Assembly (NCBI RefSeq): GCF_039655865.1
Contig: NZ_JBBYXL010000001.1
Coordinates: forward strand, 124,001 to 188,000
From: Prosthecobacter sp. SYSU 5D2
GTDB taxonomy: Bacteria > Verrucomicrobiota > Verrucomicrobiia > Verrucomicrobiales > Verrucomicrobiaceae
DNA: 64,000 nt
Direction of reading: 5' to 3'
The notes below the pieces were generated by a model. That model did no database searches. It saw only the letters and a program-made list of their open reading frames with translations, and had not been told where the DNA came from. The position numbers and the translations under genes were made by a program. Numbering within the stretch: position 1 is the stretch's first letter; the number at the start of each line of letters is the position of its first letter. Positions 1 to 64,000 of this stretch are shown here, one piece after another.

Positions 1-1
1 G

Positions 2-1966
2 AGGGAAAAGCCGGAGACTTTTCTCACGGACAGCCATCTCAAACTGGCCAAGGAGCCGCCGCCGGAGGTCTTTGAAAAAATGCATGCCAATGCGCCCATG
101 CAGGCCCGCATCCTGGAGAAGCTGCGCAGCAACGGTGGCGAGGCGACGCTGAGCGAGCTCCGTCGCGAACTGCCACGCGCGACGGCGATCATCAAGCCGC
201 TGCTGAAGGCGGGCTGGATCACCCGCAGTGAGATCCGTGTGGAGCGGGATCCGTTTCAGACAGAGGAGTTTTTACCCAGCCAGCCGCTGACGCTGACGGA
301 TGAACAGCAGGTGGTTTATGAGGCGGTGCTGAAGGCCATCCAGCGCGAGGCTTACCTAACCAATAGTTCTACAACAACCGAACCTCGTCCGCCGTCCACG
401 CTGCTGCTGCATGGCGTTACGGGCAGCGGCAAAACGGAAGTGTATTTGCAGGCCATCGCGCAAGTTTTGGAGATGGGCAAAACGGCGCTCGTTCTGGTGC
501 CGGAGATCAGTCTGACGCCGCAGACCATCGAGCGTTTCAAGGCACGCTTTTCTGAGAAAACGGATGCCATCGCCGTGCTGCACAGCCACCTCAGCGATGG
601 CGAGCGGCATGACGAATGGTTTAAGGTACATGAAGGCCGTGCGCAGATCGTCATCGGTGCCCGCAGCGCCATTTTTGCGCCATTGGAAAACCTGGGCATT
701 ATCATTGTGGATGAGGAGCACGAACCCTCTTATAAACAGGAGGACGCGCCCCGATATCATGCGCGGGATGTGGCCGTGGTGCGGGGTCGCATTGAGCGCT
801 GCGCAGTCCTGTTGGGCTCCGCCACGCCGAGCCTGGAATCCTTTCAAAACGCCACCCAGGGCAAGTACGAACTGCTGAACATGACCAAACGCACGGATGG
901 CAAATCCATGCCTTTGATCCGCATCGTGGACATGCGGCTGGAGCGCCGCAAGGGCACCGAGGTGTCCTTTATCAATACAGGCATCCTTTCCCAAAAGCTG
1001 CGCATCGCCATCACCGCGCGGCTGGAGAAAAAGGAGCAGACGATCCTGTTCCTCAACCGGCGCGGTTTTAATACCAGCCTGTCCTGCGTGGCCTGCGGTG
1101 AGACCGTCCAGTGCCAGGAATGCGCCATCCCGATGACGCTGCATAAAAAGGACAACCGCCTCGTCTGCCACATCTGCGGAGCGCGGCGCGTGCCACCCAC
1201 CAAATGCCCGAGCTGCAAGGAACCCGGCTTGAAGTATGCAGGCTTCGGCACGGAGCGGGTGGAGCAGGCAGTGCGGGAAGTCTTTCCGCAGGCCCGCATG
1301 GCACGGGTGGATACGGACACCATGCAGCGGAAAAACCAGCTTCGCGATACCCTGAAGGACTTCCGCGCGCAGAAGCTGGACATCCTCATCGGCACGCAGA
1401 TGATCGCCAAAGGGCTGGACTTTCCCAACGTCACCCTGGTGGGTGTGTTGAATGCGGACACCGCTCTTAACATCCCGGACTTCCGCGCGGCTGAGCGCAC
1501 CTTCCAGCTTCTCGTCCAGGTAGCCGGGCGCTCAGGTCGTGGCGAGGTGAAGGGCGAGGTCTTTGTTCAGACCCATGCGCCGCACAGCCCGGCCATTCAG
1601 TTCAGCCGGCATACAGATTACGATGGGTATGCGCAGCAGGAGCTGGAGCAGCGGCTGGCTTTCAAATACCCGCCCTACACCCACATGGTGCTCATCAGTG
1701 CGCGGGGCAAACATGAAACCCAGGCGGAGTTCACCCTGCAGACCCTGCACAAGCGGCTGGAGCAGGGCCTGCCTGTCGGCACCATCATGGGCGAACCCAC
1801 ACCCGCCGCCCTGGCCAAGGCGCATGGCCAGCACCGCTTCCAGCTCCTGCTGCGCAGTGAAAAAATTCGCATCCTCTGCGCCCACATCAAGCGCGTGGTG
1901 GACGGACTGACGCTCCCCGCAGACATTTATGTGAGCTGGGATGTGGACCCGATGAATGTAAGCTAA
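2..1966 (+). CDS. priA: Primosomal protein N' (PriA helicase), 5'-truncated by window edge
   Basis: This is a superfamily 2 DNA helicase that restarts stalled replication forks by remodelling the fork and loading the primosome. The frame is open to the first base of the window, so the first in-frame ATG (base 80) is internal; about 654 residues are visible and roughly the first 80-100 of a typical PriA (about 730) are missing. Visible signatures in order are Walker A GVTGSGKTEV (around base 410), the DEEH Walker B box (around 709), four zinc-binding Cys pairs in CxxC arrangements (bases 1085-1230), and the RSGRG helicase motif near 1530. The C-terminal PriA domain is complete and the stop is intact. 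No partner primosome gene is in view. Identification is secure from the combination of DEEH box and internal zinc cluster. Confidence 0.96.
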   Translation, partial: REKPETFLTDSHLKLAKEPPPEVFEKMHANAPMQARILEKLRSNGGEATLSELRRELPRATAIIKPLLKAGWITRSEIRVERDPFQTEEFLPSQPLTLTDEQQVVYEAVLKAIQREAYLTNSSTTTEPRPPSTLLLHGVTGSGKTEVYLQAIAQVLEMGKTALVLVPEISLTPQTIERFKARFSEKTDAIAVLHSHLSDGERHDEWFKVHEGRAQIVIGARSAIFAPLENLGIIIVDEEHEPSYKQEDAPRYHARDVAVVRGRIERCAVLLGSATPSLESFQNATQGKYELLNMTKRTDGKSMPLIRIVDMRLERRKGTEVSFINTGILSQKLRIAITARLEKKEQTILFLNRRGFNTSLSCVACGETVQCQECAIPMTLHKKDNRLVCHICGARRVPPTKCPSCKEPGLKYAGFGTERVEQAVREVFPQARMARVDTDTMQRKNQLRDTLKDFRAQKLDILIGTQMIAKGLDFPNVTLVGVLNADTALNIPDFRAAERTFQLLVQVAGRSGRGEVKGEVFVQTHAPHSPAIQFSRHTDYDGYAQQELEQRLAFKYPPYTHMVLISARGKHETQAEFTLQTLHKRLEQGLPVGTIMGEPTPAALAKAHGQHRFQLLLRSEKIRILCAHIKRVVDGLTLPADIYVSWDVDPMNVS

Positions 1967-2058
1967 GCCCGGGAAGAAGCGCAAAAGAACACCGGAAGAC
2001 GAATACAAGCGGAGGCTCACCACTGAGCACCACTGAATTCGACATCCCCATCCCTCTT

Positions 2059-2259
2059 ATGACACCCATCCCGTCCGAAGTACCGCCACTTGAGCAAGAA
2101 CCCACCGATCCAGTTCTTGAAGAGACCAAGTCAGACCTGAGCTCTCAGGACCGGATTGACGAAGCCATGGCCGAATCCTTCCCCGCCAGCGACCCTCCAT
2201 CCTGGAATGCCGGCATCCGGCACGAAGAGGATGTGCTCACTGAAGATTCGTCCGTGTAA
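2059..2259 (+). CDS. Small acidic protein with ESFPASDPPSW motif
   Basis: This 66-residue acidic, proline-rich soluble protein has no signal peptide or membrane segment. Its core, DRIDEAMAESFPASDPPSW (around residues 31-49), resembles a motif I recall from short uncharacterised proteins in many proteobacteria, where the DEA-x-x-ESFPASDPP core is the conserved part. The function is not known to me. The ATG at 2059 follows a CACTG-rich spacer and has no obvious Shine-Dalgarno sequence. A strong intrinsic terminator follows the stop directly, which supports a real, separately transcribed unit between priA and the opposing PQQ gene. Confidence 0.7.
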   Translation: MTPIPSEVPPLEQEPTDPVLEETKSDLSSQDRIDEAMAESFPASDPPSWNAGIRHEEDVLTEDSSV

Positions 2260-2271
2260 TTCGTCCTGAAG

Positions 2272-2304
2272 GCACCGCCTGCTTATGGCAGCGGTGCATT
2301 TTTG
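2272..2304 (+). terminator. Intrinsic terminator after the ESFPASDPP protein
   Basis: GCACCGC (2272-2278) pairs with GCGGTGC (2291-2297). An inner TGC/GCA pair and a short loop extend the stem, with one bulged C at 2279. The run ATTTTTG follows. The site sits 12 bases after the stop of the plus-strand gene and overlaps the 3' end of the opposing gene. Confidence 0.7.
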
Positions 2305-3569
2305 CTGCCGATGCACCAGAGTTTCTTCTCCGTGCGCACGTAGATGCGCCCGTCGCCAATGGCGGGGGTGGCGTTGATGGTGCTGTCCAGCTTGTTAGCG
2401 GAAAGTTGCTCAAATTTGCCACCGGCTTTGAGCACAATCAGGTCACCCTGTTGGCTGCCGCAATAGATTTTCCCATCGCCTGCGACGGGGCTGCTGAAGA
2501 ACTTGCTGCTGCCGGTGCTGCCATTGACGCGCTCTTCATACAGGAGTTCGCCAGACTTGAAGTCCACTGTCTTCAGGATGCCTCCATCCCCCAGCAGGTA
2601 CATGCGGCCATCCATCACAAGGGGGGAGGGCACATAGGGCAGGCCTTTGCTAAAGGTAAAGTCCACCGGTTTCGGTTTGGCACCGCTGACGTCAAGCGCG
2701 GCGAATTCCTTCACCCCGCCACCCGTGCCGAAGGTGCAAAAATAGACTCCTTCAGAAAGAACGCCTGACCCCAGGCTGCGCTGGGAAAAGTCACCCTTAT
2801 GCTGCCAGTTGATCTTGCCCGTGGCCGGGTCAATGCCCATGACGCCGCTGGCGTTGTTCGTGCAGATGATCTCCTTTTTGCCACCGCGCACATTCACTAC
2901 GGGGGTGGAAAAGGTGTTCAGGCAGTTGGGGATCTCCAGCTTCCAGACCTGCTTGCCGGTCTTGGCATCCAGGCCGACGATGCAGCTTTTCCAGGTCTGC
3001 TCCACCGGGTCTTCAGTATAAACCTTGCCGCCCTTTTGCCAGTCGAACTCGCTGCGGACAATCATGATGCCATCCACAATGATAGGAGACACGCCGGTGC
3101 CATGCTCGTGGATGTAATCGGCCACATGCTCATTTTTCCACACCACCTTGCCCGCATGGTCCAGCGCCAGGGCCTGGATGGTGGTACCGGTGCTCCAGTT
3201 GATGTAAATGCGCTCCGCATCCACAAAGGGGGAGCTGCTGGCGAAGCTGTTGAAATTGTGTTTCTTGTGCTCGGTGAAGTTTTCCTCATGACGCCAGACC
3301 TCTTTTCCGTCCCTGGCATCCAGCATGATGACGCCACGCTTTCCTTCTCCCGTTTCGGCCGTCAGGATGACTTTGTCCTCCCAGAGCACCGGGGATGACC
3401 AACCCTTGCCCAGGTCAACACTCCACAGGGTGTTGTCCGCCGTCACCTCTGTGGGCAGGCCGGAGGTCTCCGCCACACCAGTGCCATTCGGCCCCCGGAA
3501 CCGGTTCCAATCCGTCTTGGCGGAGGCATAGGTGGTCAGCAGCAGGGTGAGGGCGAGGGTGATTTTCAT
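2283..3569 (-). CDS. Exported PQQ-like beta-propeller protein (BamB-like)
   Basis: This 428-residue protein starts with a signal peptide (MKITLALTLLLTTYASA) followed by repeated propeller blades. Blade signatures of the type 'W-x-x-x-x...LDAxTGKxVW' recur, for example LDARDGKEVW, LDAKTGKQVW and IDPATGKINW. This is the quinoprotein/BamB-like repeat found in many exported proteins of planctomycetes and verrucomicrobia, where it is generally not a PQQ enzyme. The opening 'DWNRFRGPNGTG' is typical of this exported subgroup. The ORF can be read from 3629, but the ATG at 3569 puts a clean signal peptide at the N-terminus and is preferred. It likely acts in the periplasm as a scaffold. There is no operon partner; its 3' end meets the convergent small gene. 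Confidence 0.85.
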   Translation of the reverse strand: MKITLALTLLLTTYASAKTDWNRFRGPNGTGVAETSGLPTEVTADNTLWSVDLGKGWSSPVLWEDKVILTAETGEGKRGVIMLDARDGKEVWRHEENFTEHKKHNFNSFASSSPFVDAERIYINWSTGTTIQALALDHAGKVVWKNEHVADYIHEHGTGVSPIIVDGIMIVRSEFDWQKGGKVYTEDPVEQTWKSCIVGLDAKTGKQVWKLEIPNCLNTFSTPVVNVRGGKKEIICTNNASGVMGIDPATGKINWQHKGDFSQRSLGSGVLSEGVYFCTFGTGGGVKEFAALDVSGAKPKPVDFTFSKGLPYVPSPLVMDGRMYLLGDGGILKTVDFKSGELLYEERVNGSTGSSKFFSSPVAGDGKIYCGSQQGDLIVLKAGGKFEQLSANKLDSTINATPAIGDGRIYVRTEKKLWCIGSKNAPLP

Positions 3570-4033
3570 GAATTCAAAGTGGAAATGGGCAGACCGTTGT
3601 ATCGTAGCCGGGCAGCGTTTTCTTTCCATGAAGACTTTCCCATCCGGGCCTGAATCCGCAGTTGACCGCCTTCATCCTGACAGTTAGGCTCAATTTGCAG
3701 TTAGTCAGAGCATCGGTGCTCTGAGGCCACCTCCCCCCACCCAAATTTGCGGAATGTGCCACGCCAGACCTCTGATCGTGCCTAAAGCTATGAATGGACC
3801 AGCGATTTTATCGCGGGGCGGCTTCTTTGTGACTTGTGGTCACACGCACCGGGACCCCGTGTGGTCCGGCTCACTGAACTGCGGCACCCGATGGGGCTGC
3901 GACGACCCGCAATGGCGGTCCGTCATCCGGCCCGGCCTCGTGGATGTGACCCGACGTCCATCCCCACTGCCGACCCCTAGCACGCCTCATGGCGCGGTGC
4001 TCCCAACCCAACCCACCCCAGAACGAACGACCC
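3570..4033 (+). promoter_or_regulatory. 464-bp spacer with three tandem hairpins in the leader of the RRM gene
   Basis: No coding sequence is supported here. Three compact inverted repeats lie in a row on the side feeding the RRM gene. They are GCGAT/ATCGC around TTT (3802-3814), TGTGAC/GTCACA around TTGTG (3828-3844), and GGACC/GGTCC around a 6-nt loop (3852-3867). The stretch from 3868 to 4033 is GC-rich without a clear motif. Genes for small RRM proteins in other bacteria can have long structured leaders, so a regulatory 5' UTR is plausible. That role is inferred only from the stacked hairpins. Confidence 0.4.
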
Positions 4034-4666
4034 ATGTCAGACAGTACTACCCAAGGAAACAACCGCCGCCGCCGCAGCCGTGGCGGCCGCAACCGTCCGG
4101 GCTCCTCCGGCGGACAGCATAGCCCCTCCCGCCAAGGCAGCACCCCGCGTGCCGGCCATCAGGAACCCAGCGGCCTGCAGAAATTCCTCAGCGTCATCTC
4201 CTTTGGCCTGCTTGGAAAACAAAAGACCCTTCCCCGCGCCGCCACACCCCAGCCACGCAGCACCACCTCCCGTCCCGAATCCGGCGGTCGTGACCGTGAC
4301 CGCGAAAGCCGTCCGCCACGCGAGCCAAAACCCCGCCGCGAGCCGGTCTCCGTCAATCCGGCCGACATCACCACCGAGCGCCTCTATGTGGGCAATCTCT
4401 CCTACGATGCCACCGAGAGCGACCTCTTCGAACTGTTCAGCGGCCTCGGCAGCGTCCGCAATTGCGAAGTAGTCGTCAACAACCGCACCCAGCGTTCCAA
4501 AGGTTTCGCCTTTGTCACCATGGGCAGTGTGGATGAAGCCCGCCGCGCCGTGCAGGAACTGGGCGGCAAAGACTTCATGAACCGCGCCCTCCAGCTCAGC
4601 GGTGCCAAGCCCATCGGCTCCGGTGAAGACCGCGAGCAGCGCCAGGAAAACGACCGCGAAGATTAA
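4034..4666 (+). CDS. RNA-binding protein with C-terminal RRM domain
   Basis: This 210-residue protein probably binds RNA. Residues 1-110 form a low-complexity, Arg/Gly/Ser/Pro-rich tail (NNRRRRSRGGRNR near the start), and a single RRM follows at about 117-195. RNP2 is seen as LYVGNLS and RNP1 as KGFAFVTM, with the usual beta-alpha-beta-beta-alpha-beta spacing. Bacterial RRM proteins of cyanobacteria and verrucomicrobia are usually about 80-100 residues, so the long basic N-terminal extension is notable and could mediate condensation or extra RNA contacts (inference). The ATG at 4034 is chosen over an upstream in-frame start at 3989 because its protein starts MSDSTTQ with no odd leader. The gene is followed directly by an intrinsic terminator. 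Confidence 0.9.
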   Translation: MSDSTTQGNNRRRRSRGGRNRPGSSGGQHSPSRQGSTPRAGHQEPSGLQKFLSVISFGLLGKQKTLPRAATPQPRSTTSRPESGGRDRDRESRPPREPKPRREPVSVNPADITTERLYVGNLSYDATESDLFELFSGLGSVRNCEVVVNNRTQRSKGFAFVTMGSVDEARRAVQELGGKDFMNRALQLSGAKPIGSGEDREQRQENDRED

Positions 4667-4688
4667 TTCTGCCCCGGTTCCCTTTAAA

Positions 4689-4722
4689 AGCCCGTCCGCC
4701 ATCAGGCAGGCGGGCTTTTTTT
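4689..4722 (+). terminator. Intrinsic terminator of the RRM gene
   Basis: AGCCCG (4689-4694) pairs with CGGGCT (4711-4716), and an inner GCC/GGC pair closes around ATCA. A run of seven T follows directly. The site starts 23 bases after the stop. Confidence 0.85.
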
Positions 4723-4758
4723 GCGCCAACAACGGGCCCGCCATCCGCTCGTAGCGCT

Positions 4759-5135
4759 TTACTGGGGCAGCGGGTTATTTTTGAGATGCTCCTCCAATAA
4801 CGAAGCCACCTGCTGGCTAAACCGGAAACCGGCAGCCCGCGTCAGGTGCACGCCGTCAATGAAATCCGTTGCAGCAAGGATGGCTGCTCCCGCACAAGCC
4901 ACTCCGCATCGCCTTCATTCACAAACCCGTTCAGAAGCCGCTCTTCTCATGAGCCACAAAAAGGCCTTCAGACTTGGGCATGGAAAGAAGCAGAACGCGA
5001 ATGTGATGCTGACGGGCCAGATGGAACAGATTTTCCAAAGACCGCCTCATCTCCTGAAGAGGGGCAAACTCCAGATCGTAAAACCATCAGAAGACCGCAG
5101 GTGCCTTCTCCAGCTTTTCAAAAGGTCAGATTAAG
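4759..5135 (-). pseudogene. Decayed SGNH/GDSL-type hydrolase (C-terminal remnant)
   Basis: Reading the minus strand, several frames join into one SGNH-hydrolase-like protein tail. The segments are TFEKLEKAPAVF, then after an in-frame TGA WFYDLEFAPLQEMRRSLENL and FHLARQHHIRVLLLSMP, continuing KSEGLFVAHE. After a frameshift comes ERLLNGFVNEGDAEWLVREQ, and after another DFIDGVHLTRAAGFRFSQQV ending at the stop at 4759-4761. The D-x-V-H-L-T block matches the Asp/His catalytic block of SGNH esterases (family knowledge). No single frame exceeds about 35 codons, so the gene is broken by at least two frameshifts and one nonsense codon. The N-terminal GDSL-bearing half is gone. I think this is a real pseudogene, although sequencing error cannot be excluded for any one shift. 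Confidence 0.7.
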
Positions 5136-5170
5136 GTGCTTGCAATGCTCTTTCATGATCCTGGTCCCTC

Positions 5171-5211
5171 ATTTAAAGAGGCCCGTGCAGGCGGGCCAGG
5201 CTGCACCGGCC
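5171..5211 (-). terminator. Candidate terminator after the sulfatase gene
   Basis: The arms 5180-5190 and 5201-5211 form an 11-bp stem with one mismatch around a 10-nt loop. On the minus strand the stem is followed by CTCTTTAAAT. It lies 26 bases past the sulfatase stop. The T tract is weak. Confidence 0.5.
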
Positions 5212-5236
5212 CAATTTTCAAACGATCTTCAGCGGC

Positions 5237-7309
5237 TCACTTCACCAACCGCACGTTTTTAAATCCTGCACGGTCACCAAAGACCAGGAAGTTCAGCACC
5301 TTCTTTTCTTTTCCAAGCAGCGCATGTTTCCCGCTAAAGACCGTCTCATTCACCTGCACCGTCACCTCATCCCCCTTGAAGGTCACCCTCACAGGATACC
5401 AGACTGCGGATTCCAGTTCGACCGTCTTGCGGGCCAGAGGAAGCAGCGGCTCTGTTCCTGACGGGTTCTTGGTGATGCCGGCCTGGGTGGTGCTGACCTC
5501 AATGCGGAAGGACTCTTTGTTATCCCCGGCCTCGATGCGCAGCGAGTGCCGGCCGCCCTGGAACTGGATCTGGTAATCGAGGACGCCATCGGTCAGGCTG
5601 ACAGGCACACGCAGGTTCGCTCCTGAACCTTTGGCCCCTTTTTGCACGCCCCATACGGCGCTGTCTTCCGCCTTCCAGGCACCCTGGCTGGTGGTCCACG
5701 GCTTCTCAGGGAGACTAACCAATGATTCTTCAATGACCACCTCTCCCTCTGCTTTCGGCAGCACGGCCACCTTGGGCAGCACCTTTTCAATGAAGGGCGG
5801 CAGTTCTCGGCTATAGCCACCATTGCGATATTGCACCAGCAACTTGCTCAGCTTCTTCACCACCTCCGGGTTCTCGGTGCTGACATCCTTCGTCTCAGAT
5901 GGATCCTCTTTCACGTTGATAAGGCGGGGCTCGAACTCCTCGGACTTTTTCTTCTTCGTACCCTGGGCAGGGATGCCTTCGATCCATTTCCAGGGTCCCT
6001 GGCGGATGGCGAATACGCCGTCTGAGCTGTGAACGATCATGTCCGTGCGGGCTGGTTTGGCCTCCTGGCCGAGGAGCGCGGGCAGGATGTTGTAGCTGTC
6101 CTCGGCGGCCTCACCGGCGGCGGGCAGTTTTTCACCGACGATGGCGGCCGTGGTGGCCAGGAGGTCGGCCAGGCTGACCATCTCATTGCAGACGCTTCCG
6201 GCAGGGATCTTCCCCGGCCAGCGGGCGATGAAGGGCACCTTGAAGCCGCCTTCCCAGACAGTGTGCTTGCCGCCGCGCAGGATGCCATTGACCTTCAGAC
6301 CGGCTTTATACGCATCCGTCTGCGGCATGTCACGCTCGGGCTTGAATACCCCGCCATTGTCACTGGTAAAGATGATGAGCGTATTCTCCGTCTGGCCGCT
6401 TTCATCCAGCGCGGCGAGTATGCCGCCCACGCTCTTGTCCAGCTCATGGATCCAGTCGCCATACGGCCCGGCTTTGCTGGTACCGGCGGTGTCCTTATCC
6501 GGGGTCACGGGGTTATGCACGGCCACGGGGGTATAGTATAAAAAGAACGGCGTGCCCTTCTTCTGCGCCTTGATCCAGTCCGCCGATTTCTCTGTCAGAT
6601 ACGGCATCACACGCTCATTGATGCGGCGTGGTGCATCCAGTTCCAGGATGGTTGACTTCCCGCTCTCTGTATCCTCTTGGGTATAGGTCGCCTTGAAATT
6701 CGGGTTGTCGCGGTCAGGTCCGCTGATCTTCATGCCCTCCGGGATCTTGCCATTGCGCAGGCCATAGACAAACCTGTTCTCCACATAGATGCCGGTCAGG
6801 TCGCCGTGATTGGCCGGAACGCCGAAATGGTAGTCAAACCCGATGTCCAGGGGCCCTGGCGAAAGCTCCGCCTCATAATCCGTCCGCCATACGGGGGATT
6901 CATCCGCCTTGCCATAGCCCAGGTGCCACTTGCCGATCGCCGCCGTGCTATAGCCCTTTTCCTTCAGCAGCGAGGCCATGTTCAGCCGCGTCGTTTCAAT
7001 GTGCAGCGGCGAGAAAGTGCCCAGCACGCCATGCTTTGCCGAGGTCCGCCAGCAATACCGCCCCGTGAGCACCGAATACCGCGTGGGCGAGCAAACCGAG
7101 GAGGTGGTATTCGCATCCGTAAACCGCCGCCCTTCCCGCGCCAGCCGGTCCAGGTTCGGCGTCTGGATCAGCTTCCCGTCCGCCCCGTAACAGCCCACAC
7201 TGCCGTATCCAAAGTCATCCGAAAGAATGACCACGACATTAGGCCGGTCCGCTGCGAGGGCCGTGCAGCCGATGAGGCAAAAGAGAGCAAGCAAGGTTTT
7301 GGTTTTCAT
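5237..7309 (-). CDS. Exported sulfatase with C-terminal DUF1080-like domain
   Basis: This 690-residue protein belongs to the formylglycine-dependent sulfatase family (S1), which cleaves sulfate esters. Residues 1-20 are a signal peptide ending ALAA. The alkaline-phosphatase fold begins DRPNVVVILSDDFGYG, supplying the metal-binding Asp pair. The modification site C-S-P-T-R has its Cys at residue 73, the residue that sulfatase maturases convert to formylglycine. Residues about 520-690 form a second, beta-rich domain resembling DUF1080/laminin-G-like sugar-binding folds, unusual as a tail on a sulfatase. ATG 7309 is chosen because AAGGA lies six bases upstream and a clean signal peptide results. 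No maturase or other polysaccharide-degradation gene is adjacent. The substrate is probably a sulfated glycan (inference). Confidence 0.92.
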   Translation of the reverse strand: MKTKTLLALFCLIGCTALAADRPNVVVILSDDFGYGSVGCYGADGKLIQTPNLDRLAREGRRFTDANTTSSVCSPTRYSVLTGRYCWRTSAKHGVLGTFSPLHIETTRLNMASLLKEKGYSTAAIGKWHLGYGKADESPVWRTDYEAELSPGPLDIGFDYHFGVPANHGDLTGIYVENRFVYGLRNGKIPEGMKISGPDRDNPNFKATYTQEDTESGKSTILELDAPRRINERVMPYLTEKSADWIKAQKKGTPFFLYYTPVAVHNPVTPDKDTAGTSKAGPYGDWIHELDKSVGGILAALDESGQTENTLIIFTSDNGGVFKPERDMPQTDAYKAGLKVNGILRGGKHTVWEGGFKVPFIARWPGKIPAGSVCNEMVSLADLLATTAAIVGEKLPAAGEAAEDSYNILPALLGQEAKPARTDMIVHSSDGVFAIRQGPWKWIEGIPAQGTKKKKSEEFEPRLINVKEDPSETKDVSTENPEVVKKLSKLLVQYRNGGYSRELPPFIEKVLPKVAVLPKAEGEVVIEESLVSLPEKPWTTSQGAWKAEDSAVWGVQKGAKGSGANLRVPVSLTDGVLDYQIQFQGGRHSLRIEAGDNKESFRIEVSTTQAGITKNPSGTEPLLPLARKTVELESAVWYPVRVTFKGDEVTVQVNETVFSGKHALLGKEKKVLNFLVFGDRAGFKNVRLVK

Positions 7310-7625
7310 GGGGTCCTTCAAAACGCAGCCCTTCGGCATTCATAGCGTGAATTTTGCCGTTTCTGTCGGCTGCCCCTTTCCACCGGGGGCATTGCGTCAG
7401 ATTTTATCTGCCGATGCCACGGAGGATTACAGATAATCACCGGGGAAGTGGATGGATTCTGACTCTGACTCTGACTCTTTGTGCTGTCTGGGAAATGGAA
7501 CAGACTCGGCATCACCATACATTATTTCAAGATGGCGTGCAAGCGGGCGAGGACCTGCCTGTGAGAAGGTTCACTCCTGTCAAACCCCCCCGACCGATAA
7601 TTCCTGCATACTCTACCCGCAGCGC
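7310..7625. other. 316-bp intergenic stretch with nested hairpin and short tandem repeat
   Basis: No gene is supported here. A nested inverted repeat spans 7388-7418: the outer arms are GGCAT/ATGCC and the inner hairpin is CAGAT-TTT-ATCTG (7398-7410). The hexamer GACTCT is repeated in tandem three times at about 7458-7476. Nothing else could be identified. Confidence 0.4.
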
Positions 7626-8480
7626 TCATTTTCTGGCGACGATGAAGGTTTGGAGGCCGGTGGTGTCGTGATCGTATTCGACGGTGTGCCAGGGGAGTTC
7701 GGCAAAGAGGGTCTGCATGTCGGTTTGCTCCCGGTAATGGGCATGGAGCTCAAAGGCCTGCATGAGGTAATCGCTGCCGCCCTCCCGCCGGGTGGCACTG
7801 GTGTAGAAGGTGCCACCGGGGGCGAGAGAATCGAAGACATTGCGGTAGAAGGTGCGCAACTGGGCATCGTCCAGAAACTCGCCGAGGCCGGTGCTAACGA
7901 TGACGTCCTGAGGCTGCTCGGGGAAGTCGAGGTCATTGAGTGCATCGCCATGGATGAAGGCGGTTCTGGAGAGGAGTCCGGGGGCATCGGCCTCGAGGTG
8001 CATACGGGCGGCGGCGAGCACACTTTCATCCACATCCATGGCGGTGTAGTGGAGCCTTTGCGTGCGGCTATGGAGCCGGGTGACATCCCGAGGGATGCCG
8101 CAGGGGATGGCGAGCAGGCGGAGGTCGCCTGGCGTTTCCTCCAGCCTTTGTTTCAAATGCCGCGTGGACCGTACACAGCGATCGCGCATGCCCCGGGCGG
8201 CCTGCGTGTTGAGCAGCACGCGGTCCAGCAGGCGACCGATGAGCAGCCGCCCGCTTGCGCGATTTTGATAAAGATGATCGGCAAAGCGGTAGCTGCCGCT
8301 GCGCTCGATCCCCTCCCGTGCAAGATCACTGAGGCGGAGGAAGTGATAGAGGGGAATGAGGTGCCAGTGGCCGGCACGCCAAAACTTGGCGGTGAGTCTG
8401 GCGGTGCGCCGGGTGAAATTGGCGGGCCGGGGGGATTCATTCACGGCCGAGGCCGGGGAGAGCATGGAGTTGGTGTTCAT
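7626..8480 (-). CDS. Class I SAM-dependent methyltransferase of the carrier-protein operon
   Basis: This 284-residue protein is the last gene of the eight-gene operon. A SAM-binding motif I is visible as LRLLAIPCGIPRDV, followed by the acidic DVDESVLAAA after the next strand and the motif IVSTGLGEFLD, then SLAPGGTFYTSATR. Together these outline a Rossmann-fold methyltransferase. The N-terminal about 125 residues are helical and without a motif I recognise. ATG 8480 lies 44 bases inside the 3' end of the ferritin-like gene, implying translational coupling; a non-ATG start at 8507 is also possible. The substrate is unknown. By position it may methylate the carrier-bound amino acid product or its released form (inference). 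An O-, N- or C-acceptor cannot be distinguished by eye. Confidence 0.85.
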   Translation of the reverse strand: MNTNSMLSPASAVNESPRPANFTRRTARLTAKFWRAGHWHLIPLYHFLRLSDLAREGIERSGSYRFADHLYQNRASGRLLIGRLLDRVLLNTQAARGMRDRCVRSTRHLKQRLEETPGDLRLLAIPCGIPRDVTRLHSRTQRLHYTAMDVDESVLAAARMHLEADAPGLLSRTAFIHGDALNDLDFPEQPQDVIVSTGLGEFLDDAQLRTFYRNVFDSLAPGGTFYTSATRREGGSDYLMQAFELHAHYREQTDMQTLFAELPWHTVEYDHDTTGLQTFIVARK

Positions 8481-8988
8481 AAGGGATAAGTTCCTGATAG
8501 ACCGCAAGGTCGATTTCCTGATAGCGCCGGAGGCTTTCCGCTGAGCCGGGCTGGCTGCGCAGCCAGCGCGCGACCCAGCTTAGGTGATGTTTTTCATCTT
8601 CGATCATCTGGGAAAAGGCATGCCTTGCCGGGGCAGGCAGGGCGGTATTGGCCAGCTCCGCTTGGAAGCGCAAGTGCACGCGCCGTTCGAAAATTTGCGT
8701 GAAACTGAGCACCTCCATCAGCGAGGCGGGCGGGCCGCTGTGGTGAAGATAAAAGGACTGGTAACTGCGCAGGATGCGGATGTGCGGCAGTCCGCATTCA
8801 CCAATGGCATCTGCCCAGAGCTGCGCATGCGCGGCCTCCTCCGCCGCATGGCGGGTGAGCTCCTGGCAGAGAAAGGCGCCATCGGCCAGGCCGGCCATGC
8901 GGCCAAGCAGGAGTGCGCCTTCCAGCTCGCTCTGCCTGTACCAGTTCAGCCGCCAGGCGAGCTGTTTTTGGAGATCGTCGGTTTTCAT
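8437..8988 (-). CDS. Ferritin-like diiron protein (small)
   Basis: This 183-residue, all-helical protein has the four-helix diiron pattern. An E lies in SELEGALLLGR (helix 1), EEAAH in helix 2, an E in FERRVH (helix 3), and EDEKHH in helix 4, giving two E-x-x-H pairs. The fold is that of ferritin-like oxidases, hydroxylases and MiaE-type enzymes. I cannot assign a substrate. It overlaps the upstream 238-residue diiron gene by four bases (ATGA) and the downstream methyltransferase by 44, so the three are surely co-translated. Two different diiron proteins next to carrier proteins suggest oxidation of a tethered acyl or aminoacyl group (inference). It could also be a partner or rubrerythrin-like protective protein. 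Confidence 0.82.
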   Translation of the reverse strand: MKTDDLQKQLAWRLNWYRQSELEGALLLGRMAGLADGAFLCQELTRHAAEEAAHAQLWADAIGECGLPHIRILRSYQSFYLHHSGPPASLMEVLSFTQIFERRVHLRFQAELANTALPAPARHAFSQMIEDEKHHLSWVARWLRSQPGSAESLRRYQEIDLAVYQELIPYEHQLHALPGLGRE

Positions 8989-9701
8989 GCCGCCATGATC
9001 TGGTTGATTTCTCCCGACATCTTGCGGCCTGTGAGGCGCTCCATCTTGCGGTTGATGGCCAGGATGGCGGCGAAGTCGTTCTTCTTTGCCACCGGGGTCT
9101 CGGGCACCACCAGCTCGCCGATGTGGCGGAAATGCACGGCCTCATCCAGCACGTCGTCAATTTCTTCGGGATGCTTTTGCAAGCGCAGCGCGAGCAGGTC
9201 AAAACCAAACTGGCAGTGCCTCACTTCATCCTTGGCCACCAGATTTAAAATATGCGCCAGCACTGGATCCTGCGCCTGTTTGGCATCTTTGAAAAAGCTA
9301 TGCGCGGCGAAGTGCTCGCTCATCATGTAGCGCGTCAGCAGGCGGGAAGGATGGTCAAACTTCAGGTCCAGATTCCGCCGCCGGATGGCGATGATCTCCT
9401 CATCCTGAATGGGCCGGTAGCCGACCGCCTCCAGGTATTGGGCAAAGACATGGAAGTGCTTGTAGCTCTCGAAAAGCTGCACGCTGTAAATGGCGGTGCT
9501 GGTCACGCAGTCCCACATCAGGTCCAGCACACGCGGCGTGAAGATGGGGAAAAACGATTCAATGAGCGCCGAGTCCCGCACCCGCTCCAGCAGGTCCGGC
9601 TGCTGCAGGGAAAGCTCAGGCTGGATGTCGTTCCACGCGATGTCCGTATCCAGCGTCCAGCGCGTCATTTCAGAAGTGGTCAGGTAGTCTCCGTAAGTCA
9701 T
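8985..9701 (-). CDS. Ferritin-fold diiron oxygenase/desaturase-like protein
   Basis: This 238-residue helical protein has diiron-type ligands in four helices: E in LFESYKH, E/H in SEHFAAH, DEVRH, and DEAVH. This arrangement resembles acyl-ACP desaturases, AurF-type N-oxygenases and related enzymes acting on carrier-bound or free amino substrates. I cannot pick among these by eye. It sits 19 bases after the 77-residue carrier protein gene, which is the likely substrate carrier, and overlaps the next diiron gene by four bases. A role in hydroxylation, desaturation or N-oxidation of a tethered substrate is inferred from context. Confidence 0.8.
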   Translation of the reverse strand: MTYGDYLTTSEMTRWTLDTDIAWNDIQPELSLQQPDLLERVRDSALIESFFPIFTPRVLDLMWDCVTSTAIYSVQLFESYKHFHVFAQYLEAVGYRPIQDEEIIAIRRRNLDLKFDHPSRLLTRYMMSEHFAAHSFFKDAKQAQDPVLAHILNLVAKDEVRHCQFGFDLLALRLQKHPEEIDDVLDEAVHFRHIGELVVPETPVAKKNDFAAILAINRKMERLTGRKMSGEINQIMAA

Positions 9702-9720
9702 AAGGATGCAATGTTAATGG

Positions 9721-9954
9721 TTAGGCCTTCACGGCTGCGCTTGAAATATGCCGGGCCAGACTGGTCAGGCTCGCGCCCGGAGCCAGTTCCGCCGGGGTCA
9801 GCCGCACGCCGAATTCCTCATGGATGGCGCACAGCAGCTCCACGTGGTCCATGCTGTCCAGTGCCAGCTCATTCAGCGGCACATCCTCCCGTAAAAGCGG
9901 AGCCAGACGGGGCAGGTTGAGTCGCAGACGATGAAGTGTTTGTTGAGGTGTCAT
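9721..9954 (-). CDS. Acyl/aminoacyl carrier protein (77 aa)
   Basis: This is a small acidic helical protein of normal carrier-protein length. The phosphopantetheine site LALDSMDHVEL places the modified Ser at residue 34, in the usual DS-[ML] context. Helix III follows normally. It is likely the scaffold on which the operon's enzymes work, loaded either by the SerRS-like ligase or with an acyl chain. Spacing to the diiron gene is 19 bases, and to the ligase gene upstream 50 bases, the largest gap in the operon. No phosphopantetheinyl transferase is in the operon, so a housekeeping enzyme must activate it. Confidence 0.88.
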   Translation of the reverse strand: MTPQQTLHRLRLNLPRLAPLLREDVPLNELALDSMDHVELLCAIHEEFGVRLTPAELAPGASLTSLARHISSAAVKA

Positions 9955-10004
9955 GATGTTAAAAGGGGTTCATCCATTCATGCGCAATCTTGATTCAAAA
10001 AGGA

Positions 10005-10724
10005 TCACGCCTTCGGCAAACTCGATGCCCAGCGCTCCAGGCCAAAGGCCACGCAGGCGGAGTGCGCAGCCTGGCCGCCCGCAAGACGGATCTGAAACCG
10101 CTGGCCGAAGAATCCGCCATGACGGTTGATGCTGGCAATGGCCAGCCCGTCAGGCAGGCAGTATTCCATCTTCGTTTTTAGCAGCTTTTGCATCCGCGCC
10201 TTGCCCAGAGCCTCTGCCTTCGGCAGAAAGAAAGGATCGCTCGCCTCGGCCCAGTCGCCTCGGATGGCGAATTCGCCCGCCATTTGTGCGATGTCCTGCT
10301 GCATGGAGAAAAGCGATTCTTCAATCCACTCCTGCCCACCGATGAAGATCAGTTCGCGCATTTGAAACTCCACCTGGCGTCTCCCCGGCTTCAGTTCTCC
10401 AGGGATTTCGTTGCGGAAGCAATGCCCACGGGCGGCGAGCACACGTCCGCCTGCTTCCGTGAGCGTTTGGTTTTCCAGCGCAGCGTAAGCGTGATAACAG
10501 ACAGCAGGAGAGAGATCATAAGGGGTGGCTTCAAGTTGTTCTTCGGCCGCTTCCGGCTGCGCATTCGCGGCGGCCGTCATCAGCAGTTGGGGAAAGGATT
10601 CGTAGTATCCCGCACGGCGCAGGGTCACTCGCGGGATCAGCACCGGCCAGGCATGCTCCGCAGCCTCGTGGGCCAGGGACCAGGTGCGCAGACGGCCGTC
10701 AATGTGTTCAAGCTGGGCATTCAT
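10005..10724 (-). CDS. Class II aaRS-like amino acid:[carrier protein] ligase
   Basis: This 239-residue protein resembles the catalytic core of atypical (methanogen-type) seryl-tRNA synthetase without a tRNA-binding arm. Known homologues activate glycine or alanine with ATP and load it onto a phosphopantetheinyl carrier protein. Visible motifs are the motif 2 Arg in HCFRNE (residues 101-106) and motif 3 in FGLERW (227-232). The three expected zinc ligands are C76 in PAVCYHAY, E124 in QMRELIF and C224 in HSACVAF. ATG 10724 overlaps the stop of the 95-residue carrier gene as ATGA, so this is the coupled partner pair typical of the family. A start at 10739 is possible but less likely. The amino acid used cannot be read from the sequence. 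Confidence 0.88.
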   Translation of the reverse strand: MNAQLEHIDGRLRTWSLAHEAAEHAWPVLIPRVTLRRAGYYESFPQLLMTAAANAQPEAAEEQLEATPYDLSPAVCYHAYAALENQTLTEAGGRVLAARGHCFRNEIPGELKPGRRQVEFQMRELIFIGGQEWIEESLFSMQQDIAQMAGEFAIRGDWAEASDPFFLPKAEALGKARMQKLLKTKMEYCLPDGLAIASINRHGGFFGQRFQIRLAGGQAAHSACVAFGLERWASSLPKA

Positions 10725-11008
10725 AGGGAGGCAGGGCAAAAGGCTTGGGTGATGGCGGCGATGCTATGGAAGTGTTTCATGGAGACCTTTTCATCCGGCA
10801 CCGGTGCACCGGTCATTTCTTCGATCAGACCGATCACGTGAAGGATGGCCATGCTATCAATGCGGCCGTTTTCAAACAGCGGGGTCTCTGCCGAAACGGG
10901 TGTGGCATCCACGGGGGAGAGGCGCAGCGTCGGCAGCATTTCATTGACGAGATGCAGCAGAGCAGCCTCCATCTGGAGGGTATCAAGCGTGGTGGCGGGC
11001 GAGGACAT
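10721..11008 (-). CDS. Carrier protein cognate to the amino acid ligase (95 aa)
   Basis: This carrier protein has the attachment site NGRIDSMAILHVIGLIEEM, with Ser at residue 52. The Gly-Arg-Ile-Asp-Ser form and the long N-terminal helix match carrier proteins encoded beside SerRS-like ligases (family knowledge). ATG 11008 is preferred to 11044 because the longer form adds a Pro/Ser-rich leader. It overlaps the upstream SDR gene by 26 bases and the ligase start by 4, showing tight coupling. It is probably the direct acceptor of the activated amino acid. Its sequence is clearly different from the 77-residue carrier, suggesting separate jobs. Confidence 0.88.
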   Translation of the reverse strand: MSSPATTLDTLQMEAALLHLVNEMLPTLRLSPVDATPVSAETPLFENGRIDSMAILHVIGLIEEMTGAPVPDEKVSMKHFHSIAAITQAFCPASL

Positions 11009-11978
11009 GGTGGGTAACGAGGGTGGAGAGTTTCCGCCAGTCATAGGCGGGTTCGGGGTTCAGAGATTCGGCCAGCGCGGTGGCATAAACTCGGGAATGC
11101 AGCAGGCCCGGCAGAAAGGATTTTGAATCCGTGCACACACGCTGGAAAAGCAGGTCGCCGCTTTGCTGCACAGTCTGCTCAAAAAGGGCAAAGGTCTCCG
11201 CATCCACGATCTCCGGCGCGGCGATGGCACCGCTGCGCCAGCCTGCGCTGGTGCTGGCAAAATCCTGTGCCACATGCTGGATCAGCTCGCCCAGCCGGGG
11301 GCTTCTGCCGCCTGCGCACACATGGATGACGGGCGGTGCCGCATCGGCCAGGGCCGCACTCACCACCCCACGTGCCGCGTGCTCGGTGGAGATCATATCC
11401 ACCGGCGTCTCTGCCGTGCCTGGCATCATGGGGATGAGGCCCTTCCACAGCCAGAACAGCAGGTGATGCAGCGCCCCGCGCTTGCGCACGCTGCCATCCA
11501 CTTCACTGCCTGCCACGATGGACAGCCGGGCGATGCAGACCGGCAGTCCGCTGGCCAGCACCCGCTGCTCCGCCTCCCACTTGCTCTGCTCATAGGCATT
11601 CACAAAGGCACTCGGCTCAGGCAGGCTGTTTTCTGGAATCAGCCCCCCGTCCAGGCCACACACACAGGCCGTGCTGACATGCACAAAGCGTTTCAGCGCC
11701 GGACAACCGACCGCAAAGTCTAACAAGTTTTGCGTCATCTCCACATTCACTTCACGCAGAGTCTGCAGAGGCGCATTGAAGGTCGTGCTGGCCGCGCAAT
11801 GGATGATGATTTCACAGGCTCGCGCTGCATCCAGCTCATCTTCACGCAGCAGCGCCACGTGCTCCATGACGGGTGCTGCAGTCACATCCCGCACCCTGGC
11901 CATCACCTGATGCCCGGCGAGCTGCCTCGCAACTTCATGCCCAATGTTTCCAGTTAGGCCAGTGAGTAATATTTTCAT
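10983..11978 (-). CDS. Extended SDR / thioester reductase-like protein
   Basis: This 331-residue NAD(P)-binding protein starts MKILLTGLTGNIGHEVARQL, the TGxxGxxG nucleotide motif. The active-site YxxxK appears in AYEQSKWEAEQ, with a preceding VHVSTACVCG serine/threonine strand. The overall layout is that of extended SDRs, including the reductase domains that release carrier-bound thioesters as aldehydes or alcohols. In this operon it could reduce a tethered aminoacyl or ketoacyl group (inference). A plain epimerase or ketoreductase cannot be excluded. It lies two bases after the KAS III-like gene and overlaps the carrier gene. Confidence 0.82.
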   Translation of the reverse strand: MKILLTGLTGNIGHEVARQLAGHQVMARVRDVTAAPVMEHVALLREDELDAARACEIIIHCAASTTFNAPLQTLREVNVEMTQNLLDFAVGCPALKRFVHVSTACVCGLDGGLIPENSLPEPSAFVNAYEQSKWEAEQRVLASGLPVCIARLSIVAGSEVDGSVRKRGALHHLLFWLWKGLIPMMPGTAETPVDMISTEHAARGVVSAALADAAPPVIHVCAGGRSPRLGELIQHVAQDFASTSAGWRSGAIAAPEIVDAETFALFEQTVQQSGDLLFQRVCTDSKSFLPGLLHSRVYATALAESLNPEPAYDWRKLSTLVTHHVLARHHA

Positions 11979-11980
11979 GT

Positions 11981-12964
11981 TTAGATGAGATCTGTGATTT
12001 CAAGAATGATGGCCGACCAGCTCGAGCCGAAGCCATACGCAAAGAGCAGCACCCGCTGCCCCGGCCTGAGAACGCCTGTCGCCCGCGCCTGCTCCAGCAT
12101 CAAAAAGCTGTCCGCCGCGATGGTGTGGCCAAAGCGCTGCCGCGGAATAAAAAGCCGGTCCTCAGGAATGCCGCACAGCCGCAGCAGGATGGGCCAGCTT
12201 GCAGCATTCACACCCGTCGGGATCACCAGATCCACGTCCCCGGCTTTGAGGTCCGCCTTGGCCAGCACCCGGCGCACGGTCATCGCCGCAGTTGGAAAAT
12301 AGGCCGCGATGATCTCGCTCTGCCGCGTGGGCACGTCCCAATACCAGCCTTTGGAAATTTGGTGATGCGCCAGCCACCGATAGCGCAGGTTCTCACGCGA
12401 GACTACCACCGCGCAGGCCGCATCACTTACTACATTATAAAGTACCTCCCGCATGGCCCCTTGTGGAAAAGCATCCGCGCCCACGCACAGCACATGCTCC
12501 AGATCCGGCTCTGCCATCAGCAGCGCACGAGCCTGCCGAAGGGCGGAAAACATCCCTGCGCATCCCTGCTGAGCCACGCCGCTGATGAAAGCCCGCTCCA
12601 GCCCCAGCGCATCTTGCAGCCAGCTCGCCTGATAACAAAACATCCCCAGCAGTCCCGTGTCCCCCGGCTTCTCGCTCTGCCGCAGATGAGCCGAAGGCAA
12701 GGCTCCCCCACACAACAGCGCACCGATCTCCTCCGCCTTCAGTCCCGCCGCATCCAGCGCGCCCTGCCCTGCCTTCAATGCCAGCGCATGGATGTCATCA
12801 CCAATCCACGCACCGTCAAAACCGAAGGCCCGCAAGTTCTCATGCGGTGACGACACATCCAGTTCATCGAGCGGCAGGAACCTGTCCGGTAGCAGCGCCC
12901 GGTGTGACCGGATTCCCGGCAGCGCTATTAAGTCTGAGTTGGCGTGTGTCTCGTCTTGTTTCAT
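11981..12964 (-). CDS. KAS III-like (FabH-type) condensing enzyme with altered triad
   Basis: This 327-residue thiolase-fold protein is the first gene of the operon. The nucleophile is C135 in QQGCAGMFSAL. By spacing (30 residues between them, as in FabH) the usual His and Asn positions are T250 in IPTGVN and H280 in RFGHTIAADS. The triad therefore reads Cys-Thr-His rather than Cys-His-Asn. Relatives with changed triads often transfer acyl groups rather than perform decarboxylating condensation (family knowledge), so an acyltransferase or atypical condensation role is plausible. ATG 12964 is chosen; a TTG at 12991 would extend the protein by nine residues into the divergent promoter region. 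Confidence 0.85.
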   Translation of the reverse strand: MKQDETHANSDLIALPGIRSHRALLPDRFLPLDELDVSSPHENLRAFGFDGAWIGDDIHALALKAGQGALDAAGLKAEEIGALLCGGALPSAHLRQSEKPGDTGLLGMFCYQASWLQDALGLERAFISGVAQQGCAGMFSALRQARALLMAEPDLEHVLCVGADAFPQGAMREVLYNVVSDAACAVVVSRENLRYRWLAHHQISKGWYWDVPTRQSEIIAAYFPTAAMTVRRVLAKADLKAGDVDLVIPTGVNAASWPILLRLCGIPEDRLFIPRQRFGHTIAADSFLMLEQARATGVLRPGQRVLLFAYGFGSSWSAIILEITDLI

Positions 12965-13003
12965 CACGGCACCACCAATGCCGCGCCGCAAGACCCCGTG
13001 TTA

Positions 13004-13039
13004 ATTGATAAAACGCGATCGTGTATTGAGCAGATCAAT
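13004..13039. promoter_or_regulatory. LysR-type operator between the divergent regulator and operon
   Basis: ATTGA-GCAGA-TCAAT (13025-13039) is a perfect inverted repeat with the T-N11-A spacing of LysR-family boxes. It lies 20 bases before the GTG of the LysR gene and about 60 before the operon. A second half-site ATTGAT (13004-13009) and a near-palindrome centred on CGATCG (13016-13021) lie beside it and could be the activation site. Confidence 0.6.
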
Positions 13040-13059
13040 GATCCCGCTACGCTGCGCCG

Positions 13060-13944
13060 GTGAACATCCACCACCTGGAACTCTTTTATTACGTGGCCAA
13101 GCACCGGGGTGTCAGCGCTGCGGCGCGGCACATTCCTTATGGCATCCAGCAGCCCGCCATCAGCGCCCAGATCATCCAGCTTGAGGACAGCCTGGGCATC
13201 ACCTTGTTTCAGCGCCGCCCGTTTGAACTGACGCCGGAAGGCCGCGAGCTTTTTACCCACATCGAGCCTTTTTTCACCGGCCTGCCCAAGCTCGCCGACA
13301 GGCTCCGGGGCGGGCGCGAGATCCGCCTGCGCATTGGTGCACCTGCTGCCATCCAGCAGAATTATCTGCCCCGCATCCTGAAGGCCATGCGCCGCCGGTT
13401 TGCCCGGCTGGAATTCAGCCTCCTCACTGGCAGCCAGAGCGAGTTCGAAGCCTGCCTCCTGGCGGATGAACTCGACATCGCCGTCACCAGCGTCTTTGGC
13501 AAACCCGCCCCCGGCCTGCGCCAGCATGAGCTTCTCTCCCTTCCGCTCGCCCTCATGGTGCCGGAAAAAAGCCGCATCAAAAGCCCCCAGGATCTCTGGA
13601 AACAGGACCGCATTGATGAACCGCTTATCTGTGTGGATTCCGCCGATGCCCTCTGCCGCTGCTTCCAGCATGAACTCCAGCGCCGCAAGATCGAATGGTT
13701 CCCTTCCCTGGAACTCGCCTCGCTGGATCTCGTGGCCGAATATGCCGCGCAGGGATTTGGGATCGGCTTGGTCCTGGACCAGCCGGATCACCGCCCTCCT
13801 CCCGGCACACGACGCCTGTCGCTGATCGATTTCCCCCGGCTCACTTACGTAGCCATGTGGCCCGGCAAGCCCACCCCGATGATCGAATCCTTTCTTCAAG
13901 GTGCACAGGGAATGGCGGTCGAACTTGGCAATCTGAAACCCTGA
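13060..13944 (+). CDS. LysR-family transcriptional regulator
   Basis: This 294-residue regulator has an N-terminal winged helix-turn-helix (residues 1-60: LELFYYVAKHRGVSAAARH, then QQPAISAQIIQLEDSLGI and LFQRRP). A periplasmic-binding-like effector domain follows from about residue 90 (LRIGAPAAIQQNYLPRIL). It starts with GTG at 13060, directly preceding the HTH helix at the normal distance. It is divergent from the eight-gene carrier-protein operon across a 95-base spacer holding a T-N11-A box, the classical arrangement for a LysR protein controlling the opposite operon. The effector is likely a pathway substrate or intermediate (inference). Confidence 0.92.
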   Translation: MNIHHLELFYYVAKHRGVSAAARHIPYGIQQPAISAQIIQLEDSLGITLFQRRPFELTPEGRELFTHIEPFFTGLPKLADRLRGGREIRLRIGAPAAIQQNYLPRILKAMRRRFARLEFSLLTGSQSEFEACLLADELDIAVTSVFGKPAPGLRQHELLSLPLALMVPEKSRIKSPQDLWKQDRIDEPLICVDSADALCRCFQHELQRRKIEWFPSLELASLDLVAEYAAQGFGIGLVLDQPDHRPPPGTRRLSLIDFPRLTYVAMWPGKPTPMIESFLQGAQGMAVELGNLKP

Positions 13945-13952
13945 CATTGGGC

Positions 13953-13990
13953 AACAAAAAACCCGGCCCACCTTACGGCAGACCGGGGTT
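13953..13990 (-). terminator. Intrinsic terminator of the Gfo/Idh operon (shared with lysR)
   Basis: On the minus strand AACCCCGG pairs with CCGGGTT with one bulge, followed by TTTTTTGTTG. The hairpin lies between the convergent LysR and Gfo/Idh genes and is oriented best for the minus strand. Confidence 0.7.
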
Positions 13991-14022
13991 GATTGAGTGC
14001 TATTTGTTAGACGACCGTCTGC

Positions 14023-15417
14023 TTAGATGATCTCGACGCCTTCGACCTTGACGCCGGGGATGGCGACGGGGTAGCCGCCGTCGCCATCGGGTTTGGCGGG
14101 GGGCTCGGTCTCGGCGGTGACGATGGCGGGCATGTGCTGAACTTTGGAGTTGAAGCACTCGTCCCAGGTGATCTCCTTGCCGGAGTAGGTGGCCATGCGG
14201 CCCATGACGGCGGTCATGGTGGATTCGGCACCGTAGTAGGCGTTGTTGATGGGGGTGTTATCCCGCACGGCTGCCTGGAGGATGTCGTGCTCGATCTGAT
14301 AGGGGTCAGGATCGCTGCTGCGGCGGGACCGCTTCGGCTTGGCGGCCTCGGCCAGCGGATCTTCTCCACCGACGGGGCGGTATTTCCAGATGACGTTGCC
14401 TTTGTGATCCACGGCGTAGCAGTTGGGCTTGTTGTCCAGGTAGATCTTGCCTTTGGTGCCGGTGAACTCTTCGCGCACGGCGTTGTACACGCCGGACTGG
14501 TGGCGGCACTGGCTGTTGATGCGGACGCCATTTTCATAGGTGAACTCGACGTAATGGTGGTCGAAGATCTGGCCGAATTTTTTGTCGGTGCGCTGCTCGC
14601 GGCCGCCCATGCCCTGGGCGCTGACGGGATGGCCACCGATGAACCAGTTGGCGACGTCAATGTTATGGATGTGCTGCTCGTTGATGTGATCGCCGCAGAG
14701 CCAGGTGAAAAAGTACCAGTTGTTGAGCTGGTACATGAGCTCGGACTGGCCGGGCTGTTTGTCACGGAACCAGATGCCGCCGCCGTTCCAATAGACCTGG
14801 CCGGAGACGATGTCGCCGATGATGTTCTGCTCCTTGACCTGCTTGAGGGCTTCTTTGTAGCAGTTCTGGTAACGGCGCTGGAGGCCGACGACGACCTTGA
14901 GGTTTTTTTCATCGGCGATTTTGGCCATCTCGAGGACTTTGCGAACGCCGGGGGCGTCCACGGCGACGGGCTTCTCCATGAAGACGTGCTTGCCGGCATT
15001 GACGGCGGCTTCGAAGTGATAAGGGCGGAAGCCGGGAGGGGTGGTGAGGATGACGAGGTCGCAGGTGTCAATGACCTCCTTGTAGCCGTCGAGCCCGGCA
15101 TAGATGCGGGAGTCGTCCACTTTGACTTTTTCCGCGTGTTTGGTGCGGAGGTTGGAGAGGGCGCCCTCGGCTTTTTCTTTGAAGGCATCCGCGACGGCAT
15201 AAAGCTCCACGCCTTCCTGCTTGGTGCTGAGGGCCTGGTTGGCGGCGCCTGAGCCGCGGCCGCCGGTGCCGATGAGGCCGACTTTGATGCGGTCGCTGCC
15301 GGCCACATTGGCAGACTGGGCGATGGTGAGGCCGCTGGTGGCGACGGTGACGGCGGTGGCCGCGGCGGTTTTGCCGATGAAGTCGCGGCGGGTGGTGGGG
15401 GTCGTTTCGGTATTCAT
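14023..15417 (-). CDS. Tat-exported Gfo/Idh/MocA-family oxidoreductase
   Basis: This 464-residue NAD(P)-dependent oxidoreductase probably acts on a sugar or polyol. A twin-arginine signal (TTRRDFIGKTAAATAV) precedes the Rossmann motif VGLIGTGGRGSG, and the family EKP motif is seen in MEKPVAVD. The C-terminal beta-sheet dimerisation domain is complete. Tat export of cofactor-loaded Gfo/Idh enzymes is common in planctomycetes and verrucomicrobia. ATG 15417 is selected since it gives the Tat leader directly; the ORF extends to 15456. It follows the TIM-barrel isomerase by 48 bases, forming a two-gene operon plausibly for an uncommon carbohydrate such as a keto-sugar or inositol (inference). Confidence 0.92.
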   Translation of the reverse strand: MNTETTPTTRRDFIGKTAAATAVTVATSGLTIAQSANVAGSDRIKVGLIGTGGRGSGAANQALSTKQEGVELYAVADAFKEKAEGALSNLRTKHAEKVKVDDSRIYAGLDGYKEVIDTCDLVILTTPPGFRPYHFEAAVNAGKHVFMEKPVAVDAPGVRKVLEMAKIADEKNLKVVVGLQRRYQNCYKEALKQVKEQNIIGDIVSGQVYWNGGGIWFRDKQPGQSELMYQLNNWYFFTWLCGDHINEQHIHNIDVANWFIGGHPVSAQGMGGREQRTDKKFGQIFDHHYVEFTYENGVRINSQCRHQSGVYNAVREEFTGTKGKIYLDNKPNCYAVDHKGNVIWKYRPVGGEDPLAEAAKPKRSRRSSDPDPYQIEHDILQAAVRDNTPINNAYYGAESTMTAVMGRMATYSGKEITWDECFNSKVQHMPAIVTAETEPPAKPDGDGGYPVAIPGVKVEGVEII

Positions 15418-15465
15418 GGGATCGTTCGGTTGGTTCAGTTCAAAAGGGTCTAACAAAGAGTAACT

Positions 15466-16320
15466 TCAGGCATTCCAGGCTTTCTTGATCACCTCGATGC
15501 CTTCGAGGTAAACCTGGTCAGGTGAGGGGAAGAAATCACGCCAGACGCGGGTGGCGGCGGCGAGGTCCGGCAGGGAGCCGCCGAAGGCCTCGATGGTCAT
15601 CCAGCCGTCGTAGCCCAGGGACTTCAGCTTCTGGATCTGCTCCGTGATGTTGATGTGGCCGCGTCCGGGAGTGCCACGGTCGTTTTCGGAGATGTGGACA
15701 TGGTTCAGCTTGCCAGAATTATAAACGGTCTCGATGGCGGTGAAGGGGCACTTTTCCTCGATGTTCGCATGGAAGGTGTCATACATCGTGCCGAAGTTGG
15801 CGTGGTCCACGCGCTTGGCGTAGCTGGCGGCCTGCTCCATGGTGTTGAGGAGGTGGGATTCAAAGCGGTTCAGCGCTTCGATGGCGCATTTGACGCCGGC
15901 TGCTTCGGCGACGGGGGAGATGGCGCGATGCACTTCAGCAGCGCGGTTCAGCTCTTCCTCAGTGGGATATTTGCCGGTGAACTGGCCGAGCACCTGGTAA
16001 TAAGGGCCGCAGAGGGTCTGCACGCCGGCATTATGGGCGCACTCCAGAACGCGCTTCAGGTGGTCAATGGCACCCTGGCGGTTGGCGGCGTCGGGGCTGA
16101 TGGCATTGTGCGCTTCATCAGGCAGGACGGTGACGGCGGTGGCCTCCAGGCCATTGTCCCTCAGCACGCGGCCGATGGTGGCAAAGTGGGCGGCATTGCT
16201 GACATCGAAGATGGGGATCTCCACACCGTCGTAGCCGGCGGCCTTGAGTTTCTCGATGACGGGGAAGTTTTCTTCGGTCACGTGACCGGTCCAAAGGAGG
16301 AGATTAAAGCCGATTTTCAT
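15466..16320 (-). CDS. Sugar phosphate isomerase/epimerase (TIM barrel)
   Basis: This 284-residue protein is of the xylose isomerase-like TIM-barrel family (AP-endonuclease 2 fold), near hydroxypyruvate isomerase and D-tagatose 3-epimerase types. The opening strand MKIGFNLLLWTG, AAGYDGVEIPIFD, the catalytic-type Glu in CAIEALNRFES, HVHISENDRGTPGRGHI and DGWMTIEAFGG give the usual metal-site Glu/Asp/His pattern. ATG 16320 is preferred; the ORF could start at 16422 but the added residues are not protein-like. It is the first gene of an operon with the Gfo/Idh oxidoreductase. No signal peptide is present, so the two products act in different compartments. Confidence 0.9.
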   Translation of the reverse strand: MKIGFNLLLWTGHVTEENFPVIEKLKAAGYDGVEIPIFDVSNAAHFATIGRVLRDNGLEATAVTVLPDEAHNAISPDAANRQGAIDHLKRVLECAHNAGVQTLCGPYYQVLGQFTGKYPTEEELNRAAEVHRAISPVAEAAGVKCAIEALNRFESHLLNTMEQAASYAKRVDHANFGTMYDTFHANIEEKCPFTAIETVYNSGKLNHVHISENDRGTPGRGHINITEQIQKLKSLGYDGWMTIEAFGGSLPDLAAATRVWRDFFPSPDQVYLEGIEVIKKAWNA

Positions 16321-16503
16321 GGATAGGGGAAGGCAGACTAGAAAAGCGCCGGGGAAACCGCAAGACTTGCTTTCCGGCGATTTCGGGACGCGAACCCCTG
16401 TCAACGACGCGACCCGCCCCAAGGTTTCATGTTGAACAAAGCAATCTCAAAACCATACTCATAGCTGGTCCCCATTCTTTTTCTTAACCCACCCGCCCTC
16501 ACG

Positions 16504-16998
16504 ATGATCCCCGCCGCCCGCCTCCTGACCTTCGCCGCCGTCTGCTCCCTGCTGACTTCCTGCCAAAACGGCCAGTCCCTGGGCGGCAATGATCCCTACG
16601 TCTCCAACTACGGCAACGACGGCGGCTACAACCCGTATCCCGGCCAGCCTGGATATGCCCAGGGCGGCAGCTCCTCCAGCATCCCCACCTACACCCCGCC
16701 GCCCGCCCCGGTGGAGGCGGACCCGTATGCCTTCAATGCGCCCACGAGCTCAAGTTCAAGCTCCGGCTCCAGCAGCTACACCGCCCCCAAGAAAACCACC
16801 ACATCTTCCTCCAAGCCGAAAACCTCGACCAAATCCACCGCCAAAAAATCTTCCGGCAGCGGCAGTTATAAAGTTGTCTCTGGCGACACCCTTTATGGCA
16901 TCGCCCGCAAGCGCAGCACCACCGTCGCCAAAATCAAATCTGCCAACGGCCTCAAATCCGACCTCATCCGCCCCGGCCAGACTTTGAAGATCCCGTAA
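16504..16998 (+). CDS. LysM-domain lipoprotein
   Basis: This 164-residue lipoprotein has the lipobox LLTSC at residues 16-20. A low-complexity Gly/Asn/Tyr/Pro then Ser/Thr/Lys-rich linker fills residues 21-118. A single C-terminal LysM (YKVVSGDTLYGIARKR to LIRPGQTLKIP, about 121-164) binds peptidoglycan. The product likely sits in the outer membrane or cell envelope and tethers to the wall. It lacks an enzymatic domain, unlike NlpD-type proteins with an M23 domain. The ATG at 16504 matches a well-formed signal peptide. Confidence 0.88.
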   Translation: MIPAARLLTFAAVCSLLTSCQNGQSLGGNDPYVSNYGNDGGYNPYPGQPGYAQGGSSSSIPTYTPPPAPVEADPYAFNAPTSSSSSSGSSSYTAPKKTTTSSSKPKTSTKSTAKKSSGSGSYKVVSGDTLYGIARKRSTTVAKIKSANGLKSDLIRPGQTLKIP

Positions 16999-17021
16999 AT
17001 GGAAACGGTCATCCGTTCCAT
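16999..17021 (+). terminator. Possible weak terminator after the LysM lipoprotein
   Basis: ATGGAAACGG and CCGTTCCAT pair around TCAT with one bulged A, starting right at the stop codon. Only a short TAATT follows. Confidence 0.35.
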
Positions 17022-17095
17022 AATTGGGATCAACGTGGAATGGCGGAGACAGGCGAATGAATCTTCACTCATCACCGTCCACCCCTGCTCATATT

Positions 17096-17800
17096 ATGGA
17101 AACACTGACCCCATCCCAAGCCCCTGCCGCCACCGGCAGCGCGTCCCCTGCCCCTGGCACCGTCATCCGCCAGGGCACCTCCGTTAAAAAAGCGGTACTT
17201 ATTACCTTGGGCGTCTTTGCCCTGGGCTGCGGCATCGCCGCTGCCACCACCGCCTGGTGGGTGAAGCGAAATATTTACGCCAGCCCGATCCAGCCCGTCA
17301 GCCTGACCCAAAACGAGCAGCAGACCCTGGATGCCAAGCTGCACGTTCTTGAAAGCACGTCTGCACCGGCCACCCAGCCCGCCGTTTCACCGGGCGAGCA
17401 GGAACGCACTCTGGTGATCACTGCCAAGGAGATCAATGCCTACCTGGCCAGCCAGAATCTGGGAGAAACGGTTAAAATTGACCTTGGTAAGGACAGCATT
17501 TCTGCCACTGTCCTGGTGCCAGTCCCCCAGGATGCAGGTTTGCCGCTGCTCTCCGGTACCACACTGCGCCTCAGCCTCGCTCTGGGCGCGCGAATGGACG
17601 AAAATAAAAAAGTCGCCCTTCAGGTCCGGGATGTCCGCGTTGGCGGTGTTCCACTGCCGAATGCCTGGCTGGGAGACATCAAAGGCGTCAACCTAACGGA
17701 TGAAACGTTACAAAACGACCCCGCGATCCAGCGCTTTCTGGCTGGCATTCAGAGCCTTGCAATCACCCCGGATGGCCTTCTTGTGGTGCTTGCAGAGTGA
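17096..17800 (+). CDS. Membrane-anchored hypothetical protein
   Basis: This 234-residue protein has a Pro/Ala-rich cytoplasmic N-terminus, one transmembrane helix at about residues 31-54 (AVLITLGVFALGCGIAAATT) and an extracytoplasmic domain of about 175 residues. The domain has the pattern 'TLVITAKEINAYLASQNLGE ... V-VPVPQDAGLPLLSGTTLR', resembling lipid- or ligand-binding beta-rich folds, but I do not recognise a family. ATG 17096 is chosen; an upstream TTG at 17024 would overlap the spacer hairpin. Two small neighbours in the same direction are envelope proteins, so an envelope role is possible (inference). Confidence 0.75.
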   Translation: METLTPSQAPAATGSASPAPGTVIRQGTSVKKAVLITLGVFALGCGIAAATTAWWVKRNIYASPIQPVSLTQNEQQTLDAKLHVLESTSAPATQPAVSPGEQERTLVITAKEINAYLASQNLGETVKIDLGKDSISATVLVPVPQDAGLPLLSGTTLRLSLALGARMDENKKVALQVRDVRVGGVPLPNAWLGDIKGVNLTDETLQNDPAIQRFLAGIQSLAITPDGLLVVLAE

Positions 17801-17872
17801 TTTTAGCACGCATTGGGTGTCGGTTGGACCAAAGAAATCGTTCTCTGTTCAATAGTTTTCAGAAAAAGATGC

Positions 17873-17902
17873 TTGGCAATGGCCCGCAGGGTGCTTTAAT
17901 AG
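17873..17902 (+). promoter_or_regulatory. Sigma-70-like promoter of the outer-membrane protein gene
   Basis: TTGGCA (17873-17878) is followed 16-18 bases later by TTTAAT/TAATAG (17895-17902), resembling -35 and -10 boxes. The gene starts about 65 bases further on. Confidence 0.5.
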
Positions 17903-17966
17903 CGGCGCACGGTGGGAGGTCTCCCGGACCAACCTCCATCTCATCAACAAACCAAAATCGACCATC

Positions 17967-18851
17967 ATGAAATTGAAGAGCATGACCTCCGTCATCACTA
18001 AGTCGGCACTCGTTCTGGCAGCTACGGCTTCCCTGAGCGCTTTCGCCGGCACTCCTGCCCCTTCCAAGGGCGTCGCCCCAGTCCTTCCCCCGGAAGAGTC
18101 TGGCGCACTGTTTGACACCCTTGGTGCAACACTCGAAGTGGGGTATGACACCCGCACTTATTACCGCGGCCTCTGGTTCGCGGACAACGCCGTCTGGACT
18201 GGCCTCAGCCTGAGCATCCCTCTGACTGAGCAGCTTTCCCTCGGCTTCGGCGCTCTTTACCTGAGCACCGTCGAAACCACCGCAGGCAACGGCGCTCCGT
18301 TTGGCCAGGGTGACTTCGACTACTCCGAACTCGACCTTTCCGCTTCCCTTAGCTATGACGCAGGTTTCGCGACCTTCGGCCTGGTTTACACTCACTATGA
18401 GTTCTGGGATGGTTTCTCCGGCACCAACGCTGGCGTCCTCAACGGCGCTAACGAAGGCAACGTCTCCAGCGCTGACGAAGTCGGCATCACTGTGGCCGCT
18501 GCTGCTGGTCCTGTGAACCTGTATGCTGGTTTCTACTATGACTTCCGCATCGGCGGTTCCTACGCTGAAGTTGGTGCTGACCTGCCTATCGAAATCACTT
18601 CCTGGTTCTCCATCGTTCCAGCAGTGAAGACTGGCTACGGCTTCGACTACTACACCAATGGTGTGGCAGCCGGCACCCGCAGCGGTGGTTTCACCCACGT
18701 GATCCCTTCCGTGTCCGCTCCTATCAAGCTGACATCCATGGCCACTCTGACCCCTTACATCGCTTACAACATCTCCCTCGACGCTCGTCGCGCCCTGAAC
18801 ACTCAGGACAACGAAATCTTCGGTGGTGTCAAGCTGAGCGTGAGCTTCTAA
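17967..18851 (+). CDS. Outer-membrane beta-barrel protein
   Basis: This 294-residue protein has a signal peptide ending SAFA at about residue 27. It continues as alternating hydrophobic/polar strands rich in Gly, Tyr, Phe and Asn, and ends with the C-terminal Phe (VSVSF) expected for Bam-dependent insertion. Strand pairs such as LGATLEVGYDTRTYYRGLWF and FGLVYTHYEFWDGFSG are typical of verrucomicrobial barrels of about 12 strands. Codon use differs from neighbours (many GCT, GGT, CTG and ATC), which suggests high expression. The strong terminator and sigma-70-like promoter fit a monocistronic, abundant surface protein. Its transport or structural role is unknown. Confidence 0.88.
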   Translation: MKLKSMTSVITKSALVLAATASLSAFAGTPAPSKGVAPVLPPEESGALFDTLGATLEVGYDTRTYYRGLWFADNAVWTGLSLSIPLTEQLSLGFGALYLSTVETTAGNGAPFGQGDFDYSELDLSASLSYDAGFATFGLVYTHYEFWDGFSGTNAGVLNGANEGNVSSADEVGITVAAAAGPVNLYAGFYYDFRIGGSYAEVGADLPIEITSWFSIVPAVKTGYGFDYYTNGVAAGTRSGGFTHVIPSVSAPIKLTSMATLTPYIAYNISLDARRALNTQDNEIFGGVKLSVSF

Positions 18852-18882
18852 TTCTGTCGGAGTCTTAAAGATTCCTTCATCC

Positions 18883-18918
18883 AACTCCCAACCAGTGCTC
18901 CTGGTTGGGAGTTTTTGT
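18883..18918 (+). terminator. Strong intrinsic terminator of the outer-membrane protein gene
   Basis: AACTCCCAACCAG (18883-18895) pairs perfectly over 13 bp with 18901-18913 around the loop TGCTC. TTTG and further T follow. It lies 31 bases after the stop. Confidence 0.92.
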
Positions 18919-19040
18919 TTGTACATTTGGCAGTGCCATTGCATCATCATCCTTGTCCTGTTCCTTGTCTTTATCTCTCCGGACCTGTATTAAAGCTGCC
19001 TGCAAGAGATTTTCGGCCTCCCCACCAACCGCTTCCTGAA

Positions 19041-20714
19041 ATGCCGCCCACACTGCTCAACTGGAATTCTTCCTCACTCACCCACGGCTGGCAGCGTGGT
19101 GTCAAATCCTTCTACTGGGGTCTCGGCTTTCATGAAGCGGACTTTGACAAGCCACAGATCGGCATCGCCACCCCCCTTCTGGATGGCAACCTCTGTAACA
19201 TGAAGGCCTACGAGGTGGCCAAACTGATCCAGACTGGCTGTGCAGAGGCCGGTCTCATCGCCTTTCCATTCGGCGTCTCAGGCGTCAGCGACAACATCAC
19301 CCAGGGCCATGAAGGCGGAGCTTCCTCCCTGGTTTCCCGCAATCTCATGGCCAATGGGGCGGAGATGGTCACCAGCGCCCATTGTTACGACGGCATGATC
19401 GGCGTCCATCATTGTGATAAAAACGGCCCCGCCTTTGCCATGGCCCTGGCCCGGCTGAACTATCCGGGCCTCATCGTCAATGGCGGCAGCATCCTGCCCG
19501 GCTGCCACGCCGGTAAACCTGTCACCATCCTCGATTCCTATGATTCCCAGGCTCAGGCCAATAACGGCACCATGAGCTACCAGGAGTCCGAGGACATCAT
19601 CCGCGCCGCCTGTCCTGGAGCCGGCGGCTGCGGCATCGCCGCCTCCTTTAATACCTGGGGCATTGCCCTGGAGGCCATGGGCCTCAGCCTGCCGGACACC
19701 TCCTCCATCCCTGCTGTGGATGCCGCCAAAAAGGACGATTGCCTCCGCGTGGGACAGGCCATGCGCAATCTTTTGGAGCTGGATCTCCGCCCACGCGCCA
19801 TCATCACCAAGGCCGCGATGACCAATGCCATGACCGCCATCGCCGCCATGGGCGGCTCCACCAATGGCGTTCTCCACATCCTCGCCGTCGCCCGTGAGGC
19901 GGGCCTGGACTTTACCCTGCGGGATGTCCAGACCATCTGCCGCCGCACTCCTGTTTACTGCAATTTCGCCCCCCGTGGCCGTGGCACCATGGCGGATCTC
20001 CACCGCATCGGCGGTACCGCCATGCTCCTGCGCCACTTCTTAAAAGCGGGTCTGCTGGATGGAACCTGCATCACCGTCACCGGGAAAACACTGGCCGAAA
20101 ACGTCGCTCACTGCCCGGATGTCCCGGCGGACCAGGACCTCATTGCCCCCCTGGGCCAGCCTTTCAAAGACTACGCCGACCTTCAAATCTGCTTCGGCAA
20201 TCTCGCCCCCCACGGCATGGTCTTCAAAGTCTCCTCCCGCCAGAGTCCCCGGTTCAAAGGCCGCGCCATCTGCTTCGACAGTGTGCAGGCGGTCTCCCAG
20301 GCCGCCACGGAAAAGCGCATCCGCCCGGGCCACTTCGTCGTCCTGCGCGGTGTCGGCCCCATCGCTGCCGGCATGCCCGAACTTCTCGTCGCCTCGGCCG
20401 CGCTCGCCGTTCCGGAGCTGGATGGCCAGGTCGCCTTCCTGTCGGATGGCCGGGTCTCTGGCGTTTCCCACGGCGTCATGGGCATCCACTGCTCCCCGGA
20501 GGCAGCCGTCGGCGGCCCCATCGCCGCCGTACAGGATGGTGATGAGATCGAGTTCGACCTCCTGGAAGGTACCATCCACCTCCACGCCGACCTCACCACC
20601 CGCCCGACGGCTTGGCCGAAACCTAATCCCCGTCGTGGCTACCTGGCCGACTTCGCCGCCACCGCCCAGCAAGCTCACGAAGGCTGCATCTCCTCCTGGG
20701 TGCTCCAAAAATAA
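19041..20714 (+). CDS. IlvD/Edd-family dehydratase, divergent paralogue
   Basis: This 557-residue protein belongs to the Fe-S dehydratases that dehydrate dihydroxy acids (IlvD, phosphogluconate dehydratase, sugar-acid dehydratases). The three cluster-ligand Cys positions are present (GNLCNMK, HCDKNGPAFAMA and GAGGCGIAASF), and the catalytic Ser region reads DGRVSGVSHGVMGIH. It differs from the canonical IlvD at 51.8 kb: CDKNGPA replaces CDK-x-MPG and GGCGIAAS replaces SCGGMYTA. A sugar- or aldonic-acid substrate is therefore as likely as branched-chain precursors (inference). ATG 19041 is chosen over an open extension to 18915 that overlaps the terminator. No ilv gene is adjacent. Confidence 0.88.
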   Translation: MPPTLLNWNSSSLTHGWQRGVKSFYWGLGFHEADFDKPQIGIATPLLDGNLCNMKAYEVAKLIQTGCAEAGLIAFPFGVSGVSDNITQGHEGGASSLVSRNLMANGAEMVTSAHCYDGMIGVHHCDKNGPAFAMALARLNYPGLIVNGGSILPGCHAGKPVTILDSYDSQAQANNGTMSYQESEDIIRAACPGAGGCGIAASFNTWGIALEAMGLSLPDTSSIPAVDAAKKDDCLRVGQAMRNLLELDLRPRAIITKAAMTNAMTAIAAMGGSTNGVLHILAVAREAGLDFTLRDVQTICRRTPVYCNFAPRGRGTMADLHRIGGTAMLLRHFLKAGLLDGTCITVTGKTLAENVAHCPDVPADQDLIAPLGQPFKDYADLQICFGNLAPHGMVFKVSSRQSPRFKGRAICFDSVQAVSQAATEKRIRPGHFVVLRGVGPIAAGMPELLVASAALAVPELDGQVAFLSDGRVSGVSHGVMGIHCSPEAAVGGPIAAVQDGDEIEFDLLEGTIHLHADLTTRPTAWPKPNPRRGYLADFAATAQQAHEGCISSWVLQK

Positions 20715-20944
20715 TTCGGCCTGCCAACTGCGGCCCCCGAGCCTGATATTTAAACCACTAATACCCAGCAATAAGCACTAATATTCCCAACCCCAATCTC
20801 TGACCTGAGTGCCCACCGCCGGGCAAAAGCCGCTTTAAACCCTCCCCAAAAAAACCTTTCCACCTCAAAATCTTTTTACCCGTCTTCTTCCACAGTCCCG
20901 CACTGTGAACTGAGCACTCTGCACTTTCCCTCTCCTTCTCCCGC

Positions 20945-21970
20945 ATGAATTCCACCTGGTCCATCCGCCTCATCCGGGCTCTGTTTTTTGCCTTTTTTGT
21001 CTTCACCGGTATCACGGTGGCGCTGGGTTTTCAGCAGCCTGCGTGGCTTGGGGCTGTCACCGGGGCCTTGGCCATGGGCCTCATCATCATCCTGGACACC
21101 ATCTTCGTCCGCTTCAGCCTGCGTGATTTTTCCCAGGCCACCTTTGGCCTGGCCATCGGTCTCTTTTGCGCCTGGCTCATCACCCGCATCGGCGTCTTTC
21201 AGCTCAGTTATTTCCAGTCCATGCTGGACGGGGAAGCCCTCCGCAATGCGGTGGAAATCGTCATTTACACCTGCTTCGCCTATTTCGGCATCACCTTTGC
21301 CCTGCGCAGTGATCGGGACCAGTTCGCCCTCCTGATCCCTTACGTACGCTTCCGGCGTGACGGTCTGGAAGGCGAGCCCCTGCTGCTGGATACCAATGTC
21401 ATCATTGACGGCCGCATCCCTGCCGTGGTCAAAACCGGCTTCCTCAGCGGCGCCCTCGTCGTCCCCCGTTTTGTTCTGGATGAACTTCAGCTTCTCGCCG
21501 ATTCCGCCGAGCCTCAAAAAGTGATCCGTGGCCGGCGTGGGCTGGAGGTGATGGAGGCCATGCGTAACCTGGAAGACCTGCCCCTTTCCATCCATGAAGA
21601 CCCGCCCGGCGTCAGCCGCGACCTGCCAGTGGACACCCGCCTCGTGTCCCTGGCTCGCGAGCTCAATGCGCGCCTCCTCACCAATGACGAAAACCTGGCC
21701 AAAGTCGCCCGCCTGCGCGGCATTGTCGTTCTGAGTTTTAATGACTTGGCCATCGCCCTCCAGCCGCAGCTCAATCCTGGGGATGAACTCTCCCTCTCGC
21801 TCACCCGCCCGGGCAAGGACAAACAGCAGGCGGTGGGTTACCTCCCGGACGGGACCATGATCGTCGTCAACAACGCCGCGCAGTTCATCGGCCAGACCGT
21901 CGAAATCGCCATTTCAGGTGCCCTCCCCACCTCCGCCGGCCGCCTCATCTTTGCTGAACTGAAAAAGTAG
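20945..21970 (+). CDS. PIN-TRAM membrane protein (YacL-like)
   Basis: This 341-residue protein has four transmembrane helices in residues 1-120. A PIN nuclease-like domain follows from about 138 (LLLDTNVIIDGRIPAVV), with further acidic residues in LDELQLLAD, VDTRLVSLARELNARLLTNDENLAKVA. A C-terminal TRAM-like RNA-binding segment covers about 275-341 (GYLPDGTMIVVNNAAQFIGQ). This domain order is that of the YacL family, membrane-bound PIN proteins of unclear role in Gram-positives, cyanobacteria and others. The conserved Asp set suggests a functional metal site. The ATG at 20945 follows a CACTG-rich spacer. Confidence 0.9.
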   Translation: MNSTWSIRLIRALFFAFFVFTGITVALGFQQPAWLGAVTGALAMGLIIILDTIFVRFSLRDFSQATFGLAIGLFCAWLITRIGVFQLSYFQSMLDGEALRNAVEIVIYTCFAYFGITFALRSDRDQFALLIPYVRFRRDGLEGEPLLLDTNVIIDGRIPAVVKTGFLSGALVVPRFVLDELQLLADSAEPQKVIRGRRGLEVMEAMRNLEDLPLSIHEDPPGVSRDLPVDTRLVSLARELNARLLTNDENLAKVARLRGIVVLSFNDLAIALQPQLNPGDELSLSLTRPGKDKQQAVGYLPDGTMIVVNNAAQFIGQTVEIAISGALPTSAGRLIFAELKK

Positions 21971-22005
21971 TCTCTCGGCCTGCTTCTTGACGTCGCGTCA
22001 GACCC

Positions 22006-22968
22006 TCACCTTCGCCGCCGCATTCCCAGCCCCGCACCTACCATTATCAACAGGATGCCGCCCGGCTCCGGCACGCCCACGATTCCCTGGATCTCCAGCG
22101 CACTCGCGGAAATGCGCGAGGCATAAAAACTCCCTGCACTTCCGTCAGGCAGAGGTCCTGCCCAGCCGGCACCGTCGCTTCCTTGGTAAAACCCTCCACG
22201 GTCAAAAAGCGCGGCCTCAAACTCCAGCCCGTCGCCAGTTACATTGTTGGTATCAAAAAAGCCGTCCACACCATAGTTGATGCCTGCCAGCTTCCAGACG
22301 CCGCCGTCATTCACAAAAACCGCCCCGCCGGAATCCCCCACGGAAAGCGTCGCCTCATTCTGGCCCAGCACCGGGCTGAAACTGGCCCGCAGGTATTCAT
22401 TGCCACTGATCGTCGTAATGCCGTCCACCTCATTTGCCCCCCAGCGCACCACCCCGTCTGCCCCGGTGTGATACCAGCCCTTCAGGTCGCCTCCCAGCTC
22501 CACCTCCGCCCCGCGTGGCCCGCCGCGACCGTATACCACAAGATCCATGCCCGCTTCGAGCTCACCCATATAGAGCGGTGCATAAGCTGAAAAGCTCTCG
22601 TTGATCTTATAGATCCGCAGATCCGTATCCCCCACCTGCCAAAATCCTATTCCCGCATTTGCCGCCGCATCTATCGTATAGATGCTCCCTGATTCCACAC
22701 TGGTAAAAGTGGGCACGGCGGATACGCCGATGTGATCTGCGGTAATGAAATACTGCGGCGCGATCATCGTGCCCAAAAAGTCCCCGTACATCCCCTGGTA
22801 GCTCCAGCCGCTGTCCGCATACATCCCCGCTGGAGCGGTGGTATTCACCAGAGCATCCCCGGTATCATATAGGATGATCCCTCTGGCGGTGCCCAGCAGG
22901 CATGCCCAGGCCAGCCCTCCGGAAAGGAGGACCAAACGTAAAAACGAGCCCGTTGGCACCGCTAGCAT
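22006..22968 (-). CDS. PEP-CTERM-anchored trypsin-like serine protease
   Basis: This 320-residue exported protein has a hydrophobic signal segment (residues 10-29). The chymotrypsin-type triad is His in ITADHIG (H79), Asp in GDTDLRIYKI, and Ser in VGDSGGAVF. The C-terminus VPEPGGILLIMVGAGLGMRRRR is a PEP-CTERM sorting signal: PEP motif, hydrophobic helix, Arg tail. That signal directs processing by an exosortase, normally in producers of exopolysaccharide. No exosortase gene lies in this window. It ends 36 bases from the convergent PIN-TRAM gene. Confidence 0.88.
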   Translation of the reverse strand: MLAVPTGSFLRLVLLSGGLAWACLLGTARGIILYDTGDALVNTTAPAGMYADSGWSYQGMYGDFLGTMIAPQYFITADHIGVSAVPTFTSVESGSIYTIDAAANAGIGFWQVGDTDLRIYKINESFSAYAPLYMGELEAGMDLVVYGRGGPRGAEVELGGDLKGWYHTGADGVVRWGANEVDGITTISGNEYLRASFSPVLGQNEATLSVGDSGGAVFVNDGGVWKLAGINYGVDGFFDTNNVTGDGLEFEAALFDRGGFYQGSDGAGWAGPLPDGSAGSFYASRISASALEIQGIVGVPEPGGILLIMVGAGLGMRRRR

Positions 22969-23090
22969 GGTGGCAATTTAATCATAACCGTCAAAATTTC
23001 CATAGGTTTATCTTTTCCCCATGGAAGAAGGCTATTGCACAGTTGAGCCACTTTCTGATAAACCGAAACAGCAGGCCAATCCTTTGTCTT

Positions 23091-23363
23091 ATGAATTCTT
23101 CCAGCTTATTTATTCCGGGTTTAACCTCGAGTCCTTTGGCCATCATTATCGCAGCCCTGTTCCTCTTCATGCATGCCATGTTCGCCTGGGGCGTATTTAA
23201 GGACAGCGCGCTCCAGTTTCATCATTACCAGCGCCGCACTTATTTCGTTTCAGGATATCTATGGGCACTGGCCACGCTCCTGGGCGGCATCATCACGGTG
23301 GCCATCTACTGGGTGATTCACTGCTCCACGCTGCGGCCACAGTCACCACCGCCGGGTCCGTAG
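23091..23363 (+). CDS. Small two-helix membrane protein
   Basis: This 90-residue protein has two hydrophobic helices, LAIIIAALFLFMHAMFAWGVF (about 17-37) and LWALATLLGGIITVAIYWVIH (about 56-76), around a basic, aromatic loop. No family is recognised. ATG 23091 gives a compact membrane protein; the ORF can be read from 22902 but the added leader is unlike a protein start. It sits between two opposing genes as an independent unit. Its coding status rests on the membrane pattern. Confidence 0.6.
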   Translation: MNSSSLFIPGLTSSPLAIIIAALFLFMHAMFAWGVFKDSALQFHHYQRRTYFVSGYLWALATLLGGIITVAIYWVIHCSTLRPQSPPPGP

Positions 23364-23383
23364 CCAGCCACCTCCGCCTTCAT

Positions 23384-24451
23384 TTAAACTGGATCCTTCC
23401 CCGCTTCCTCCCCTGCCCCTTTTTCCAGCGTCTCCTCCACGTAGAGCTTCTGCACGACCACCATCAGGACGGCCACCATTGGCGTGGCCAGAGCGACGCC
23501 GAAGAGGCCCAGCAGGGTGCCGGCCACCATCTGCGACACGAGAATCAGGGCCGGGGCCAGGCGGACCGTGCGGCGCTGGATCAAGGGCGTCACCAGATAG
23601 CTTTCCACCGTCTGGATCCCAAGATACATCAACAGCACGTAAAAACCTCGCATGGGGCTGTCCATCATGGCCAGCAAGGCCGCAGGAATCACGGCAATGA
23701 TCGGCCCCACATTTGGGATAAAAGTCAGCACGGCAGCCAGCAAGGCCAGCGTGAGGGCCAGCGGTACGCCGAACAGCAGCAGGCCAATCCACGTCAGAAT
23801 ACCGATGAGCGTCATGCTCATGAACTGGCCGATGAGCCACCAGTGCAGCGTATCGCCCAGGCGGATGAGCAGTTTGTCTGCCCTCTTCCGGTGCACCACC
23901 GGCACCAGCCGCACCACCCCATGCCGGTAATAGTCGGGCTCGGAGGCCATGTACAAGCCCAGGACCAGAATGACAAAAAAGCCCGCCAGGGCACCCGTCG
24001 TCGTGGAGAGAAAAGACCTGGCCTGCGACAGCGCGCTCCGCTCTGAGAAATACTGGTCCGCCTCAGAAACCCGCTCCACCAGCGCCGCGCCCCAGCTCGT
24101 GCTGGAAAGCTGGTCGCGCAGGGATCTGAGGGATTCCGGCAGAGACTTTGACAACTCCTCCACCTGCTTGCTCACCTCCGGTGCCAGCAGCCAGCCGACC
24201 AGGCCCACTGCCCCCGCGAGCCCCATCGCCACGACTGCCAGGGCCCACCCGTCGCTCAGCGGGGTCACCTTGCTGAGAGCCGTGCTCAGCCCGCGTAGAA
24301 AAACCGCCACCAGAATGCCTGCGAAAACCACCAGCAAAATTTCCGCTACTAAGCCCAGGCCAAAGAGCAGGATGGCCACAAGCGCGACAATGAGCACTGC
24401 CTGAAAGACACGCAGTTTAAATTTTCGTGCCGGGGCGTCTTGGACGGTCAT
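23384..24451 (-). CDS. AI-2E/PerM-family membrane transporter
   Basis: This 355-residue integral membrane protein has about eight predicted helices. A first pair lies at residues 12-50, a helical periplasmic stretch at 90-165, and the C-terminal block carries the family-typical FIPNVGPIIAVIPAALLA and the QTVESYLVTPLIQRR region. Family members export autoinducer-2 or act in cation/osmotic tolerance; the substrate cannot be inferred here. ATG 24451 is preferred over 24550, which would overlap the divergent GMC gene start. The C-terminus is acidic and cytoplasmic. The divergent partner shares a 98-base promoter region. Confidence 0.88.
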   Translation of the reverse strand: MTVQDAPARKFKLRVFQAVLIVALVAILLFGLGLVAEILLVVFAGILVAVFLRGLSTALSKVTPLSDGWALAVVAMGLAGAVGLVGWLLAPEVSKQVEELSKSLPESLRSLRDQLSSTSWGAALVERVSEADQYFSERSALSQARSFLSTTTGALAGFFVILVLGLYMASEPDYYRHGVVRLVPVVHRKRADKLLIRLGDTLHWWLIGQFMSMTLIGILTWIGLLLFGVPLALTLALLAAVLTFIPNVGPIIAVIPAALLAMMDSPMRGFYVLLMYLGIQTVESYLVTPLIQRRTVRLAPALILVSQMVAGTLLGLFGVALATPMVAVLMVVVQKLYVEETLEKGAGEEAGKDPV

Positions 24452-24549
24452 CCATCCAATTCGTTTTTGACTTCCCGTTTGGCCCTCATCGGATGCTCCT
24501 GCGATGCAAGGATAAGAGAGACTCCCATCCTTCCCCACGTTACTCCCCA

Positions 24550-26361
24550 ATGCCCGTTATCTCTGCCGAAAAAGCCCAGTCCACCTATGACGTCGTCATC
24601 GTCGGTTCCGGGGCCGGGGGCGGCCAGACCGCCTACACCCTCACCATGGAGGGCGTCAAAGTCCTCATGCTGGAGGCCGGCCGCTCCTTCGATCCCGCCA
24701 CCGAGGTGGCCATGTTCCAACTTCCCAGTCACGCCCCCCTGCGCGGCACCAAGACCCCGGATAAACAGTACGGCTTTCACGATTCCTCCATCCACAGCGG
24801 CTGGGACATCCCAGGCGAGCCGTATTCCAACGCCGGTACCAAACCCGAAGACCAGTTCAAATGGTGGCGCCAGCGCATGATGGGCGGACGCACCAACCAC
24901 TGGGGCCGCATTTCTCTGCGCAACGGCCCTTATGACTTCAAGCCCCGCACCGTCTATGGCGCCGGTTTCGACTGGCCCATCACCTACGACGACGTCGCCC
25001 CTTATTACGATAAAGTGGAGATGCTCATCGGCGTCTTTGGCAGCAACGAAGGCCTGGAAAATTCCCCCGATTCCTCCCCCGGCGTCCTCCTTCCCCCGCC
25101 GAAGTTCCGCGTGGGCGAGCTTTATGCTCAAAAGCACGCGCCCAAGGCCGGCATGAAGGTCACCCCCATCCACCGCGCCGTGCTCAGCGTCCCCCAGGAT
25201 GCCGAAAAAATCCCCGCCCGCCTCCATCCTGGCAATCCCAAAGCCCAGGCCATCCTGGCCGATTCCATGCGCGGCCGCGCCCCCTGTTTCTGGGCCACCG
25301 ACTGCCATCGCGGCTGCTCCATCCGCGCCAATTACGATTCCCAAACCGTCCACCTCCGCCCCGCGCTCGCCACCGGGAATCTCGACATCCTCCCCAACGC
25401 CATGGCCCGCGAGGTCACCCTGAGCAAGGACGGCAAAGCAAATGGCATCACCTTCATTGACAAGACCACCGGCCAGGAAGGCCACGTTAAAGGCCGCGTC
25501 ATCGTCCTCGCCGCCAGCTCCCAGGAGTCCGTCCGCCTCCTGCTTAATTCCAAATCCACGCTCTTCCCCCAGGGCCTCGCCAATTCCAGCGGCAAGCTGG
25601 GCAAATACATCACGGATTCCGTCGGCAGTTCCTTCAGCGCCCACATCCCCGCCTTTGAGGGCATGCCCCTGCACAATGAAGACGGTGCCGGCGGCCCCCA
25701 CGCCTATGTCCCCTGGACCCAGCATGCGCTCAACCGCAAGGGCGAGCTTGGCTTCCCCGGCGGCTACCACCTGGAGTTCAATCCCGGTCGCCACATGCCC
25801 AACATGACCGTCGCTAACGGCGCGGAGCGCCTTGCGGGCCGCAGCGGCACCAGCTACGGCCGCCAGTTTAAAGAGGATGCCCGCCGTTTCTACGGCTGCC
25901 GCATCGGCTTCGGGGCCCAAGGCACCATGCTGCCCAACGACGGCAGCTTTTGCGAGATCGACCCCAACCTCAAAGACCAGTGGGGCATCCCCGTCCTCCG
26001 CTTTCATTGGAAGTGGACCGAGCACGAGCTGAACCAGGTCCGCCACCAGCAGCAGCGCATCGCCGAGCTCCTGGAGGCTCTCGGCGGCCACTTCTCCAAG
26101 CCCCCGGAGACCGACCCGCTCAAGGCCATCCGCAACGGCGGCACCGTCATCCACGAGGTCGGCGGCGCCATCATGGGCGCCGATGCAGCCACCTCCGTGA
26201 CCAACCAGTGGAGCCAGACATGGGACGTCAAAAATCTCTTCCTGGCCGATGGCGCCCCCTTCGCCAGCACTGCCGATAAAAATCCCACCCTCACCATCAT
26301 GGCCCTCGCCTGGCGCATGGCGGACCACCTCATGGATGAACTCAAAAAAGGCAACATCTAA
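24550..26361 (+). CDS. GMC-family flavin oxidoreductase (large subunit)
   Basis: This 603-residue FAD enzyme has the dinucleotide-binding motif VVIVGSGAGGGQTAYTL at residues 15-31. A GGRTNHWGR loop follows, and the C-terminal GMC block comprises HEVGG, LFLADGAPF and DKNPTLTIMALAWRMA. It resembles the flavoprotein subunit of gluconate- or glucose-type dehydrogenases, which pass electrons from a sugar or sugar acid to a quinone or cytochrome. It has no signal peptide of its own. The small Tat-signal partner that follows after three bases probably carries it across the membrane by co-export (known for such dehydrogenases). ATG 24550 is chosen over the open extension to 24427. Confidence 0.92.
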   Translation: MPVISAEKAQSTYDVVIVGSGAGGGQTAYTLTMEGVKVLMLEAGRSFDPATEVAMFQLPSHAPLRGTKTPDKQYGFHDSSIHSGWDIPGEPYSNAGTKPEDQFKWWRQRMMGGRTNHWGRISLRNGPYDFKPRTVYGAGFDWPITYDDVAPYYDKVEMLIGVFGSNEGLENSPDSSPGVLLPPPKFRVGELYAQKHAPKAGMKVTPIHRAVLSVPQDAEKIPARLHPGNPKAQAILADSMRGRAPCFWATDCHRGCSIRANYDSQTVHLRPALATGNLDILPNAMAREVTLSKDGKANGITFIDKTTGQEGHVKGRVIVLAASSQESVRLLLNSKSTLFPQGLANSSGKLGKYITDSVGSSFSAHIPAFEGMPLHNEDGAGGPHAYVPWTQHALNRKGELGFPGGYHLEFNPGRHMPNMTVANGAERLAGRSGTSYGRQFKEDARRFYGCRIGFGAQGTMLPNDGSFCEIDPNLKDQWGIPVLRFHWKWTEHELNQVRHQQQRIAELLEALGGHFSKPPETDPLKAIRNGGTVIHEVGGAIMGADAATSVTNQWSQTWDVKNLFLADGAPFASTADKNPTLTIMALAWRMADHLMDELKKGNI

Positions 26362-26364
26362 GCC

Positions 26365-27030
26365 ATGCCCCCTCACGTCCCCCTTTCCGCCCCCCTGGAC
26401 CGCCGCGCCGCCATCCAGTGGATGCTCACCGCCACCGCCGGCCTCAGCATCCCTGGCACGGCCTCCGCCCAAGCCCAGTCTGCCGCCAAAAGCCCAATTC
26501 CCCCCATCACGGCCAAAGGCTACGGCCCCGATCCCGACATCGTCAAAATCTACAATCCCGGCGACGTCTGGCCCCTCACCTTTACCGACGCCCAGCGCCG
26601 CACCGCCACCGCCCTCTGCGATGTCATCCTCCCTGCGGATGAAACCTCTCCCGCAGCCTCCGCCGTCGGCGTCCCCGCCTTCATTGATGAATGGGTCAGC
26701 TCTCCCTACCCCGAGCAGGCCCCCGACCGCCCCCTCATCATCGAAGGCCTCGATTGGATTCATGCCGAATCCCAGCGCCGTTTCCAGCTCCCCTTCCCCG
26801 ACCTCCAGCCCGCGCAGCAGACTGCCATCTGTGATGACATCGCCGCCGCCAAACCCAAGCCTGAGCACAAAAAACCCGCCGCCTTCTTCAAGCGCTACCG
26901 CGATCTCACCGCCGGTGGCTATTACACCACTCCCGAAGGGATGAAGGACATCGGCTACCGTGGCAACGTCACCTCCGCCACCTTCGACGGCCCACCCCTC
27001 GAAGCCCTCAAACACGTCGGCCTGGCTTAG
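26365..27030 (+). CDS. Gluconate 2-dehydrogenase subunit 3-like protein with Tat signal
   Basis: This 221-residue protein starts with a twin-arginine leader (LDRRAAIQWMLTATAGLSIPG). A helical domain follows, with DAQRRTATALCDVILPADETSPAASAVGVPAFIDEW, the hallmark of the GMC gamma-subunit family. It probably guides the flavoprotein through the Tat system and stabilises it in the periplasm. It starts three bases after the GMC gene. No cytochrome subunit follows directly; the next operon, 166 bases on, begins with a c-type cytochrome protein, but a functional link is only inferred. Confidence 0.9.
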   Translation: MPPHVPLSAPLDRRAAIQWMLTATAGLSIPGTASAQAQSAAKSPIPPITAKGYGPDPDIVKIYNPGDVWPLTFTDAQRRTATALCDVILPADETSPAASAVGVPAFIDEWVSSPYPEQAPDRPLIIEGLDWIHAESQRRFQLPFPDLQPAQQTAICDDIAAAKPKPEHKKPAAFFKRYRDLTAGGYYTTPEGMKDIGYRGNVTSATFDGPPLEALKHVGLA

Positions 27031-27064
27031 TACAGTACCCATCACTCTCCGAGTGATGCGATGC
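27030..27064 (+). repeat. 35-bp dispersed repeat, copy 1
   Basis: The unit is GTACAGTA, a 3-base spacer, then a 24-base block (27041-27064) containing the perfect hairpin ATCACTC-TCC-GAGTGAT followed by GCGATGC. Copy 2 lies inverted at 56095-56129, with the same 3-base spacing and identity outside the spacer. It lies right after the stop of the subunit-3 gene and could act as a terminator-like hairpin or a mobile repeat. Confidence 0.75.
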
Positions 27065-27099
27065 CCCCCTCGCCCCCTTATCCAAAACCCACCCACCTC

Positions 27100-27134
27100 C
27101 ACTGCGCACTGCGCACTGAACACTGAACACTGAC
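27100..27134 (+). repeat. Five tandem CACTGNN heptamers
   Basis: The heptamers CACTGCG, CACTGCG, CACTGAA, CACTGAA and CACTGAC stand head to tail. They lie 62 bases upstream of the DUF1549 operon start. Related CACTG-rich stretches lie before the genes at 2059 and 20945. Confidence 0.7.
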
Positions 27135-27196
27135 CCTAACCCCTCCCAGATTCGCTGCTAGATCCTCGAAAGGGGGCCGTATGCTTTCACACTGAA

Positions 27197-29386
27197 ATGA
27201 TACGGGAAACCTTTCTCTTTTGCTGCTTGGCCTCCGCTGGATTTGCAGCGGAGCCTTTGAGTTTTGTCCGGGACGTCCAGCCCATTTTGACGAAGGCGGG
27301 CTGCAATGCGGGAGCCTGCCATGCACGGGCTATCACCGGCCAGCGTGGCTTCCGCCTGAGCGTGCTGGGTTTCGAACCGGCGGAGGATTATGAGGCGATT
27401 GTGAAGCAGAGCAAAGGCCGGCGTGTCTTCCCACCGGCACCGGAGGAGAGCCTGCTGATCACCAAAGCGGCGGCCATCGTACCCCACACAGGCGGCAAGC
27501 GGCTGGAGCCTGGCTCGGAAATGTACCACACTCTGGTGCGCTGGGTGGCCGAGGGCATGCGCTATGAATTGCCCGATGAGCCGGAGCTGAAGGACATCCA
27601 GGTGGAGCCTGCACGCATCACTTTGAAAAACGAAGCGGCCCAGCAGCTGAAAGTCATGGCGCGATACACCGATGGCAGCAGCCGGGACGTGACGGAACTG
27701 GCTCTCTTTGAAGCCAATGACACAGCGATGGCCACGGCCAATGAAAACGGCCTGGTGAACACGCTGAATCTGCCGGGCAATGTGGCGGTGATGGTGCGCT
27801 ATGGCGGGAAGGTGAGCGTATGCAGCGTGTCCATCCCGCTAGGGGCTCCGGTGGAGCAACTGCCGCCTGAGAAAAACTTCATTGACCAGCATGTCTTTGC
27901 GAACCTGAAACAGATCGGCATTCCGCCGTCGTCCATCTGTGATGACAGTACCTTTCTGCGCCGGGTGTCGCTGGATATTGGCGGGCGTCTGCCCACGCTG
28001 GAGGAGACGGAAGCCTTCCTGGCTGACCGGTCACCGGATAAGCGCGACCGCGCCATTGAGGCCCTGCTGAACTCACCGGACTATGCGGATTATTTTGCCA
28101 ACAAATGGACGGCGCTACTGAAGAACCAGCGGGCTGCGGCCTCGGACATCACGGCAAATTTTGCCTTCCATGCCTGGATGCGCGACAACCTGCTGGCGAA
28201 CACGCCCTATGATCAAATCGTGCGGCAGATCCTCGCTTCCACAGGCACGATTGTATCCAATCCGCCAGTGGCCTGGTACAAGCGGGTGAAGGAGGCGACC
28301 ACCCAGGTGGAGGATGTGGCGCAGCTTTTCCTGGGCGTGCGCATGAACTGTGCGCAGTGCCATCATCATCCGTTTGAGCGCTGGACGCAGGGCGAGTATT
28401 TTCACCTGGCGGCATTCTTCAGCCAGATCGGGCGCAAGCCCACCACGGTGGCGGGGGAAGACCTCATCTTCCACAAGCGCGGCGTCGCCCAGACGGAGCA
28501 CCGCAAAACGGGGGAGATGCTAAAGCCTGCAGGCCTGGGAGATGCGCCGATGGACATCGCGCCGGATGATGATCCCCGCCTGGCGCTGGTGGACTGGATG
28601 GCGAAGAAGGAGAACCCTTTCTTTGCCAAGGCGCTGGTGAACCGATATTGGAAACACTTTTTCAAGCGCGGTCTGATCGAGCCGGAGGATGATCTGCGGG
28701 ATACCAATCCGCCGACGAATCCAGAATTGCTCGATGCATTGGCGAAGCACTTTTTGGAAAGCGAGTTTGATTTGAAGTCGCTGGTCCGTGTCATCACTCA
28801 AAGTTATGCCTATCAGCTCAGCGCGATGCCCAATGAGCACAACGTGGTGGACCAGCAGGCCTACTCCCACTACTACCCGAAACGCATGACGGCGGAGGTG
28901 CTGCTGGACAGCATTGACGCGGTGGCAGGGACCAAGACGGACTTCGCGGATCTGCCGCCGGGCACGCGGGCCATCTCGCTGCCGGACAACAGCTACACCA
29001 AGGCGTCACCGTTTTTAAAGGTGTTTGGCCGTCCGGACAACACCAGCGTATGTGAGTGTGAACGTGTGCAGTCGGCCAGCCTCGCCCAGAGCTTGCACTT
29101 GATGAACGCCCCGGATATCAAGGAGAAGCTGACGGCCAAAACAGGCCGGGCCGTGCTGCTTTCCAAAGCGGAAACCTCGGAGCCAAAACGCATCCGCGAG
29201 ATTTACCTGGCGGCCTTTTCCCGTGAGCCGTCTGCGGAGGAGCTGAAGATCGCGGGGGCCTATCTGGCCAGGCCGCGCACCGATGCGGAGGGCAAGGTGC
29301 TGGATTCACAAACAGCCAGCCGCAACGGTTATGAAGACCTGCTGTGGGCGCTGATGAACACCAAGGAATTTCTATTTAACCATTAA
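27197..29386 (+). CDS. Exported DUF1549/DUF1553 cytochrome-type protein
   Basis: This 729-residue protein is of the planctomycete/verrucomicrobial type: signal peptide, N-terminal heme-like segment with CNAGACH (a C-x4-C-H form, residues 36-42), and a bacterial Ig-like domain at about 140-225. DUF1549 follows, with a second heme-like motif CAQCH in MNCAQCHHHPFERW, then DUF1553 in the C-terminal half (NPFFAKALVNRYWKHFF, ITQSYAYQLSA). It is presumably periplasmic or membrane-associated and redox active. The family function is not established. It is the first gene of a four-gene operon with a 1-base gap to the next. Confidence 0.92.
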   Translation: MIRETFLFCCLASAGFAAEPLSFVRDVQPILTKAGCNAGACHARAITGQRGFRLSVLGFEPAEDYEAIVKQSKGRRVFPPAPEESLLITKAAAIVPHTGGKRLEPGSEMYHTLVRWVAEGMRYELPDEPELKDIQVEPARITLKNEAAQQLKVMARYTDGSSRDVTELALFEANDTAMATANENGLVNTLNLPGNVAVMVRYGGKVSVCSVSIPLGAPVEQLPPEKNFIDQHVFANLKQIGIPPSSICDDSTFLRRVSLDIGGRLPTLEETEAFLADRSPDKRDRAIEALLNSPDYADYFANKWTALLKNQRAAASDITANFAFHAWMRDNLLANTPYDQIVRQILASTGTIVSNPPVAWYKRVKEATTQVEDVAQLFLGVRMNCAQCHHHPFERWTQGEYFHLAAFFSQIGRKPTTVAGEDLIFHKRGVAQTEHRKTGEMLKPAGLGDAPMDIAPDDDPRLALVDWMAKKENPFFAKALVNRYWKHFFKRGLIEPEDDLRDTNPPTNPELLDALAKHFLESEFDLKSLVRVITQSYAYQLSAMPNEHNVVDQQAYSHYYPKRMTAEVLLDSIDAVAGTKTDFADLPPGTRAISLPDNSYTKASPFLKVFGRPDNTSVCECERVQSASLAQSLHLMNAPDIKEKLTAKTGRAVLLSKAETSEPKRIREIYLAAFSREPSAEELKIAGAYLARPRTDAEGKVLDSQTASRNGYEDLLWALMNTKEFLFNH

Positions 29387-29387
29387 G

Positions 29388-31571
29388 ATGATGCACTCAA
29401 AGTTTTCACTCGCACTCGCTGCCGGAGTTTTGTTCTCCACGGTCAGTTTCGCGCAACAGGTGACCCTGCCTTTGCCGCGCCTGCTGACGGTCATGCCCAT
29501 GGGGGGACAGGCGGGGCAGGAGGTGGAGGTCAAAATTACCGGCCAGAACCTCGAGGACGTTTCCGCCTTGCTGTTTTCCAGCCCCAAGATCACCGCCAGT
29601 CCCGCAGCAGGTAAGCCGGACACCTTTGTGGTGAAGATCGCCGAGGACGCGCAGGTGGATGTTTATGATGTGCGGGTGATGTCCCGCCTGGGCATTTCTT
29701 CGTCACGGGCTTTCTCCGTGAGCAAGCTGACGGAGACGGTCCGCAGCAAGCCTAACAACACGTTAGAAACGGCGATGCCGATGAGCCTGGGCTCCATCTG
29801 CAACGCAACGATGACGAAGCGGGCGGTAGATTATTATTCCTTTCAGGGGGTGAAGGGCCAGCCGGTGGCCGTGGAGTGCGCGGCGACGGGCATTGACTCG
29901 CAATTGACGCCCGTGCTGGTCATCGCCGATGCAAAAGGGGCCGATCTCAAGGTGAACCGGACGGGCGGGATGATTGACTTCACGCCGACAGAAGACGGAA
30001 CTTACATCATCAAGGTGAACGATCTCACCTACCAGGGCGGCGAACGCCACTTTTACCGCCTGGCCTTGCAAAAGGGACCTGCCCAGCCACATCCCCAGAC
30101 ACAAATGGTGAGTGCGATGTCCTGGCCTCCGGTGGGGCTGGCTTCCACGGCGGCCACGGCTGAAGCCGAGCCTAACAACAAGGATGCGCAGAAGATCACT
30201 CTGCCCTGTGATATCTCCGGCTACTTCTTCCCGGCGGCGGATGTGGACACCTTTGAGTTCACCGCCAAAAAAGGCGAGACCTGGTGGGTGGAAGTGGGCA
30301 GTGAGCGCCTCGGTTTAAACACAGATCCTTTCGTGCTTGTGCAGCAGGTGAAGGACGGCAAGCTCAGTGATGTGGCGGAGTTTTATGACATGCCACCGCC
30401 GATGAAAGTCACCAGCAATGGTTACTCCTACGACGGCCCTCCCTATGATGCCGGCTCGCCGGATGTGCTGGGCAAATTTGAGGTCAAGGAGGACGGCACC
30501 TACCGTCTGCAAGTGCGGGACCTCTTTGGCGGCACGCGCAATGATCCGCAGAATGTTTACCGGCTGATCGTGCGCCAGGCTGCGCCGGATTTTTCCCTTG
30601 CGGCCTGGGCAGTTCACATGACGCTCCGCAACGGTGACCGCGCGGCCTTGTCCAAGCCTGCGGCTTTGCGGCAGGGGGATGCGCGCGCCTTTGAAGTCGT
30701 CGTGCAGCGTCGCGACGGTTTCGATGGCGACATTGACATCCACATGGAGGACCTTCCCCAAGGGGTGAAAGCCGCAGGCCTCAAGATCGCCAAGGGTAAA
30801 ACCTATGGACATCTCATCATCTACGCGGACGAGGATGCACCTCGCGGATTCTCCCTGGCCAGGCTCATGGGCAAGGCGGTGATTGACGGCAAGGAAGTCA
30901 CAAGGCCGGTCCGTGTGGCCAGCATGGAATGGCCTGTGATCAATGCCAAGGCGGAGATCCCGGCCCCACGTCTGATGTGCGATCTGCCGGTGTCCGTCAC
31001 CGATTCTGAACAGGCACCCGTGACCATCGCCACGGCCGAGCAAAAGGTGTTTGAAGCCAAGGTGGGCGAGGTGCTGACGGTTCCCCTGAAGCTGACCTGG
31101 CGGAATGATTTCAACGGCACCTCCATCAAAATAAAAGCCTATGGAGAGGGTTTCAGTGCTTTGAAGGATGTCGAGATCCCCATCAAAGCGGCGACGCATG
31201 ATCTCAAGCTGGACCTGGCGGCGATGAAGATTGCCCCTGGGGAATACACCTTCGTTTTGCAGAGCCTGGGCATCTGCAAATACCGCTACAATCCCGGTGC
31301 GGTGCCCCTGGCCGAGGCTGAGCAGAAGAAGGCCGCCGATGCACTGGCTGCAGCCGCGGCGGAAGCCAAAGCCCTGGCTGCGACGGATGTGGAAGCCGCG
31401 AAAAAGGCCGCTGAAAAACAAAAGCAGGCGGAAGCCGCAATGACCGCCGCCACCCGCAAGATGACCTCCGTTTCCAAATCCGCGAATCCGGCGGATACGG
31501 TGGAGATCATCATCTCCCAACCGATCCACGTGAGTGTGAAACCGGGAACCCCCACCACCGCTGGCAAGTGA
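29388..31571 (+). CDS. Exported pre-peptidase C-terminal domain protein
   Basis: This 727-residue exported protein (signal ending VSFA) contains an IPT-like N-terminal beta domain. Two PPC-like beta-sandwich domains follow (YYSFQGVKGQPVAVECAATG and DVDTFEFTAKKGETWWVEVG are the typical starts), then further Ig-like domains. A C-terminal Ala/Lys/Glu-rich coiled coil lies at about residues 640-690. No catalytic domain is seen; it is probably an adhesive or structural partner of the cytochrome proteins. ATG 29388 is immediately repeated at 29391, so the start is uncertain by one residue. The stop overlaps the next start (TGATG). Confidence 0.88.
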   Translation: MMHSKFSLALAAGVLFSTVSFAQQVTLPLPRLLTVMPMGGQAGQEVEVKITGQNLEDVSALLFSSPKITASPAAGKPDTFVVKIAEDAQVDVYDVRVMSRLGISSSRAFSVSKLTETVRSKPNNTLETAMPMSLGSICNATMTKRAVDYYSFQGVKGQPVAVECAATGIDSQLTPVLVIADAKGADLKVNRTGGMIDFTPTEDGTYIIKVNDLTYQGGERHFYRLALQKGPAQPHPQTQMVSAMSWPPVGLASTAATAEAEPNNKDAQKITLPCDISGYFFPAADVDTFEFTAKKGETWWVEVGSERLGLNTDPFVLVQQVKDGKLSDVAEFYDMPPPMKVTSNGYSYDGPPYDAGSPDVLGKFEVKEDGTYRLQVRDLFGGTRNDPQNVYRLIVRQAAPDFSLAAWAVHMTLRNGDRAALSKPAALRQGDARAFEVVVQRRDGFDGDIDIHMEDLPQGVKAAGLKIAKGKTYGHLIIYADEDAPRGFSLARLMGKAVIDGKEVTRPVRVASMEWPVINAKAEIPAPRLMCDLPVSVTDSEQAPVTIATAEQKVFEAKVGEVLTVPLKLTWRNDFNGTSIKIKAYGEGFSALKDVEIPIKAATHDLKLDLAAMKIAPGEYTFVLQSLGICKYRYNPGAVPLAEAEQKKAADALAAAAAEAKALAATDVEAAKKAAEKQKQAEAAMTAATRKMTSVSKSANPADTVEIIISQPIHVSVKPGTPTTAGK

Positions 31572-33871
31572 TGAAACCTAGCGCCCTCATTGCCCTCCTT
31601 TGCAGCACGAGTGCCGTCCAGTCGGCTGACCTCGAATTCTACCAGGATGTGTATCCCTTTCTGAAGACGAACTGCATCTCCTGCCACAACAAGACGACCG
31701 CAAAAGCGGGCCTCAACATGGAGACGCCGGAGCTCATGATCAAAGGCGGCGACTCCGGGCCGTCCCTCATTCCGGGCAAGAGTGAAGAGAGCCTCATCGT
31801 GCTGGCTTCCACGCATAAGAAGGAGATGGAGATGCCGCCGGTTAACAACAAGTCTGGCGCGGAAAATCTGAGCCCGGAAGAGATCGCGATCCTGAAGCAG
31901 TGGGTGGATGAAGGTGCCAAAAGCTCCGTCCAGCAGGTGCGTGCGGTGATACTGAAAAACTTCTCCACCACGGTGGACCCGATCTACAGCGTGGCCGTGA
32001 CCCAGGATGGCCGCTATGCAGCCTGCGGGCGGTCTAACAAAATCTATCTTTATGACCTGGCCACGCGCCAGCTTGCAGGACAGGTGAGCGACCCGGCGGA
32101 AAAGGACGGCGCGGCGCATCGTGCATTGGTGCAGTCATTGGCCTTCAGCCCGGACGGCACACGGCTGGCCAGCGGCAGTTTTCAAGAGGTCAAAATCTGG
32201 AAACTGGATCTGACGCCTTCTGTATCTTCGTCGGGCGAAGCCGCTTTCACGTCAACTCCTGCGGGCGATGCAGTTCTCAAAAAAATCACCACCACAGGCA
32301 AGGTATCCGTTTTGACCAGCGCCCTCTCTGCGGATGGCAAGCAAGTGGTCACCGGCTGTGCAGATGGCACCGTGCGGGTGTGGGACGCTGCCACGGCCAA
32401 GCCCCTGATGGAACTGCGAGGCACGATAGAATCAGTCAAGAAGACAGCGGAGCTGGATCGCATCATCGCCGCCCAGACCCTGGAGCAGACCTTTTATAAA
32501 AGCGAACTCACCCGCTATGCCGCGCAAGACAAAGCGCTGGATGTGCTGCTGGGGAAAGCCAAAGAGGCCATCGTGACCATGGGCAAAGTCCTGCCGGAAA
32601 AGAAGAAAGCGGTCCCGCCAACCACAGAGGCCAAGATCGCTGCCCAGAAAAAGGTGGATGAACTGAGCGCTCAATTTGCCAAGGCCAAAGACGCGGCGCT
32701 GGAGAAAGAACTGAAGGCTGAACAGGACAAACTCATCACGGCCACCACGGCTGAGATGTCCGCCCTGGCAGCGGTCTCGGCGGCGGAGAATAACATCAAG
32801 GATGCCGAAGATGATGTGAAGCGCATCACAGCTTCCAAAGCTGATAACGCCAAAAGCGTGGCCTCAGCGAATGCAGCGATAGCCGCCGCCAAAGCCACTC
32901 AGGACAAGGCCACGGCTGACGTGACCACTTTAAAACTGGCGATGACAAAAGTTGCCTCAAAGCCTGTTGCGGTCGGCTTTTCCGCCGATGGGCATCGCGT
33001 GGCCTCTTTGTTTGAAGACGGGGCCATGCGTGTCTGGGCGACTGCCAGCGGCACCCCGATTGAAGAGAGCCGCAACCCTGCCAGCACAACGACCACGCTC
33101 GCGGCCACCGCCGATGGCAGCTTTGTCGCAACAACAGCTTCCACCCTGAGAGTCGGCAGCCCTCCGCGCTGGACCTTGGAGAAAAAGATCGCTCCCAAAG
33201 GCCTCTTCGCTGACCGCCTGAATGCCGTGACTTTCAGCCCGGATGGCAAGACGCTCGCCACCGGCGGCGGCCAGCCCTCCCGCTCGGGCGACATCATCCT
33301 GCTGGATGTGGCCACAGGCAAAGCCACGAAGACCTGGAATGAAGTACACAGTGACAGCGTGCTGTGCCTGGATTTCTCCCCGGACGGCAAGCTCCTGGCC
33401 TCGGGTGCGGCGGACAAGATCGCCCGCGTCATGGAAGTCACCTCAGGCAAGCAGGTTAATCTTTTGGAAGGCCATACCCACTATGTCACGGGCATCGCCT
33501 TCCGCAGCGATGGCCGCGTGCTGGCGACTGCGGGAGCGGAGGGTAGCGTGGTGACCTGGAACATGCTCATGGGCGAGCGGAAAAAGAAAATCGAAGGCTG
33601 GTCAAATGAGGTCACTTCCTTGGAGTTCATCGGCGCCACGAATCAGATCGTCACCAGCGCAGGTGACAACCGCATCCGCATCGTCACGGATGAAGGCGCC
33701 GAAGTGCGCTCCATGGCCAATCTGCCAGACTTTATGCAGTCCGTGGCCAGCTCTCCCAATGGCAGTGTCATCATTGGCGGCGGCGAGGACAGCCAGCTTC
33801 GCCTGTGGGATGCGGCGGGCAAGGAATTGGCCGCCTTTGGCGAAAAGCCGTCTCCGCCCGGAACCCGATAA
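31571..33871 (+). CDS. Exported c-type cytochrome with WD40 propeller and coiled-coil insertion
   Basis: This 766-residue protein starts with a signal peptide. An N-terminal cytochrome-like segment (PFLKTNCISCHNKTTAKAGL, motif CxxCH) matches the planctomycete cytochrome type. WD40 repeats follow (AFSPDGTRLASGSF, FSPDGKLLASGAADKIARV). Between repeats, residues about 285-455 form a long charged coiled coil rich in Ala, Lys and Glu, an uncommon insertion that could project the propeller or mediate dimerisation. It begins on the last base of the previous stop. A role in periplasmic electron transfer or scaffold assembly is inferred. Confidence 0.9.
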   Translation: MKPSALIALLCSTSAVQSADLEFYQDVYPFLKTNCISCHNKTTAKAGLNMETPELMIKGGDSGPSLIPGKSEESLIVLASTHKKEMEMPPVNNKSGAENLSPEEIAILKQWVDEGAKSSVQQVRAVILKNFSTTVDPIYSVAVTQDGRYAACGRSNKIYLYDLATRQLAGQVSDPAEKDGAAHRALVQSLAFSPDGTRLASGSFQEVKIWKLDLTPSVSSSGEAAFTSTPAGDAVLKKITTTGKVSVLTSALSADGKQVVTGCADGTVRVWDAATAKPLMELRGTIESVKKTAELDRIIAAQTLEQTFYKSELTRYAAQDKALDVLLGKAKEAIVTMGKVLPEKKKAVPPTTEAKIAAQKKVDELSAQFAKAKDAALEKELKAEQDKLITATTAEMSALAAVSAAENNIKDAEDDVKRITASKADNAKSVASANAAIAAAKATQDKATADVTTLKLAMTKVASKPVAVGFSADGHRVASLFEDGAMRVWATASGTPIEESRNPASTTTTLAATADGSFVATTASTLRVGSPPRWTLEKKIAPKGLFADRLNAVTFSPDGKTLATGGGQPSRSGDIILLDVATGKATKTWNEVHSDSVLCLDFSPDGKLLASGAADKIARVMEVTSGKQVNLLEGHTHYVTGIAFRSDGRVLATAGAEGSVVTWNMLMGERKKKIEGWSNEVTSLEFIGATNQIVTSAGDNRIRIVTDEGAEVRSMANLPDFMQSVASSPNGSVIIGGGEDSQLRLWDAAGKELAAFGEKPSPPGTR

Positions 33872-33901
33872 ACCTTTTCTTTTCAACCCGTACTCTTTCC
33901 C

Positions 33902-35326
33902 ATGTCTTCCATCATCCCGCCACCTTCGATCATGCGATGCGCAGGTCCCATGTCACGCCGCGGCTTCATGCAGTTCGGCCTGACAGGCATGGCCGCGCTG
34001 AGCTGGCCCGGATTGATGAAACTGCGTGCGGAAAATGCCGCGAAGCCAAAGTCTGAGCGCAAGTCCATCATCATGGTGTGGCTGCCGGGGGGCCTGTCTC
34101 ACATTGACACTTACGATCCAAAGCCCGACGCGAGCAGCGAGTATCGCGGGCCGTTCAAGACCATTAGCACCAAGGTGCCCGGCACACGTTTCACCGAGCT
34201 GCTGCCGCTGAGCGCCCGCATCGCCGATAAGTTCACCGTCCTGCGCTCCATGCACCAGACCGCCGGCGGCCACCCGGCCGGCACCATGCAGATGTTTTCC
34301 GGCGACAAAGACACCCGCGACAAACCGAAACCCCGCCTGCCGGACTGGATGTCCGTGGCGCATTACCTGCGCGCCAAAGAAGGCGGGCGTTCCAATCCCC
34401 TGCCAAATTACATCGGTGTGCCGGCGGTCTCCCCGGAGTACTCCAGCCCGGCGTATCTGGGAGATGCGTTTGCCCCTTTTGCCGTCAGTGACGACCCGAA
34501 CCGTCCTAACTTCCAGGTACCCAACATCGGCCTGGAAAACGAAGCCGAAGTCCGCCGCCTGAGCGACCGTATTGCCCTGCGCCGCAGTCTGGACCGCATG
34601 GAGCGTGTCTTTGACAAGGAAGGCGAGCTGGGCGCGCTGGATGAATTCGAAGCCCAGGCCGCCACCCTGCTGACCAATCCGCAAACCCGCGACGCCTTTG
34701 ACCTGAGCAAGGAGGAGCCCGCCACCCGTGACCGTTATGGCCGCCATCGCTGGGGCCAGCAGCTCCTGCTCGCACGTCGCCTCGTGGAAGCCGGGGTGGA
34801 GATCGTGACCAGCAATTTAAACGGCCCTCTCTGTGGCCGCGTGAACAACTGGGATGACCATGCGGTGAACCAGCATCAGTTTGAAGCCCTGCGCTTCCGC
34901 ATGCCCACCTATGACCAGTGCGTCTCCGCCCTGATCGAGGACATCTACGCCCGGGGCCTGGATAAAAAAGTGCTCGTCGTCGTCACCGGTGAATTTGGCC
35001 GCACGCCGAAGATCAGCTTCGACCGCAGCACCGGTGCCGGCAATGCCAGCGGCCCGACAGGAACGCTGCAACCCGGTCGTGACCACTGGCCGCGCGCTTT
35101 CTCCAACATCTGGGCCGGCGGCGGCATCCAGACCGGCGCGGTGATCGGCGCGACTGACAAGCGCGGCGAGGATGTCATCGAGCGGCCTTGCAGCGCCAGC
35201 GACTTCCTGGCCACCATCTATCATCACCTCGGCATCGATTATCAAAAAGTCACTATCGAGGACCTGAACGGCCGCCCCACCCACATCGTGGAAAACGGTC
35301 GCGCGATTGCCGAGCTGCTTTCATAG
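33902..35326 (+). CDS. DUF1501 exported protein
   Basis: This 474-residue protein has a twin-arginine leader (SRRGFMQFGLTGMAALSW). It shows the DUF1501 signatures IIMVWLPGGLSHIDTYDPKP, TSNLNGPLCGR, VVTGEFGRTPK and GRDHWPRAFSNIWAGGG, related to the alkaline-phosphatase/sulfatase superfamily core. Families with DUF1501 are usually encoded beside DUF1549/DUF1553 cytochromes, as here, 30 bases after the WD40 gene. The metal-site Asp/His pattern (DTYD, DHWP) is visible, but no substrate can be named. The ATG at 33902 precedes a short leader before the RR; ATG 33950 is a possible alternative. Confidence 0.9.
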   Translation: MSSIIPPPSIMRCAGPMSRRGFMQFGLTGMAALSWPGLMKLRAENAAKPKSERKSIIMVWLPGGLSHIDTYDPKPDASSEYRGPFKTISTKVPGTRFTELLPLSARIADKFTVLRSMHQTAGGHPAGTMQMFSGDKDTRDKPKPRLPDWMSVAHYLRAKEGGRSNPLPNYIGVPAVSPEYSSPAYLGDAFAPFAVSDDPNRPNFQVPNIGLENEAEVRRLSDRIALRRSLDRMERVFDKEGELGALDEFEAQAATLLTNPQTRDAFDLSKEEPATRDRYGRHRWGQQLLLARRLVEAGVEIVTSNLNGPLCGRVNNWDDHAVNQHQFEALRFRMPTYDQCVSALIEDIYARGLDKKVLVVVTGEFGRTPKISFDRSTGAGNASGPTGTLQPGRDHWPRAFSNIWAGGGIQTGAVIGATDKRGEDVIERPCSASDFLATIYHHLGIDYQKVTIEDLNGRPTHIVENGRAIAELLS

Positions 35327-35476
35327 ACCGGTTAATTCCCTCTCAGAATCACTTCCAGCCACCACTCTCTGCCCCAAGCATTGAGTTCTGGGCACTCCCG
35401 TCCCCCGCCCCATCCCCCTGCACTTTCCTCAGCCTTCGTTTGGCACCTCCCCGCAGTGTGGTAAACTCCCGGCCAT

Positions 35477-36256
35477 ATGGCCCTCCTCCGAGTTGAAAAC
35501 CTGCAAGTCCACTTCCCCCTCCGCACCGGCTGGTTAGGCCGCCGGGAGGTCGTGAAGGCCGTGGATGGCGTCAGTTTCCAGGTGCAGGAGGGCAAGACCC
35601 TCGGCCTCGTCGGCGAAAGCGGCAGCGGCAAGTCCACCGTCTCCCGCGCCCTGCTGAAGCTCATCCAGCCCACCCACGGCACCGCCCACTACCGCGACCA
35701 GGAGATCTTCTCCCTGCCCGAGCCCGCTTTCCGCCCCCTGCGCAAAGAAATGCAGATGATCTTTCAGGACCCTATCGGCTCCCTGAATCCCCGGATGACC
35801 ATCGAGTCCATCCTTGCGGAACCTCTCACCATCCACTTCAAGGACATGACCCGCCAGCAGCGCCGGGACGTCTCCGCCGCCCTCCTCCACCGCGTCGGCC
35901 TGCCCGTGGATTCCCTCCAGCGTTACCCGCACGAGTTCAGCGGCGGCCAGCGCCAGCGCATCGGCATCGCCCGCGCCCTCGCCGTCCAGCCCAAATTCCT
36001 CATCTGCGACGAGCCTGTCAGCGCCCTCGATGTCAGCGTCCAGGCCAGCGTCCTCAATCTCCTCAAAGACCTCCAGGACGAGTTCAAGCTCACCTACCTC
36101 TTCATCGCCCATGACCTCGCCGTCGTCCGCCACATGAGTGATGACATCATCGTCATGAACCGGGGCCAGATCGTCGAAAGCGGCCCTGCCGATGACCTTT
36201 GCGAGCGCCCCCAGCACGAATACACCCGCAAGCTCCTCGCCTCCATCCCCGGCTGA
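35477..36256 (+). CDS. ABC transporter ATP-binding protein, OppF/DppF type (orphan)
   Basis: This 259-residue ATPase has Walker A GESGSGKST, Q-loop MIFQDPIGSLNPRM, signature FSGGQRQRI and Walker B FLICDEPVSALD with the D-loop after it. The sequence is closest to oligopeptide/dipeptide OppF-type subunits, but it is about 60 residues shorter than most, lacking the C-terminal extension (the Zn/Fe-S-type Cys tail of OppF/OppD). No permease, binding protein or OppD partner is in the window. It may serve a transporter encoded elsewhere. RodA starts 40 bases on, in the same direction. Confidence 0.88.
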   Translation: MALLRVENLQVHFPLRTGWLGRREVVKAVDGVSFQVQEGKTLGLVGESGSGKSTVSRALLKLIQPTHGTAHYRDQEIFSLPEPAFRPLRKEMQMIFQDPIGSLNPRMTIESILAEPLTIHFKDMTRQQRRDVSAALLHRVGLPVDSLQRYPHEFSGGQRQRIGIARALAVQPKFLICDEPVSALDVSVQASVLNLLKDLQDEFKLTYLFIAHDLAVVRHMSDDIIVMNRGQIVESGPADDLCERPQHEYTRKLLASIPG

Positions 36257-36296
36257 GCCTTCCGCCCCCTTCCCTCTCAGGCACTGCCACCCCGCC

Positions 36297-37511
36297 ATGA
36301 CCCCGCTTTTCAAAAAATTCCTCGGCATCAACTGGATCCTCATCCTTACCATGTTCGGCCTCCTCGCCTTCGGTGTGTATGCCATTTATAACGCCTCTTA
36401 TTTCCGCGATGATTCCGGCGTCCTCAGCCTCCACACCAAGTGGAAGGACCAGATGCGCTGGGTCGGCCTCGGTGTCCCTTTCCTCCTCGCCGCCTCCCTC
36501 ATTGATTACAAATGGATCCGCTGGGCCTGCATCCCCATGTACCTCGCCGGCATAGGCGGCCTCGTGTATCTGGAGCTTTACGGCATTGAGGTCAAAGGCA
36601 ACAAAGCCTGGATCTTCATCGCCGGCCAGTCCATCCAGCCCTCCCAGTTTGCCATCATGGCCGGCATCGTCACCCTCGCTGTTGTTTTTGGGGAGCTCCC
36701 CCGCATCTGGCCGGTCTTCCGCCGCCCCTGGCTTCGCATCCTCGTCGCTGGTATCGTCGCCGGCGTCCCCGCCGCCATGGTCATCAAGGAAGACCTGGGC
36801 TCAGGCCTCGTCTGGGCACCCGTCTTCCTCTCCATGATGCTCGTCGGCAGCATCCCCTTCCGTTACCTCATCACGCTTGTCCTCAGCGCCCTCTGCGTCA
36901 TCCCCATCCTCTACTTCTTCATCCTCAAACCCTACCAGCAGGCCCGTATTGACACCACCTGGTACATGATCACCAACCAGATGGACAAGGTGGACACCCG
37001 TGGCGACGGCTGGGTCCCCACCTATGTGCAGATGGCCGTTGCCTCCGCCGGATTTGAAGGCAAAGGCCCCCTCTCCGTCAAAGTCCCCGACCAGGCCAGC
37101 ATCCACCGCCAGTTCTTCCCCCAAACAGAAGCCCACAGCGACTTCATCTTCGGCGTCATTTGTGAGGAATTCGGCTTCCGGGGTGCCCTCCTCCTCCTCT
37201 CCGGCATCGCCCTCCTCCTCATCCAGGGCATCTTCATGGCCTTTTATTCCCGCGACCAGGTGGGCCGCCTCCTCGTCGTCGGCGTCGTCACCATGTTCTT
37301 CGCCCACACCTTTCAGAATGCCGGCATGAACCTCGGCATGCTCCCCGTCATCGGCCTGCCCATGCCCTTCATCAGCTACGGCGGCACCTTCATGATTGTC
37401 ACCCTCTTCCTCGTCGGCATGATGCAGAGCGTCTGGGTCCACCGCAACATCTCCCCCGTCCTCAAACGCAAAACCTCCTCCGGCCGCGAGATCCGCGACG
37501 ACGACGATTGA
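36297..37511 (+). CDS. rodA: RodA/FtsW-family peptidoglycan polymerase
   Basis: This 404-residue polytopic membrane protein is a SEDS-family glycan polymerase that elongates peptidoglycan with a partner PBP2. Signatures are the N-terminal helix with YAIYNAS, the periplasmic loop FPQTEAHSDFIFGVICEEFG, and the final FISYGGTFMIVTLFLVGMM region (the FtsW/RodA consensus ends near IPFVSYGG). The Asp in SDFIFGV is the expected catalytic carboxylate region. It is more RodA-like by length and loop. ATG 36297 is chosen; the ORF can extend to 36192 within the ABC gene. No mreBCD or pbp gene is adjacent. Confidence 0.88.
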   Translation: MTPLFKKFLGINWILILTMFGLLAFGVYAIYNASYFRDDSGVLSLHTKWKDQMRWVGLGVPFLLAASLIDYKWIRWACIPMYLAGIGGLVYLELYGIEVKGNKAWIFIAGQSIQPSQFAIMAGIVTLAVVFGELPRIWPVFRRPWLRILVAGIVAGVPAAMVIKEDLGSGLVWAPVFLSMMLVGSIPFRYLITLVLSALCVIPILYFFILKPYQQARIDTTWYMITNQMDKVDTRGDGWVPTYVQMAVASAGFEGKGPLSVKVPDQASIHRQFFPQTEAHSDFIFGVICEEFGFRGALLLLSGIALLLIQGIFMAFYSRDQVGRLLVVGVVTMFFAHTFQNAGMNLGMLPVIGLPMPFISYGGTFMIVTLFLVGMMQSVWVHRNISPVLKRKTSSGREIRDDDD

Positions 37512-37654
37512 GCCATGGAGCGCCGACGATCCGTCGCCATCAAAACACCAAGGATGAGAATGCTCCAAGCCCCTCCTGTACATCCTGCCAATCCTGTAAT
37601 CCTGTCTAAAAATCCCCGCCTACCCCGCCCCCTCCCGCGCGTAATCCCACCCCC

Positions 37655-38188
37655 ATGTCTATAGCCACCCGCCGCGGCGACCAGGGGGAGACCGACCTCC
37701 TCTTCGGCCAGCGCCTCCTCAAATCCCACCCCCGAGTCCACGCCCTTGGTGCCGTGGATGAGCTCAACGCCGCGCTCGGCCCCCTCCGCATCACCGCGTT
37801 GAAACCGGAAACCCGCGAAATCGTCGTCCGCGTCCAGCCCCTCCTCATCACCCTCATGGGGGAGCTCGCCACCCCGCCCGGCATGGAGGCCCGCTACGCC
37901 GCCACCCACACCCCTTTCACAGCTGACCACACCACCTGGCTGGATGAATGCGTCGCCACCCTGGAGGCCGGCGGTGCCCTCCAGTTCAAAGGCTGGGCCC
38001 TCCCTGGCGAGGCCGGCGTCCTCAGCGCCGCCCATGCCGACCTTGCCCGCACCGCCTGCCGCCGTGCCGAGCGCCACCTCGTAGACCTCACCTCCACCCC
38101 CCAGGAGCTCCCCAACCCCGAGCCCCTCCGCTTCCTCAACCGCCTCGCCGACGTCCTCTGGCTCCTCGCCCGCTGGGAGGAGAAATGA
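37655..38188 (+). CDS. Cob(I)alamin adenosyltransferase, PduO type
   Basis: This 177-residue protein transfers the adenosyl group from ATP to cob(I)alamin, making adenosylcobalamin. The ATP-binding motif TRRGDQGET opens the protein (residues 5-13). The VDELNAALG helix and the C-terminal RTACRRAERHLVDL ... LRFLNRLADVLWLLAR complete the PduO-type trimeric fold. ATG 37655 is well placed. No other cobalamin gene is nearby; the enzyme probably serves a B12-dependent enzyme encoded elsewhere. Confidence 0.9.
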   Translation: MSIATRRGDQGETDLLFGQRLLKSHPRVHALGAVDELNAALGPLRITALKPETREIVVRVQPLLITLMGELATPPGMEARYAATHTPFTADHTTWLDECVATLEAGGALQFKGWALPGEAGVLSAAHADLARTACRRAERHLVDLTSTPQELPNPEPLRFLNRLADVLWLLARWEEK

Positions 38189-38218
38189 TAAGAAGCGGGA
38201 CTTGCCCCACGTCCCCCA

Positions 38219-38602
38219 TCACCCATGCCCCGGCTTGCGCTTGTGGATGCAGATTGAATTCCCATCGGGATCGGCAACGAGCACCATGTGGCACACAGGG
38301 GATTCATAAGGACCAAAGTAGATGTTCACGTTGTTCTCACGCAGCCACTGCACGGACGCTTCAAAGTCCTCCACCTCCAGGGCCACGCCGCCACCGTCCT
38401 TGCTAGGCTTCCACATATCCCCACCGACGCATAGGGCCAGCACATGCGGCCCCACCTCATACTCCACCCAGTCCGGCTTTTCCGGATCCTCGCCAAACGT
38501 CGAAGCAATCTTCAGGTTCAGCACCTTTTCATAAAACGTGCGCGCCCGGTCCATGTCTGTGACGCTGTATCCGGTAAAAGCAAATTCAGTGACTTTGATC
38601 AT
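38219..38602 (-). CDS. VOC-family (glyoxalase-like) protein
   Basis: This 127-residue protein has the beta-alpha-beta-beta-beta fold of the vicinal oxygen chelate family. The opening strand IKVTEFAFTGYSVTDMDRARTFYEKVLNL, the mid-protein GGGVALEVEDFEASVQWL and the final strand HMVLVADPDGNSICIHKR (acidic and His ligands) are the recognisable marks. The substrate cannot be assigned; members include lyases, dioxygenases and resistance proteins. ATG 38602 is preferred over 38644. It stands alone between unrelated genes. Confidence 0.85.
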   Translation of the reverse strand: MIKVTEFAFTGYSVTDMDRARTFYEKVLNLKIASTFGEDPEKPDWVEYEVGPHVLALCVGGDMWKPSKDGGGVALEVEDFEASVQWLRENNVNIYFGPYESPVCHMVLVADPDGNSICIHKRKPGHG

Positions 38603-38711
38603 GATGTCAGTGGAGTTTGGATGAGGTGTTCGACAGACCCGCAAAAGGCTGCCTCAAGGTTTTCGAATAACCAAATGATTTTGCATGTTTGAAGTCACGC
38701 AAAAAGGGCAC

Positions 38712-39377
38712 TCACTCCGCCTCAAGCCGGTAGCCTATACCAGGTTCATTCACGATTCGCGGCCCGGCCTCACCCAGTTTCTTGCGCAGGTGGTTGATAT
38801 GTACGCGCAGTCCCTCACTGGAATCAGTGAACTGCCCGGCCCACACCTGACGGGTGATCTGGCCCTGCGTGAGGATACGCCCGGCATGCTCAGCCAGTAC
38901 CTTTAGCAGGGTGAATTCCGTGGGCGTCAGCTTCAACGGCACATCATTCAGCGTCACCTCATGGTGCAGCAGATCCAGCGTCAGCGGCCCGGCAATGATC
39001 TGCGGGCTCTGGCGGGTGAAACGGCGGCGCTGGATGACCTTCAGCCGTGCCAGCAGTTCCCCGGTGCCAAAGGGTTTAGTCACATAGTCATCCGCCCCGG
39101 CCTCCAGCGCTTCCACTTTCACCGCCTCCTGGTCGCGCACACTCAGGATCAGCACGGGTACATCGCTCCATTCGCGCAGCCTTTTCAGCACTTCCGTGCC
39201 GGCCATGCCCGGCAGGCCTAGATCCAGCAGTACCACGTCTGGACGTTGCAGCGCGGCCTCGTTCAGCCCCAGCGGACCGTCTGCCGCTTCGCAGACTTTG
39301 TAGTCGTGAGATTCCAGCACCATGCGCAGCAGGCGGCGCATCTGGGTTTCGTCATCAATGATCAGAGCGGTGCTCAT
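38712..39377 (-). CDS. KdpE-like response regulator
   Basis: This 221-residue OmpR/PhoB-family regulator has a receiver domain 1-115 with the acidic pair DDE, phospho-acceptor Asp in VVLLDLGLPG, Thr/Ser in LILSV and Lys in TKPF. A winged-helix DNA-binding domain covers about 130-221 (LTPTEFTLLKVLAEHAGRIL; GLRVHINHLRKKLGE). It is most like KdpE, the regulator of the high-affinity potassium system. It overlaps the kinase gene by four bases (ATGA) and is last in an operon with kup and the kinase. ATG 39377 is the start in that overlap. Potassium control of kup is inferred. Confidence 0.9.
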   Translation of the reverse strand: MSTALIIDDETQMRRLLRMVLESHDYKVCEAADGPLGLNEAALQRPDVVLLDLGLPGMAGTEVLKRLREWSDVPVLILSVRDQEAVKVEALEAGADDYVTKPFGTGELLARLKVIQRRRFTRQSPQIIAGPLTLDLLHHEVTLNDVPLKLTPTEFTLLKVLAEHAGRILTQGQITRQVWAGQFTDSSEGLRVHINHLRKKLGEAGPRIVNEPGIGYRLEAE

Positions 39378-40489
39378 GGCAGGGACAGGGTAGGACGGGA
39401 TTGAACAGGCAGCCACAGGGTGAATTCAGCACCGCCTTCGGAAGGGTTCATCGCCTCAATGCCTCCCTTCATCGCCTGCATCAGCCCACGGGAGATCGTC
39501 AGGCCCAGCCCGGTGCCTCCGGCGGGCGATTGAGGCGCGCGGTAAAACTTTTCAAACACCTGCGCCTCGCCGCCCGCTGGCAGACCGGGGCCGTGATCAC
39601 GAACGCTTAATTGCAGAACATCGTTTTCCACCATCGCACGCAGCTCGATTTCCGTCCCTGTCGGAGCATACAGCGTCGCATTGTGCAGCACATTGCCCAG
39701 GGCCAGCGCCAGCAGCCGGCTGTCCAGCTTCAGCAGGGGCAGATCAGCAGGCACCGTCACCTTCAGCACATGGCCAGCCAGTTCCCGTTGCAGCGGTGCC
39801 GTGGCCGCATGGATCACATCGTCTGCCTCGCACCAGTCCGGCTGCGGCCTCAGCGCTTCGGATTCGATGCGGCTCATCTCCAGGAAGTTTTCGATGATAC
39901 GCTGCAACCGTCGTGAGGCTGTGTCTATCTCCTCAGCAAAAGGATTCCCCGGGCCCAGCCCATCCACCGCTGCGCGGATGATGGCGATGGGCGTCTTCAG
40001 TTCATGGGACACACTGTCCAGAAGGATGCGATGCAGACGCTCAGATTCGGCCATCAATTCAGCATGATGTTTTTCCGCCAGGAGCTGCTCCTTCTCCCGA
40101 TGATGCATTTCCAGTGCCTCCTCCCGCTCATGCAGCCGCGTCGTCAGATGGCCCATGCTCAAGGCGGCTGCAAAGAACAGGATAAACATCGCCACATCCT
40201 GCGGTTCATCGATGTGCAGGGTAAAGATCGGCGGAATGAAAATGAAATTCCACACCGCCGCGCTCAGCAGCGTCATCATCAACACCGGGCCCCGTCTCCA
40301 GCGCACGCCCATCAGCACGATGGCGGTCAGGAACACCAGTGCCGAAAAAAGATAGCCTGTATAGGGCAGCAGCAGCCAGCAAGCAGAGGCCAGCAAAAAG
40401 ATGAGCATCACGCCCCAGCTATACTGGCCTATTACCGCCGCCGGCACAGGCCGACGTTCAGCTGGTTCCGGCATAGGGTTGGGTTTCAT
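39374..40489 (-). CDS. KdpD-like sensor histidine kinase lacking the N-terminal KdpD domain
   Basis: This 371-residue kinase keeps the four-helix DUF4118-type membrane block (residues about 22-115), HisKA with phospho-acceptor His in SVSHELKTPIAI (KdpD-like), and HATPase_c with N, G1 and G2 boxes (NVLHNATLYAP, RDHGPGLP, GGTGLGLTI). It lacks the roughly 370-residue N-terminal KdpD/USP sensory region present in E. coli KdpD. It is the middle gene of an operon, 12 bases after kup and overlapping the regulator by four. The signal may therefore be read only by the membrane or cytoplasmic parts (inference). No kdpFABC is in view. Confidence 0.9.
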   Translation of the reverse strand: MKPNPMPEPAERRPVPAAVIGQYSWGVMLIFLLASACWLLLPYTGYLFSALVFLTAIVLMGVRWRRGPVLMMTLLSAAVWNFIFIPPIFTLHIDEPQDVAMFILFFAAALSMGHLTTRLHEREEALEMHHREKEQLLAEKHHAELMAESERLHRILLDSVSHELKTPIAIIRAAVDGLGPGNPFAEEIDTASRRLQRIIENFLEMSRIESEALRPQPDWCEADDVIHAATAPLQRELAGHVLKVTVPADLPLLKLDSRLLALALGNVLHNATLYAPTGTEIELRAMVENDVLQLSVRDHGPGLPAGGEAQVFEKFYRAPQSPAGGTGLGLTISRGLMQAMKGGIEAMNPSEGGAEFTLWLPVQSRPTLSLP

Positions 40490-40501
40490 CGCGGCACCTC
40501 G

Positions 40502-42454
40502 TCAGATCTGTACTTGCTGCCCCAGTTCGATCACCCGGTCCACCGGGATTTGAAAATACGTCGTCGGCTGCTGCGCCAGCCGGCTGGCCAGGGCAAAGGT
40601 CTGCTCGCGCCACTTGGCCATCCCTGGATGAGCGCTCGGCACGATGGTTTCGCGGCCCAGGAAGAAGGTTGTCTTTTCCACCGTCACCTCCAGCCCCTTC
40701 GCCGTGCACTGGCGCAGCAGGCGCGGCACGTCCGGCTTCTGCATGAAGCCAAATTTGCCCGTCACCCGCCAGAAGCCTGCGCCCAGCGCCTCCACCTCCA
40801 GCCGCTGGCTGGCAGGCACCCAGGGTTCATCCGTCACCGTCATGGTCACAAAAATCACCCGCTCATGCAGCGCCCCATAATGTTTCAAACTATGCAGTAG
40901 CGCCACCGGAGCGCGGCCCTGCGTGCTCACCATGAAGATGGCTGTGCCCGGGACAATGACCGGTGGCCGCCTCTTCAGGCTCTCCACCAGCGTCTCCTGG
41001 CTCAGCGCACTCACTTCCAGCCTTTCCTTTACCAGCCGCCGCCCGGTGGCCCAGGTCGTCATCAGCGCGAACAGTACCGCCCCCACCGCCAGCGGAAACC
41101 AGCCACCGTCAAAAAACTTCAGCAGGTTAGCACTCAGGAACGCCAGTTCGATCACGCCAAAAAGACCGCATAACAACAAGGATGACCACATCGGCCAATG
41201 CCACAGATGCCGCGCTACAAAGTAAAACAGCACTGTCGTGATCAGCATCGTCATCGTCACCGCCACACCATAGGCCGCCGCCAGGTTGGACGATGTCTGG
41301 AAGGTAAACACCAGTGCCAGGCAGGCCAGCATCAGCAGCCAGTTCACCAGCGGAATGTAGATCTGCCCCTGCGCATGTTCAGACGTGTGCCGGATGCTCA
41401 GGCGCGGCAGATAACCAAGCTGCACCGCGCTCAGCGTCAGTGAATACGTCCCCGTGATCAGCGCCTGCGATGCGATCACCGTCGCCGCCGTGGCCAGCAA
41501 CACCAGCGGCAGCGTCGCCCAATCCGGAGCCATTTGGAAGAACGGTGCTTCCGCCAGTTCCGGCTGCCTCAGCAGAAGCGCCCCCTGACCCAGGTAGTTC
41601 AGCGCCAGCGCAGGCAGCACCAGGATGAACCACCCGCGCCGGATCGGACTGCGGCCAAAGTGACCCATGTCCGCATACAGCGCTTCCCCACCTGTCACCG
41701 CCAGGAAAACCGACCCCAATATCACAAACGCCGCCGACCCGCCTTCAAGTAAAAAGCTCAGCCCATGCCATGGATTAAATGCCGCCAGGATCTCCGGCCC
41801 CGCAACCAGATGCCGCGCCCCCAGCACCCCCAGAGTCACAAACCACAGCCCCGTCACCGGCCCAAAAAACCGCCCTACCCGTGCTGTCCCCAGGAACTGC
41901 ACTGAGAACAGAAGAATCAAAATCACCGAGGTGATGCCAATGATCAGCCACTGCATCTGCTGGTCCCAAAGCGCCGCCTCTGCAATGCCCGTCGGCCCCG
42001 CTCCCAGCAGTCCGCCCGCCTTCAGCCCCTCCACCGCACTGAGTACCGAAATGGCCGGCGTAATGATGCCATCCCCAAACAGCAATGCCGCCCCGCACAG
42101 TCCGAGCATGACAATCACCGTCCGCCGTTTCGACTTCTCTCCGAGCTTATGCGCCGCCAACGTCATCAGCGAAAGCACCCCGCCCTCTCCCTTGTTGTCC
42201 GCCCGCAGGACGAAGACCAGATACTTGATGCAGATCAGTAAAATCAGCGCCCAGAGGATCAGCGAAACCACCCCTAGTACATGCTCCGGTGTCGTCTCCA
42301 CATGATGTGGACTGTGCGGGCTGAAACACTCCTTTAGCGTATAGATCGGGCTCGTCCCAATGTCCCCAAACACCACCCCCAGTGCCGCAATAACCAGCGT
42401 GAGGGTGGAGGTTTGGTGCGGGCTGCGGCGGCTGCTGTCCTTGGATTCGCTCAT
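40502..42454 (-). CDS. kup: Kup potassium uptake transporter
   Basis: This 650-residue proton-coupled potassium symporter has 12 transmembrane segments. The first, LVIAALGVVFGDIGTSPIY, is the family signature; GDGIITPAISVLSAVEGLK and the cytoplasmic C-terminal domain (about residues 470-650) follow. ATG 42454 agrees with a short hydrophilic N-terminus. It is the first gene of an operon with a KdpD-like kinase and KdpE-like regulator, an arrangement normally seen with kdpFABC. A direct-repeat OmpR-type site lies about 60 bases upstream. Confidence 0.95.
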   Translation of the reverse strand: MSESKDSSRRSPHQTSTLTLVIAALGVVFGDIGTSPIYTLKECFSPHSPHHVETTPEHVLGVVSLILWALILLICIKYLVFVLRADNKGEGGVLSLMTLAAHKLGEKSKRRTVIVMLGLCGAALLFGDGIITPAISVLSAVEGLKAGGLLGAGPTGIAEAALWDQQMQWLIIGITSVILILLFSVQFLGTARVGRFFGPVTGLWFVTLGVLGARHLVAGPEILAAFNPWHGLSFLLEGGSAAFVILGSVFLAVTGGEALYADMGHFGRSPIRRGWFILVLPALALNYLGQGALLLRQPELAEAPFFQMAPDWATLPLVLLATAATVIASQALITGTYSLTLSAVQLGYLPRLSIRHTSEHAQGQIYIPLVNWLLMLACLALVFTFQTSSNLAAAYGVAVTMTMLITTVLFYFVARHLWHWPMWSSLLLCGLFGVIELAFLSANLLKFFDGGWFPLAVGAVLFALMTTWATGRRLVKERLEVSALSQETLVESLKRRPPVIVPGTAIFMVSTQGRAPVALLHSLKHYGALHERVIFVTMTVTDEPWVPASQRLEVEALGAGFWRVTGKFGFMQKPDVPRLLRQCTAKGLEVTVEKTTFFLGRETIVPSAHPGMAKWREQTFALASRLAQQPTTYFQIPVDRVIELGQQVQI

Positions 42455-42510
42455 GCCCTCCCAGCCTCACTCACCCCAACCACCGCGCCAGTAAACGTCC
42501 CGCTCCTTCC

Positions 42511-42527
42511 CGTTAAGAAAGTGTGAA
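42511..42527 (-). promoter_or_regulatory. Candidate KdpE/OmpR-type direct-repeat operator upstream of kup
   Basis: On the minus strand TTCACA-CTTTC-TTAACG (42527 to 42511) is a direct repeat of a TT-x-AC-x half-site at 11-bp spacing, the geometry bound by OmpR-family regulators. It lies 57 bases before the kup ATG. The match is short, and other regulators could bind it. Confidence 0.45.
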
Positions 42528-42541
42528 GATCCGAAAAGTAG

Positions 42542-42562
42542 CTCAGTTGGGCTCCAACTGAG
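42542..42562 (-). terminator. Terminator after the copper ATPase gene
   Basis: CTCAGTTGG (42542-42550) pairs perfectly with CCAACTGAG (42554-42562) around GCT. On the minus strand the stem is followed by CTACTTTTC. It is 28 bases past the ATPase stop. Confidence 0.65.
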
Positions 42563-42590
42563 ATTCCCAGGTATTGCTTGCCCCCGCCCC

Positions 42591-44963
42591 TCACGCCTTC
42601 AGTTTCAAATGCCGCAGTCTCAGGGCATTGCCTATCACCGACACCGAACTGAGGCTCATCGCCGCTCCGGCGATCATCGGACTCAGCAGCCAGCCAAACC
42701 AGGGATACAGGAGCCCTGCCGCCAGGGGGATGCCGAGGGCATTGTAAAGGAAGGCAAAGAGCAGGTTCTGGCGGATGTTGTGCATCATGGCGCGGCCTAA
42801 CAAAATGGCATGTACGATGCCGCGCAGGTCGCCCTTCACCAGGGTCACGGGTGCGCTCTCCATGGCAATGTCGGTGCCTGTGCCCATGGCGATGCCGACA
42901 TCGGCTTCGGCCAGGGCGGGGGCATCATTGATGCCATCACCCGCCATGCCGACAACGGCACCCGGTTTTCTCATCTCGGTGATGTAGCGGTGCTTTTCCT
43001 GCGGGGTCACCCCGGCGTGGAAGCGCTGAATGCCCAGGGTGCGCGCGATGTGGCCCGCCGTGCGTTCATTATCCCCCGTCAGCATGACCACGGAGATGTC
43101 GAGCTCTTTTAACTGGGCCAGGGCATCGGGCGTGCTGGACTTGATGGGATCGCTGACGATGAAGACGGCTGTGGCCTTACCTTTCACGGCCATGTAGATG
43201 GCAGACTTTCCTTCGGCCTGATGCGGCATGCCGAGAGCTTCCAGGGCATCCACCTGGGAGATGCCCTGCTCACGCAAAAAGGCTGCCTTTCCGATGACCG
43301 TGGGCTGCCCCGCGACCTGACCGCTGACCCCGCCTGCGGTGGTGGCGTGGAAGCCGGTCACCTCCGGGAGAGTCAGGTTCTTTTTCTCTGCCGCCTGCAA
43401 AAGGGCATGGGCCAGGGGATGCTCGCTCTGGCGTTCCAGAGCTGCGGCCAGGCGCAGGGATTCGTCGGCGGATAACAAACTGCCTGGCAGCGTGAGCACC
43501 CTGGTCACTTCCGGTTTGCCCACCGTGAGGGTGCCTGTTTTATCCACTGCCAGGGTGTTGAGCAGGGCCAGTTTTTCGATGGCGGCCGCCTCCCGGATGA
43601 GAACACCCATTTGAGCCCCACGCCCAATGCCCACCATGACGCTCATGGGCGTGGCCAGCCCCAGGGCACAGGGGCAGGCGATGATCAAAACGGCTACGGC
43701 ATTGGCAATGGCGTAGGCCAGGGCGGGCTGGGGACCTAACCAAAACCAAAACCCAAAGGTGATCACGGAGGCCGCCAGCACGGCGGGCACAAACCACGCG
43801 GCGATCTTGTCCGCCAGGGCCTGGATGGGCGCGCGGCTGCGCTGGGCCTGACCGACAAGGTGGACGATCTGCGCCAGCAGCGTATCAGCCCCCACGCGCT
43901 CGGTTTGCACCACGAGGCTGCCGTGCTGGTTCAGCGTGCCGCCCGTCACCTGGGCACCCTTTTGTTTCTCCACCGGTTCCGGTTCACCGGTGAGCATGGA
44001 TTCATCCACCTGGCTGTTGCCTTCCACCACCACGCCGTCCACGGGCATCTTTTCACCAGGGCGCACGCGCACCTGCTGGCCGACGGTGAGGGAGTCAATG
44101 GGGACATCCTTATCCCCTTGGTCGGTCACGAGCCGGGCGGTCTTGGGCTGCAAGCCCAGCAGTTCCTGGATGGCGCTGCCGGTGCGGGCACGGGCGCGCA
44201 GCTCCAGCACCTGCCCCAGGAGAACAAGCACAATGATGACCGCGGCGGCCTCAAAGTACAAGGGCACCTGGCCATGTGCATCGCCCAGGCTTTCAGGAAA
44301 CCAGCCGGGGGCCAGCATGGCTGCGACGCTAAAGGCATAGGCCGCGCCCACCCCCAGGGCGATGAGGGTAAACATGTTCAGGCTGCGATGCAGAAGCGAC
44401 TGCCAGGCCCGCTGGAAAAAGGGCCAACCCGCCCACAGCACCACCGGGGTGGTAAGGGCAAACTGCATCCAGCGCGTGGGTTCACCGCTGACCCAGGCAG
44501 CATGGCTCCAGGCGGGCACCAGGTGGGCCATGGCGGTGATGAATACCGGCAGGGTGAACACGGCGCTCCAGATGAAGCGCCGCGTCATGTCGCGCAGTTC
44601 AGCATCGTCATCCGCGTCATCAGCCTCGGTCACATTCATCGGCTCCAGGGCCATGCCGCATTTGGGGCAGTTGCCAGGGTGGTCCTGTTGCACCTCAGGA
44701 TGCATGGGACAGGTGTAGAGCGTCTTGCTGGCCGCCTTCCAGGCCGGATTGCGCTCCAGGGCCATGCCGCATTTTGGGCAGGCGCCTGGCTTGTCAGACT
44801 CCACTCCGGGGCACATGGGGCAAAAATACTTCGCCGTGCTGGGTGGCGTCACAGACTCCCCATGGGCGCTGTGATCATGCCCGCAGCAACTGGGTTTCGT
44901 AGGCTTGGGTGCAGCCTGGCAGCAGGGGGGTTTTTCGTCATGGGAATGGGAGTGAGGTATCAT
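42591..44963 (-). CDS. copA: Copper-translocating P1B-type ATPase with N-terminal metal-binding tail
   Basis: This 790-residue ATPase exports Cu(I) from the cytoplasm. The first 40 residues are His/Cys-rich ([20 protein letters not shown]). Two heavy-metal-binding Cys domains of the YxCPMxP...CPKCGMALE type follow (about 45-75 and 87-115), replacing the usual ferredoxin-like HMA domains. Eight transmembrane helices include the CPC motif in [12 protein letters not shown], with phosphorylation DKTGTLT and hinge [20 protein letters not shown]. It is divergent from a CorE-like sigma factor. An 18-base box on its upstream side is shared with the promoter of the multicopper-oxidase operon. The product clears the cytoplasm while the oxidase handles periplasmic Cu(I). 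Confidence 0.93.
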
Positions 44964-45017
44964 GGAAGGTCTGAGAGATGAGGTGAGAGGAGTGGGCCAA
45001 TGGGCCTTTCATGAGTG

Positions 45018-45035
45018 CTCACGGATGACATTGAA
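45018..45035 (-). promoter_or_regulatory. Shared copper-regulon box upstream of copA (copy 1)
   Basis: On the minus strand this reads TTCAATGTCATCCGTGAG, identical at 14 of 18 positions to the box at 48881-48898. It lies 54 bases before the copA ATG. It resembles an ECF-type -10 region (CGTGA) preceded by a TAACC at about the expected -35 distance. Confidence 0.45.
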
Positions 45036-45095
45036 AAAGGTTACACAGTGATTGCAGACAAATCTGTGCGTATCTTGGAGACTGCTCCGCCACCC

Positions 45096-45614
45096 ATGTC
45101 CACGAATCCCCTGCTACAACATCTGGATGCCTTTCTCGGCTTTGCCCGTTCCCGCACCGGGGATCCCGACCTGGCGGAAGACTTGGTGCAGGAGTGCCTG
45201 ATGAAGGCGCTCAAGGCAGACCACATGCCTGAGGATGACGAAGGCGTGGTCACCTGGTTTTATCGCATTCTCCGCCATGCCATCATCGATGCCCACCGTC
45301 GCCGCAGCACGCGGGAGCAGGCTTTGGAAAAACTGGTGCATGAATTGCCAGCCACCATGGCCGCCGAGGATGAAAAAGCGCTGTGCCAATGTGTGATGAA
45401 GCTGCTGCCTGCACTGCCACCGGCGGATGCCGGGCTGCTTCGTCGAATTGATCTTGAAGGCGAATCCGCCACAGCCATCGCTGAGGAGACAAATCAACGT
45501 GCGAACACCCTCAATGTCCGGCTCTTGCGTGCCCGCAAAAGGCTGCGCGAGCAGGTGCAACGCGTCTGCCGCACCTGTGCCACACATGGCTGCCTGGACT
45601 GTGACTGCCCATAA
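45096..45614 (+). CDS. ECF sigma factor with Cys-rich C-terminus (CorE-like)
   Basis: This 172-residue sigma-70 family factor has region 2 (DLAEDLVQECLMKAL, then VVTWFYRILRHAIIDAHRR) and region 4 (LRRIDLEGESATAIAEETNQRANTLNVRLLRARKRL). The tail holds five Cys in 14 residues (C158, C161, C166, C169, C171). This matches the CorE-type copper-sensing ECF group, in which a C-terminal Cys-rich domain senses copper redox state without an anti-sigma factor. No anti-sigma gene is adjacent. It is divergent from copA. ATG 45096 is chosen because the upstream GTG at 45015 would overlap the promoter box. Confidence 0.85.
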   Translation: MSTNPLLQHLDAFLGFARSRTGDPDLAEDLVQECLMKALKADHMPEDDEGVVTWFYRILRHAIIDAHRRRSTREQALEKLVHELPATMAAEDEKALCQCVMKLLPALPPADAGLLRRIDLEGESATAIAEETNQRANTLNVRLLRARKRLREQVQRVCRTCATHGCLDCDCP

Positions 45615-45619
45615 AAGAT

Positions 45620-45650
45620 ATCCGGCTGGAGAGGTGATCTCCAGCCGGAT
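45620..45650. terminator. Bidirectional terminator between the sigma gene and the copper operon
   Basis: ATCCGGCTGGAGA (45620-45632) pairs perfectly over 13 bp with 45638-45650 around GGTGA. Short T-rich flanks lie on both sides (ATCTTTT on the minus strand). It lies between convergent genes. Confidence 0.85.
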
Positions 45651-45662
45651 TTCGAGGAGTGC

Positions 45663-45941
45663 CTAGTTCTTCTTCGCCGCGTCCGTGACCATCTTGGTGT
45701 ACTTATCAGGGTCCTTTTTGAAGTCCTTCAAGCAGGCTTTGCAGCAAAGGTACACATCGGTCCCGTTGTGAGTCACCTTGACCGGCTTGCCCATTTCACC
45801 GCCGAATTCCTCGTCAGAGACGACGCATTTTTTCAGCGGATAGTTGGCGGGCAGGCCTTCGGTGGTTTTTTCAGCAGCGGTGGCTAGGCCAACGCTGAGA
45901 GCAGCGGCGGCCAGGAGGGTGATAAAAGGGGTGCGTTTCAT
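45663..45941 (-). CDS. Secreted small Cys-motif protein (YHS/TRASH-like)
   Basis: This 92-residue exported protein (signal ending ATAA at about residue 22) carries the metal-binding-like motif KKCVVSDEEFGGEMGKPVKV ... YLCCKACLKDFKKDPDKY. This is a Cys-x...Cys-Cys-x2-Cys arrangement resembling YHS/TRASH-type heavy-metal domains. It is the last gene of the copper operon, 42 bases after the related lipoprotein. It probably binds copper in the periplasm as a chaperone or buffer (inference). Confidence 0.85.
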   Translation of the reverse strand: MKRTPFITLLAAAALSVGLATAAEKTTEGLPANYPLKKCVVSDEEFGGEMGKPVKVTHNGTDVYLCCKACLKDFKKDPDKYTKMVTDAAKKN

Positions 45942-45983
45942 GTTCGTTTGTTCTGTTTATTTTTTGTTACTTGGTTAGTTAGG

Positions 45984-46232
45984 TTATCGAGAAAGTTTGG
46001 CCATGAATTTGGCAGGGTTCTCCTCGAACTCCTCCACGCAGGGTTCGCAGCAGAATTTTACTTCCTGGCCCTGGTGCACTTTGGTGACAGGGGTGCCCAT
46101 GCTGCCCAGCTTGTTCCCGCTGACGATGCAGGTGTCCAGCGGGTACGGTTTGGCTCCGCCAGACGTGGCGCAGGAGGTCATGGCAAGGCCCATGAGGGCA
46201 ATGGCAATGACGGTGGTGATTTTGGTTTTCAT
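45984..46232 (-). CDS. Small lipoprotein with YHS/TRASH-like Cys motif
   Basis: This 82-residue lipoprotein has lipobox AMTSC and a mature domain with DTCIVSGNKLGSMGTPVTKV ... FCCEPCVEEFEENPAKF. The arrangement matches the next gene, so the pair looks like a duplication with one soluble and one lipid-anchored copy. It lies 48 bases after the multicopper oxidase gene, in the copper operon. The start could be three codons further upstream (46241). Copper binding in the envelope is inferred from context and Cys spacing. Confidence 0.85.
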   Translation of the reverse strand: MKTKITTVIAIALMGLAMTSCATSGGAKPYPLDTCIVSGNKLGSMGTPVTKVHQGQEVKFCCEPCVEEFEENPAKFMAKLSR

Positions 46233-46280
46233 GTCAGGCATTGTTGGTTTGGTTTGGATTTCGGACGAAAAAGAGCCTCA

Positions 46281-48392
46281 TCAAAAGCGGATAAGGACGC
46301 CGGCCCCGAGGCCGAATTCGGAATGGTATTGAGTGATCAGGGAGGCATGCCGGGTCAGCGTGTAGTCCGCTCCGGCAGACCACTCCCAGCGGGTGTTCGT
46401 GTCATACTCCACCTCGCCAAAAATACCGAGCCGCGGCGTGAGCTGGAAGCGCTTGGACAGGGCGATCCGTGCATCTCCCTCGCTGTCCATGCTCAGCTCC
46501 GCCCAGGCCATGAGCGGCAGACGGTAGTTGAAGCCGATGGCGGCGCGGTTCTCCACATTCTCCTCATTGCTGAAGCGGGCGCCAATGAAGGCCTGGAAAT
46601 TCGGGTTGAAGTAGCGCTGGTAAAAAGCGTCAATTTCATATTCCGGTTTGTCCACCTTCCCCCAGCCCACCTCCCAGCCTAACAAAAGATCATTCTTGGG
46701 ATTCATCCACGTCAGCAGCCCCTCGCTCATGTGGCTCTGGATGGAGGCTGCTCCCCAGACATACGCCATGTCATGGCCATGCTCCCCCAGGCCTCCGGCG
46801 TGGGCCAGGCTATGATCATGGCCGGTGACCGACGGTGCGTTTTCAGCGGCGGCCTCTGTAACTTTGTGCCCGGTCTCCTCATACCGGAACACCCGCGCCA
46901 TGCCGCTCATCATGTGGTACAAAATGTGACAGTGGAACATCCAGTCCTTCTCCTCGTTGGCTTCAAATTCCACCGTCCGGCTCGTCATCGGCGGCACGTC
47001 CACCGTGTGCTTCAGCGGTGAGCGCGCGCCCTGGCCCATCAGCACCCGGAAGAAGTGCCCATGCAGGTGGATGGGGTGATGCATCATCGTGTCATTGATC
47101 AGCTCCAGCTCGATGATCTCGCCTTTCTTGATCGGCACGTAAGGTTCCTGCGCCATCGTCTTGCCATCGAACCCCCACACGTAGCGGTTCATGTCCCCGG
47201 TCAGGTGCATCGTGATCTTCCGGCGCGGCAGGTGGCGGGGCAAGGTGGTGTCCTTGGTGGACTTCAGCACACGATAGGGCGAGCCGGGCCGGGGCAAATT
47301 CAGCGAGGCTCGCGGATCGTCCTCCTTCTCCTCAAGGGCCAGCCGCAGCATCTCGTTCATCTGATACAAATTCGGCCTCGGCGGGTCGCTGGATGGCGTC
47401 AGCGCACCCTCGCCAAAAAAGGCGGAGGCATGGCCGCTGCCGTCCTGCGTGGTGGCCCGCAGCTCATACTGCCCGCTGGCGGGGATGGTGATGATGACGT
47501 CATAAGTCTCCGCAATAGCCATGAACAGCCGATCCACCGGCACCGGTTGCACCGGCGGCCCGTCTGCCGCCACGATAGTCATCGGCCCGGCGGAGGAGTG
47601 GATGTAAAAATACGTCGCCGCCGAGGCATTGATCAGCCGCAGCCGGACGCGCTCCCCCGGCCTGCCCTCGATCTTCGTGCTCCGCAGACCATTGACCAAA
47701 AAGGCGTGATAGCCCACATCCGAGACATCCATGGGCATCATGCGTGTCCATTCGCGGCGGAAGTAATCCTTCAGCATGCCTTGCTGTGCCGCGCCGAGGA
47801 TGGACTGCGAATTTCGCCGCATCAGTCCAAAGTAATCACTGCCGCGCATGAGCATCCGCTGCACTTCATGCGGGTCAATGTTGGTCCAGTCTGAAAACAG
47901 CAGCACCTGCTCGCGATCCGCCGCCACCGGTTCACCGCCTTTTGGCAAGACCACAATGGATCCATAAATCCCGCTCTGCTCCTGCAGGTGCGTATGCGAA
48001 TGATACCAGTAGGTGCCGGAATGCCGCATCTCGAACTCGAACGTATGAGTTGTCCCCGGCTGGATGGGCGGGGTGGTCACGTGAGGTACACCGTCCATTT
48101 CATTCGGCAAAAGCAAACCATGCCAGTGCGTGGAGGTGGTCTCATTCTTGAGCTGGTTATGCACGCGGATGCGCGCAAAGTCACCTTCACGGAAGCGCAG
48201 CGTCGGTCCGGGGATGCCGCCATTGATGGTTAGGCCGCGCACAGGTTTGCCCGCCGGGCTGACAGTTTGTTCGGCAATGTAGAGGTCGTATTCCACCAGC
48301 GGCCCGGTCACCGGGCGGCGGGTCTTGCAATCGTCACAGGCCAGGGCGGCCATCGGCAGCCAGAGGGCGGCTAAGGATAAAAAAATCTTCAT
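46281..48392 (-). CDS. Multicopper oxidase fused to a C-terminal outer-membrane barrel (CopA-CopB-like)
   Basis: This 703-residue protein has a signal peptide (1-18). Three cupredoxin domains (about 35-505) contain all copper ligands: HWHG (H89, H91), HSHTH (H131-H135), HPIHLHG (H439, H442, H444) and HCHILYHMMSGM (H487, C488, H489, H493, M498). A His-rich linker (about 520-540) leads to a region of beta-strands (545-703) ending in Phe. That region resembles CopB-type outer-membrane copper-resistance barrels, normally a separate gene. The fusion would anchor a Cu(I) oxidase at the inner face of the outer membrane. It is second in an operon after a Cys-rich secreted protein. Confidence 0.88.
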   Translation of the reverse strand: MKIFLSLAALWLPMAALACDDCKTRRPVTGPLVEYDLYIAEQTVSPAGKPVRGLTINGGIPGPTLRFREGDFARIRVHNQLKNETTSTHWHGLLLPNEMDGVPHVTTPPIQPGTTHTFEFEMRHSGTYWYHSHTHLQEQSGIYGSIVVLPKGGEPVAADREQVLLFSDWTNIDPHEVQRMLMRGSDYFGLMRRNSQSILGAAQQGMLKDYFRREWTRMMPMDVSDVGYHAFLVNGLRSTKIEGRPGERVRLRLINASAATYFYIHSSAGPMTIVAADGPPVQPVPVDRLFMAIAETYDVIITIPASGQYELRATTQDGSGHASAFFGEGALTPSSDPPRPNLYQMNEMLRLALEEKEDDPRASLNLPRPGSPYRVLKSTKDTTLPRHLPRRKITMHLTGDMNRYVWGFDGKTMAQEPYVPIKKGEIIELELINDTMMHHPIHLHGHFFRVLMGQGARSPLKHTVDVPPMTSRTVEFEANEEKDWMFHCHILYHMMSGMARVFRYEETGHKVTEAAAENAPSVTGHDHSLAHAGGLGEHGHDMAYVWGAASIQSHMSEGLLTWMNPKNDLLLGWEVGWGKVDKPEYEIDAFYQRYFNPNFQAFIGARFSNEENVENRAAIGFNYRLPLMAWAELSMDSEGDARIALSKRFQLTPRLGIFGEVEYDTNTRWEWSAGADYTLTRHASLITQYHSEFGLGAGVLIRF

Positions 48393-48495
48393 GAATTCTG
48401 AGTCGTGAATGGTTTGAAAAAACCAAGGCCCAGACACGGTTGTCCTAAACAGGATCGTGTCGTGTGGGCACAGTGCGTCTGTCAGAGACGCGGAC

Positions 48496-48867
48496 TCAGG
48501 TCAGCAGGGAGCAGAACAAGACCGGCAGCCGGACATGCGGCTGGGTCAAAGCCCCTGGATCCTGCCGGGGCATGTGGAACGTTTCGGGTTCCGTTATCTT
48601 CCGGGTGGAAAGTGCAAGTGCCTCTGCCTGTACGCTCCACTGAGGCTGCGCCAAAAGCTCACGCCCGCTGCCCGAAGGCGCCTGGACAGGTGCTGGGGCG
48701 GTATCATGAACAGGCGCGTCCACGCAGCCGCAGCCCTCAGCCTCCATAGCCGCGACCACAGCGCAGCAACTCATGCTGCAAACCGGCTCCGCCTCATCTC
48801 GCATCATCGCAGGCACAGGCAGCGCCTGGGCTAGAAGAGCGATGAAAAGGATGAGGGACCGGATCAT
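48496..48867 (-). CDS. Small Cys-rich secreted protein of the copper operon
   Basis: This 123-residue protein has a signal peptide (residues 1-20, ending PVPA) and a Cys cluster C-x2-x-CC ... GCGC (CSMSCCAVVAAMEAEGCGC). A long Pro/Gln/Ser-rich tail lies after it. It heads the copper operon, 103 bases before the oxidase, and its ATG lies 13 bases after the shared copper box. No family is recognised. Copper binding is inferred from Cys content and context only. Coding status rests on the signal peptide and operon position. Confidence 0.68.
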   Translation of the reverse strand: MIRSLILFIALLAQALPVPAMMRDEAEPVCSMSCCAVVAAMEAEGCGCVDAPVHDTAPAPVQAPSGSGRELLAQPQWSVQAEALALSTRKITEPETFHMPRQDPGALTQPHVRLPVLFCSLLT

Positions 48868-48880
48868 GGGTGCAGTGAAT

Positions 48881-48898
48881 CTAACGCATTACGTTGAA
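48881..48898 (-). promoter_or_regulatory. Shared copper-regulon box upstream of the oxidase operon (copy 2)
   Basis: On the minus strand this reads TTCAACGTAATGCGTTAG, 14 of 18 identical to copy 1 at 45018-45035. It contains AACG-TAATG-CGTT, an inverted repeat. It lies 13 bases before the ATG of the first gene of the operon. Confidence 0.45.
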
Positions 48899-48963
48899 TA
48901 CGCACTCATAAGATCGCGTGGCTGGGCCATTTATTCCGCAAATCTTTCGATTTCTGAAAAAGC

Positions 48964-49578
48964 CTAACGAATGAAGTAGCTCAAATTCTCCAGCTCCACG
49001 GCCAGGTCCACGCTGTTCACCACCACATGCTCCGGCACATCTAGGACAGACGGAGAGAAATTCAAAATGGCCTGGATGCCGGCTTCCACCATCTGATTGG
49101 TCACACTCTGCGCGGCGCTGGCAGGCACGGCCAGGATGGCCATCTTTACCTGATTCGTGCGGATGAAGTCGCTGATCTCGGTGATGCCCAGGATGGGGAT
49201 GGAAAGGTCCGGCTGGCGTTTGGGGGAAACGTCAAAGGCGGCCACCACCTCGAAACCCTCTTTGCGGAAACCGCCATAACGCAGCAGGGCGGAGCCCAGA
49301 TTCCCTACGCCCACCAGGATGACCGGCTGCAGGCGGTTATGCCCTAGCACCTCGGAGATCGTGTTGCTGAGCACATCCACATTATACCCCAGACCCCGCG
49401 TGCCGAACTGGCCAAAGTAAGTCAGATCTTTGCGAAGCTGCGTCGGTTTCACTCCCGCAGCTTTGGCCAAAGCTTCAGAGGAGACCGTGTCCACGTCATT
49501 CTCGCGCAGCTTGCTTAGGCATCGCTGATAGATGGAAAGGCGGTAGATCGATTTGCGGGGGATGTCTATTCGCGGCAC
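48964..49578 (-). CDS. rex: Redox-sensing repressor Rex
   Basis: This 204-residue regulator senses the NADH/NAD ratio and represses respiratory or fermentative genes. The N-terminal winged helix (IPRKSIYRLSIYQRCLSKL ... LRKDLTYFGQFGTRGLGYNV) and the Rossmann motif VILVGVGNLGSALLRYGGF are both clear. C-terminal domain-swapped helices complete the Rex architecture. It is encoded alone with its own 34-base spacer from rsmH. Rex operators (TTGTGAA-type boxes) were not found near neighbouring genes. Confidence 0.95.
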   Translation of the reverse strand: MPRIDIPRKSIYRLSIYQRCLSKLRENDVDTVSSEALAKAAGVKPTQLRKDLTYFGQFGTRGLGYNVDVLSNTISEVLGHNRLQPVILVGVGNLGSALLRYGGFRKEGFEVVAAFDVSPKRQPDLSIPILGITEISDFIRTNQVKMAILAVPASAAQSVTNQMVEAGIQAILNFSPSVLDVPEHVVVNSVDLAVELENLSYFIR

Positions 49579-49612
49579 TCGTGAAAATTCACGTTGAAGA
49601 CGCGTTTGTCAA

Positions 49613-50686
49613 TCAGTGTGCGCGTATTGCCCAGCGCAGTTTGGCCGGGGACGAACGCGGATTTTGGCGCTGCTCCTCCATCCCGGCACGGACGACTTCC
49701 CGGGCCACGTCCGAATAAAGACCTGTATTCCGCCCTTCCTGAAAGGCCTTTTTCACCCGCCGGTCCTCCCCGGAATGAAAGGTCAGAATGGCTACCCGCC
49801 CCCCCGGTTTAAGGGCACCCGGCAGGGCTCGGAGCAGGCCGTCCAGGACCGTAAACTCCTCATTCACAAGGATTCGGATCGCCTGAAAGACGCGGCGGAC
49901 CGTGTTGTCCGCATCCTCTGCCGACACGGATCGCGGCAGCCCCTGGCGGATGCATTCCGCCAGCGCCTTGGTGCGGGTGAGCGGTGTCTGCCGGGCGGTT
50001 TGATACAGATGCTCGGCCAGCAGAGCGGCGCGCGGTTCATCCGCATTCTCCTCCAGCAGACGCGTCAGTTTTTCCACACTCAGCTCCGCCAGCCATTCAG
50101 ACGCCGGTTTGCCGCGCTGAGGATTCAGGCGCATGTCCAGCGGGCCGTCGTGTTTAAAAGTGAAACCGCGCGCCGGATTGTCAATCTGCATGGAGGACAG
50201 GCCCAGGTCAGCAAAAATCACGTCCGCGCCCTCATGCCAGCCCTGGTCCGCCAGCGCCTTGGTGAGGCCCGCAAAGTTGCAACGCAGCGCCGTAAAAGTA
50301 TCCGCCTCCATCCCCCCGGCACGCAGCCGCGCCAAGCTTCTCTCCAGCTCGATAGGGTCCGCATCAAGAGACAGCAGGTGGCCGCCTGGCTGGAGCGCCT
50401 GCCACAGCGCGCGGCTATGGCCACCATATCCCAGGGTGCAGTCCACTGCCCGCTCGCCCGGCTGCGGGCGCAGGCATTCCAGCACCTCATGCACCATGAT
50501 CGGCACATGCTGCCCGGCCGGCGTCTTGCCCGCCGCCAGCACCTTCGCCACCTCATCCGGATACTGGTCCGCATTCAGCTCCTTATACTTCTGGTCAAAC
50601 CGGCGCGGATTCTTGCCACTGTAGCGTGGGCGGCGTTTATACGTCCCCGCTGGGGGCGTGAGGGGAGAGTCAGCCTCAGAGCTCAT
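49613..50686 (-). CDS. rsmH: 16S rRNA m4C1402 methyltransferase RsmH
   Basis: This 357-residue enzyme N4-methylates C1402 of 16S rRNA using SAM. Typical motifs are HVPIMVHEVLECL, DCTLGYGGHSRALWQAL (SAM site), IFADLGLSSMQIDNPARGFTF and LDMRLN, then LTFHSGEDRRVKKAF. It is slightly longer than usual (about 310) because of a basic, Tyr-rich N-terminal extension of about 60 residues. The usual dcw neighbours (mraZ, ftsL, ftsI) are absent here. Its start overlaps the pyrophosphohydrolase gene by 11 bases. Confidence 0.95.
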   Translation of the reverse strand: MSSEADSPLTPPAGTYKRRPRYSGKNPRRFDQKYKELNADQYPDEVAKVLAAGKTPAGQHVPIMVHEVLECLRPQPGERAVDCTLGYGGHSRALWQALQPGGHLLSLDADPIELERSLARLRAGGMEADTFTALRCNFAGLTKALADQGWHEGADVIFADLGLSSMQIDNPARGFTFKHDGPLDMRLNPQRGKPASEWLAELSVEKLTRLLEENADEPRAALLAEHLYQTARQTPLTRTKALAECIRQGLPRSVSAEDADNTVRRVFQAIRILVNEEFTVLDGLLRALPGALKPGGRVAILTFHSGEDRRVKKAFQEGRNTGLYSDVAREVVRAGMEEQRQNPRSSPAKLRWAIRAH

Positions 50687-51020
50687 TGTATTTCAGATTG
50701 TTGCCCCGGGCCTTCTCCGCTGGGTAGCGGAGTTCATTGCGCTCCAGCTTGGCCTGCATGGCCTGGGCCAGGGGGATGTTCAGATTATGGGCAAGCTCAA
50801 AGAGCAGGATGCCCACATCGGCGATTTCATCGGTGATCTCGGCGCGTTTTTCGGTAATGACCTGCTGGGTTTGCTCCTGGGTTTTCCAGACGAAGTGCTG
50901 CATCAGCTCCCCGGCCTCCGCCGCGATGGCCACGGCCATGTCCTTGGGATTGTGAAACTGCTGCCAGTCACGGGCATCGCGAAAGGCACAGATGCGTTCA
51001 GTCAGGGCTTCAATGGTCAT
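50676..51020 (-). CDS. MazG-like nucleotide pyrophosphohydrolase
   Basis: This 114-residue protein of the dCTPase/MazG fold (TTHB-type MazG-like) probably hydrolyses dNTPs to dNMPs and pyrophosphate. The metal-site motif pairs are AIAAEAGELMQHF (E-x-x-E/D pattern) and ITDEIADVGILLFELA (E-x-x-D). ATG 51020 gives the minimal fold; 51071 would add a hydrophobic leader that the family lacks. It overlaps rsmH by 11 bases, suggesting co-expression, as in other bacteria where such housekeeping enzymes sit beside rRNA modification genes. Confidence 0.88.
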   Translation of the reverse strand: MTIEALTERICAFRDARDWQQFHNPKDMAVAIAAEAGELMQHFVWKTQEQTQQVITEKRAEITDEIADVGILLFELAHNLNIPLAQAMQAKLERNELRYPAEKARGNNLKYNEL

Positions 51021-51099
51021 GCTTCCATGAAACACCGCATCTGCTCCGAGTCCAAGCAGAAGCATCGCCAAAAGCGGCGGCAGGCGTTAGGGTGATACG

Positions 51100-51744
51100 A
51101 TGCATCGTTTTTGTCTCTGCCTCCTGCTGGCCGGCCTGTGCGCCTGCGGTCCTGAGGCCAAACCTACTGTACCGCCAGTCCGCTCCTGGGATCTGCTGGC
51201 TGCCGAAGCCGTCAGCCAATGGCAGCAGGCGGGCATACCCGATGAAGGAAAAGTGGAGGTACAAGGCACCGAACTCATCCTCCACGCAGGCCTGCCGATG
51301 ACCGGGGCAAAGTGGACCGGCTGGACCGATGCGCTGCCTTCCACCGGTTATGCCATCGAGTATGAAGCCATGCGGGTGGAGGGAAACGACATCTTCGGCA
51401 TGGCCACCTTTCCTGTCGGCAGCCATCAGTCACATGCCACCTTTGTCATCGGCGGCTGGGGCGGCACCGTGACCGGCCTCTCCAGCATTGACTTCCGCGA
51501 TGCCGGGGAAAACCAGACGCGCGGGGAGCAGCGGTTTGAAAACAACCGCTGGTATCAAGTGCGGATCGAGGTGCGCCCGGAGGACATCCGTGCTTGGGTG
51601 GAAGGCCGCATCGTCGTCAATGCCAGCATCAAAGGCCGCCAGGTGACCCTGCGACCCGGATTCATCGACCACTGCCTGCCCTTCGGCTTCGCCACCTGGA
51701 ACACCACGGCGAAGATTCGCGGGGTGAGGGTGGAGAGATTGTGA
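51100..51744 (+). CDS. Lipoprotein with DUF1080/LamG-like domain
   Basis: This 214-residue lipoprotein has lipobox LLAGLCAC at residues 9-16. A concanavalin-like beta-sandwich follows, with GYAIEYEAMRVEGNDIFGMATF, HATFVIGGWGGTVTGLSSID, NNRWYQVRIEVRPEDIRAWV and the final TWNTTAKIRGVRVERL, the last typical of DUF1080-type (3-keto-disaccharide hydrolase-like) domains. It probably binds or processes a glycan at the outer membrane. It stands alone; ilvD follows after 82 bases. Confidence 0.85.
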   Translation: MHRFCLCLLLAGLCACGPEAKPTVPPVRSWDLLAAEAVSQWQQAGIPDEGKVEVQGTELILHAGLPMTGAKWTGWTDALPSTGYAIEYEAMRVEGNDIFGMATFPVGSHQSHATFVIGGWGGTVTGLSSIDFRDAGENQTRGEQRFENNRWYQVRIEVRPEDIRAWVEGRIVVNASIKGRQVTLRPGFIDHCLPFGFATWNTTAKIRGVRVERL

Positions 51745-51757
51745 TCCGCTACTGGAC

Positions 51758-51788
51758 CTTGCAAGCAGCGCTGTTCCCCGCTTGCAAG
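51758..51788 (+). promoter_or_regulatory. Paired CTTGCAAG palindromes upstream of ilvD
   Basis: The 8-bp palindrome CTTGCAAG occurs at 51758-51765 and 51781-51788. With flanking bases these also form a 9-bp inverted repeat (CTTGCAAGC and GCTTGCAAG). Centre-to-centre spacing is 23 bases, about two helical turns. It starts 13 bases after the previous stop and ends 37 bases before the ilvD ATG, so it may be an operator or a terminator-like hairpin. Confidence 0.5.
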
Positions 51789-51825
51789 CTCACTCGCCTG
51801 CTGGCAGGATGTATGCCCACCCATC

Positions 51826-53547
51826 ATGGCCAAGAAAGCAGCATCCAAGAAACCCGAATCCCTCCATCGTAAACACAGCGCCATCGTCGTGGACGGTGTC
51901 GAGCGGGCGCCCAGCCGCGCCATGCTGCATGCGGTCGGTTTTAAGCGGGAGGACTTCCAGAAGTCGCAGATCGGCATCGCCAGCACCTGGAGCATGGTCA
52001 CGCCGTGTAACATGCACATTGACCGCCTGGCCAAGGAGACGGCCAAAGGCGTGGATGCAGCCGGTGGCAAAAGCCTCATCTTTAACACCATCACCATCTC
52101 CGATGGCATCTCCATGGGCACCGAGGGGATGAAGTATTCCCTGGTCAGCCGCGAGGTGATTGCGGATTCCATTGAAACCGTGGTCGGTTGCGAAGGCATG
52201 GACGGTTTTGTGGCCATCGGCGGTTGCGACAAAAACATGCCCGGCTGCCTCATGGCCATGGCACGGCTGAACCGCCCCAGCGTCTTCGTTTATGGCGGCA
52301 CCATCCTGCCGGGCTGCGTGGGCCATGAGAAAAAGGATGCGGACATTGTGACCGTCTTTGAAGCCGTGGGCAAACACGCCAACTGCCAGATCACCGATGC
52401 CGATCTTATTGACATTGAGGAGCACAGCATCCCTGGCGAAGGCTCCTGCGGGGGCATGTACACAGCCAACACGATGGCCAGCGCCATCGAGGCCCTGGGC
52501 ATGTCTTTGCCAAACTCAGGCGCGCAGTCCGCCGTAGGTGACGACAAGCTCATTGACTGCTTCGATGCCGGCGCTGCCGTCATGAACATGATCAAGCTGG
52601 GCATCACCCCGCGTGACATCATGACGAAGGAGGCCTTTGAAAACGCCATCACCCTCATCATCACCCTGGGCGGCTCCACCAATGCCGTGCTGCACCTCAT
52701 CGCCATGGCGCACAGTGCAGGCGTGAAGCTGACCATTGAGGACTTCGTCCGCATCGGCAAAAAGACCCCGGTGCTGGCCGACCTCAAACCGAGCGGCAAA
52801 TACTTCATGAACGACTTGGTGAAAATCGGCGGCACCGTGCCGCTGATGCGCATCCTGGTGGAAGAGGGCCTCATGCATGGCGACTGCCTCACCGTCACCG
52901 GTCGCACGATGAAAGAGAACGTGCGCAAGTCCAAGATCGTCTGGCCGAAAAACCAGAAAATCATCCGGCCGCTGAGCGACCCGATCAAAAAGGACAGCCA
53001 CCTCGTCATCTTCAAAGGCAACCTCTGCCCCGAAGGTGCGGTCGGCAAGATCAGCGGCAAAGAAGGCCTCACCTTCACCGGCAAGGCCATCGTCTTTGAA
53101 TCCGAAGAAAAAGCGCTGGAAGCCATCCTCAACGACAAGGTCAAAAAAGGCCACGTCATCGTCATCCGTATGGAAGGGCCCAAAGGCGGCCCCGGCATGC
53201 GCGAGATGCTCAGCCCCACCTCCGCCATCATGGGCAAGGGCCTGGGCAAAGATGTGGCCCTCATCACCGATGGACGCTTCAGCGGTGGCAGCCACGGTTT
53301 TGTGGTCGGCCACGTGACGCCGGAAGCCTTCGTTGGCGGCCCGATCGCCGTCATCAAAAATGGCGATGCCATCACCATTGATGCCGAAAAACGCGCCATC
53401 ACCCTCGGCATCCCTGCCAAGGAACTCGCCGCCCGCTTGAAAGCCTGGAAGCAGCCCAAGCCCCGCTACACCCGCGGCGTCCTGGCCAAGTATGCCGCCC
53501 TCACCACCAGCGCCAGCGAAGGCGCGGTGACGGACAAACAATTCTGA
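51826..53547 (+). CDS. ilvD: Dihydroxy-acid dehydratase IlvD (canonical)
   Basis: This 573-residue enzyme dehydrates 2,3-dihydroxy-isovalerate and 2,3-dihydroxy-3-methylvalerate in valine/isoleucine synthesis. Three Fe-S ligands are in [18 protein letters not shown] and [12 protein letters not shown]. The catalytic Ser region is [17 protein letters not shown] basic N-terminal leader (residues 1-18) precedes the conserved start. It is the canonical member next to a divergent paralogue at 19.0 kb. A pair of CTTGCAAG palindromes lies just upstream. No other ilv gene is adjacent. Confidence 0.95.
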
Positions 53548-53567
53548 CCAAGGAATCGGGGTTACCA

Positions 53568-53669
53568 CAAGGAGTAGGGGCGTCTCGCCCCTACATGAGG
53601 GCGGGACGCCCTCACACCTTGGTGTGCCCCCAATTCCATTCGGTGCGGGCGGGACGCCCCCACTCCTTG
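53568..53669. repeat. 102-bp palindromic (REP-like) element after ilvD
   Basis: The two ends (53568-53590 and 53647-53669) are inverted copies, alike at 21 of 23 positions. Inside are three GC-rich hairpins: GTAGGGGCG/CGCCCCTAC around TCT (53574-53594), GAGGGCG/CGCCCTC around GGA (53597-53613), and GGGCG/CGCCC around GGA (53647-53659). It starts 20 bases after the ilvD stop. It looks like a REP or BIME-type element that may also end transcription. Confidence 0.75.
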
Positions 53670-53767
53670 GGCTGAGCCCTGGTCATTCCCTGTTCACATC
53701 TGGCATTTTCGTTCCAGAGGGCAGACAAAGCTTCCCTTTCACCACCGTGATTGGTTAGACTTCGCCC

Positions 53768-54994
53768 ATGAACGACTCCCAGCAACCCTCCGGTCATCTG
53801 CCTGTTACAGCAGCATCCGCCCCTGAGACCGATCTGGAGATTCCCGTTGCCGAGGTTGAACTCCTTTCTGAAGAAGTTCTCCCCGTTCTGGACGCGGCCC
53901 AGCCCTTCCGGCCACCTGCGGCCTCCATTCCCCCTCCGCGCCAGCCAAATCCACTCGTCCAGGCCTGGCGTCGTATCGGCGGCGGTTCCCTCGCCGCATC
54001 CATCCTCATTCATGTTGGCATCCTCCTCGCTGGCGGTCTCATTGTCTTCACCAGGGTCATACCCGAAAAAGCCGTGGATTTCATGCCCGGTGGCGGCAGC
54101 CAGAAGGGTGCCCAGGCCTCCCAGGAGCTCGCCCACAAAGTCCAGCAAAAGCGCCGCACCACGCTCACCAAAAGCCTCCCGCGCCAGCGTCTCGTCTCCA
54201 CCAGCCTCAATACCGCCTTCACCCTGCCGGACGCCCCTCCCAACCTTCTCGACCTTCCGGATGCTTCCGCCATGCTCAGCGGCAGCGGCAGCATGGGCCA
54301 TTCCATCGCCGGCATGGGCACTGGCTTTGGCAAGGGCGTGGGCAGCGGCGGCATGTCCGGCATCACCTTTGGCCCCGTCACCATGTTTGGCATGGAGCTG
54401 AAGGACACACGTAACATCGCCGTCGTCATGGACGTCTCCCGCTCCATGACCAAATACCTCCCCGCCGTCGTCGCCGAGCTGGATAAAATCGCCCGCCAGA
54501 GCACCCTCGTCCTCTACTTCGGCTGCGGCCTCACCGAACCCAAAGGCCGGATCGAAGACGAAGTCCTCAAGGTCGAAGGCGAGCCCTTCGCCCGCTACTG
54601 GCAGAACTGGCAGGGCAAGGCCGGACTTAGACTGACCCCGGAGGAGCGCAAAGCCCTCATCTACGATCCCGCCAAGCCCATGCCCCTGGAAGCCATTTAC
54701 AAAAAGCTCTCCGGCCGCCCCAACACCTATTTCATTGACTTCAACGGCATCGCCCACACCCAGTCCGCGCTCATGAGCGACGAAGTCATGAAGGCCGACA
54801 CCATCTACTGGTTTGCCGACTTCATGGACGCCGTCACCGAAGACGTTATGACCTCCGTCCGCCGCAAGCTCAAGTATCGCAAGCAAAAGCTCATCATCCA
54901 CGCCTCCCGCCGAGGCCGGTCCTTTGATAAAGTCGTCGAATCCCTCGTCAAGCCCCTCGACGGCCAGGTCGTCGAAGCCGAGGTGCCCAATTGA
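53768..54994 (+). CDS. Membrane-anchored VWA-domain protein
   Basis: This 408-residue protein has a Pro/Glu-rich cytoplasmic N-terminus, one transmembrane helix at about residues 76-97, and a Gly-rich linker at about 165-205. A von Willebrand A domain follows from about 218, with MIDAS-type DVSRSM (D-x-S-x-S) in NIAVVMDVSRSMTKYL. A later Asp/Thr cluster (KADTIYWFADFMDAVTED) supports metal binding. The domain ends with KPLDGQVVEAEVPN. It resembles verrucomicrobial/planctomycete VWA proteins with N-terminal anchor; ligand and role are unknown. Confidence 0.86.
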   Translation: MNDSQQPSGHLPVTAASAPETDLEIPVAEVELLSEEVLPVLDAAQPFRPPAASIPPPRQPNPLVQAWRRIGGGSLAASILIHVGILLAGGLIVFTRVIPEKAVDFMPGGGSQKGAQASQELAHKVQQKRRTTLTKSLPRQRLVSTSLNTAFTLPDAPPNLLDLPDASAMLSGSGSMGHSIAGMGTGFGKGVGSGGMSGITFGPVTMFGMELKDTRNIAVVMDVSRSMTKYLPAVVAELDKIARQSTLVLYFGCGLTEPKGRIEDEVLKVEGEPFARYWQNWQGKAGLRLTPEERKALIYDPAKPMPLEAIYKKLSGRPNTYFIDFNGIAHTQSALMSDEVMKADTIYWFADFMDAVTEDVMTSVRRKLKYRKQKLIIHASRRGRSFDKVVESLVKPLDGQVVEAEVPN

Positions 54995-55018
54995 TGATCC
55001 GCCCGTTGAAGCAGGAGC

Positions 55019-55543
55019 TTAAAACGCCCCCACCTCCCACCCATACCGCATCTCATTCAGGCAAAAACCGGGTTTCTGTTCCTGCTTCAGACGCCCATCC
55101 GGACGAAAGCCCAGGGCCTCATAAAACTCCCGGGCGGGCAGGTTTTCCACCAGCACCCACAGCGTCACCCGCACAAAGTCCCGCTCCGCCGCAAAGGCCA
55201 TCGCGGCCGCTAGCAGCTCCCGGCCCAGACCCCGCCGCCAATGGTCCGACAGCAAGTAAATGGATGTCACCTCCGCTGCCCCCTCGCCGTCTTCATCCCG
55301 CGACGGTCGCAAATGGCAAAAGCCTGCCAGCTTCTCTTCCGACTCCGCCCCCGTCTTCACCGCCCCCACCCACACCGGAGCCCCCTCCTGCCCGCAAGCC
55401 CCCCGCCACACCGCCTCACGCGGCTCCACCTGTAGGGCTTGCAAATACTCCCCCGGCATTATTCCGGAATAAGCCACCCGCCACGCCTCCACCTGGATCT
55501 CCGCGATCCTCCGGGCGTCTTCAGGTGTGGCGAGCCGTATCAT
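55019..55543 (-). CDS. GNAT-family N-acetyltransferase
   Basis: This 174-residue acetyltransferase has the fold signatures MIRLATPEDARRIAEIQVEAW, AEVTSIYLLSDHWRRGLGRELLAAAM (acetyl-CoA loop R-x-x-G-L/x-G) and ENLPAREFYEALGFRPDG. The acceptor is unknown; the Cys-containing tail FCLNEMRYGW is not diagnostic. The ATG at 55543 is well placed. It is convergent with the VWA gene after 24 bases. Confidence 0.9.
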   Translation of the reverse strand: MIRLATPEDARRIAEIQVEAWRVAYSGIMPGEYLQALQVEPREAVWRGACGQEGAPVWVGAVKTGAESEEKLAGFCHLRPSRDEDGEGAAEVTSIYLLSDHWRRGLGRELLAAAMAFAAERDFVRVTLWVLVENLPAREFYEALGFRPDGRLKQEQKPGFCLNEMRYGWEVGAF

Positions 55544-55645
55544 GGGAGCTATGGGAGGGGAAAGTGGGGCGGATGTAAAGGAGGGATGTGGGGGGAAAGA
55601 ATACCGGATTTCCAGGGATTCTATGCGTCACTTTGTGAAAAGCTT

Positions 55646-56038
55646 TTATCCATGCAGGATTCGTCTGATTACCCTCTTAAACCAGGCGGGACGTGCTGCC
55701 TCCGCAGTACCTTGATGATAATCCTCAGCGGAAATCACTGCTTGGAGAACAGTCGCAAAGCACCAAGGTCTAAAACGATGTATTCGTCCTTCCGGCAGTG
55801 CCACTGATTCCACGAAAGTTGGATTATCAAGGTCACAGAGATAGTGTCCTTCAAATTCAGCGCTCTCAGAAAATTTGATCAACTGCCCAGAAGGTAAAAT
55901 CCCAGGTTCCGAGTCGTCATACTCAGGTAGAATCGCCACAGTATCATAAGCCCATACAAAAGTCACCTTCAGGTCTTTGTTAAGGCGTCTCCATGAGCTT
56001 TCGTTCACCCTAGGTTCTGTAAGGGTGGCTTCGTCCAT
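55646..56038 (-). CDS. Hypothetical protein of lower GC content
   Basis: This 130-residue soluble protein has no recognised motif. It has segments WAYDTVAILPEYDDSEPG, SAEFEGHYLCDLDNP and RPWCFATVLQAVISAEDYHQG, and a basic C-terminus (KRVIRRILHG). Codon use and GC content are visibly lower than in neighbouring genes, which suggests recent acquisition (inference). It stands alone. Function is unknown, and coding status rests mainly on length and absence of overlap. Confidence 0.55.
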   Translation of the reverse strand: MDEATLTEPRVNESSWRRLNKDLKVTFVWAYDTVAILPEYDDSEPGILPSGQLIKFSESAEFEGHYLCDLDNPTFVESVALPEGRIHRFRPWCFATVLQAVISAEDYHQGTAEAARPAWFKRVIRRILHG

Positions 56039-56094
56039 ATTGAGAACTTAGCCTGGCATTCGTCCGGTGCAAAGGGCTGGCGGAAGTCCGGGGT

Positions 56095-56129
56095 GCATCG
56101 CATCACTCGGAGAGTGATTAATACTGTAC
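56095..56129 (-). repeat. 35-bp dispersed repeat, copy 2 (inverted)
   Basis: This is the reverse complement of the repeat at 27030-27064: the 24-base block is 56095-56118, with ATCACTC/GAGTGAT hairpin arms, and the GTACAGTA octamer is 56122-56129. The two copies differ only in the 3-base spacer. It lies between the hypothetical gene and the sucC terminator. Confidence 0.75.
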
Positions 56130-56133
56130 GCCA

Positions 56134-56161
56134 AAAGCTCCGAGGTCGCCCCCGGAGCTTT
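56134..56161 (-). terminator. Intrinsic terminator of sucC
   Basis: AAAGCTCCG (56134-56142) pairs over 9 bp with CGGAGCTTT (56153-56161) around a 10-nt loop, with T-rich flanks on both sides. It begins 45 bases after the sucC stop on the minus strand. Confidence 0.8.
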
Positions 56162-56206
56162 GACATTTTTGACGGCCTTGCCCCCTGACCTTTGACAGGC
56201 CTGCGG

Positions 56207-57397
56207 TTACGCTGCCTTGCCCACGGCCGCGACGATCTTCTGTGCCGCGTCGGTCAGGCCTTCGGCGCTGGTGATGGCCAGGCCGCTGGCGGCCAGGGTG
56301 GCCTTGCCGGCTTCCACGTTGTTGCCTTCCAGGCGGACGACGAGGGGGATGTTCAGGCTGACTTCCTGCGCAGCGGCGATGATGCCGTTGGCGATGATGT
56401 CGCAGTCCATGATGCCACCGAAGATGTTCACCAGGATGCCCTTCACGTTCGGGTCGCCGAGGATGATCTTGAAGGCCGCCGTCACCTGCTCCTTCGTCGC
56501 GCCACCGCCCACGTCCAGGAAGTTGGCAGGCTCGCCACCGTGCAGCTTGATGATGTCCATCGTGCTCATGGCCAGGCCAGCGCCGTTCACCAGGCAGGCG
56601 ATGTTGCCGTCCAGGCCGATGTAGTTCAGGCCATATTCGCTGGCGGCCACTTCGCGAGGGTCTTCCTCGGTGGTGTCGCGCATCGCCATCACGTCCTTCT
56701 GGCGGTAGAGGGCGTTGTCGTCGAAATTAAACTTGGCATCCAGGGCCACGACCTGGCCGTCGGTGGTGATGGCCAGCGGGTTCACTTCCACCAGGGAGCA
56801 GTCGCTCTTGATGTAAAGGTTCCACAGGGCGGTCACCAGCTTCACAGCCTGGTTGGCCTGCGCACCGGTCAGTCCCAGGGAATAGGCGATCTTGCGAGCC
56901 TGGTAGCTCTGCAGCCCGAGGGTCGGGTGGACGAATTCTTTGACGATTTTCTCCGGAGTCTTCTCCGCGACTTCCTCGATATTCATGCCGCCTTCGGTGC
57001 TGGCGATGAGCGCGTGGCTGCTGCTGTCACGGTCGAAGAGGATGGCAAAGTAGTGTTCCTTGGAAATGTCCACCGCCTTGGCGATGAGCACCTTGCTCAC
57101 CAGCTTGCCTTCCGGCCCGGTCTGGTGGGTGACGAGGGTCTGGCCGAGCATCTTGCCGGCGATGTCCTGGGCCTCAGCAGCGGTGTTGATGACATGAACA
57201 CCACCTTTGAAACCGTTTTTGAACGTGCCCTTGCCACGGCCACCCGCGTGCACCTGGGCCTTCACCACCAGCCCGGCACCGCCCAGCTCCTCGGCGATCT
57301 TCCCTGCCTCTTCAGCAGTGGAGGCCACCTTGCCCGGAGGCGTGGCGACACCAAATTTATCAAACAGTTCTTTGGCCTGGTATTCGTGGATATTCAT
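56207..57397 (-). CDS. sucC: Succinyl-CoA synthetase beta subunit
   Basis: This 396-residue ADP/GDP-forming subunit of the TCA cycle enzyme starts [17 protein letters not shown]. It carries the ATP-grasp region ([14 protein letters not shown]) and the C-terminal CoA-ligase-like domain with [10 protein letters not shown]-type motif ([19 protein letters not shown]). Length and motifs are standard. The alpha-subunit gene sucD is not adjacent: a terminator and a foreign-looking gene follow instead. ATG 57397 is the start, without a clear Shine-Dalgarno sequence. Confidence 0.95.
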
Positions 57398-57564
57398 GGA
57401 GCGGAAGTGGGGGAAAGGGCTGGTAAGTCCCCAGGGTCAGGGACGGGCGAGCATAGGAGGCAGAGGCGGGCGGTCAAAAGAAAATGACGAATGCCGGAAT
57501 GATGAAGCACGAATTTCCTGCATTCTTCCCCTCTACGGGTGTTTTTCGGGTCCGGCCTGCCTGG

Positions 57565-57936
57565 TCATCCCAGCCCGCGCACCTCCACCTCATCCTCATC
57601 GTAGCCCAGGAAATGCCCAAGCTCATGCAGCAGGGTCACACGCACTTCGTCCTTAAAGACGGCCAGATTCCCCTCTGCGTAGTCCCAGAGGTTGTCCAAA
57701 AACAATCGGATGCGCGGCAGTTGCTCCGCCGAGGCAGGCTCCCCGTCCAGCAGGGAGCAGCCTTCAAAAAGGCCCAGCAGGTCATCTTCCAGCCCTTCCT
57801 CGCAGGCCCGGCAGTCCGCCATGAAGACAGCCTCGATCACGCAGGACTTTACCGCCAGGCGCACGTTGGCAGGCAGGCTTTGCAGCGTCTGCCGGATCAC
57901 CGTCTCCGCCAGGGTGTCCAGACGTTCATCGCGCAT
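57565..57936 (-). CDS. Zincin-family metallopeptidase
   Basis: This protein of about 123 residues is of the small zincin_1 (PF06262-like) type. The motif LHELGHFLGYDEDEVE is HExxHxxGxxxxE, a complete zinc site. The preceding RIRLFLDNLWDYAEGNLAVF and LPANVRLAVKSCVIEAV agree with the family. ATG 57936 is chosen; the upstream start at 57987 overlaps the lipoprotein gene. It is cytosolic, with no signal, and the substrate is unknown. Confidence 0.85.
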   Translation of the reverse strand: MRDERLDTLAETVIRQTLQSLPANVRLAVKSCVIEAVFMADCRACEEGLEDDLLGLFEGCSLLDGEPASAEQLPRIRLFLDNLWDYAEGNLAVFKDEVRVTLLHELGHFLGYDEDEVEVRGLG

Positions 57937-57949
57937 CAGGCAGGGAGGA

Positions 57950-58414
57950 TCACGGCTGGTCGTACATGCTGCCTGCGCGGCGGGCATTGAAACTGGTGCC
58001 GCCCAGTTCCTGCATCATGTTGCCCATCACCTGGTTGCCGATGCCGTTCTGGCGTTGGGAATTGTAAACCGAACCGGTGATGGTTCCGACACCCGGGGCT
58101 ATATTTTGCTGGGGACGGTCAGGCGTGGGGATGGCATTGGCCTTCATGTCGCTTTCCACCAGGGCATGGCGGCTCCAGGCCATCGTATCCACCCGGTTTT
58201 GCACCCGGCGTTCCAGTTTAGATTTGGCCAGGGTGTATTCCTCCCCGCTCAGCTCTCCACTGCGGCGCTGGTCCTCCAGCTGCACATACTCCTGCCGGTA
58301 TTCCGCACGTACGGTCTGCTCAAGTTCATCCAGTTTTTCCGCCGTCGGGGTACTGGAGACACAGGCGCTCAGCAGCACCGGGATAGCAATGAAAAGGGCA
58401 AGACGCGGACTCAT
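57950..58414 (-). CDS. Hypothetical lipoprotein
   Basis: This 154-residue protein has a lipoprotein signal with lipobox LLSAC and helical stretches (EKLDELEQTVRAEYRQEY) that may form a short coiled coil. No family is recognised. ATG 58414 is preferred, with 58426 equally possible. Its 3' end lies 13 bases before the zincin start, so the two form a likely operon. Function is unknown. Confidence 0.78.
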   Translation of the reverse strand: MSPRLALFIAIPVLLSACVSSTPTAEKLDELEQTVRAEYRQEYVQLEDQRRSGELSGEEYTLAKSKLERRVQNRVDTMAWSRHALVESDMKANAIPTPDRPQQNIAPGVGTITGSVYNSQRQNGIGNQVMGNMMQELGGTSFNARRAGSMYDQP

Positions 58415-58504
58415 TAATCGGACCATAACGGAGAAGCGCCGCCTTTTCAATCCAAACCGCGCCGCCCCGGCTGACGTAACGCTCTGTCTCCACTCCCGAA
58501 CCCC

Positions 58505-58942
58505 ATGGCGCACGACCCCATCGAAACCGACCTCGCCCAGACTGCCCCGCGTGGCAATTTCCTCCATTATCCCACCTCCCGGCTGGGTGCCAAAATCATC
58601 CCACAGGACCTCACCAACTTCAAAAGCCGGGGCGTTTCCCGCGTCGAGCGCGAGCTACAGCAGGAACTCATCGAGCTGCGGGAAAAATACCTCCAGGTCA
58701 TTGATTCCTTCAACTGGAACAAGCTCATCTACGAGGCCCACTTCGGTTTCGAGCCCGTCATTGGTGAACAATATCACCTTTACGCGGTCGGCGGAAAGCA
58801 CCACCTCAGCATGATTGAGCCGGAATCCTGGCATCAAAAATGGATCGGCACCTTCCGCCTGAACGCCGACGGCCGCTGGCAGCTCGAAAAAGTCGCCGAT
58901 GATTTTGACCTGCGCGGCTGGATCACCACGAATGTGGAATGA
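58505..58942 (+). CDS. DUF2452-like protein
   Basis: This 145-residue protein shows the pattern YPTSRLGAKIIPQDLTNFKS, RVERELQQELIELREKYLQV and FEPVIGEQYHLYAVGGKHHL, which resembles the DUF2452 family seen in Bacteroidetes and others (from memory). It probably binds a ligand or nucleic acid; the function is unknown to me. It is divergent from the lipoprotein gene and 45 bases before avtA. Confidence 0.7.
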   Translation: MAHDPIETDLAQTAPRGNFLHYPTSRLGAKIIPQDLTNFKSRGVSRVERELQQELIELREKYLQVIDSFNWNKLIYEAHFGFEPVIGEQYHLYAVGGKHHLSMIEPESWHQKWIGTFRLNADGRWQLEKVADDFDLRGWITTNVE

Positions 58943-58987
58943 AAAGAATGACGAATGAGGCACTCTGCGGAATCATTTGTCATTCCC

Positions 58988-60238
58988 ATGTCCACCTTCT
59001 CCACCATCGGCCAGCGTCTCTCCGGTCCCTGCGGCATCCAGGAACTGATGGATGACCTGGGCGAAGCCCTCTCCGTCACCCCGGACATGCGCATGCTCGG
59101 CGGCGGTCAGCCCGCCGCCATCCCAGAGGTGCAGGTCCTGTGGCGGCAGCGCATGCAGGCCATGCTGGATGACGGCAGCCTGGACAAAACCCTGCTGAAT
59201 TACGATCCCCCTGGTGGCAATCCGCAGTTCAGGGAGATCTTCGCCACTTTTCTGAAACGCGAGTGCGGCTGGGACGTCACCCGCGAAAACATCGCCGTCA
59301 TGCCCAGCAGCCAGAGCGCGTTTTTCCTGCTCTTTAACCTCCTGGCAGGCGAGACACCGGAAGGGAAAAAGCGCATCCTTTTTCCCCTGCTGCCAGACTA
59401 CATCGGTTATGCCAATCAGGCTCTCACCGAAGGCCAGTTCACCGCTGTCCGCCCCATCATCACCGACCAGGGACTTCATGAGTTCAAGTATCATGTGGAT
59501 TTCGACCGAGTGAAAATCACGCCGGACATCGCCGCCATGTGCGTGTCCTGCCCCACCAATCCTACCGGTAATGTGCTCACCGAGGCGGAGTTTAACCAAT
59601 TGCGTGACCTGGCCCGCCATCATGGCATCCCGCTGATGATAGACAATGCCTACGGCCATCCCTTCCCGGATGTCATCCACGGCAGCTTCCGCCCGCGCTG
59701 GGAGCCTGGCATGATCTTCAGCATCAGCCTGTCCAAAGTCGGCCTGCCCGGCGTGCGCACCTCCATCGTCGTCGCCGATGCGCCCATCGTGAAAGCTCTG
59801 TCCAACATGAACGCCATTGTCTCCCTGGCCAATGGCAATCTCGGCCAGGCCCTGCTGGCTCCGCTGCTTCAGGATGACACCCTGTTGCGCCTGGGCAGCG
59901 AGGTCATCCGCCCCTTTTACCAAGAGCGGTCCGATGTCGCCAAAGCCCTCCTCGGCAACCACCTGGGCACTCACGTCCCCTGGGCGCTGCATGCCCAGGA
60001 GGGGGCTTTTTTCCTCTGGCTCTGGCTCAAAGACCTGCCCATCCCCGCCGCAGAGCTCTACCGCCGACTCAAGGCAAGAAAGGTCCTCGTCATCCCTGGT
60101 CACTACTTCGCCTTCGGCCTGAAGGAAGACTGGAAGCACCCCCACGAGTGCCTCCGCCTCACCTACAGCCAGCCAGCCCACATCGTCCAGGAAGGCCTGG
60201 AAATCCTGGCAGATGAGGTCAAAAAACTTTGGAAGTAA
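58988..60238 (+). CDS. avtA: Valine-pyruvate aminotransferase AvtA
   Basis: This 416-residue PLP enzyme exchanges amino groups between valine and pyruvate, forming alanine and 2-ketoisovalerate. The PLP-binding Lys is in ISLSKVGLPGVR; other class I aminotransferase marks are SCPTNPTGNVLT and MIDNAYGHPF. ATG 58988 is used because the preceding in-frame leader (from 58955) is not protein-like. It fits next to branched-chain metabolism implied by ilvD nearby. Confidence 0.92.
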   Translation: MSTFSTIGQRLSGPCGIQELMDDLGEALSVTPDMRMLGGGQPAAIPEVQVLWRQRMQAMLDDGSLDKTLLNYDPPGGNPQFREIFATFLKRECGWDVTRENIAVMPSSQSAFFLLFNLLAGETPEGKKRILFPLLPDYIGYANQALTEGQFTAVRPIITDQGLHEFKYHVDFDRVKITPDIAAMCVSCPTNPTGNVLTEAEFNQLRDLARHHGIPLMIDNAYGHPFPDVIHGSFRPRWEPGMIFSISLSKVGLPGVRTSIVVADAPIVKALSNMNAIVSLANGNLGQALLAPLLQDDTLLRLGSEVIRPFYQERSDVAKALLGNHLGTHVPWALHAQEGAFFLWLWLKDLPIPAAELYRRLKARKVLVIPGHYFAFGLKEDWKHPHECLRLTYSQPAHIVQEGLEILADEVKKLWK

Positions 60239-60324
60239 CACGACTCCCCACGTCCAGGAGCGCTTGAGTTGTCCCCCCGGCGTTTTATGAACAATAGCTG
60301 CCCAAACCCGACCTCCCTCCCCTC

Positions 60325-61995
60325 ATGTCTTTACCGTTCCACCGCCACCTCCTCATCCGCCTGTTCCGGCTGGTGCTCCTGGTGGCGGCGGTCCTGGTGA
60401 TCCGTGAGGCGGTACAGGAGCGGGCGGCTGAGGAAACCGCCGCCGCTTTGCAGCCGGAGCGTCTGCGGGACTTTTTTCCGGACATCCAGTCTCTCGGTCC
60501 CGCCCTGGCCACCAGCGGCTGGCGGCCTGTCTTGGGAACCGATGAAAAGCTGCTCGGTTACATCACCACCACCGCACCCGAATCTGACAAAATCATTGGT
60601 TATTCCGGCCCCACAAATTCCCTCCTTGTCTTCAGTCCTCAAGGCGTCCTCACCGGCATCCGAGTGTTGAAAAGCCATGATACCTCCGACCACCTGGCGG
60701 AGGTCATCGCCGACCGGAAGTTCTTTAACCAGTTTAAAGACCAAAAGCCGGGCGAGCCGCTGAAAGCCCCCCTTCACACCGTTTCAGGGGCCACCCTCAC
60801 CAGCGCCGCCATCGCCCAGGGTATCTTGCAAAAGCTGGGCCAGTCCACCGGCACCTCCCTTCGGTTCCCGGATGAAATCACCCTGGCCGAAGTGCAGACG
60901 CTGCTCCCAGCAGCCGCTTCTTTAAAAACTGCCCCCCAATATCCCGGCGGTTTTGAAGTGCTGGACGCGGATCAAAAACGCATCGCCATCGCCGTCCGCA
61001 CGTCCCCCGTCACGGATACCCTCATCGGCTACAAAGGCCCCACGGATACCCTCATGCTGCTGGATGCCAGCGGTCAGAATTTAAAAAAGATCGCCCTGCG
61101 GCGCAGTTACGATACCAAGCGCTACGTCGGTTACATCACAGGCGATCAGTACTTCCTCAATCTCTTCAATGACAGGTCCCTGGAAGACCTCGCCACTCTG
61201 GATTTTGAAGAGGCCCGGATTGAAGGGGTCTCCGGTGCGACCGAGACGAGCTGGTCCATGGCGGAAGGCCTGAAACGCCGCGCCGAAACCCTCCTGCAGC
61301 AGCAGCCCGCCGGCTGGTTGCGCAAAGTCACCTGGCGCTGGCAGGACTGGGGCCACCTGGCCATCTTGGCCTCCGCCTTCATCATGGCTTTCACCCGCCT
61401 GCGTGGCCGCGCCTGGCTGCGCCATACGCACCACGCCCTGCTCGTTTTATACGCCGGGTTCATCGCCGGGGAGCTGCTGTCCCAGGGCCTCCTGGCCGGC
61501 TGGGCCGCCCATGGCACGCCCTGGCGCAGCGCCCCCGGTTTGCTCCTGCTCGCCGCTGTCGCATTGTTAGGCCCCGTACTCACCAGCAAACAGCTCTATT
61601 GCCATCACATCTGCCCGCATGGGGCCTTGCAGCAGCTCCTGGCCCGCCGCCTGCGCTGGCAGTGGCGCGTCCCGGCCTGGCTGGACAAGTCACTTTCCCA
61701 GCTCCCCTTCCTGCTGCTCGCCTTCGTTTTCCTCACCGTCATACTGGGTCTGCGGGTGGACCTGAACGACCTGGAGCCTTTTGATGCTTACGTCTTCCGC
61801 GTCGCCGGTCTGGCCAGCATCATCATCGCCGTTACCGGGGTCATCGCCTCCCTCTTCACCCCCCTGGCCTACTGCAAATACGGCTGCCCCACCGGTGCTC
61901 TGTTTAAACTCATCCGCTTCACTGGCGATGCCGACCGCCTCGGCACCCGCGACTGGCTGGCTGCGGCCCTGATTGCAGCCAGCAGTTTGATTTGA
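60325..61995 (+). CDS. NosR/NirI-like membrane flavoprotein with two FMN domains and Fe-S sites
   Basis: This 556-residue protein has an N-terminal helix (residues 10-28). Two periplasmic FMN-binding domains follow, with the covalent FMN-type Thr in SGAT at 154-157 (HTVSGATLTS) and 303-306 (GVSGATETSW). Five or six C-terminal helices carry two cytosolic Cys motifs, CHHICPHG (about 430) and CKYGCPTG (about 518), of the NapH/NosR type. Single-FMN NosR relatives reduce periplasmic nitrous-oxide reductase; the double FMN arrangement is unusual. No nos, nap or nir gene is visible. A role in moving electrons from cytosol to a periplasmic acceptor is inferred. Confidence 0.88.
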   Translation: MSLPFHRHLLIRLFRLVLLVAAVLVIREAVQERAAEETAAALQPERLRDFFPDIQSLGPALATSGWRPVLGTDEKLLGYITTTAPESDKIIGYSGPTNSLLVFSPQGVLTGIRVLKSHDTSDHLAEVIADRKFFNQFKDQKPGEPLKAPLHTVSGATLTSAAIAQGILQKLGQSTGTSLRFPDEITLAEVQTLLPAAASLKTAPQYPGGFEVLDADQKRIAIAVRTSPVTDTLIGYKGPTDTLMLLDASGQNLKKIALRRSYDTKRYVGYITGDQYFLNLFNDRSLEDLATLDFEEARIEGVSGATETSWSMAEGLKRRAETLLQQQPAGWLRKVTWRWQDWGHLAILASAFIMAFTRLRGRAWLRHTHHALLVLYAGFIAGELLSQGLLAGWAAHGTPWRSAPGLLLLAAVALLGPVLTSKQLYCHHICPHGALQQLLARRLRWQWRVPAWLDKSLSQLPFLLLAFVFLTVILGLRVDLNDLEPFDAYVFRVAGLASIIIAVTGVIASLFTPLAYCKYGCPTGALFKLIRFTGDADRLGTRDWLAAALIAASSLI

Positions 61996-62119
61996 AACGG
62001 GAAATGCCGCTGCATATCGGCACTTTACATCCCGGCCACCTTCAGGCTAGCATGTCGAACGCTTAAGTCTCGTTATGGTCTAACCTCCATTGCGCTAAGG
62101 CTGTCTCATTAATCCCCGC

Positions 62120-64000
62120 ATGAAAGACTCCACCCAGCGCCTCCTGGCGGCGACGGTTCTGGTGCTATTGAGCATCGGCGCGTGGCAGATGTGGAGACCC
62201 CTGGCGGCTGAATCTGAGCCGGAGCAAAAGCAGCCTCTGCAAACCTTCTCCCCGCCGCCCAGGCTGGCCATACCGCCTCTCATGAAGGCTGAGAAGGGCC
62301 TGGTCACCCTGGAAACCCCACCGCAGAAACAAGACAAATACGCTGGCCGGGACATCATCGCCCAAAAGGAAACGGAAGAAGTGCTCCAAGGCGTCCGCCA
62401 GGTCAAACGGGTGCGGCTGGTGCGCGATCCCTCCTTCAAATACCCGATCATCCGAGTGGAGGACGAACTGGTCCGGGGCCCCGAAGGCGACCGCCTCATT
62501 CGCCAGATCGCCATGGTGGGCGACCATGTCCTGGTAAAGCCTGCCGACGCCTCCATCCGTGAAGAAGATCTGCTCTCCCTGCTCAAAGACACAGGGGCGA
62601 CGGTCCGGAAAAAGATGCACGCCTCCGGCACCTGGCTGATCGCCTTTCCCCGGCCGGATCTGGACACTGTCCCGGAAATGGTGACCCGGCTCAGTGAGTT
62701 AAAAAAGATCCTGCGATACGCAGAACCCGACTTCATCATGAGCGCCAATGTGCTGCCCAATGATGCTTCTTTCAGCAATCTGTGGGGCATGCACAATACC
62801 GGGGCCAACAACGGCGTGGAAGATGCCGACATTGACGCCCCCGAGGCCTGGGACCTGACCACTGGCAGCCGCTCGGTCAGAGTGGCCGTGATTGATTCCG
62901 GCATTGACCACACCCACCCCGATCTGCAGGCCAACATGTGGACCAACCCTCATGAGATTCCCGGCAACGGCATCGATGATGACGGCAACGGTTTCATTGA
63001 TGATGTCCGGGGCTGGAACTTCGTCAGCGACAATGCCAGCCCGCAGGATGACAACAGCCACGGCACCCACTGCGCCGGGACCATTGGCGCATTAGGCAAC
63101 AACGGCAGCGGAGTCGCCGGAGTATGCTGGCAGGTTTCCCTGGTTGCCGTCAAGTTTCTCGATGCTTCCGGCAACGGGCCCAATTCGGATGCCGTGGAGG
63201 CCGTGTCTTATGCGACCTCCATCGGCGTCAACCTCACCTCCAATTCCTACAGCGGCAGCGCTTATTCCCAGGCCATGGTGGAAGCCATTGATGAAGCCCG
63301 GGATGCCGGAATTCTGTTCATCACCGTGGCCGGTAACAATGGATCGTATGTCGAATTTTACCCGGAGTATCCAGGCAACTATGCAAACACGAATCTGATT
63401 TCCGTCGCCGCCACCACCCGTGAGGATGGGCTGGCGGATTTTTCCAACTATGGGGATATCTCCACAGACCTTGCCGCACCTGGCCAGGATATCTACAGCA
63501 CCATCCCAGGTGGCGGGTACGGCTATAAAAGCGGCACCTCCATGGCCTGCCCCCATGTTGCCGGAGCTTGCGCCCTGCTCATGGCACACCGGCCCGCGCT
63601 TACGCATCAAAACATTCGTGAGCTTATCCTCAAATCCGCCGATTCACTCCCTGCGCTCACAGGCAAGACCGTGACCGGCAGCCGGCTGAATCTGTTCAAT
63701 GCCCTCATGGCCGCCGACGACATCCTCGTCACCCCTGGCACCGGTTTCATTGCCACAGGCCCCTTTGTAGGTCCCTTCAGCCCGGCCAGCAAGACATATC
63801 TGGTTTCCAACGACACCCAGACCAGCGCCACCTGGACCGCCTCTTCCGACCGTCCTTGGGTCACTGCATTCCCCTTATCAGGCAGTCTGTCTGCGGGGGA
63901 GAGCATGAACCTGACCCTCACCCTCAACGAGCAGGCGGAAATCCTCCCTGCAGGCACTCACATCGCCAAGCTGACCGTGACCAATCCGGCAACCGGACGT
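62120..64000 (+). CDS. Subtilisin-like (S8) protease, 3'-truncated by window edge
   Basis: At least 627 residues are visible. An N-terminal membrane segment (residues 10-23) or uncleaved signal is followed by an inhibitor-like propeptide (to about 210). The S8 domain has Asp in VAVIDSGIDHTHP, His in DNSHGTHCAG and Ser in SGTSMACPHVAG, with oxyanion Asn in TVAGNNGS. After about residue 535 a BACON-like beta domain begins (ATWTASSDRPWVTAF). The stop lies beyond the window. The ORF has no stop from 62120 on. It is probably exported or surface-bound and degrades proteins (family knowledge); there is no operon partner visible. Confidence 0.92.
   Translation, partial: MKDSTQRLLAATVLVLLSIGAWQMWRPLAAESEPEQKQPLQTFSPPPRLAIPPLMKAEKGLVTLETPPQKQDKYAGRDIIAQKETEEVLQGVRQVKRVRLVRDPSFKYPIIRVEDELVRGPEGDRLIRQIAMVGDHVLVKPADASIREEDLLSLLKDTGATVRKKMHASGTWLIAFPRPDLDTVPEMVTRLSELKKILRYAEPDFIMSANVLPNDASFSNLWGMHNTGANNGVEDADIDAPEAWDLTTGSRSVRVAVIDSGIDHTHPDLQANMWTNPHEIPGNGIDDDGNGFIDDVRGWNFVSDNASPQDDNSHGTHCAGTIGALGNNGSGVAGVCWQVSLVAVKFLDASGNGPNSDAVEAVSYATSIGVNLTSNSYSGSAYSQAMVEAIDEARDAGILFITVAGNNGSYVEFYPEYPGNYANTNLISVAATTREDGLADFSNYGDISTDLAAPGQDIYSTIPGGGYGYKSGTSMACPHVAGACALLMAHRPALTHQNIRELILKSADSLPALTGKTVTGSRLNLFNALMAADDILVTPGTGFIATGPFVGPFSPASKTYLVSNDTQTSATWTASSDRPWVTAFPLSGSLSAGESMNLTLTLNEQAEILPAGTHIAKLTVTNPATGR

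Follow-up and report, generated by a model that had tools for sequence, protein, structure and literature searches.

An eight-gene operon of Prosthecobacter sp. SYSU 5D2 combining a SerRS-like amino acid:carrier-protein ligase with two ferritin-fold proteins

Described ligases and nitronate pathways

SerRS-like amino acid:carrier-protein ligases were reportedly described by Mocibob et al. in 2010, and glycine-derived nitronate pathways are said to have been treated by He and Ryan in 2021. The protein of PDB entry 3mey is one of these ligases, Bradyrhizobium Bll0957. In the enteromycin precedent, as given in the available part of its source, carrier-bound glycine is acted on by a diiron oxygenase and then by a nitronate O-methyltransferase (PMC9967187). 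The preliminary description of the locus studied here recognized no natural-product class. The gene set as a whole was not found described in the literature searched, which covered few subscription papers, and this exact set may indeed be undescribed, but the nearest logic (carrier-bound glycine, a diiron oxygenase, a nitronate, and O-methylation or denitrification) is described.

The locus resembles the glycine-derived nitronate pathways in its predicted carrier-bound amino acid, diiron-type oxygenase, and methyltransferase, and its ligase has relatives near AurF-type oxygenases. Unlike those pathways, it has no AurF-family enzyme and no nitronate monooxygenase among its eight genes, carrying two other ferritin-fold proteins instead, and it adds a KAS III-like putative acyltransferase and a thioester reductase. 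Its methyltransferase also differs in Pfam type from that of Tistrella (Methyltransf_2). The operon appears to use a variant of chemistry known from a few antibiotics.

Organization and distribution of the operon

The window, i.e., the whole 64,000-nt stretch analyzed (positions 124,001 to 188,000 of contig NZ_JBBYXL010000001.1 of Prosthecobacter sp. SYSU 5D2), contains eight closely packed minus-strand ORFs at 7626 to 12964 and a divergent regulator gene:

11981..12964, minus strand, KAS III-like protein, 327 aa (ACP_syn_III domains; Cys135-His280-Asp285)
10983..11978, minus strand, SDR, thioester-reductase-like, 331 aa (Pfam NAD_binding_4; Y129xxxK133)
10721..11008 (alternative ATG 11044), minus strand, carrier protein CP1 (PP-binding; DSM phosphopantetheine site)
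10005..10724, minus strand, SerRS-like amino acid:carrier-protein ligase, 239 aa (PRK07080, PDB 3mey; C76, E106, C224)
9721..9954, minus strand, carrier protein CP2 (PP-binding, 4.4e-08; DSM site)
8985..9701, minus strand, DI1, acyl-ACP-desaturase/R2-type ferritin-fold protein (E48, [S79], H82, E129, E159, H162)
8437..8988, minus strand, DI2, ferritin-like protein (E21, E51xxH54, E101, E132xxH135)
7626..8480, minus strand, class I SAM-dependent methyltransferase, MT (Methyltransf_25, Methyltransf_20)
13060..13944, plus strand, LysR-type regulator (domain match; adjoins the operon also in locus L013)

The preliminary description had given eight minus-strand genes with small gaps and overlaps, and all of these ORFs are present with the same junctions, including both ATGA sites. 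The KAS stop (11981) and the SDR ATG (11978) are separated by 2 bases, the SDR and CP1 ORFs overlap, and CP1 and the ligase share an ATGA overlap (10721 to 10724). Gaps of 50 and 19 bases follow the ligase and CP2 genes, respectively, and DI1 and DI2 share the second ATGA overlap (8985 to 8988), while DI2 and MT overlap by 44 bases. Start codons were chosen at 12964 (KAS), 10724 (ligase), 8480 (MT), and 11008 (CP1), the last being preferred because the L013 frame has a stop immediately ahead of the matching ATG. A promoter scan detected nothing.

The search for the gene set in other genomes proposed earlier recovered all eight genes in identical order in four loci (L013, L014, L015, and L016); in a fifth, L017, the seven downstream genes and the final 45 aa of KAS lie at a contig end. 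These five loci and the window make up the ortholog set. A comparison of the ORFs lying up to 7 kb from five of the operons turned up only five pairs of neighbor ORFs, with 22 to 35% identity, and no neighbor common to all. Because the gene order is kept and a conserved neighbor is absent, the eight genes are a real, rare, self-contained unit. By reading of their types, three of the five neighbor pairs join ORFs of sulfatase type at three loci (the window, L013, and L016), and the others are one PQQ-type pair and one aminotransferase pair (L014 and L016).

The DI2 profile and the ligase match the same 4 of 387 genomes of the phylum (about 1%), the window's included, and among the 21 same-genus genomes listed, only the window's own carries the operon. 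This rarity argues against core metabolism. A primary-metabolic or stress role in place of a secreted metabolite, which would agree with the lack of genes for transport or resistance in the operon, is very improbable.

The divergent LysR gene of the preliminary description is present, but its membership in the unit is improbable: it adjoins the operon in only two of the five loci where the position is visible (the window and L013), has no match in the L014, L015, and L016 stretches, and falls beyond the end of L017. For this reason, it probably lies outside the unit and is accessory.

Ligase and carrier proteins

The ligase matches PRK07080 at 1.2e-30 (106.5 bits, under the equivalog cut-off of 357), a serine--tRNA ligase model at 1e-15, and PDB 3mey at 2.2e-16. 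Its C76, E106, and C224, which we take to be the zinc-site residues, are kept in all 20 aligned ligases, including the six window-type rows. The CP1 and CP2 genes flank the ligase gene, and each carrier has its phosphopantetheine serine in DSM, the CP1 PP-binding match lying just below the Pfam cut-off (20.1 versus 20.8 bits). The SerRS-like ligase with two carriers described earlier is borne out by the homologous core, the Cys/Glu/Cys set, and PP-binding matches in both carriers, and the predicted loading of an amino acid onto a carrier is well supported. One match to an ACPS-family transferase was found in the window's genome.

Like the Bll0957/3mey-type ligases, the window ligase has the homologous catalytic core, the Cys/Glu/Cys residues, and an adjoining carrier gene. 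It differs from them in forming its own subfamily, in being shorter, with 239 aa where the 3mey chain has 346, and in having two ferritin-fold proteins as partners instead of an acyl-CoA dehydrogenase, DUF1839, and a glycosidase. For an Agrobacterium ligase cassette, surface-sugar aminoacylation was proposed in the available part of the study by Iyer et al. (PMC2922099), and the aminoacyl carrier of the operon might likewise feed the transfer of its amino acid to sugars of the cell surface. That proposal concerns another ligase type, and one plasmid ligase locus is surrounded by glycosyltransferases; however, the eight genes include no glycosyltransferase or sugar gene, the DUF1839 and GH2 partners of the Agrobacterium-type cassette are missing from them, and there is no conserved neighbor, which makes cell surface decoration very improbable here.

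Ligase relatives on plasmids

Of 94 plasmid ligase records, 14 loci were inspected. An AurF-family (PF11583) oxygenase gene lies one gene from the ligase in four of them, three of which have a nitronate monooxygenase, with a methyltransferase too in one. When three long rows are left out, leaving 17 or 18 ligases, the trees group the window ligases with three AurF-locus ligases and that of S. clavuligerus (97/93 and 95/91), whereas the trees that keep every row (20 or 21 ligases) give the window clade no settled placement. With the long rows dropped, this kinship points to described nitronate chemistry of the enteromycin type, in which N-oxidation of carrier-bound glycine would lead to an O-methyl nitronate or to denitrification. 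No AurF gene was found near the ligase of S. clavuligerus, the closest plasmid relative by identity, or near that of NBC_01237, another close relative. The plasmid locus L048 has no AurF gene, and its ligase falls outside the window group.

Two ferritin-fold proteins

All Pfam matches of DI1 and DI2 are below threshold, and ferritin-type residues are visible in the alignments. In DI2, the set of four Glu and two His residues is invariant in all six orthologs, and DI2 is a ferritin-like protein with a predicted diiron-type site. DI1 scores 16.3 bits against the acyl-ACP desaturase family PF03405 (FA_desaturase_2), below the gathering score of 22.7, and Ser79 occupies the Glu position of its ExxH motif, an expected metal ligand, in six of six orthologs. 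Lacking both that score and the full ligand set, DI1 was rejected as a member of PF03405. It matches DesA2 (1za0) at an E value of 0.0012, and its top Foldseek rows, obtained with a low-confidence model (pLDDT 51.9), are to castor stearoyl-ACP desaturase at an E value of 0.05; with this poor model, the fold search gave no match at E 0.001. Judged from its residues, DI1 is a distant acyl-ACP-desaturase/R2-type protein in which Ser replaces one metal-ligand Glu, and this substitution could mean altered diiron chemistry or none. Both proteins appear to be of the ferritin-fold type given in the preliminary description, whereas the DI1 site is not a standard diiron site.

Neither protein matches PF11583, and comparison with two cassette AurF proteins gave no significant profile match (hhalign probabilities of 13.6 and 0.6), so that membership in the AurF family was ruled out. 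There was no support for a relationship between DI1 and DI2 either. Dob3, a diazo-forming ferritin-like enzyme, was rejected as a counterpart, as its gene set differs in the available part of the source (PMC13061610).

KAS III-like protein

The KAS III-like enzyme belongs to the ACP_syn_III family, as described earlier, but is not of the condensing type. In the alignments and in a PDB profile alignment with FabH2, the PHQAN His is replaced by Thr250 (Asn in L015) and the GNT Asn by His, while C135, H280, and D285 are invariant in the five sequences that span all three. A condensing, FabH-type KAS III was therefore rejected, its Cys-His-Asn triad having lost the His and Asn. The Cys-His-Asp triad, with His and Asp five residues apart, is as in the CerJ/ChlB3-type acyltransferases, and because of both features predicted acyl transfer fits better than condensation.

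The protein shares with CerJ the KAS III family, a Cys nucleophile, the lack of the PHQAN His, and a GHxxxxD pair that corresponds to CerJ His295 and residue 300; this comparison was made via a third, CerJ/DpsC-type protein, and the GH....D pairs align in both steps. In ChlB3, the pair corresponds to His296 and Asp301 according to the available part of the source. Profile matches were to ChlB3 (1.4e-10), DpsC (3.1e-06), and CerJ (3.3e-04), with FabH proteins scoring better overall, and a poor structure model (pLDDT 56.0) gave FabH as its first match. Unlike CerJ, ChlB3, and DpsC, to which its similarity is low, the window protein is encoded among aminoacyl-carrier genes.

A lipid-type product is a rather unlikely alternative. 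Here, the KAS III-like protein would load a fatty acyl group onto CP2, DI1 would desaturate or hydroxylate it, the CP1-bound aminoacyl group would serve as the head group, and the reductase would free an N-acyl amino aldehyde or alcohol to be capped by MT. The two different carriers, the acyl transfer triad, and the matches of DI1 to FA_desaturase_2, DesA2, and castor stearoyl-ACP desaturase suit this scheme; however, every DI1 match is weak, an acyl-CoA ligase is missing from the eight genes, and ligases clustering with the window ligases in the reduced trees mostly have N-oxygenases as neighbors.

SDR and methyltransferase

The SDR matches Pfam NAD_binding_4 at 4.6e-30 and TIGR01746 at 9.1e-22 (77.8 bits, below the cut-off of 213.35). 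In agreement with its earlier reading as an SDR/thioester-reductase-like protein, its best PDB match is the MxaA reductase domain (3.8e-19), with which it shares TGxTGxxG and YxxxK, and it is closest to thioester-reductase domains. Unlike the MxaA domain, it is a stand-alone protein in an aminoacyl-carrier operon.

The methyltransferase gene noted earlier encodes a class I SAM-dependent enzyme by its matches to Methyltransf_25 (9.6e-12) and Methyltransf_20 (5.3e-10). Its best NCBIfam match is daptide methyltransferase (6.4e-08, far under the cut-off), an N-methylating enzyme. This match would suit a pathway in which the diiron proteins hydroxylate or dehydrogenate a carbon of the amino acid, MT methylates the nitrogen, and an N-methylated amino aldehyde or dimer is freed. 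An acyl-CoA dehydrogenase gene also adjoins the ligase in 5 of the 14 plasmid loci. Carbon oxidation is nevertheless unlikely, given how far the daptide match falls under its cut-off and that the ligase grouping in the reduced trees favors the AurF side.

Proposed pathway

We tentatively propose, with somewhat less than even confidence, that the operon makes an N-oxidized, perhaps O-methylated aminoacyl thioester by means of a non-AurF diiron pair, followed by transfer or reduction; the oxidized atom, the methylated atom, and the identity of the product are what we infer. The ligase would activate a small amino acid, with glycine the likeliest and alanine a lesser candidate, and load it onto one carrier, CP1 being a candidate because its gene is adjacent to that of the ligase and shares an ATGA overlap with it. 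DI1 and/or DI2 would then oxidize the carrier-bound aminoacyl group, with nitrogen as the most likely site, to a hydroxylamine, oxime, or nitronate, by analogy with AurF-type enzymes, which are thought to N-oxidize in related cassettes, and MT would cap the oxidized group as an O-methyl oxime or nitronate. The KAS III-like acyltransferase may shift an acyl group via its Cys without decarboxylative condensation, either from CoA or ACP to CP2 or to the amino acid as an amide, ester, or thioester. The thioester reductase would free an aldehyde or alcohol, and the end product is probably a small, reactive metabolite. Against this proposal count the lack of AurF-family matches for DI1 and DI2 and of a nitronate monooxygenase in the operon, the placement of the window clade in the full trees, the S. 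clavuligerus and NBC_01237 loci, Ser79 of DI1, and the daptide-type match and the Pfam type of MT.

It is doubtful, though conceivable, that the operon represents a new class, so far in Verrucomicrobiota only, in which a non-AurF ferritin-fold pair with one modified metal site yields an N-oxidized, O-methylated unit, either an oxime ether or an O-methyl nitronate, and an acyltransferase-type KAS III and the reductase turn it into a small reactive aldehyde or conjugate. The operon is a compact partner set for one SerRS-like ligase without a large NRPS or PKS, and cluster-finding programs may overlook clusters that lack modular enzymes. Two of its proteins are of a metal type and fall outside curated families, and the triad of its KAS III-like enzyme is altered. 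The operon also suggests that the ligase family is tied to ferritin-fold oxidation chemistry beyond AurF.

Relatives of DI1 and DI2 on mobile elements

No relatives of DI1 were found in viral contigs, and none of DI2 on plasmids. A single plasmid relative of DI1 was found, in Cupriavidus; at this locus, where the other operon genes are absent at the E 0.05 limit, it lies near ORFs read as transposases.

Organization and recurrence of the operon

The Prosthecobacter sp. SYSU 5D2 genome (G000; 5.87 Mb in 26 contigs) carries one gene set that is divergent from a LysR gene and is ordered as follows:

12964 to 7626, minus strand: KAS III-like protein, SDR, carrier protein 1 (CP1), SerRS-like ligase, carrier protein 2, DI1 (acyl-ACP-desaturase/R2-type ferritin-fold protein), DI2 (ferritin-like protein), methyltransferase

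Three of the seven junctions are gaps (2, 50, and 19 bases) and four are overlaps, ATGA in two cases, bearing out the tight eight-gene operon of the preliminary description. CTGACT occurs three times in tandem at 7459-7476, within the 286-base gap between the methyltransferase gene and the downstream sulfatase-like gene.

In an even sample of 387 genomes from across the phylum, the window ligase had matches in 4, the window's own included, and the three other genomes each contain all eight genes in the same order. The DI2 profile matched the same four of 387 genomes. Scanning a contig collection of 84,980 species with a DI1 alignment added two loci. L016 (Verrucomicrobiales MAG) has the complete set in the same arrangement; L017 (Akkermansiaceae MAG) has the seven genes downstream of the KAS gene, likewise in order, and the contig ends within the KAS gene, of which the final 45 residues are present. 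The scan missed the three loci known from the whole-genome search and is therefore not exhaustive. The L016 contig has the same sequence as part of genome G396, of the window's order, and the L016 genome is among the four of 386 genomes of the order that match the DI1 profile. Among 21 listed same-genus genomes, DI1 is present only in the window's. DI1 is 84 to 58% identical to the window protein, and the SDR 63 to 39%. The proposed search for the conserved gene set thus returned the complete set in four other loci (L013 to L016) and nearly all of it in L017, and the eight genes are a real unit. The ligase profile matched 5 of 384 genomes of the class, the fifth being G821 (2.5e-36), with another gene context. 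The ligase at this locus (L028, 5386-8586) is of another type, in a frame of 407 aa, and stands beside carrier-like, GNAT-like, and MBOAT-like ORFs (sequence reading); together they may be a cassette for surface modification within this bacterial class.

Among ten flanking ORFs of L013 to L016 searched with Pfam, a single family recurred between loci, Aminotran_1_2 (L014 and L016). ORF comparison within 7 kb of five operons gave five pairs with 22 to 35% identity, namely, three that link sulfatase-type ORFs in the window, L013, and L016, one between PQQ-type ORFs of the window and L013 (both types by sequence reading), and one between aminotransferases of L014 and L016. No neighbor ORF common to all five was found within 7 kb, and L015 neighbors formed no pair with the other four; the L015 operon is flanked by a pyruvate dehydrogenase E2-like ORF (sequence reading) and phosphoglucomutase. 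The eight genes are taken to be a self-contained set. In the window and L013 to L015, operon GC is near flank GC; L016 is the exception (0.596 versus 0.646). The window operon is nearer to that of L016, from a different family, than to that of L013, from its own family, which suggests a possible transfer.

The ligase and its plasmid relatives

The window ligase matches PRK07080, "amino acid--[acyl-carrier-protein] ligase" (1.2e-30), and Bradyrhizobium ligase structures (2e-16), and Cys, Glu, and Cys positions, presumably the zinc ligands, are kept in 20/20 aligned ligases. The SerRS-like amino acid:carrier ligase assignment therefore held, and its predicted loading of a carrier protein is well founded. 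Ala, Gly, and Ser are listed for such ligases in a review (PMC9437257), and we infer that glycine is the likeliest amino acid loaded.

Ligase relatives on plasmids number 94 records, of which 14, picked for variety, were read. By Pfam, an AurF-family diiron oxygenase lies one gene from the ligase in four (L031, L032, L033, and L036). These four loci include a carrier in three (L031 and L033 by annotation and L032 by similarity to CP1), nitronate monooxygenase in three (L032, L033, and L036), a methyltransferase in L032, and a fluoroacetyl-CoA-type thioesterase in L036. We take the plasmid cassettes with nitronate monooxygenase to correspond to the denitrification cassettes reported by He and Ryan 2021. 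An acyl-CoA dehydrogenase adjoins the ligase in five loci (L034, L038, and L040 to L042, the last three additionally with DUF1839 and GH2), and neither of these two enzymes accompanies it in L030, L035, L037, L039, and L048; in unannotated L048, AurF and nitronate monooxygenase queries gave no match.

The nearest plasmid ligase by identity, that of S. clavuligerus (L030), is among the five loci with neither enzyme. In a 17-ligase tree, the six window-type ligases (window and L013 to L017), three AurF-cassette ligases, and S. clavuligerus grouped together (97/93), and adding L048 (18 rows), which fell outside, kept the group (95/91). Both trees omit three long rows, one of them the AurF-cassette ligase of A. 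vitis. When every row was included (20 or 21), no supported placement of the window-type ligases was obtained, although S. clavuligerus and the four ligases from AurF cassettes again formed one clade (99/98). AurF-type chemistry is described in PMC9967187, citing He and Ryan 2021, as conversion of carrier-bound glycine to an aldoxime or nitronate by a diiron oxygenase, with O-methylation.

Three plasmid loci have further features. In L036 (Agrobacterium vitis F2/5 pAvF25a), genes for the AurF-type oxygenase, nitronate monooxygenase, ligase, thioesterase, and a PPTase stand in a row at 5917-9473, with transposase genes further out on both sides; the ORF at 5552-5812 is small and without a Pfam match, so no carrier was recognized. 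In L037 (Apilactobacillus kunkeei plasmid, 4980-9943), a very divergent ligase and a carrier have a gene with the annotation D-alanine--D-alanine ligase on either side; such plasmids come from lactobacilli of the honeybee crop. The L042 cassette (Rhizobium gallicum pRgalR602b, 6383-12236) is near nif genes.

Predicted chemistry of the accompanying enzymes

These results support a distinct, rare operon that uses chemistry on a carrier-loaded amino acid resembling that in the nitronate-forming cassettes, from which it differs in its oxidases and its putative acyltransferase-type KAS III. Its oxidation site, methylation site, and product are inferred. The preliminary description was right in its observation and mostly sound in its interpretation.

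The best overall matches of the KAS III-like protein are FabH proteins, but the condensing residues are replaced. Compared with FabH2, Thr (Asn in L015) stands in place of the PHQAN His and His in place of the GNT Asn, with an Asp five positions further on; Cys is kept. CerJ likewise lacks the PHQAN His. According to PMC9573744, the ChlB3 triad is Cys113-His296-Asp301 and CerJ H295N and C116 mutants are dead; ChlB3 is termed an acyltransferase, yet these relatives except CerJ are said to perform Claisen condensation. A member of the KS III family from Streptomyces, encoded about 6 kb from the L033 AurF cassette, has DpsC, CerJ, and ChlB3 as best PDB matches. Its GH....D pair aligns with that of the operon KAS and, by hand count on the PDB alignment, with CerJ His295 and residue 300; where CerJ has Cys it has Ser, as in DpsC, one column off the operon KAS Cys. 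We conclude that the operon KAS more probably carries out acyl transfer than decarboxylative condensation.

Of the two claimed diiron proteins, DI2 keeps E21, E51xxH54, E101, and E132xxH135 in 6/6 sequences, residues that match the ligands expected in ferritin-like diiron sites. In DI1, E48, E78, H82, E129, and E159xxH162 are invariant (6/6), and so is S79 (6/6). In alignment with a Cupriavidus relative (hhalign, 97%, 4.9e-11), S79 falls on the first Glu of that relative's EQKH motif, with E78 adjacent, so that the metal-type site of DI1 appears altered or shifted. Weak relatives of DI1 are DesA2, an R2-like oxidase, and, from a poor structure model, stearoyl-ACP desaturase. AurF identity of DI1 and DI2 was ruled out by the tests run. 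The Cupriavidus sp. KK10 locus (L029, 10001-10474) encodes an unannotated 264-aa ferritin-fold-type protein with the DI1 N-terminal motif and a full EQKH site; no other operon gene was found in its surroundings.

The thioester-reductase-like character proposed for the SDR is supported by its best solved relative, the MxaA reductase domain (3.8e-19), and invariant Y129xxxK133, which together make reductive release plausible. The methyltransferase is of a generic type, and that of L015 (ORF 11227-12495) is longer at its N terminus by about 140 residues, among which lie several hydrophobic segments; this extension is absent in the other loci.
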